A DNA stretch of 21,834 nt from a virus, in IMG/VR virus record IMGVR_UViG_3300049846_000730, positions 1 through 21,834 of that record. One strand, given 5' to 3'. This document shows, piece after piece, positions 1 through 21,834 of the stretch (the first letter of the stretch is position 1; every line of letters starts with the position of its first letter). Position numbers and translations under genes: made by a program. The notes under the pieces were generated by a model, which did not search any database, was not told where the DNA came from, and worked only from the letters and a program-made list of their open reading frames with translations.

Positions 1-9
1 CCATTATTC

Positions 10-1104
10 TCAAATATTACAAAACTGAGAAGCTGGTGCCAACGTATCATCAACGTCAATGTCGTTATTCAGGAATCTAACTCCCCAAACCATTCCATAG
101 GTAGCTAATGCGCTGAAATCGACTCCCTTGTCTCCTGGTGCGCTAAATCCTGAAATCTTACCGCCATGTAGTTTAAACCCGGAAGCAGTAACATCAAAGG
201 CTTTTGATGCTGTGTTTTTTGAGATTACAACGCCAGGTTTTAGGTGAACTTCAACATTGGCTTTGTTACAGGCAATTGCTGTGCTTAAAGATGCACTATC
301 AACAACCAAAATTCTGGCTCCTGGGCTAACAGCGGCCATTGCGGCGGCCATTGTAGCATGAGTGCAGCCTGGGCCAGCCCCTACTATCGCATCATAGATT
401 TTTTGAACTGCCGCAGAAGCAGACGCCAAGTCATCAAGTTCGCTTAAAACTGTTTTGAGTGGTGTTCCGATCGCTTGTGTTGCCACGTAGCTGAATCCAG
501 AGGTATCAATCTTCGTATTTTCGAGGATTGGCATCAAACTTCTGGTATCCGATAGGTTCCCTTGAACGGTGGGGCCAGTAACAGCATTCACAGTGATTGA
601 GCAAATCTTTTTAAATCCAGAAGGGACAGCGGGGTCTACAGGAGAAGGTGCGGGAGTTCCTTCAACGACCTGCAAGGTGGATAGCCAGTCCGTTTCTGTT
701 GGAATCGTTTGTGGCGCAACCACGCTCGTAATGAAATCCTTAACGTTTCGTGATTGGGAGAGAGTCGTCGCCCTGTCTGCACGGGCCACGATGATGTCTT
801 TTCTTGGATTCGTGCCGTCCGCCACAGAAAGAGTTAGAGTCGATGCTGTAGGTCTATAAAACATGCGTCTTGTTGATTCTGGGCTGACTTGAGTTAAGTC
901 CTCTTGAATGCCAACGCCAGCTCTTACAGAGACGTGAGTAGGGTCAATCAAATCCACAAAGAATGAATCTTGGAAAAAGCCCTCGGCCTGTTTATCTACG
1001 AAGTGGTATAAAACCCGTTCGAGGCTCCATTTTTCAGTGAGCTGCATTATTCGATTTAAGTCCTGGAATGTGACCTCTTGTCCGTCATTAAAATTTACAC
1101 GCAT
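10..1104 (-). CDS. Tail fibre / baseplate-attached protein with beta-helix-like C-terminus
   Basis: A 364-residue protein placed where Mu-like phages encode the fibre. The N-terminus (MRVNFNDGQEVTFQDLNRIM) resembles proteins that attach to the baseplate, and a beta-rich middle (GTNPRKDIIVARADRATTLS) follows. From about residue 245 (GPGCTHATMAAAMAAVSPGA) onward the sequence looks like the start of a pectin-lyase-type right-handed beta-helix (VEVHLKPGVVISKNTASKAF; FKLHGGKISGFSAPGDKG). The frame stops soon after, at ASQFCNI, earlier than I would expect for such a helix. GAGAGGG precedes the ATG. Host recognition is the likely role. An ATG at 4-2 may begin the next gene, outside the window. Confidence 0.75.
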   Translation of the reverse strand: MRVNFNDGQEVTFQDLNRIMQLTEKWSLERVLYHFVDKQAEGFFQDSFFVDLIDPTHVSVRAGVGIQEDLTQVSPESTRRMFYRPTASTLTLSVADGTNPRKDIIVARADRATTLSQSRNVKDFITSVVAPQTIPTETDWLSTLQVVEGTPAPSPVDPAVPSGFKKICSITVNAVTGPTVQGNLSDTRSLMPILENTKIDTSGFSYVATQAIGTPLKTVLSELDDLASASAAVQKIYDAIVGAGPGCTHATMAAAMAAVSPGARILVVDSASLSTAIACNKANVEVHLKPGVVISKNTASKAFDVTASGFKLHGGKISGFSAPGDKGVDFSALATYGMVWGVRFLNNDIDVDDTLAPASQFCNI

Positions 1105-1114
1105 TTTAGCCCTC

Positions 1115-1729
1115 TCATTGCTCTAGTATTCTGTAAAAGACTCCGGCAGCTCTAGCCTTATTTATTGAAACGTTTATAATGGCCAAAAGCAAGTCAATAT
1201 CTAGCGGCCCTAATGAACCAGCGTAGTGACCTCTGCTCGCATACATTTCACGATTCAAATAGCTATTTGACTGCGGAATTTGTGGCGGTATGATTACCGA
1301 AAAGTAGTTATAATGCCTTCTGTCGGTGAAAACGTCATCACGATTTAAAAATGACCCTCTATTGCAGAAGACACCGTCTGTCATGTGTTCAACTATTTTA
1401 CACTCACCGACGATCAGGAGTGCATCAACAAGTGCTTTTATCGCAGGCTTGTTTGAGCTGTTGATAATGTTTTGAACTCTTTTTGCATAGAGATAATTTG
1501 GCTCACCCTCAAGGCGCAAGATGTTTCGCTCTTCTCCGTGAGTGTCCAAGAAACCGTCACCGGCCTGTAGAATAAATGTTTCAGCAAAATGGGCATCGCC
1601 ACTTTCTTGAGTCAATGACAATAGCTTTGCAACGGCTTTGAAGATAGCCACGTTGTAAAACTCAGATTCAAAGAACCAACTTGGAACCCAAGATTTCAGC
1701 TTATTGTACCATTGATCTTGATTTAGCAT
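1115..1729 (-). CDS. Tail protein, Mu gp48 / P2 gpI-like baseplate wedge
   Basis: A 204-residue protein directly after the gpJ-like gene, the place of the gpI/gp48 wedge partner. The segment FLDTHGEERNILRLEGEPNY (about 60-79), followed by LYAKRVQNIINSSNKPAIKA, is the family's typical acidic-turn and helix pattern. The C-terminus (DLLLAIINVSINKARAAGVF) is helical or mixed and could contact the fibre. It overlaps the gpJ-like stop by seven bases. Its own TGA lies ten bases before the ATG of the fibre-like gene. Confidence 0.82.
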   Translation of the reverse strand: MLNQDQWYNKLKSWVPSWFFESEFYNVAIFKAVAKLLSLTQESGDAHFAETFILQAGDGFLDTHGEERNILRLEGEPNYLYAKRVQNIINSSNKPAIKALVDALLIVGECKIVEHMTDGVFCNRGSFLNRDDVFTDRRHYNYFSVIIPPQIPQSNSYLNREMYASRGHYAGSLGPLDIDLLLAIINVSINKARAAGVFYRILEQ

Positions 1730-2916
1730 GTACCTATCGCCATCGTGCCAGGAATGATTTTAACACCAGCAGAGCCAGCAACGTCCCCTGATGGTGAAAC
1801 TGTAGTGAATCCATTAGAAACTAAATCATTAGTTCCGCTTGGCCCCCAAATCGCAAGCATTGCGGCGTTCGCATCGGAAACGTCGAATCCTGTTCCGATC
1901 TGAAGTCCTGCGATATAATCTTCCATGGTTTGAAGGATTGGGTCTGGATCAGTTGATAATTGAGCGAAATTTGGGCCAGAAGGATTCAGGGTGATCGCCC
2001 CAGTCCAGCTAAGAACGAATGGAGTCGTCCCTAGAATTGTGACTCTTACGCCAGCCGCACGGACGGGATCAACCGCCTGTCTAACGGCTTCAATGAGCGC
2101 ATTATTCGCTCCGCCGTTTGCATCTGCTATGTACAACGTGACGTATGGTATTCTGAAATAATCACCAATAGGGCTTGATGACCCAATATCCCACTCAATT
2201 ACCACTTTTTCGATCTCTACGACTGTTGCGATAACGACACCAGAAACAGTCTTCGCAGCGGCTTGAATTGCCGCAACAGTAGCTCCCTTAATCGCTTCAA
2301 TCTTATTTTTGATGTACTGCCTATAATCTGCGTCGTTCATCACAGGAGCACCGCCAGAGAGTGCCTGGGCGTTGTTTACAGTGACGCTCGTGTCAGTCAG
2401 TGCCGATTCAATCTGTGTGATCGTATTTGATGCCACGTTTCCGCTAGTACCAGCTACCAACGCTTCAACAGAGGCATTGATAGTCGTTCCTGTCATTAAA
2501 ACACTTGAGATGGTTTTATATCTTTGTGAATTTCCGCTTGCGTCCGTTGGAGTCTTTACAATGGTGCCAGCTATGATCGACACATCTCCTGCGGCTATGT
2601 TTGGTCTTGAGAAGGTAACGACGCCAATAGCTTCTTGAGCCAATGGCCTAGCGAAAGTGTCTCCAAAATGGTCAACAGCCAATGTCTGCAAGTCATCTGG
2701 GCCTCCAGTTACTTCAGGGCCATCAGCAGAGTCGAAAAACGTCTTTCTGAACTGATCTACAATGAGGGTCATTGCCTCATGAACTGCTGTAGAGGCTGCA
2801 CCGCCTTCAATGTCGTTTATAGAACCTTCATTGAAGTCAGTAAGGTCGGAATTAGCCTCCACCTCACCTATGTAAATCTCAAGTAATTCATTGACGCTTA
2901 ATATTTGTGTAGCCAT
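1723..2916 (-). CDS. Baseplate protein J-like (Mu gp47 / T4 gp6-like wedge)
   Basis: The 397-residue product has the features of the Baseplate_J family: a helical N-terminus (EAMTLIVDQFRKTFFDSADG), a middle with FSRPNIAAGDVSIIAGTIVK and the strand/turn pattern ALVAGTSGNVASNTITQIES, then DADYRQYIKNKIEAIKGATV and a C-terminal half with DPVRAAGVRVTILGTTPFVL. It forms the wedge ring together with the gp25-like protein. Its place between the gpW-like and gp48-like genes agrees with Mu and P2 order. The 3' end overlaps the next gene by seven bases. Confidence 0.9.
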   Translation of the reverse strand: MATQILSVNELLEIYIGEVEANSDLTDFNEGSINDIEGGAASTAVHEAMTLIVDQFRKTFFDSADGPEVTGGPDDLQTLAVDHFGDTFARPLAQEAIGVVTFSRPNIAAGDVSIIAGTIVKTPTDASGNSQRYKTISSVLMTGTTINASVEALVAGTSGNVASNTITQIESALTDTSVTVNNAQALSGGAPVMNDADYRQYIKNKIEAIKGATVAAIQAAAKTVSGVVIATVVEIEKVVIEWDIGSSSPIGDYFRIPYVTLYIADANGGANNALIEAVRQAVDPVRAAGVRVTILGTTPFVLSWTGAITLNPSGPNFAQLSTDPDPILQTMEDYIAGLQIGTGFDVSDANAAMLAIWGPSGTNDLVSNGFTTVSPSGDVAGSAGVKIIPGTMAIGTC

Positions 2917-3312
2917 TTACGCCCCAAACGGTTCAAATTTCATTTCTATTTCATCGTAACCCACGGGCTTGACCCTAACAATAATTTTAGTCAAGTCTGG
3001 CTTCGATTGGTTAACTGATATTGAAACCCCACTGACTTTCTCTGTCCTGGGGTCTTGCATTAGCTGTTCTTCGATCTTTTTTGCTAGTTCTCGCTGTTTT
3101 GAAAGGGTTGATGGAGCATTCAGATAGTCTTTTGCACCAACGCCGTATGTAGGGCGATGCACTATAGAGCCAGGGGTCGTTATAATCCTTCTAAGGCAAG
3201 CCTCTTTGTAGTTATCCAAGCCCTCGATTCGTTCTCTATCACCGGATGATGTCCTAACGTAATCCTTATAATGCCTGATGTCTCTACCTAAAAACTCTGT
3301 GATATTTGCCAT
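2917..3312 (-). CDS. Baseplate wedge protein (gpW / T4 gp25-like)
   Basis: The 131-residue product matches the gp25/gpW family, which nucleates sheath assembly on the baseplate. It has the helical core ACLRRIITTPGSIVHRPTYG at about 38-57, with the family's I-x-T-x-x-G followed by P-x-Y-G, then a helix (SKQRELAKKIEEQLMQDPRT) and C-terminal strands (KIIVRVKPVGYDEIEMKFEP). Length is normal. The stop TAA abuts the gpJ-like start, and the start overlaps the preceding stop (TAATG). Confidence 0.88.
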   Translation of the reverse strand: MANITEFLGRDIRHYKDYVRTSSGDRERIEGLDNYKEACLRRIITTPGSIVHRPTYGVGAKDYLNAPSTLSKQRELAKKIEEQLMQDPRTEKVSGVSISVNQSKPDLTKIIVRVKPVGYDEIEMKFEPFGA

Positions 3313-3563
3313 TAGCCCACCGTTCCTGTTGCTGTACCCGTACCCGATCCTGAGCTTCCACCGCCAGGAGTTACTCCGCTCACTGAAGCGACGGCCACTG
3401 AAGATGTCACGACAGCATTCGCCTGAATGTACTCAACGACCGCAGTACCTATAGCATCACAAAAATCCTGATAACCGCCTTCAAATCCAGGAACAGGGTC
3501 AGGGAATCTGGCATCTAGCTCTTGCTTTATCTTCGCCGAAAGTCCGGCAGGTGTCATAGCCAT
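3312..3563 (-). CDS. Small baseplate-operon protein with Gly/Ser/Thr-rich tail
   Basis: An 83-residue protein between spike and gpW-like wedge genes. The N-terminal half is helical (MAMTPAGLSAKIKQELDARF; GYQDFCDAIGTAVVEYIQAN). The second half is a run of small residues ending GSGTGTATGTVG, probably extended or beta. No family is assigned. Its place directly after the spike suggests a spike- or hub-associated baseplate component, possibly the tip. Overlapping starts and stops on both sides (one base each) show that it is a real member of the operon. Confidence 0.65.
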   Translation of the reverse strand: MAMTPAGLSAKIKQELDARFPDPVPGFEGGYQDFCDAIGTAVVEYIQANAVVTSSVAVASVSGVTPGGGSSGSGTGTATGTVG

Positions 3564-4258
3564 TATGCGCCCCCTCGCTCAGTAAATGAAAGCTGTGAAA
3601 GGAAATTCGTGTCCTGATCTGTTGAGTATAATTCTTTGTCGGCGTCGATGTCGTCTTTAATCGCTTGTAGATCCAAAATAAACTGCGGGTGAGTAGGGCA
3701 CTCAAGCCCTGGGAGGTTTCCGATAGTCATTGGCCCCGCCATCATCTTATCTATCAATGTGGACAGTCTCAGGAGCGCATTTTCGTAAGCCTGTTGCATT
3801 ACTAAACCAAGAATAAGCGGCTCAAGCACATCAGAATCGGTCTTGGCGAGATTGATTCGATCTCCGCCGATAACCTGGGCCTTTGTCTGACCCCAGAGGA
3901 TATTCCTTTTTCCTGACTTGGATTTTGAGATCGTATCGCCATCAATTGCTTGCTGTGGGATCGTATCCTCATTGCTTGGAAGCCTGCAAACAACGTGAGC
4001 ATAGTCCTCTAAGCCTTCGGGAATCGCAATTAAAGCCATGTCATTAACAGAGATTGGGCCGTAGTCTCCGGCGTCTGGTGCGACAGACATAGCCCCTACC
4101 TTCGCAACGATTTCGTGGTTGTCTGGAAATAAAAGGACCTTAACTCTGATCGAAGATTTGTTTGATGCGTACTCAATCTTTGTGATCTTTCCAAGACTCA
4201 CCCAAACTCTTCTGTCTTTCATTATTTCTCTAAGAGATTCTAAATCTGGCGGCATCAT
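3563..4258 (-). CDS. Baseplate spike protein (Mu gp45 / gpV-like)
   Basis: Residues about 18-95 look like the OB-fold of contractile tail spikes (VWVSLGKITKIEYASNKSSI, RVKVLLFPDNH, SVNDMALIAIPEGLEDYAHV). A short beta segment with GKRNILWGQTKAQVIGGDRI follows. After about residue 150 the sequence turns helical (LGLVMQQAYENALLRLSTLI) and ends in polar residues, so the long triple-stranded needle and the HxH iron site of Mu gp45-type tips are not evident. The spike may be blunt, or another protein may supply the tip. The gene lies between hub and wedge genes, with an ATGA overlap upstream and a one-base overlap with the next gene. Confidence 0.75.
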   Translation of the reverse strand: MMPPDLESLREIMKDRRVWVSLGKITKIEYASNKSSIRVKVLLFPDNHEIVAKVGAMSVAPDAGDYGPISVNDMALIAIPEGLEDYAHVVCRLPSNEDTIPQQAIDGDTISKSKSGKRNILWGQTKAQVIGGDRINLAKTDSDVLEPLILGLVMQQAYENALLRLSTLIDKMMAGPMTIGNLPGLECPTHPQFILDLQAIKDDIDADKELYSTDQDTNFLSQLSFTERGGA

Positions 4259-5697
4259 TTGAGTAACCTATTCTGAAGCTCAATAAAATTGACAAAATCA
4301 AGAGACATAGTAAAGCCCTGATCGTCCAGGTTGAACCTAACAGACTTCGTATAAAATACCATTGGCGTTTTTCCGTAGGAAGCAGCCAAAGCGTCTACAA
4401 TACCAATTGCGGTATTCGCCTCATATCCAACAGATTGCAAATATCTCTTACGATCTTCTATAGATGAGCTTCTAGCCATCGCAACCATGTCGGCTTGGCG
4501 AATCTCAATTCCTATCGGAGTCCCATTTCTTACTTTTAAAAGATTGTAATCAGTGCGCACATTATTTTTGTCGTCTTGAAATATTCGCATCTCTTTTGTT
4601 TCCATCGAACCGTCAATTTGTTGACGCCCAACTTCCTCAAAGATCCCCTCACCGATTTTAATTAGCTGTGGCTTGTTTTTTATGTTCGGAATCCTGAACG
4701 TCAAAAACGGAGCATCTTCTTCTTCATCTTTTTTTGCTCTTGGAGATCCAGAACTGACCGCAGTAGTAACACCATTTTTCACAGTGCCTTTTCCGTAAGA
4801 CTTCACTTCGTTTTTTGGTATTTTTATTCTCTCGCGAACAATACCAATATCTTTTGACCACTCTTCTGTTGCTTCCTCTGGGATCAATGCCTCAATTACT
4901 TGCTTTGATTCAATAGAAAGAGAAAGAACTTTTATGTTGAAGTTCTTTTGTCTTCCCAGCTTTCTTTTAAACTCAAGCTTTTTTAAGTTTCGTCCATATA
5001 TAAACTGAATCGCTTTATCTTTAGAGTAGAGAACTCGTGGCTTGCTGATGACTAATTTATCAAGCTCAATGTATGCAATAAGCCCCGCTCTACTAACCAA
5101 ATCCTGTATAACATCCCAATAAGTATCATCACGACGAACATTTTTTTGGCCTTCGAGCGATCCAAAATCAGGCGCAAATTGCGCAAGAGTTGGTAGTGTT
5201 TCATTTGATCTATTCTCCACTTTTAAGTCTGCTGTTGCCGGAAGTGCTGCTACAATATCTTTCAAAATCTGCTCTAGTGGAGTAGTTAATGGAATAGTGC
5301 TTCCTTTTGGATAAGGCGCATCTATCAGAAGAGCCGTAAAATCTCTGCACTCAAACTTCACAAATCTGTTTGTATCATCAAGCTCGATTGTATTCTCGTC
5401 AGCAAATCCCTGAAAGATTGTGTTTGATGGGCTTGGAATCAATTCGTTTGAAGTATCTTCCATGTGCGCAGTAACGCCAAGTGCTCTGATTGTTCTTGGA
5501 TCAAATGGGAAGTTTTTATAATCCAGTTCAAGAGAGCATGTGTCGGCCTGGGTGTAATCGTTAATATTCACCTCAAGACGTTTTGGTCTGCATTGAACAT
5601 GGTAAGTCTCTTGCAATTTTACGCTAGAGCCCTGCTTGTAGTCCTCAAAGACTATTCTCAAAGTGCAGACGGCTTTTGGGTAATAAAGAGAACTCAT
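4255..5697 (-). CDS. Baseplate hub protein (gpD / T4 gp27-like)
   Basis: The 480-residue protein fits the hub that joins tube to spike. Early strands (VEVNINDYTQADTCSLELDY-type pattern around residues 40-60; NRFVKFECRDFTALLIDAPY near 108-128) and the DTYWDVIQDLVSRAGLIAYI segment are typical of late control gpD/Mu gpP-like hubs. A charged linker with RAKKDEEEDAPF sits near two thirds of the length, and the end carries VRFNLDDQGFTMSLDFVNFI. Gene order (LysM protein, this gene, spike) supports the call. It is joined by ATGA overlaps to both neighbours. The fold assignment is by pattern, not by search. Confidence 0.82.
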   Translation of the reverse strand: MSSLYYPKAVCTLRIVFEDYKQGSSVKLQETYHVQCRPKRLEVNINDYTQADTCSLELDYKNFPFDPRTIRALGVTAHMEDTSNELIPSPSNTIFQGFADENTIELDDTNRFVKFECRDFTALLIDAPYPKGSTIPLTTPLEQILKDIVAALPATADLKVENRSNETLPTLAQFAPDFGSLEGQKNVRRDDTYWDVIQDLVSRAGLIAYIELDKLVISKPRVLYSKDKAIQFIYGRNLKKLEFKRKLGRQKNFNIKVLSLSIESKQVIEALIPEEATEEWSKDIGIVRERIKIPKNEVKSYGKGTVKNGVTTAVSSGSPRAKKDEEEDAPFLTFRIPNIKNKPQLIKIGEGIFEEVGRQQIDGSMETKEMRIFQDDKNNVRTDYNLLKVRNGTPIGIEIRQADMVAMARSSSIEDRKRYLQSVGYEANTAIGIVDALAASYGKTPMVFYTKSVRFNLDDQGFTMSLDFVNFIELQNRLLK

Positions 5698-6866
5698 AAT
5701 TTTGGTATCTCCAGAACCGCCCCGCGAGTGAGATCAGTTGAAGTGAGCTTATTATGATCGTAGATTCTCTTCCAATGATCAGGCACTCCGTAATAACGAG
5801 TAGAAAGCTTTTGCAAACTGTCTCCAAGAATAACTCTGTGACGATTCATCGGAACAGTTCTTGATAATGCTTGGAATCTTTTTAGGAGTTGATTTAAAAG
5901 CTCTTGAATTGATAGAGTGTCACTCATGCTATTGCCGATGAATGCACTCGCTCTATACTTTCTTGGAACAGGAAGTCCACTAAGCCCTACAGCATAAGAA
6001 ATTGCGCCGACTCTTCTTCGGTATTGAATCATTGTATTTTTTGCGTACTTAATAAGTCCAACAGCACGGCTTAAACTGTTTGTGATGTCTTCACCTTGAG
6101 AAATTACAGTGTCAACAAATCCAGTAACAACGCCCAGAACCTGAGCAACAGATCCGGTGAGCTGATTCATAATGTCTGCAATTGATGCAGGGACTTCACT
6201 TGGTGCGAGAGTATATTTTAATTGAAATGCAGTAGCACTTGCGATCAAAGCAGTGTTTACCTCAATAGGTACATCATTAATCTTATCAACGAGCTGGTAG
6301 TTTCGTGGACGGTTAACACCAAAAATGCTGAATGTAATTTCGTAGTCAATGTCTGCAAGCGTCTTCTCACTAGTCTTTACCTTCTCAAGTACACAGTACC
6401 TAGTCCACTCGCCAAGCTGGATTTTAACAAGTGGTTTTCTCTTTGCCATCTCTTCAAGAGCTTCTCGCATTTCATTTGCGACGCCTCTGAAAGATGGATC
6501 TTTATATTTCTTGTCGTAAAATCTTCCCTTGATTACTACGTCGTCTTCTTCGTATCCAAGTACGTGAATTGTTGGCTCATCACTACCAGGATAAAATTCT
6601 TTTTGCTTTCTGATCGTAACAGCTCGCTCAAGTCCCTGGTGAGGAAGCATGTTGCCAGCCAAAACAATCTTTATGTTGTCTCGTGGCCCGTCTAAAATCT
6701 CTTCGATCAAAAATCCATCAGGATAATCATTCGTGAGAGCGAGGCTAGTTTGATCGACCGATCTTGAAAACGGGTTTCTTATAAAGTTGGTAAGAGATCC
6801 AACAGGCGAACCAAGAGAACTCGCTCCGCCAGAAATTGTTTTCGCAGGCGTTTCAATTAAACTCAT
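5694..6866 (-). CDS. LysM-containing baseplate/tail protein (Mu gpN-like position)
   Basis: A 390-residue protein between the tape measure and gpD-like hub genes. Residues about 50-190 form a beta-rich domain (NIKIVLAGNMLPHQGLERAV; GEWTRYCVLEKVKTSEKTLA, then YEITFSIFGVNR) of the kind found in Mu gpN-type tail proteins. The middle is helical, and residues about 343-390 are a LysM domain (RVILGDSLQKLSTRYYGVPD, then WKRIYDHNKL, ending GAVLEIPKL). In related contractile systems the LysM protein bridges tube and hub at the baseplate, where the LysM may contact peptidoglycan or simply act in assembly. Translation is coupled by ATGA overlaps at both ends. Location and LysM are seen; the exact role is inferred. 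Confidence 0.82.
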   Translation of the reverse strand: MSLIETPAKTISGGASSLGSPVGSLTNFIRNPFSRSVDQTSLALTNDYPDGFLIEEILDGPRDNIKIVLAGNMLPHQGLERAVTIRKQKEFYPGSDEPTIHVLGYEEDDVVIKGRFYDKKYKDPSFRGVANEMREALEEMAKRKPLVKIQLGEWTRYCVLEKVKTSEKTLADIDYEITFSIFGVNRPRNYQLVDKINDVPIEVNTALIASATAFQLKYTLAPSEVPASIADIMNQLTGSVAQVLGVVTGFVDTVISQGEDITNSLSRAVGLIKYAKNTMIQYRRRVGAISYAVGLSGLPVPRKYRASAFIGNSMSDTLSIQELLNQLLKRFQALSRTVPMNRHRVILGDSLQKLSTRYYGVPDHWKRIYDHNKLTSTDLTRGAVLEIPKL

Positions 6867-8632
6867 GTGGGACTCCCTGCGGGAGCAAACTGCCTACCGC
6901 GAGATTGTGTTGGATTCTGAGCGGCTTTCATTAGCTGTTTTGTTAAGCTAAATGCAACTCGGTCAGGCTCCATTTGTTCTTTAAATTGGTTTTTGATCTC
7001 TACTTTTCCGATGTTTGTCACTTGAGTTACTGTTGATTCGCCAGTCGATACTTTTCCAAGAGCTTCCTCAAGTAGCTGATCAATTCCAGCATTGAAAGCA
7101 TCGCCAATAGCAGCAAAACTAAATCCACCACCAGAGAAAAACTTTTGAAGCTGATTAAAAAGTTCCATAATTGCAAAAACAATTCCTTGGAATGTCGCCC
7201 TGGCCAAAAGAAGAGTGGTCGCCATGAACTCTAGTGCTGATGCAGCCATTCTAGCGTATAGGCTAACCTGAAATAGAGGAGATATGAACTCCGCTACAGC
7301 GTCAAACGCATCAAAGAATGGTTGAAATATAAATTTAAAAAGTCTCATCACTTCTGCAAATCTTGGCGCAAGTTCTGCAAGTGCTTTTGCGTCGTTTATT
7401 TTTGCGTAAGCAATTGCTCTTGAAATCAGTTGGATGAATCCAACTAAAAGAGCAAGTGGGACAAGGATCGCAGTGATCGCAGCGAACATCTTCACAAAGA
7501 GCGCCATCAAAAGTCCTGCGCCGACTGTACCGACTCCGACAGCGACTGCAAGTGCCCTGAGCGCAATCGTAACAATTGGGATCGAGATCCCAAGCATTCC
7601 AAGAACGTGATTCATTGCTATGAACCCGCCCACGACACCAAGGATTGTACTCGCAAGCTTCACATCGGCAGCAAGTCTGCTTGCCTGATAAAATGTTGCC
7701 AGAGCAGTCTCAGGCTTTTCAAAAGAGCTTGCAATGATCTTTCCGAAACTGTCAAAAATAGCTTTACCACTTGTCTGCAAATAATTATTAAGCCCATGAA
7801 GAGCCATTTTTACAGGTACGATAAGAGCATCACCGACGCCCTTTATGATCGAAAATGTTCCCTTGATATTCTCAGATAACCGTCTCATTTCTCCTGATAA
7901 TGACAGCGCGTTCCCATGCGTGTAGTTCACATTAGAACTAAATTGCGCAAGACCCTTCGTTAGAAGATCCAATCGTTGCGCAGCAGGGAGCGCATTAAAT
8001 TTCTGAGTCCCACCTGATTCTCCAAATGGCTTCAATGCCTTTGTTTCACCAGTGAGCCTTGTAAATAAAGTATCATTTCCGCTCGCATCGCCAAGCACAG
8101 CTCTTACAAGCTGCTGTTGAGCCATACCAGGGTCAACTCCCAGTGTAGGAGCAGATTTTAAATATTGACGAGACAGATCCACGCTCTTTGACATGGTAAC
8201 GTCATCTAATCCATGACTAAGTAAAACAGCTCCGAGCTGTTTTGAGGTGCTAAGAAGATCCGAAGTGGAAAGCGAAAACTCCTGGGCCTTTTTATTGATG
8301 TTGCTCATTGTAGAATCAGCAACAGCAAGAGCATCCGCCCAGGTCATCGTCCCGCCAGCATTTGACGTGATGATGTTTGCAATGTCTCTTTGAGACTGCG
8401 CAAACTTATCGGAGACTTGGAGTGCTAACCCCAAGGCTCCGAGTAAGCCCCCTGTACCGATACCCATGCTCGCTACAATTCCTGCACCCAATCTTTGAAA
8501 GCTATGTAAAGCACCATCAGCAGCCGTGCTGATGTCTTGAACCGCACTGGAAAGTTTTTCAGAACCTAAAAGAGCAGAGCCGATCTCAAATCTAAACTCA
8601 GTAATCACATTGTAAAGTAGAGGGGCTGCCAT
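6863..8632 (-). CDS. Tail tape measure protein
   Basis: At 589 residues this is the longest protein in the window. It directly follows the chaperone frames and precedes the baseplate genes. It sets tail length and is released into the host at infection. The N-terminus (FRFEIGSALLGSEKLSSAVQ) is typical of tape measures. A first hydrophobic glycine-rich stretch lies at about 49-72 and a long hydrophobic region at about 328-405, fitting a membrane-inserting role; the rest is helical. At roughly 1.5 angstrom per residue, the family rule of thumb, the tail would be near 90 nm. The start abuts the TAA of the frameshift extension; the stop overlaps the next gene as ATGA. Confidence 0.88.
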   Translation of the reverse strand: MAAPLLYNVITEFRFEIGSALLGSEKLSSAVQDISTAADGALHSFQRLGAGIVASMGIGTGGLLGALGLALQVSDKFAQSQRDIANIITSNAGGTMTWADALAVADSTMSNINKKAQEFSLSTSDLLSTSKQLGAVLLSHGLDDVTMSKSVDLSRQYLKSAPTLGVDPGMAQQQLVRAVLGDASGNDTLFTRLTGETKALKPFGESGGTQKFNALPAAQRLDLLTKGLAQFSSNVNYTHGNALSLSGEMRRLSENIKGTFSIIKGVGDALIVPVKMALHGLNNYLQTSGKAIFDSFGKIIASSFEKPETALATFYQASRLAADVKLASTILGVVGGFIAMNHVLGMLGISIPIVTIALRALAVAVGVGTVGAGLLMALFVKMFAAITAILVPLALLVGFIQLISRAIAYAKINDAKALAELAPRFAEVMRLFKFIFQPFFDAFDAVAEFISPLFQVSLYARMAASALEFMATTLLLARATFQGIVFAIMELFNQLQKFFSGGGFSFAAIGDAFNAGIDQLLEEALGKVSTGESTVTQVTNIGKVEIKNQFKEQMEPDRVAFSLTKQLMKAAQNPTQSRGRQFAPAGSPT

Positions 8633-8816
8633 TTAGTCTCCTGTTCCAGTAGATTTTTCGTTCTTTATAATCTCCGAGAGTTGATCACAAACAACTCTTA
8701 GCTTCCATGGTTGCATCTCCAGTATATCCTTTGGAGTAAAGCTTGTGTACCTGCAAATCCAGGTTATTGTGCGCCAGAGCTGCTCGCCACGGTGGTGATC
8801 TCTGGCTCCTTCTCCT
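8633..8816 (-). CDS. -1 frameshift extension of the tail assembly chaperone (gpT-like)
   Basis: After a -1 shift at the G run, 61 more codons are open, ending at TAA 8633-8635, which abuts the tape measure ATG. The translated part includes QLWRTITWICRYTSFTPKDI and LEMQPWKLRVVCDQLSEIIK, a plausible folded sequence like the downstream frame of other chaperone pairs. No ATG, GTG or TTG lies in this frame before the middle of the segment, and the only internal ATG has GGAG directly against it, so independent initiation is unlikely. Without this frame, 128 bases before the tape measure would be empty. In other phages the fusion is made at low level and binds the tape measure. Confidence 0.75.
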
Positions 8817-9111
8817 CCCCCATGGGGTCTACGCCTGTAATCTTATGTACTACCTTACGAACTTGATTTAGCTCTCTGTAGTTGAGTAAATCGCCGAGTT
8901 TTTCAACATCAGTTCCGCTCAATTTCTTTCCATCAATTTCAATGATGAGGATCTTTAAAAGCTCATCACCAAATAGCTTTTGGAATAGCTCCTGGCTCTT
9001 TCCAGCTCTATTTCCGACAGCTCTGATTGCCATGTCCTCATATTTCATTTGCATGTCTCTTAGGACAACTTCTTTTCCTGATCCAAGTACAACTTTAAAA
9101 ACGTCTTCCAT
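8764..9111 (-). CDS. Tail assembly chaperone, short frame (gpG-like)
   Basis: A 115-residue protein encoded between tube and tape measure, the conserved place of the tail assembly chaperone that binds the tape measure and recruits tube subunits. Residues 1-60 look like the ordered domain (VFKVVLGSGKEVVLRDMQMK; ELFQKLFGDELLKILIIEID). The end after about residue 92 is Glu-rich then Ser/Ala-rich and looks like a linker. AGGAG precedes the ATG. A G-rich slip site at codon 98 (8815-8821) allows a -1 shift into a second frame that runs to 8633, giving a fusion of about 159 residues, as in lambda gpG/gpGT. Confidence 0.82.
   Translation of the reverse strand: MEDVFKVVLGSGKEVVLRDMQMKYEDMAIRAVGNRAGKSQELFQKLFGDELLKILIIEIDGKKLSGTDVEKLGDLLNYRELNQVRKVVHKITGVDPMGEEKEPEITTVASSSGAQ
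8773..8821 (-). promoter_or_regulatory. Probable programmed -1 frameshift signal
   Basis: The slip site G GGG GAG (8821-8815) lets the P-site glycine tRNA re-pair perfectly after moving back one base. After an 8-base spacer, GCCAGAG (8806-8800) can pair with CUCUGGC (8779-8773), a 7-bp stem around a 20-base loop. A TAA in the -1 frame just upstream (8843-8845) limits the shift to this short window. The A-site codon does not re-pair fully, so the slip site is not the canonical X-XXY-YYZ. Confidence 0.65.
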
Positions 9112-9133
9112 TTGATTTCTCCTAGTAAGTTAC

Positions 9134-9164
9134 AAAAAAGGGACGACAGATAATCTGCCGCCCC
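9134..9164 (-). terminator. Intrinsic terminator after the tail tube gene
   Basis: On the minus strand GGGGCGGCAGA (9164-9154), loop UUA, and UCUGUCGUCCC (9150-9140) form an 11-bp stem with two G-U pairs, followed at once by six uridines (9139-9134). This is a textbook Rho-independent shape. No promoter is visible between it and the next gene, so the tape measure and baseplate genes must depend on read-through or antitermination. Confidence 0.85.
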
Positions 9165-9194
9165 TCGTTCGTGCGTTCCGCATAAGCAGATTGA

Positions 9195-9617
9195 TTACAA
9201 TGGTAATCTGCCGGATGCCTGCCATTCAAGTCTTTTTGTGATTTTCTCAGTCAAGTTTGGCTGGCGTTTCGACATCTTAAATTGCATGTCGTAATATACA
9301 TAGGCACGCACTGTGCCGTCTGCATAAAGCTCTTCCATAATAACTGTGATTTCTTCAACGCCGATACCAGCAAGGTTGTTTGCAATAATCGCGTCAATAA
9401 AGTCGTCAACCTCTGGGCCCTTAACTTCAAGATCCATTGAGCCTGACCAACCTTCGACAGTCTGATCGCCTTCGCCTACTGATTTACCAACGTAAAAAGA
9501 TCGTGAAAAATTTGAGTCCTGGTTTACTTCTGCTGCTGTGATTTCCACAATGTCAGCAGGTGCCCCAGCTTTAAATACTTTTACACGTCCCTGATGCCCT
9601 CTAATTGATGGAGCCAT
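9195..9617 (-). CDS. Tail tube protein
   Basis: The 140-residue product fits the inner tube subunit of contractile tails: it starts APSIRGHQGRVKVFKAG, is rich in beta strands (SMDLEVKGPEVDDFIDAIIA; GTVRAYVYYDMQFKMSKRQP), and ends with a strand carrying RLEWQASGRLPL. Its position directly after the sheath gene is decisive. The GGAGGAATAAGATC sequence before the ATG is a strong ribosome binding site. An intrinsic terminator (9134-9164) lies just after the stop, which would make sheath and tube more abundant than the chaperone and tape measure downstream. Confidence 0.9.
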   Translation of the reverse strand: MAPSIRGHQGRVKVFKAGAPADIVEITAAEVNQDSNFSRSFYVGKSVGEGDQTVEGWSGSMDLEVKGPEVDDFIDAIIANNLAGIGVEEITVIMEELYADGTVRAYVYYDMQFKMSKRQPNLTEKITKRLEWQASGRLPL

Positions 9618-9621
9618 GATC

Positions 9622-11085
9622 TTATTCCTCCACTTCCGTTACAAGCACGGATTCACCGATCTCTAATTCGAACACGAGGTATCTCATAGAGCTGTAAATG
9701 CGTCTTTTAACGAGGATTTTAAAGAAGCCAGCCGCAACAGAAGCTGCGGTATTTTTGCTTTCAGTGTCGATAAGGCGTGCCTTACCTTCACCTTCAACCT
9801 CTGAATCGCCTGGTAAAATGCCAAGAGAAATTTGCTGATCATCAAATGCCAAAATTGCGCCCTTAACTTCTCTGCGTTTTTCTTTTGAGTTCACTTCACC
9901 TTGATAATTCTTCAAGAAGCGAGCAACAGAATCACCGTAGTAATCTGCCATTCTGCGACGTAGAACTGTCAATTTGCTGCTGTTTGCAATCTGAGTAACG
10001 ATGCCAGACTTAACAACAAATCCGATGTCCTGGTCGAACTCAAATGCACTAATGCCTGCATCTTTTAACTGGATGTAGTCATTGCGTTTCAATTGGCGTT
10101 TCAGGTTAGTGATGCCGCTTAAAAACTGTGTGTTTGATGTTTTTGCAGGGTCAATGTTTGGTGCAGTCTGAGAAAGCAACGAAACATAAAAACTTGCAGG
10201 CTGAACCATTTGGGTTACGCCATCAATTACAGTTTCAACCCATGGATAAGCATAGATGATGCGGCCTTCAGAATCTCTGTAGTTCGCAACGTCTGCAATC
10301 GCTTGGGAAACGGTATCAGTTTCTAATCCAGCTAAAACAACCATCTTGTCTGAGGTGTCCGCAACGTGTTGTTTCAAGTAACCGTTTCTAGTTGCGTTGT
10401 ACGCATCTAAAAATAAGAAGTTACCAGCTCTTTCAACTTCTGCGACAGCAATAGCTGTTTGGTAGTCAGTATCAGCAACAGTACCGTCAGAACCAGTAGC
10501 AAGATTTGTGAATGCTACGTTTGCAGGTTCAGCAGCGGAACTATTTACTGTTGCAGTAACCAATGCAGAATTTCCGAAAGTAGAACTTGTGATCTGAGTA
10601 ATTACGACATTGTCGTAAACTTCGTCAGGTAGCACAGCGTTTGCATTCGCGTCTCTGATTGTATATTTCTTACCGCTAGTAGATCCAGCTTCGATCTTAA
10701 CTTGGATATTGTTTCCGTATGCGCCTGGGCCTTGCTTTGCAGTAAATGTAATACGATCTGCTGGAGATCCACCACCATCCTGAAATGCTTTAAGCGCAGT
10801 TACAGAAGCAGCGGCAACAACTCTGATTACTCTTAGTCTGCCGAACTTTTTATTTTTCATTGCGACATTTCCAGAAAAACTGGATTTGCCATATTGTTCG
10901 TGAAATTGGCCGATTGAAGACACTTCCTGAAGAACATTTGCAGGACCACGCTGGAACTGACCAGCTAGAATCGCAATGTTTGCAGGGCTCCCAATAATAT
11001 TAGGAGATGGTGCCGTCTCACTTATCACGATGCCGTCTACATCGTCCCAAACTGTGGGATCAGTGCTTCTAAAAATGCTTCCCAT
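9622..11085 (-). CDS. Contractile tail sheath protein
   Basis: The 487-residue product is the sheath subunit that contracts to drive the tube through the host envelope. Early residues (NIIGSPANIAILAGQFQRGP, then SIGQFHEQYGKSSFSG) and the C-terminal part (DIGFVVKSGIVTQ; RRRMADYYGDSVARFLKNYQ; AAGFFKILVKRRIYSSMRYL) follow the conserved order of phage sheaths. The middle, about residues 105-215, is a Thr/Ser/Asn-rich inserted domain that likely faces outward. AGAGGGAG precedes the ATG. Only four bases separate it from the tube gene, whose GGAGGA ribosome binding site overlaps the last sheath codons; sheath followed by tube is the standard myovirus order. Confidence 0.93.
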   Translation of the reverse strand: MGSIFRSTDPTVWDDVDGIVISETAPSPNIIGSPANIAILAGQFQRGPANVLQEVSSIGQFHEQYGKSSFSGNVAMKNKKFGRLRVIRVVAAASVTALKAFQDGGGSPADRITFTAKQGPGAYGNNIQVKIEAGSTSGKKYTIRDANANAVLPDEVYDNVVITQITSSTFGNSALVTATVNSSAAEPANVAFTNLATGSDGTVADTDYQTAIAVAEVERAGNFLFLDAYNATRNGYLKQHVADTSDKMVVLAGLETDTVSQAIADVANYRDSEGRIIYAYPWVETVIDGVTQMVQPASFYVSLLSQTAPNIDPAKTSNTQFLSGITNLKRQLKRNDYIQLKDAGISAFEFDQDIGFVVKSGIVTQIANSSKLTVLRRRMADYYGDSVARFLKNYQGEVNSKEKRREVKGAILAFDDQQISLGILPGDSEVEGEGKARLIDTESKNTAASVAAGFFKILVKRRIYSSMRYLVFELEIGESVLVTEVEE

Positions 11086-11104
11086 CTTATGCTCCCTCTT
11101 GTTT

Positions 11105-11689
11105 TTATATTATAACATCAGTTCCAATATCGTATTCAACTTGAGTCTCAACAATTTTGAACTGTTCTTTTTCAAGTATGGCATCACAATTCACCAAAAC
11201 CACTATTTTTGTGCGCCATTCTTTTCTTTGTGATCCAGCCTCACTGTCATCAAAAGCAAAGGAAACTAGATTGTACCTTGCTATGATATTGTGATAATTC
11301 TCGAGCCGCAATGAAATACCGAGCGTTTCCATCTCGTCTCTTACGAATTGATCGTTAAATGCTCGATAAAATGACTCATACAGCCTATGACGCTCTGGCT
11401 TGCTTCCACTCCAAATGTCTAGCTGCATTCTCCACTCATAATCACCAACAACATACTTGACAGAAGACTTTACATCCTCGCCATCAATCTCTTCTATTGT
11501 CTTTTTTACTGTTTGCAGGTGCCTATGGATGACTGGCGGACCAGAAAATATCGACAATGCCGGATATTTTAGCGCAATATTTGGCTCCGGCCAGTCTTCC
11601 AAGACTTCCTGAAGTTCGGGCATCTTCTGTTTTAAGAAGAGCGCCAATCTTTTGACTACTTCTTTTGATGCCGAATCAGTTTCAGTCAC
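11105..11689 (-). CDS. Putative tail terminator protein
   Basis: A 194-residue mixed alpha/beta protein located between the gp10-like gene and the sheath gene, the usual place of the tail terminator that caps the finished tube and joins it to the head. The sequence has an N-terminal helix (EVVKRLALFLKQKMPELQEV), a strand-rich core (YEWRMQLDIWSGSKPERHRL) and SLRLENYHNIIARYNLVSFA, consistent with that fold, but no diagnostic motif is certain. Translation appears to start at GTG 11689, overlapping the end of the preceding gene by 8 bases; no better ATG was seen. Confidence 0.65.
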   Translation of the reverse strand: MTETDSASKEVVKRLALFLKQKMPELQEVLEDWPEPNIALKYPALSIFSGPPVIHRHLQTVKKTIEEIDGEDVKSSVKYVVGDYEWRMQLDIWSGSKPERHRLYESFYRAFNDQFVRDEMETLGISLRLENYHNIIARYNLVSFAFDDSEAGSQRKEWRTKIVVLVNCDAILEKEQFKIVETQVEYDIGTDVII

Positions 11690-12140
11690 TTAATTTGATC
11701 TCCTGACGAATGTTTTCTAAAATTGTTGGCAGCATCCCCTCTAATACTTTTCGGGGTTGCATTCCGTTCTGTGCGATCTTGTTTTGAGTGCCCTTAGCTA
11801 ACGCCCAGACCTCTGGTGAGTAGTTTGGAGGCTGGCTTGAGTCTTTCAATACACGCTTTGCCCAAGCCAATAGAGGAGCTATTGGCGGTGTAAACGGCCT
11901 AGAGCCTTCCTCAATGATTGCAGCGTGCGGAGCTGTATTCCCAAGCACTACAGATTGCTCATCTGCTGTGAAATTCCAAGACTGCGCATAAAGTCCGGTG
12001 TCCACTGGCGAGTTCTCGACAAGCCCTGAGATAGACTTCGCAACACCAGAGATAGTCCCTTTTCTTACTTGCTCAAGGGTCTTTCCTGGCATTTCCTGAA
12101 TCACTTTTGCGAAGTCGTTTAGCTTTATGGTTGTGGTCAT
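11682..12140 (-). CDS. HK97 gp10-like neck / tail completion protein
   Basis: The 152-residue sequence shows the HK97 gp10-like family signature: SPVDTGLYAQSW at 44-55 and NTAPHAAIIEEGSRPF at 68-83, with PPIAPLLAWAKRVL after it. These proteins sit at the head-tail interface and help complete or join the tail. The start codon overlaps the upstream stop as ATGA, and the end overlaps the next gene by 8 bases. The position between the stopper and the tail terminator agrees with the role. Confidence 0.85.
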   Translation of the reverse strand: MTTTIKLNDFAKVIQEMPGKTLEQVRKGTISGVAKSISGLVENSPVDTGLYAQSWNFTADEQSVVLGNTAPHAAIIEEGSRPFTPPIAPLLAWAKRVLKDSSQPPNYSPEVWALAKGTQNKIAQNGMQPRKVLEGMLPTILENIRQEIKLSD

Positions 12141-12589
12141 TTGATTACTTTTAGATGTCTTCTTTTTATTAATTTAGAAAGAGCTGGCACTCCATGAACT
12201 TGAGCAGCTCTTGCCCCAACAAATGCCCCAAAACCAGCTACAGATCCAGCTCCAAGCGTGAATGAATGTTTCAAAAATTCTTTTGCCCCAGAAGTTACAC
12301 TTTTTGTTCTGTCATACTCCCTAAGACCTTTGTAGGCCGAATATCCTTGTCCTGCAATGCCAGCCAAGGCTCCTGCAACACCAAGACCAAGTCCGGCAGC
12401 CGCAAATGGCGGCTTACTAACTCCGCTTTTTGAAATCGTAAGGGCAGCAGAACTCGCAAATCCACCTATTGCGCCAATTGCCGCCGTCTTTTTGTAATCA
12501 CCAGGAATATTTCTTCCGCCACTATTTGATGATTTCTCCCCTTTATCCCTAACAGGAATAATTCTTCCATTCTTGCGAATAAATCTCAT
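12137..12589 (-). CDS. Second Gly/Ala-rich membrane-like protein with NGRIIP motif
   Basis: The 150 residues begin RFIRKNGRIIPVR (2-14). A polar basic linker and three hydrophobic Gly/Ala-rich stretches (about 35-51, 61-82, 111-129) follow, then a strongly basic end LIKRRHLKVIK. The N-terminal motif matches that of the 221-residue protein encoded at 16800-17465, and the overall plan (motif, basic linker, glycine zipper-like hydrophobic segments, basic tail) is the same. No characterised family is recognised. The gene is joined by ATGA overlaps at both ends to connector genes, so it is co-translated with structural proteins. A packaged membrane-interacting protein is the leading inference. Confidence 0.72.
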   Translation of the reverse strand: MRFIRKNGRIIPVRDKGEKSSNSGGRNIPGDYKKTAAIGAIGGFASSAALTISKSGVSKPPFAAAGLGLGVAGALAGIAGQGYSAYKGLREYDRTKSVTSGAKEFLKHSFTLGAGSVAGFGAFVGARAAQVHGVPALSKLIKRRHLKVIK

Positions 12590-13008
12590 GAGTCGTATCT
12601 CCTCTGGTCACTAATTGGTCTAACTTGAATATCAAATTGCAAATATCTTTCTCTAACAGAGATGACAGTATAAAGCCTGCCATCAATTTTCAAAAATCTT
12701 TCTTGTCCTGGGCCGAGTGTTGTTGGCTCAAATGTTTCTCGTGGATAGCGTTGCTTATCAACCATCTTCAAAAGCAAATCGCCTTGCTTCACATTGCCAC
12801 CTTCAAGCGCACGAAAGTTTAAAGACAAATCCACTATATGAGGAGTGTTCACAAGAATCATCTCGGCGTCTTCGACAACGCCCTCGCCCACTTCGCCGCC
12901 AGACCACGTCCTGGTCACTATATAAACCTTTTTTAAGTCCGCCCCAATAGCATCTCTGATGCCTAAAATTGAATCTGAGCAGTCTTTTAAAGATTCAATT
13001 ATGCTCAT
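12586..13008 (-). CDS. Putative head-tail stopper / head closure protein
   Basis: A short N-terminal helix (SIIESLKDCSDSILGIRDAI) is followed by a beta-rich body (KVYIVTRTWSGGEVGEG; VDLSLNFRALEGGNVKQGDL; GRLYTVISVRERYLQFDIQV). This small beta-barrel type and its place between adaptor and gp10-like neck gene fit a head-closure (stopper) protein that plugs the portal channel. I chose ATG 13008, which forms an ATGA overlap with the upstream stop; an in-frame GTG at 13014 is possible. The 3' end overlaps the next gene by ATGA as well. The role is inferred. Confidence 0.6.
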   Translation of the reverse strand: MSIIESLKDCSDSILGIRDAIGADLKKVYIVTRTWSGGEVGEGVVEDAEMILVNTPHIVDLSLNFRALEGGNVKQGDLLLKMVDKQRYPRETFEPTTLGPGQERFLKIDGRLYTVISVRERYLQFDIQVRPISDQRRYDS

Positions 13009-13361
13009 ACGCACACGCTCACGTTAACGCCATTTCCATTCATCATTGGAATATCTAGTAACTGCGATAACAAACGGATAAGCCTCGAACGTTCTTTTCT
13101 AAGCCAGTAGATTTCATCTGGATTCAATTCGATCTCATCAACACGCTTTGCGGCGAGTCTACACGCAGCGCCCTCAAGCTTTTGATCAATCGCTGTTATC
13201 TTCTCAGTGAGTCCAATCACATTGGCTTCAAGTTCTGGAGTCAAATTTTTAAGTCTATCAGCCACCTGAGAATTGTAATTGGTAGATCCTTCGATAATAG
13301 ATTTCCCAGACCATCCAAGGTACATCACAATTGTCTGTTGAGTGGCGGCTGATAGTGCCAT
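13005..13361 (-). CDS. Putative head-to-tail adaptor protein
   Basis: This 118-residue, mostly helical protein starts MALSAATQQTIVMYLGW and has two long helical stretches (SQVADRLKNLTPELEANVIG onward, and DEIYWLRKERSRLIRLLSQL). Helical adaptors that dock under the portal are typically encoded right after the capsid gene block and before the stopper, as here. No family signature is certain, so the role is inferred from position and helical content. Translation starts behind AGGAG. Its TGA overlaps the ATG of the next gene (ATGA). Confidence 0.6.
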   Translation of the reverse strand: MALSAATQQTIVMYLGWSGKSIIEGSTNYNSQVADRLKNLTPELEANVIGLTEKITAIDQKLEGAACRLAAKRVDEIELNPDEIYWLRKERSRLIRLLSQLLDIPMMNGNGVNVSVCV

Positions 13362-13490
13362 TTATTTTCTCCTCATTGAAACTTCTTGAGCGGCTGGTTT
13401 TTTACCTTGCTTTGATTCTTTCTTTTCTGAATCTGGTTTTTTATCTGTCTTTTTCTTTGCGTCTGATTGTCTACGTCTTCCGGTTGCCAT
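13362..13490 (-). CDS. Very basic 42-residue protein
   Basis: This ORF fills an otherwise empty gap between two head genes. It has ATG at 13490 preceded by GGAGAG at good spacing, and its TAA abuts the ATG of the next gene, whose AGGAG site lies inside it. The product starts MATGRRRQSDAKKKTDKK and ends SMRRK, with 16 Lys/Arg and only 6 acidic residues in 42. It is probably disordered. No family is recognised. A charged accessory peptide bound to DNA or to the acidic scaffold would be a guess. Confidence 0.7.
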   Translation of the reverse strand: MATGRRRQSDAKKKTDKKPDSEKKESKQGKKPAAQEVSMRRK

Positions 13491-13512
13491 TATCTCTCCA
13501 AGTATTGAGAGC

Positions 13513-13530
13513 GGGGGGATTTCTCCCCCC
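13513..13530 (-). promoter_or_regulatory. Intergenic hairpin with GAAA loop after the decoration gene
   Basis: Minus-strand RNA GGGGGGA, GAAA, UCCCCCC forms a perfect 7-bp stem with the same tetraloop as the hairpin after the capsid gene. It begins six bases after the stop codon of the decoration gene. No uridine tract follows. Just downstream, CUCUC (13510-13506) could pair with GAGAG (13498-13494) and partly hide the ribosome binding site of the 42-residue gene that follows. Confidence 0.65.
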
Positions 13531-13536
13531 ACCTAA

Positions 13537-13917
13537 TTAGACTTTGTACATCTCTAATTGTACCACTGCTAAAGTAGGAACGCCTGTTCCGTTTTTAACA
13601 ACGTTTACAACAAGATCAGAACCCGCAGGAATTTCAAGCTCAACTTCAGGAGCGTGTTTCGCTACGTTCTTTACTAAAGCGCCTTCGTTAGCAGCTCTAG
13701 TATCAATCTCAGCCAACACAGCTCCGCTTGGAGCAGCTAACAATTGAACTTGTAAATAGTTTGTATTGTCAGCAGCTAAAGCAGCCTGGTTGATAAGACT
13801 CATTTTCTTCATGATCATTTTTTTACGTGCATGTAAACCAGGAAGCTCGATTGAAGCTGCCTGAGTACCTACATTTACCATCACTAGGTGAGGGTTATTT
13901 TCGTTTGACTTACTCAT
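13537..13917 (-). CDS. Probable capsid decoration/stabilisation protein
   Basis: A 126-residue, beta-rich protein with no signal peptide or membrane segment: VMVNVGTQAASIELPGLHAR near the N-terminus, NYLQVQLLAAPSGAVLAEID in the middle, and DLVVNVVKNGTGVPTLAVVQ near the C-terminus. I do not recognise a specific family. Decoration proteins are often encoded directly after the major capsid gene, and the AGAGGA site plus the flanking hairpins suggest strong expression, so decoration is the best inference. Alternatives are a head fibre or a capsid cement of another fold. It is followed by a second GAAA-loop hairpin (13513-13530). Confidence 0.65.
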   Translation of the reverse strand: MSKSNENNPHLVMVNVGTQAASIELPGLHARKKMIMKKMSLINQAALAADNTNYLQVQLLAAPSGAVLAEIDTRAANEGALVKNVAKHAPEVELEIPAGSDLVVNVVKNGTGVPTLAVVQLEMYKV

Positions 13918-13950
13918 TTTAATGTCCTCTTTTTAAATAGTTTTAATTTA

Positions 13951-13972
13951 TGGAGGCGGTTTCCCGCCCCCA
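13951..13972 (-). promoter_or_regulatory. Intergenic hairpin with GAAA loop after the capsid gene
   Basis: The minus-strand RNA reads UGGGGGCGG, GAAA, CCGCCUCCA. It forms nine base pairs (one G-U) closed by a GNRA-type tetraloop, starting five bases after the capsid stop codon. The downstream bases are AU-rich but lack a uridine run, so a strong intrinsic terminator is unlikely. A transcript-stabilising or 3'-end-protecting element is a reasonable inference. Confidence 0.65.
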
Positions 13973-13977
13973 TACAA

Positions 13978-14874
13978 TTAGGCATCAATGCTTGTAGCGA
14001 AAAGGTTACGGCAAATGCGCTTGTCATCTGCTGAAACTTTTGCGTGGAAAGCCTTCACACCGTAATACTGACCACCTGTGAATAGATGTTCTCTATGTAA
14101 CAAGTCGTAGTCTTGATCCATTTCAGGTTCCTCAGCGGTAATAATACCGTAAGGATCTGCCTTGATAATGAATGAGTAAAAGGATTTCTTGCCACCGATT
14201 GTTGCGCCAGCAGGCATGGTGTCCAATGTGAACAATGCCATACCTAACAAACGGCCCATGAAACCAGCAACGCCCCAGAAAGGATCGTTTGCATCTGCTT
14301 TCAAGAAGCCAGCGGTAGGATCTGTGATTAAATCCAAATAACAAAAAGAGTGCATGAAAATCGCAACGGATTGGTCATGCTTATCGCCGAAAGCGATAAT
14401 TTTACCTTTTGCAATGTTGGTGATCTTAGCCAAGTCTGTGTTAGCAGCGGCTACGAAACCATCAGAGTAATTGGATGCGGTGTTCATCTCAGTGATCAAA
14501 TCTTTGTCCACTTTTTCTGCGTGAACGCGAGCAATCTGATTTTGAACTTCGCCAAAGATTTCTTCGCGTCTTGCTGCGGACTTACGAAGAGCACGTCTTT
14601 TCACGCCAACAGCTTTTGCAACTTCTTTAACTGTGCATGAAAATGCGTCATCTTGTAACTTGTCCACAGATAGACCAGAATCTTCATCTGGCTCTTCTGC
14701 ATCACCAATTTTTTTGAAATATGGAAAGTTTACGGTTTCGCCGGGTGCCGCAGTAAGAGTGTTATCTCTTTTTGCGAATTGACCGACAACTAATTTTCTA
14801 TCGAAATAAGCCTGAACGTGTTGCGCCCAGACTTTGGGTTCAAATGCGAAATCTGCTGCTTTTGTAGCTCCCAT
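13978..14874 (-). CDS. Major capsid protein
   Basis: The 298-residue product is the likely HK97-fold shell subunit. Supporting features are its position after the scaffold, the N-terminal FEPKVWAQHVQAYFDRKLVV helix, and APGETVNFPYFKKIG (43-57), a pattern of the N-arm/E-loop region in this kind of coat protein. The rest is mixed alpha/beta, including the EEIFGEVQNQIARVHAEKVD spine-type helix and DPFWGVAGFMGRLLGMALF. The family match is by pattern, not search. A strong AAGGAG site precedes the ATG. Immediately after the stop codon there is a 9-bp hairpin with a GAAA loop (13951-13972), which may help set the high expression expected for a coat protein. Confidence 0.88.
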   Translation of the reverse strand: MGATKAADFAFEPKVWAQHVQAYFDRKLVVGQFAKRDNTLTAAPGETVNFPYFKKIGDAEEPDEDSGLSVDKLQDDAFSCTVKEVAKAVGVKRRALRKSAARREEIFGEVQNQIARVHAEKVDKDLITEMNTASNYSDGFVAAANTDLAKITNIAKGKIIAFGDKHDQSVAIFMHSFCYLDLITDPTAGFLKADANDPFWGVAGFMGRLLGMALFTLDTMPAGATIGGKKSFYSFIIKADPYGIITAEEPEMDQDYDLLHREHLFTGGQYYGVKAFHAKVSADDKRICRNLFATSIDA

Positions 14875-14893
14875 TTTTATGTCTCCTTATGCC

Positions 14894-15697
14894 TTATACG
14901 GCTTTTCTTTTTGGATGTGCTTGAGCAAACAATTCGTCGTATAGCTTACGGTTTTTGGTAAAAAGTTCTGATCTTTCAGTAATACCCATTTGTTTGAATT
15001 TCTCCAAAGTAACTGAGGTATTCTTTTTATCTGGATTGATATTGTGAGAGCCATCAACGCTCGTCCTGTTTTCAGATCCACCATCTGCGGAGCCCATGTT
15101 CCGAGATGCTCTTTTCGCTAATTTGGCTGCATCGGCAAAATCTTCCTCTGACAGCTCGTCGCCCTCTTCAAGAGATGCGAGTTTTTTCTTAACGAAAAAT
15201 TCAAAGAACTCTCTATCCTGCTTACCTACGCTATGCTCTACTGCTTGCTCTAAAATAATTGTACTGACTGCAAGCTCTTCATTCTGTTGCTTCAAACGCT
15301 GTGCGATTGTTTCGGCGTCTTCTTCCTCATCGCCACCCAACATTTGCTTGAACTTACTCACTAGCTCTGCATTTTTAACACGCTCATCTTTAGCTCTTGT
15401 TCTATGCTTGCCGTTTTCTTTTCTTAGCTTTTGAATGTAAGCTTTTGTTTTTGCGTCCAGTTTCGACTCGTCCAGCGAATCGTCTTCTTCGTCTTCTTCG
15501 TCATCGCCACCAGTGCTAGACTTTTTATTTTTTGTACCTGCATCGTCTTCTTCATTATCATCTGCGAGAGACTCTAATGCTGCTTCGTATGCTGATTTTG
15601 CTGCTGCATGGGCAGACTTCAAGTCTGCGTTTTCGGGGTCTGCTGCTAATTTTTTTGCTGCTTCTTCTAGTGCTGCTTTTAATTGCTTAATAGTCAT
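14894..15697 (-). CDS. Capsid scaffolding protein
   Basis: Scaffolds template prohead assembly and are then lost. The 267 residues look like one: an Ala/Lys-rich N-terminal helix (1-45), an extremely acidic linker (about 47-78, mainly Asp/Glu), and the segment KAYIQKLRKENGKHRTRAK (85-103) that resembles phage scaffolds. More charged helices (about 104-200) and a basic C-terminus ending HPKRKAV follow, the latter fitting a capsid-binding tail. It has no protease motif, and no prohead protease gene is recognisable anywhere in the window. A GGGAGGAG ribosome binding site precedes the ATG. The gene lies directly before the major capsid gene, which is the standard place. Assignment rests on composition and position. 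Confidence 0.85.
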   Translation of the reverse strand: MTIKQLKAALEEAAKKLAADPENADLKSAHAAAKSAYEAALESLADDNEEDDAGTKNKKSSTGGDDEEDEEDDSLDESKLDAKTKAYIQKLRKENGKHRTRAKDERVKNAELVSKFKQMLGGDEEEDAETIAQRLKQQNEELAVSTIILEQAVEHSVGKQDREFFEFFVKKKLASLEEGDELSEEDFADAAKLAKRASRNMGSADGGSENRTSVDGSHNINPDKKNTSVTLEKFKQMGITERSELFTKNRKLYDELFAQAHPKRKAV

Positions 15698-15730
15698 TTT
15701 GAGGCTCCTCCCTTGATCCAGTCAAGCGGT

Positions 15731-16564
15731 TTAGTTATTCCAAGTTTCTCTATACGGGACCATTATAGATCGGTCATTGGGCCGATCCGGTGGCACCATG
15801 TAGATTCGTTTCTTACCATTCCAAGTGTATTCAAAGGGCTCATCGATGTCCACAATAAGATTTTTGCGTGCCGCATACTTAGAATCATCGCCCGTTCTTG
15901 AATCCATTGGATGAATAAGGGTCTTTTGGAGATCGGGGAGAAATTGGGCTTGAGTCTCCTGCATCGTCTTTTGCTTTCCTAGGTTATAAACGCCGTGAAG
16001 TTCAGTTCTGGCGATTTGGGTAAGCTTCCACTCCTCGCCAATGAAAAACTGGCCAAGTCGCTGAGTGACCTGACTTAGTGAGATTTCCTCAATCGCTGCA
16101 TTTGTGAGAGCATCTGCAAGCTGGCTTCTGATCTGCTCTGAGTACGCATCAAGGCTTGATTGATACTTGCTCACCAAAAGATTATTAACATCCTGGGCAA
16201 TCAAAGCCACATTAAGATTAATGGGTGTCACCGCACCTGTGAACATTTTGTCAAATGTCCTTATTTCCGAGAGCAGGTCTTCGATCCCTAGCATTGCGGC
16301 CCTCTCTGCGCCTGGGGTCATCCCTTCAAGTAGTGAGCGATTCATTGCAGATATTGCGCCGTCTACCTGTGCAAGTACGCCTCTTAACTGCTGAGCTGTG
16401 AAAGTATCAGCACGAGTGCTATCCAGCCGATCACGTAGATCGCTACGAATTTCACGGTATCTTTTGAGCAGCTTACGAGCTTCAGTTTCTTCAAGCTTTA
16501 GCACCCCTTGAATGTGATTTTCTACAATTCCAGAACTGTCTACCGTTTCAAAAAAATCAGGCAT
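15731..16564 (-). CDS. Head morphogenesis protein (SPP1 gp7 / Mu gpF family)
   Basis: This minor capsid protein acts in head assembly, and in SPP1 the homologue travels with the DNA. The C-terminal third carries the family pattern: a helix QIARTELHGVYNLGKQKTM near 183-201 followed by LIHPMDSRTGDDSKYA around 216-231 and a final beta-rich segment. The N-terminal two thirds is helical. I chose ATG 16564 (MPDFFETV) because GAGGA sits five bases upstream; an in-frame ATG at 16579 has no such site. The gene overlaps the preceding one by 8 bases and precedes the scaffold, the usual order portal, gpF/gp7, scaffold, capsid. Confidence 0.85.
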   Translation of the reverse strand: MPDFFETVDSSGIVENHIQGVLKLEETEARKLLKRYREIRSDLRDRLDSTRADTFTAQQLRGVLAQVDGAISAMNRSLLEGMTPGAERAAMLGIEDLLSEIRTFDKMFTGAVTPINLNVALIAQDVNNLLVSKYQSSLDAYSEQIRSQLADALTNAAIEEISLSQVTQRLGQFFIGEEWKLTQIARTELHGVYNLGKQKTMQETQAQFLPDLQKTLIHPMDSRTGDDSKYAARKNLIVDIDEPFEYTWNGKKRIYMVPPDRPNDRSIMVPYRETWNN

Positions 16565-16799
16565 TTTCGTCCTCGACATAGACTACATTACCAGACTTCC
16601 TAAGCCTTCCGAAAGTATGAATAACAAACTGTGGCCTATCTTTTGATGATGCCCTGCCCGTGTATGCCCTGGTCATAATAATGACATCAGACACATAGAT
16701 CGTGCTCATCTTAGACTTTCCAAAGCTTGCGATGGCCCATGGAGTAGAGCCGCTGATTCGATCTCTGCTTATATAGATTTCCCAGTGCCCAACTTCCAT
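16557..16799 (-). CDS. Hypothetical protein, 80 aa, between portal and head morphogenesis genes
   Basis: A small, probably beta-rich protein (HWEIYISRDRIS; STIYVSDVIIMTRAY; RPQFVIHTFGRLRKSGNVVY) with no recognisable family. Its ATG directly follows the TAA of the upstream gene and has no good ribosome binding site, so translation is probably coupled. Its stop overlaps the start region of the gpF-like gene, and the ribosome binding site of that gene lies inside this one. Tight embedding in the head operon supports a real gene. Function unknown. Confidence 0.65.
   Translation of the reverse strand: MEVGHWEIYISRDRISGSTPWAIASFGKSKMSTIYVSDVIIMTRAYTGRASSKDRPQFVIHTFGRLRKSGNVVYVEDENA
16570..16574 (-). 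promoter_or_regulatory. Ribosome binding site deciding the gpF-like start
   Basis: GAGGA lies five bases upstream of ATG 16562-16564 and inside the 3' end of the preceding gene. The alternative in-frame ATG at 16577-16579 lies on the far side of this motif and has no purine-rich site of its own, so the shorter product is preferred. Confidence 0.6.
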
Positions 16800-17465
16800 T
16801 TATTTTACAAATCTTGAGAACTTGGAGAGATTTTTAATTGCGTTTTTGAACCCGGAGAGTCCGCTATAGTATCCAAGCCCTACAGAAGCACCCACAATGC
16901 CACCAGCAACGGCATTTGCTGTTGTTTCTGCTGTTCCAGGCTTCTTGCCCTTAACGCCCTCATAAAGATTGCTAAGACCACCAGTAACCAGCGCACCACC
17001 AGCAATCCTACCGAATGCCCTAACCTTTTGCCTGTTTTGAAACATGGCATTTGATGCAATACCGGCTCTGAACGCGTCTCTTTTGAACTTATTGAGTAGC
17101 TCTTTTTGAGCTGGCTTAAATACGAACTCGCTTGCAGTATCTGTGCCAAATCCTAGATCAGGCTGCCATGGAGTTAAACTTTTACTGGATGCCTTGGTAG
17201 CTGCTTTTCTGCCTTTTTCTATGATGACCCTTGCGCCTTTTGCTGCCGCCCTAGAAATATCCTCAAGTCTCGCAGAAGCAAGAACCATTTTAGAAGCAAA
17301 GCGACCGGCAAACAGTGCCGTCCCAACTCCTGCAGCAACTAAACCAGCACCCACTATGGCTGTCTTAACCTGCGGGTCAATGCCTTTAGCCGGAGTCTTA
17401 GGTGATCCGCCCTTTCGAATCGGGATTATGCGCCCATTTATGCGTCTGAAGACCACGTCACCCAT
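16800..17465 (-). CDS. Gly/Ala-rich membrane-like virion-operon protein with NGRIIP motif
   Basis: I do not recognise a characterised family. The 221 residues start with FRRINGRIIPIRK (6-18) and a short basic Pro/Lys linker. A hydrophobic glycine/alanine segment follows (about 36-54), then a basic helical middle, and two further hydrophobic glycine-rich stretches (about 153-164 and 185-206) before a basic tail. No signal peptide is seen. The N-terminal motif recurs in the protein encoded at 12137-12589, with 9 of 13 positions identical. The gene abuts the portal stop and the next start. Its location among head genes and its membrane-active look suggest an internal or ejected virion protein. 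That is inference; a membrane-associated morphogenesis factor is also possible. Confidence 0.75.
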   Translation of the reverse strand: MGDVVFRRINGRIIPIRKGGSPKTPAKGIDPQVKTAIVGAGLVAAGVGTALFAGRFASKMVLASARLEDISRAAAKGARVIIEKGRKAATKASSKSLTPWQPDLGFGTDTASEFVFKPAQKELLNKFKRDAFRAGIASNAMFQNRQKVRAFGRIAGGALVTGGLSNLYEGVKGKKPGTAETTANAVAGGIVGASVGLGYYSGLSGFKNAIKNLSKFSRFVK

Positions 17466-18986
17466 TTAAAACCCCCCGAAAGGATTTATAACTGGTTGCG
17501 TCGCAACTTTCTGCAGCTCAGTCTCAATATCTTCAACCCCAAACTCTTTCACGCCTGCAAGCCATCTCGCAGCCCATTCGCGAGAGAATATATTGGCACT
17601 AGTCGCAGCCGTCGCAACTGACAACATCTCTTTCATGTCAGTCATCGTAAGAGGAAAAACGGGGGGCCATGATGCCTGAACGTCTAAGCTCTTTGGCGCA
17701 TATCCTGCAGGGATTGTGATAGGAGATTCGCCGTATTTTTCTTCGGTGATGAGTACAGCTAAAGCCATTTTTACAAGCAAGGCTTTGATCCCAAGCTCGA
17801 TAAACGGTCTGATCTCATTTAAAAGCTCTACAAACGGGCCATGGAGAACCTCTAAGGCCCTACCTGACTGTGCATGTGCAACCATCTTCTCAGGGTCCAT
17901 CATAACGACCCTAGAGATGTCTTGAACGCCTAATCTCACCTTATCTCGAAGCTCACTAGCAACCTTTACGCCATCAAGGTTAGACTCTAAGAAATTAGCC
18001 TCACCCTCTCTGCCTAGATTCCATGCCTTCTGAGAAGACCTGATAAGCTCGCTAAGCTCTTCCTCATCCATGTTTTTGATCGTTAGCTGAGGATCTTGGT
18101 TATATGAAACAGCCTCGCTTGATTGAGACAGGTTGTAATTAACTTCGTCGATAAAATCCATGAGATCAGTCAATAGGCCATATCCGTCAGGTGAATGCTT
18201 ATCCTCGCAGGTACGGAACCAGTGGCCTTGTACAAAGCCCAGTTCATGGTCAACCCTAGAAACTACCTGAAACTCAGGCGGAGAGGTCGCCCCAGGCTTG
18301 TATTCTGGATTGTCAAATAGGATGTCTGTCATGGTTCCAAGAATCATCTTGTACCATTTCTTTTTAGGATTCTTTTGAGCATCAAGATCAGTTTGATCCT
18401 CATAAACGTAGCGGACTTCAACACTGATAAGCTCTCCCGCAGGAGAAAACTCTGGATAGCAATATTTTGACTTAAACCATTCGATTTTGATTGCATTTTC
18501 TACAATGTAAAATCGTACGAAAGCTGATCCTGTCGCTACAGTTCTTTTGATTGGCTCAAGAAGCCTTGATCTTAGCATCGAAGAGTTAATCAGCACCTTT
18601 AAGAACTCTGTGGTGTCTGGATCTTCGTCAACTTTCATCGTTGGAAAGTTTTTATCCCCAACTAGCTTAGAAGCCACTCTACTAGAAAGCACTTTTCCGT
18701 AAGAATAAATGATACGAGGCTTTCTTTTTCTGACCGCGATGTAGTCATCCTGGCAAGAAGCATTGTCCCAGTCTTCAAGATGATCGTACTGAGTATTTTC
18801 GTAGTATTTATCAAGTTGGTGCAGTAACGGGTCACGATAGAAAAGAACAGACTGGTCATAGCTTCCGTCCATTCGTATGCCCAGGTTGTTTTTTGCTAAT
18901 TGTGCAAATCTTGATTTAGCTCGTGAGTAAAATTTGCCATCCCTAACTTTACCCGCATATCGTTGATCAAAATCAAATTCAGGCAT
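17466..18986 (-). CDS. Portal protein (SPP1 gp6-like)
   Basis: The portal forms the dodecameric ring at one capsid vertex through which DNA enters and leaves. The 506-residue length, the position directly after terL and before a gpF-type head protein, and the character of the sequence (IIYSYGKVLSSRVASKLVGD; RTVATGSAFVRFYIVENAIK; HWFRTCEDKHSPDGYGLLTD; DFIDEVNYNLSQSSEAV) fit the SPP1 gp6-type portal family. The long C-terminal helical part includes the VVMMDPEKMVAHAQSGRALE segment typical of portal stem and wing regions. A GGAG site six bases before the ATG fixes the start. The stop codon abuts the next ATG (TAAATG), so the downstream gene is probably translationally coupled. Confidence 0.9.
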   Translation of the reverse strand: MPEFDFDQRYAGKVRDGKFYSRAKSRFAQLAKNNLGIRMDGSYDQSVLFYRDPLLHQLDKYYENTQYDHLEDWDNASCQDDYIAVRKRKPRIIYSYGKVLSSRVASKLVGDKNFPTMKVDEDPDTTEFLKVLINSSMLRSRLLEPIKRTVATGSAFVRFYIVENAIKIEWFKSKYCYPEFSPAGELISVEVRYVYEDQTDLDAQKNPKKKWYKMILGTMTDILFDNPEYKPGATSPPEFQVVSRVDHELGFVQGHWFRTCEDKHSPDGYGLLTDLMDFIDEVNYNLSQSSEAVSYNQDPQLTIKNMDEEELSELIRSSQKAWNLGREGEANFLESNLDGVKVASELRDKVRLGVQDISRVVMMDPEKMVAHAQSGRALEVLHGPFVELLNEIRPFIELGIKALLVKMALAVLITEEKYGESPITIPAGYAPKSLDVQASWPPVFPLTMTDMKEMLSVATAATSANIFSREWAARWLAGVKEFGVEDIETELQKVATQPVINPFGGF

Positions 18987-19003
18987 TCAAATCTCCGTTT
19001 TTG

Positions 19004-20671
19004 CTATCTGCCGCCCATTGCATTCACACTGACAGCCGACGCTTTATATCTACCATTCACTAAATTATACAACATTTCAAGCGCATCTGGACAGTCGTCA
19101 TGTTCACCAGGGAAGTTTTCAAGCTGGCTTTTAAATTCTTGTGACAAATTCCTATTAAAAACCACCCAGCCATGAGTAACCTTTGGTTCGATTGCAGTAA
19201 TTCTTTCAACCTTATTTGCCGTCTGTTCGATGTCATAAAAACCAAGTTTTATAATACGCCCACCACGCTCCTCACGCCGTTTGCGCTCGTCAGCAAGATT
19301 TGGCAATAAAAGCTCTTTATACAGATTAGTCTCAACGCCAAACTTTTGATAGCTATAAAAATCGTGGTAATCAAAAATCTGCCTCATCCATACGGTCGGA
19401 GACTCTCTTTTAGTCCAGTCACTATGCACCAAAAGACGACCAACAGGGTCTTTGTATCCGGTCAAAATACAAGTAAAATCGCCCTTTGACTTGCTTTTCT
19501 TTTTGCCCGTAGCAGGGTCTATGACACCATAAGCGCATTGCTTTAAATCAGCCCATGGGATGACCTTTCCAGAAGTCTCAATGCAGATCCCTGCCTCAGT
19601 CTCTTTGTACCAATGGAACTGATTAAATACCCTAGAATCAGATCCTAATGGCTCTCCCTGCTTCTCTTTCATGAAAGACCTACGGCCTTGCTCGATTAAT
19701 TCGATCATCAGATCGTAATAGGGCTCTTTCTCTGGCCAAAGAACCTTAACTCCCTCAAGCATTGCCTTTTCGTTTTGCAGGTAGAATATCTTTGCGTCAT
19801 TGGCACGATTTGGATTGTCTAGGTTTGTGTAGATTCTCTGCCATTCATTCCACAGAACTCCATTTGAAGCCCATGATATGATCGCCTTATAGCTTTCTGC
19901 ATCGTATGATGGATTATTCAGGATCTTTTTTAAAAGAGATTCTGGATGCAGTATGGTGCCGATAAACTCAATGCTAGTGTTCTCATCGCCTACTTTGCAA
20001 ATGTCTTCAAAGAACCAATTTTCATACTTTTGGCGAATCTCTTCGTTTTCGACTTCGTCAGAATGCTCCACATCGTCGCAAATGATCTTTGAAGGTCTAT
20101 CTTCATTGACCCTGATACCGCGTACTTGTACGCCAGTGCCAACCGCTTTAAACGAAGTCTTATAATCCCCGCAAATGACAGTAAAATCTGTTTCAGAAGG
20201 GTTTTTGCGAGGAAAGTGTATTCCGTACACATCAACCAGAAAATTGTTAGTAAGAATTTCAGTCCGAATGTCTTTAAGTTTTCCGTTAGCTTGTGGTTGT
20301 CCATTTGAACAGACGAGAATGAACCTCTCGAATCCATAACACGCATCATGTATGGGTTTGATGAGCGCGGTGATCGTGCTCTTCGCATAGCCACGAGGGG
20401 CACCGCGAACGAAACGGCCTTTTCTTCTAGGCTGCGAGTAATAGTCAAATACGTCCATGTGGAAGTCATTAAAATTGTGTTTACAGTAGTGCGCAAAGAA
20501 AAGGTCCGCAAAAAGCTCAAGATCATTACGGCAACGCTCGACAATCTCCAGCTTAACATCTGCAAGATCCTCATCACTTCCGTCCTGCAATATACTTAGC
20601 ACGTAATCTATGAAGTCGATCCTTGATAGATTTGTCGATAGGTTTTCGTTCTTTGTCGTCGTCTGCTCCAT
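19004..20671 (-). CDS. terL: Terminase large subunit (TerL, ATPase and nuclease)
   Basis: This is the ATP-driven motor that packages DNA into the prohead and cuts the concatemer. In the 555 residues I see a Walker A-type loop GAPRGYAKST at about 90-99, Walker B KIICDDVE at 195-202, and a coupling motif FIGT near 236-239. The C-terminal RNase H-like nuclease follows, with candidate metal ligands D385 (YGVIDPATG), E447 (FGVETNLYKE) and D525/D526/D529 (HDDCPDALEM). The full set of motifs suggests an active enzyme. An AAGGGA site seven bases before ATG 20671 supports this start even though it lies 98 bases inside terS. The portal gene follows after 17 bases. Confidence 0.95.
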   Translation of the reverse strand: MEQTTTKNENLSTNLSRIDFIDYVLSILQDGSDEDLADVKLEIVERCRNDLELFADLFFAHYCKHNFNDFHMDVFDYYSQPRRKGRFVRGAPRGYAKSTITALIKPIHDACYGFERFILVCSNGQPQANGKLKDIRTEILTNNFLVDVYGIHFPRKNPSETDFTVICGDYKTSFKAVGTGVQVRGIRVNEDRPSKIICDDVEHSDEVENEEIRQKYENWFFEDICKVGDENTSIEFIGTILHPESLLKKILNNPSYDAESYKAIISWASNGVLWNEWQRIYTNLDNPNRANDAKIFYLQNEKAMLEGVKVLWPEKEPYYDLMIELIEQGRRSFMKEKQGEPLGSDSRVFNQFHWYKETEAGICIETSGKVIPWADLKQCAYGVIDPATGKKKSKSKGDFTCILTGYKDPVGRLLVHSDWTKRESPTVWMRQIFDYHDFYSYQKFGVETNLYKELLLPNLADERKRREERGGRIIKLGFYDIEQTANKVERITAIEPKVTHGWVVFNRNLSQEFKSQLENFPGEHDDCPDALEMLYNLVNGRYKASAVSVNAMGGR

Positions 20672-21182
20672 CTAGCATTCCCTTCATGTTCGCAAGCAAG
20701 TGCAAGGCTTTAACTTTGTCATGTAACGCAACAGACATCGAAACAGAATCCCCCTTTGATGTACTTGATGACGAGCATGTAATTGATTTAATAGCTGCCG
20801 CATCCTCATCTGGGATGTCTTCAGAATTTTTAAGCTGGCAAGATTGGCCTTCCCAGGTGGCGACATTCTTAAGATTAGAGAAAGCCACTCTTGAAAGTTC
20901 AGTCAATATTTTTTGTTTAGTTATGCCGTACTTATCGCAAAGTCGGCCTGTTTCGATGCGTCTGGCGACTGCAACGGCGGCTTGAACCTTGACGTTGCTT
21001 AACAGCCTACTAGCGCCTTCTGGCGCTCCATTTGGTGAGTACCCGGCCTCTATGTAAGCTTTCTCGGCAACCCCACAAGATATATACACGATAACGAATT
21101 TTTGTTGTTTTGGGTTAAGTGCCAGGAACTCGGGACAGTCAGCAAGACTATTGGGCTCCTGGCCTTTTGTTTGCTTTTCCAT
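20574..21182 (-). CDS. terS: Terminase small subunit (TerS, Terminase_2-like)
   Basis: The small terminase recognises the packaging site on phage DNA and hands it to the large subunit. The N-terminal third looks like the Terminase_2 family: LNPKQQKFVIVYISCGVAEK, then AYIEAGYS and SRLLSNVKVQAAVA, a helix-turn-helix arrangement. It is followed by a helical middle (ITKQKILTELSRVAFSNLKN) and a basic tail with a DKVKALHLLANMKG helix before it. The length is normal for the family. The start is uncertain. The frame can begin at TTG 21218, which has no ribosome binding site, or at ATG 21182, which has GAGGGA directly against it with a short spacer. I chose the ATG. The 3' end overlaps the large subunit gene by 98 bases. 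Confidence 0.88.
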   Translation of the reverse strand: MEKQTKGQEPNSLADCPEFLALNPKQQKFVIVYISCGVAEKAYIEAGYSPNGAPEGASRLLSNVKVQAAVAVARRIETGRLCDKYGITKQKILTELSRVAFSNLKNVATWEGQSCQLKNSEDIPDEDAAAIKSITCSSSSTSKGDSVSMSVALHDKVKALHLLANMKGMLDGADDDKERKPIDKSIKDRLHRLRAKYIAGRK

Positions 21183-21219
21183 TCCCTCATGGTAGCGGAA
21201 AAGCAGAGGAAGAGTCAAA

Positions 21220-21420
21220 CTATATTGGCATTCCGCCCATTACCTGTGCCCTGAACACTCTTTTATGCCTTTCGTGATTTCTATCTAACAGCTCCGATGA
21301 ACTGATGCCAAGCTCGTTGCTGATAGCACTCTTGAGTGCCTCTAACTCGTCACTGAGACTGTCAATTTTTTGTTCCATTTCCTTAAATGTATCAAGACTC
21401 ATTGTTACTGTTGGTTCCAT
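21220..21420 (-). CDS. Hypothetical coiled-coil protein upstream of terS, 66 aa
   Basis: The ATG follows a strong AAAGGAG ribosome binding site. Residues about 8-40 form a probable amphipathic helix or short coiled coil (FKEMEQKIDSLSDELEALK), followed by a polar basic region with NHERHKRVFRAQ. No family is recognised. The stop TAG lies only two bases before a possible TTG start of the terminase small subunit frame, so the two genes are probably co-translated. A DNA-binding or terminase-accessory role would be a guess from position and basic tail only. Confidence 0.65.
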   Translation of the reverse strand: MEPTVTMSLDTFKEMEQKIDSLSDELEALKSAISNELGISSSELLDRNHERHKRVFRAQVMGGMPI

Positions 21421-21431
21421 TTATTTCTCCT

Positions 21432-21671
21432 TTATATTCTGGGTGAGTTATTTTTATTAACATCATGATGTTCGAAATATTCAACAGCATCCTTAAACAC
21501 GTTAACTAAAAGCTGGGCAGTTTGTTTGTTTTCAATCCACAATCCTAAATACTTGGCTTTTGATTTCTTATTCCATGTCTGATCAGCTCCAATAGCGACA
21601 AAAGGCTTACCAGAAGTGTTTCCAATCTCAATTGGCGTAGTCTCATTGATTAGTTTTATATTCACTTCCAT
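21432..21671 (-). CDS. Hypothetical protein, 79 aa
   Basis: This small acidic-to-neutral protein begins MEVNIKLINE and carries the stretch FVAIGADQTWNKKSKAKYLG, then a probable helix (TAQLLVNVFKDAVEYFEHH). No signal peptide or membrane segment is visible and I do not recognise the family. A GAGG motif seven bases before the ATG, inside the end of the upstream gene, supports this start. It sits two genes upstream of the small terminase on the same strand. Its role is unknown; position alone does not show whether it belongs to packaging or to an earlier operon. Confidence 0.6.
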   Translation of the reverse strand: MEVNIKLINETTPIEIGNTSGKPFVAIGADQTWNKKSKAKYLGLWIENKQTAQLLVNVFKDAVEYFEHHDVNKNNSPRI

Positions 21672-21672
21672 C

Positions 21673-21834
21673 TCAATACCTCAAATTCTTTTCAAATATA
21701 ACAGCCACACACTTAAGCGAAGCAAGTTGTTGCGGAGAAACCCACTTTGCTTTCTTCCACTGTGCATGAACATTCAAAACAAAAGACGGATCAAACCAAT
21801 TTGCGTCTTTCATTTCTGCGATGATGAATTTGAA
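21673..21834 (-). CDS. Partial hypothetical protein, cut by window edge
   Basis: The last 53 codons of an open frame run in from the right edge and stop at TGA (21673-21675), one base before the ATG of the next gene. The visible residues include NWFDPSFVLNVHAQWKKAKW and then WVSPQQLASLK, a soluble-looking, Trp-rich segment. I do not recognise a family. An in-frame ATG lies seven codons inside the window but has no clear ribosome binding site, so the gene more likely starts outside. The tight junction with the following gene supports its being a real gene of the same operon. Confidence 0.55.
   Translation of the reverse strand, partial: FKFIIAEMKDANWFDPSFVLNVHAQWKKAKWVSPQQLASLKCVAVIFEKNLRY

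Follow-up and report, generated by a model that had tools for sequence, protein, structure and literature searches.

A short terminal tag marks basic head-block proteins in an uncultured myophage lineage and is a probable capsid address

A 12-residue motif centred on N-G-R-I-I-P was found at the ends of many otherwise different proteins in one uncultured lineage of contractile-tailed phages. The motif constitutes a modular, terminal tag that is confined to the block of head genes, is attached to basic cargo and is selected as protein. Gene position, charge and the types of cargo indicate that the hairpin predicted for this tag is probably a capsid address that loads proteins into the head.

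Results

Two tagged genes in the head and connector region

The analyzed window, a 21.8-kb fragment from IMG/VR, derives from a contractile-tailed phage, and all its main genes are encoded on the minus strand. TerS, TerL, portal, P1, an 80-aa ORF, a MuF-like gene, a probable scaffold gene and the major capsid protein (MCP) gene are followed by a possible decoration protein, two connector proteins, P2 and Neck1, and then by the tail terminator, sheath, tube, chaperone, tape measure and baseplate genes. Several of these names were assigned by position, and the gene starts are predictions. The relevant features are:

17466–18986, minus strand: portal protein, SPP1 gp6-like (PF05133, E = 8e-14; phrog_64); 5′ flank of the main hot spot of tagged genes
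16800–17465, minus strand: P1, tagged basic helical protein of 221 aa (HMM family of 66 tagged proteins)
17415–17450, minus strand: terminal tag of P1, residues 6–17, FRRINGRIIPIR (match to the lineage PSSM; predicted beta-hairpin)
16557–16799, minus strand: untagged 80-aa ORF between P1 and MuF (no family hits, no tag by PSSM)
15731–16579, minus strand: MuF-like head morphogenesis protein (phrog_2468, E = 7e-6; Phage_Mu_F below cut-off; conserved in the lineage); 3′ flank of the main hot spot
14894–15697, minus strand: probable scaffold protein (position between MuF and MCP, charged low-complexity composition, conserved in the lineage)
13978–14874, minus strand: MCP (phrog_544, E = 3e-34)
12586–13014, minus strand: head-completion/connector protein (by position and conservation in the lineage); 5′ flank of a second hot spot of tagged genes
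12137–12589, minus strand: P2, tagged accessory protein of 150 aa in the connector–Neck1 gap (body family of 3–4 members)
12548–12583, minus strand: terminal tag of P2, residues 3–14, FIRKNGRIIPVR (match to the lineage PSSM; hairpin in the model)
11682–12140, minus strand: Neck1/tail-completion protein (phrog_5, E = 2e-8)

No tags were found with the PSSM downstream of Neck1.

The ORFs of P1 and P2 are present as the original prediction had placed them, and their N-termini, MGDVV-FRRINGRIIPIRK and MR-FIRKNGRIIPVRD, are indeed identical at 9 of 13 positions of the motif region. The remainders of the two proteins had been described as different, and this was confirmed: BLASTP significantly aligned just the first ~38 residues (E = 3e-4), and the tag-masked bodies fell into separate HMM families of 66 and 3–4 members, showing that the pair did not arise by simple paralogy. 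Neither protein had a Pfam hit, a PHROG hit better than E = 0.05, or a tblastn match in INPHARED. Full-length relatives of P1 were not detected in IMG/VR by the peptide-pattern method; in the lineage, P1 is near-universal and is usually located directly upstream of MuF.

The motif marks one phage lineage, with hardly any background

The motif [FY]-x-R-x-x-G-R-[IV]-[IV]-P-[IV]-[RK] was scanned alone, as degenerate DNA patterns, through 2.9 million viral contigs of IMG/VR. The matches were almost exclusively on contigs of a single uncultured myophage lineage, that of the window, and nearly every retrieved contig encoded homologues of the portal, MCP, MuF, scaffold or TerL proteins of the window. 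When one motif pattern was searched in 257 Gb of cellular genomes, 7 matches were obtained, two of them from the same phage lineage. A PSSM of 15 columns, built from the strict motif matches, yielded 178 matches in called ORFs versus none in reversed proteins, and most column-shuffled versions gave no match at the same threshold. The six-frame search yielded 96 matches in the real genomes versus none in codon-shuffled genomes. Because of these scans and controls, the tag can be regarded as a marker of the lineage that has very little background, and it is practically certain that it is real and selected.

The consensus tag had no match in INPHARED, and the motif was not found printed in a phage-genome context in the papers searched. 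No isolate of the lineage was found: the best matches to the MCP and the portal protein were only about 29.5% and 24% identical, respectively, and we therefore found no cultured member. The lineage MCP was present in one Chitinivibrionales MAG and on one Pacearchaeota MAG contig. A host assignment from these MAGs was dropped: a search of 167 further genomes from the phylum of the Chitinivibrionales MAG did not find the lineage MCP in any of them, and mis-binned free phage is the likely source.

Tags occur at either protein end and only in the head block

The set of 247 non-redundant tagged proteins comprises 213 N-terminal and 38 C-terminal tags, and a small number of proteins (four in the first set) bear a tag at each end. 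The 178 matches in called ORFs had a similar composition (138 N-terminal, 37 C-terminal, 3 other). N-terminal tags usually lie 2–14 residues past the start, and C-terminal tags mostly 2–18 residues ahead of the stop. Thus, the N-terminal motif that had been noticed in two proteins is real, but it extends to many more proteins and also to C-termini.

Tag placement was analyzed in 20 phage records that were fetched essentially whole. Up to nine tags per record were present, and every tag was on the strand of the head genes, in the TerL–portal, portal–MuF, MCP–connector or connector–Neck1 gap. In 12 near-full records (32–53 kb), the interval from TerL to Neck1 contained 59 of 59 tags and yet makes up only 30.5% of the genome; tail and other genes contained none. 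The proposed enrichment of the motif beside portal and neck genes was therefore borne out. As a guard against circularity, the lineage was resampled with the capsid protein instead of the motif, although many of the contigs overlapped with the motif-found ones. In this sample, a tag was present between portal and MuF at 45 of the 49 loci that held both genes, the connector–Neck1 gap was tagged in 29 of 66 cases, and gaps shorter than about 300 bases had no tags.

This placement argues against late membrane or lysis proteins, or superinfection-exclusion proteins, that share a signal for targeting to the host membrane. Hydrophobic stretches do occur in many bodies, but no tags lie outside the head block, C-terminal tags exist, likely soluble enzymes are tagged and clear transmembrane segments are few, so that this explanation is highly improbable. 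The description of the proteins as membrane-like was overstated: a mean hydropathy of at least 1.6 in a 19-residue window was reached by 22% of the tagged proteins, and of at least 1.2 by 73%.

The tag is a protein module with a predicted hairpin structure

At every tag position examined, the full range of synonymous codons was used, which shows that selection acts on the protein; an element at the nucleic acid level was rejected on the same grounds. In one contig (L048), the tags of two neighbouring genes that differ in their bodies are 98% identical at the DNA level. Such near-identical tags on unalike neighbouring genes point to module shuffling. Tags were similar at 7.69 of 12 positions within phages and at 7.52 between phages (p = 0.03). 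As these values barely differ, fine co-adaptation of the tags with a phage-specific receptor is hardly apparent.

An AlphaFold2 model of P1 (50 homologues, pLDDT 86) predicts a hairpin with strands at residues 4–9 and 12–17 and a turn at Asn10–Gly11, followed by a linker and long, glycine-rich helices (31–95, 118–172 and 178–202). The model of P2 has a pLDDT of 49, and a hairpin with strands at residues 2–6 and 9–13 is its sole confident part. Fold searches with P1 gave no match with E ≤ 0.001; weak matches to long helices were obtained, two of which were labelled "internal virion protein".

In three sister phages (L126, L140 and L180), which lack the tag, the same slot holds a P1 orthologue. 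A tag-free P1 HMM detected the orthologues of L140 and L126 with E = 1e-15 to 2e-18. The N-terminus of P1 in the sister phages is formed by a second motif, G-S-R-G-G-x-I-I-x-x-T-x-x-G-x-P-[IV]-Y, and L126 also has a variant of this motif in its TerL–portal gap, on a protein that resembles Peptidase_M91 (E = 9e-4, below the Pfam cut-off). The second motif was not found printed at all in the papers searched. Separately, the second tag (GGxIIGxTxxGxPIY) was also observed in unrelated phages, where it occurs in head proteins and, among other sites, downstream of a head maturation protease domain.

The hairpin might itself be a functional element of the cargo, e.g., a basic DNA-binding or membrane-inserting element that operates in the head or during ejection. 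The tag is basic and amphipathic (FRRIRGRIIPIR), many bodies are Gly/Ala-rich and helical, and a few match glycine-zipper models, all of which would be compatible with such a role. However, the G-R-x-x-P-I geometry is near-invariant across enzymes and helical proteins, which fits recognition better, and use at either end together with confinement to the head block also suits recognition more than bulk binding of DNA or lipid. In addition, the sister phages replace the tag by a different motif. A functional element is therefore unlikely, and a recognition signal is the preferred reading.

The tagged bodies are diverse and strongly basic

After masking of the tags, the bodies of the 247 proteins formed about 62 HMM families. 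The largest cluster contains 127 Gly/Ala-rich helical proteins and may be united partly by biased composition. A GNAT acetyltransferase domain was found in at least 11 tagged proteins, and an ADP-ribosyltransferase domain, ART-PolyVal, in one (L107, E = 1.6e-17). Further bodies are HExxH metallopeptidase-like or kinase-like.

These results bear on a simple paralogy of all tagged proteins, i.e., descent from one gene of which the start is merely better conserved. The presence of many helical bodies in one large cluster would fit such a descent, but the same tag is found on GNAT, ART, HExxH and kinase-like proteins and at C-termini, the bodies of P1 and P2 belong to separate families, and a P1 orthologue with a different N-terminus exists. 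Common descent is thus extremely improbable. The original prediction had also suggested that the proteins could form a pore for DNA entry. Because many tagged proteins resemble soluble enzymes, a pore cannot be their general function. For P1 itself, which is near-universal, has long glycine-rich helices and lies close to MuF, a role as an ejection protein or DNA-entry pore is conceivable, but its fold searches gave no significant match.

The tagged proteins have a median length of 173 aa; their net charge has a median of +25 and is never negative. Among ORFs of at least 100 aa, the charge of tagged proteins after removal of the tag was +0.134 per residue, whereas untagged ORFs that share the gaps with them had 0.0 (p = 8e-20); the untagged ORFs of the records had −0.009 per residue. 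The few basic untagged ORFs in these gaps mostly carry degenerate tags or the second motif. Otherwise, the untagged ORFs there are neutral to acidic, and several acidic ones resemble exterior or fibre proteins.

The charge difference is also relevant for the alternative that the tag anchors accessory decoration proteins on the outer surface of capsid or neck. The tagged genes adjoin the MCP and neck genes, as would be expected, but their bodies are strongly basic and include enzymes of a cytosolic type (GNAT, ART), whereas several of the untagged ORFs in the same gaps look like exterior proteins. An outer anchor is very unlikely.

Discussion

The suggestion of a docking or packaging signal is favoured by strong indirect evidence, i.e., a tag on about 62 body families, at either end and exclusively in the head block. 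It is further favoured by the very basic cargo, which includes enzyme kinds that are known or predicted to occur in phage heads. We infer both packaging and delivery of the cargo together with the DNA at infection.

The closest parallel is the capsid targeting sequence (CTS) of T4, of which 10–19 N-terminal residues are enough for packaging (PMC9026906). Its cargo consists of the unlike basic proteins IPI, IPII and IPIII and the ADP-ribosyltransferase Alt, and it has been suggested that the CTS allows phages to swap in new cargo (PMC9026906). In the lineage, too, one short terminal peptide is present on several unrelated proteins per phage, and the cargo is basic and includes an ADP-ribosyltransferase. 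In contrast to the CTS, the lineage tag has what appears to be its own consensus and a predicted hairpin. It occurs at N- or C-termini and on far more cargo families, and it is apparently uncleaved: a prohead protease of the Peptidase_S78 or S49 type was not found in 11 near-full lineage records, and the tag is therefore probably retained. Furthermore, the lineage capsid has no similarity to that of T4, and packaging by the tag is deduced here from the genes. The tag is thus CTS-like, but it was not classed as a CTS member, because it is used at either end and no S78 or S49 protease could be recognised.

For GNAT, ART and metallopeptidase domains whose genes lie next to those of portal and MuF, packaging and injection have been predicted (Iyer et al. 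2017, PMC5512222). GNAT, ART-PolyVal and HExxH proteins are likewise among the tagged head-block genes. In contrast to these polyvalent and MuF effectors, the tagged proteins are mostly small and single-domain and are united by a terminal tag, and the lineage MuF is a separate, untagged gene that is not fused to them. That study does not use the term "targeting sequence" (PMC5512222). The ejection proteins of podoviruses (T7 gp14–16, P22 gp7/16/20) are variable, head-encoded, helix-rich and located near the portal (PMC8954989). The tagged proteins share these features, but P1 has no significant fold match and the lineage tail is contractile. In encapsulins, short terminal cargo-loading peptides direct diverse enzymes into an HK97-fold shell, which resembles the arrangement proposed here but differs in its biology.

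In our proposal, the NGRIIP segment forms a short, autonomous beta-hairpin and would serve as a capsid address. During prohead assembly, it would bind a conserved component of the inner head (scaffold, portal, MuF or the inner face of the MCP), and therefore any protein that bears the hairpin would be built into the head. The basic bodies would be located among the packaged DNA, and at infection, the head contents would exit via portal and tail together with the DNA. The GNAT, ADP-ribosyltransferase and metallopeptidase proteins might then act on host targets, whereas the helical, near-universal P1 may have a more structural or DNA-delivery role. A more tentative extension is that NGRIIP and the second tag are interchangeable capsid-address hairpins, and that NGRIIP loads fast-changing injected effectors without proteolysis.

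If the proposal is true, hundreds of unannotated phage proteins could be recognised as internal, and probably injected, from 12 residues. The lineage would have a second, apparently protease-free answer to the cargo problem of T4 that works at either protein end, and the tag would be a ready tool to load chosen proteins into phage capsids. The tagged proteins would also be a clean candidate set of early host-takeover and anti-defence effectors. If several address hairpins exist, injected effectors could be listed straight from genome sequence.

Arrangement of the tags at gene junctions and protein ends

The NGRIIP tag, a 12-residue terminal motif, was also found at the extreme C-terminus of a small hydrophobic, basic protein of 85-107 aa. 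The respective gene frequently lies immediately 5' of an N-terminally tagged gene, and thus, the two tags adjoin across the gene junction. In a further family of about 170 aa with the conserved core ST[FY]P-x-[FYW]-x-x-x-x-G[FI], both ends are tagged in some phages, and a clear tag is present at a single end in others. A Pfam search with the L084 member yielded no family.

C-tagged small proteins and junctions (L-numbers denote individual phage contigs)
L026: 4451-4774 and 4778-5293
L027: 4146-4421
L028: 609-893
L031: 2609-2866
L062: 5779-6066

Members of the ST[FY]P-core family
L006: 1286
L084: 7169-7708
L028: 1444-2028
L031: 1771-2295

Two lineage contigs had been binned in cellular MAGs, i.e., L061 (7.2 kb, Pacearchaeota) and L062 (45 kb, Chitinivibrionales); both are probably mis-binned free phages.

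Untagged genes in the head block

Some lineage members (L172, L186, L153, L148, and L174) have insertions between the head connector and Neck1 genes, the same site that is occupied by tagged genes in other members. The inserted genes carry no tag, are large and acidic, and resemble fibre or baseplate genes. The window itself contains an untagged ORF next to the tagged basic protein P1:

16557-16799: 80-aa ORF between P1 and MuF

A family search with this ORF gave no match. Its C-terminal end, FVIHTFGRLRKSGNVVYVEDENA, possibly forms a hairpin, seemingly an unrelated one.

A second motif in sister phages

P1 orthologues of sister phages carry a second motif, GEGSRGG[KH]IIGHTKSGKPIY, in place of the NGRIIP tag.

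Occurrences of the second motif
L126: 1767-2555 and 4111-4689
L140: 4270-4974
also L188-L216

It recurs in 29 stretches from other, for the most part larger, phages, where it is frequently internal to proteins. In L211, for example, it lies on the C-terminal side of a head maturation protease domain, and in L208 in the gene preceding the portal. The second motif may be another head-address module.
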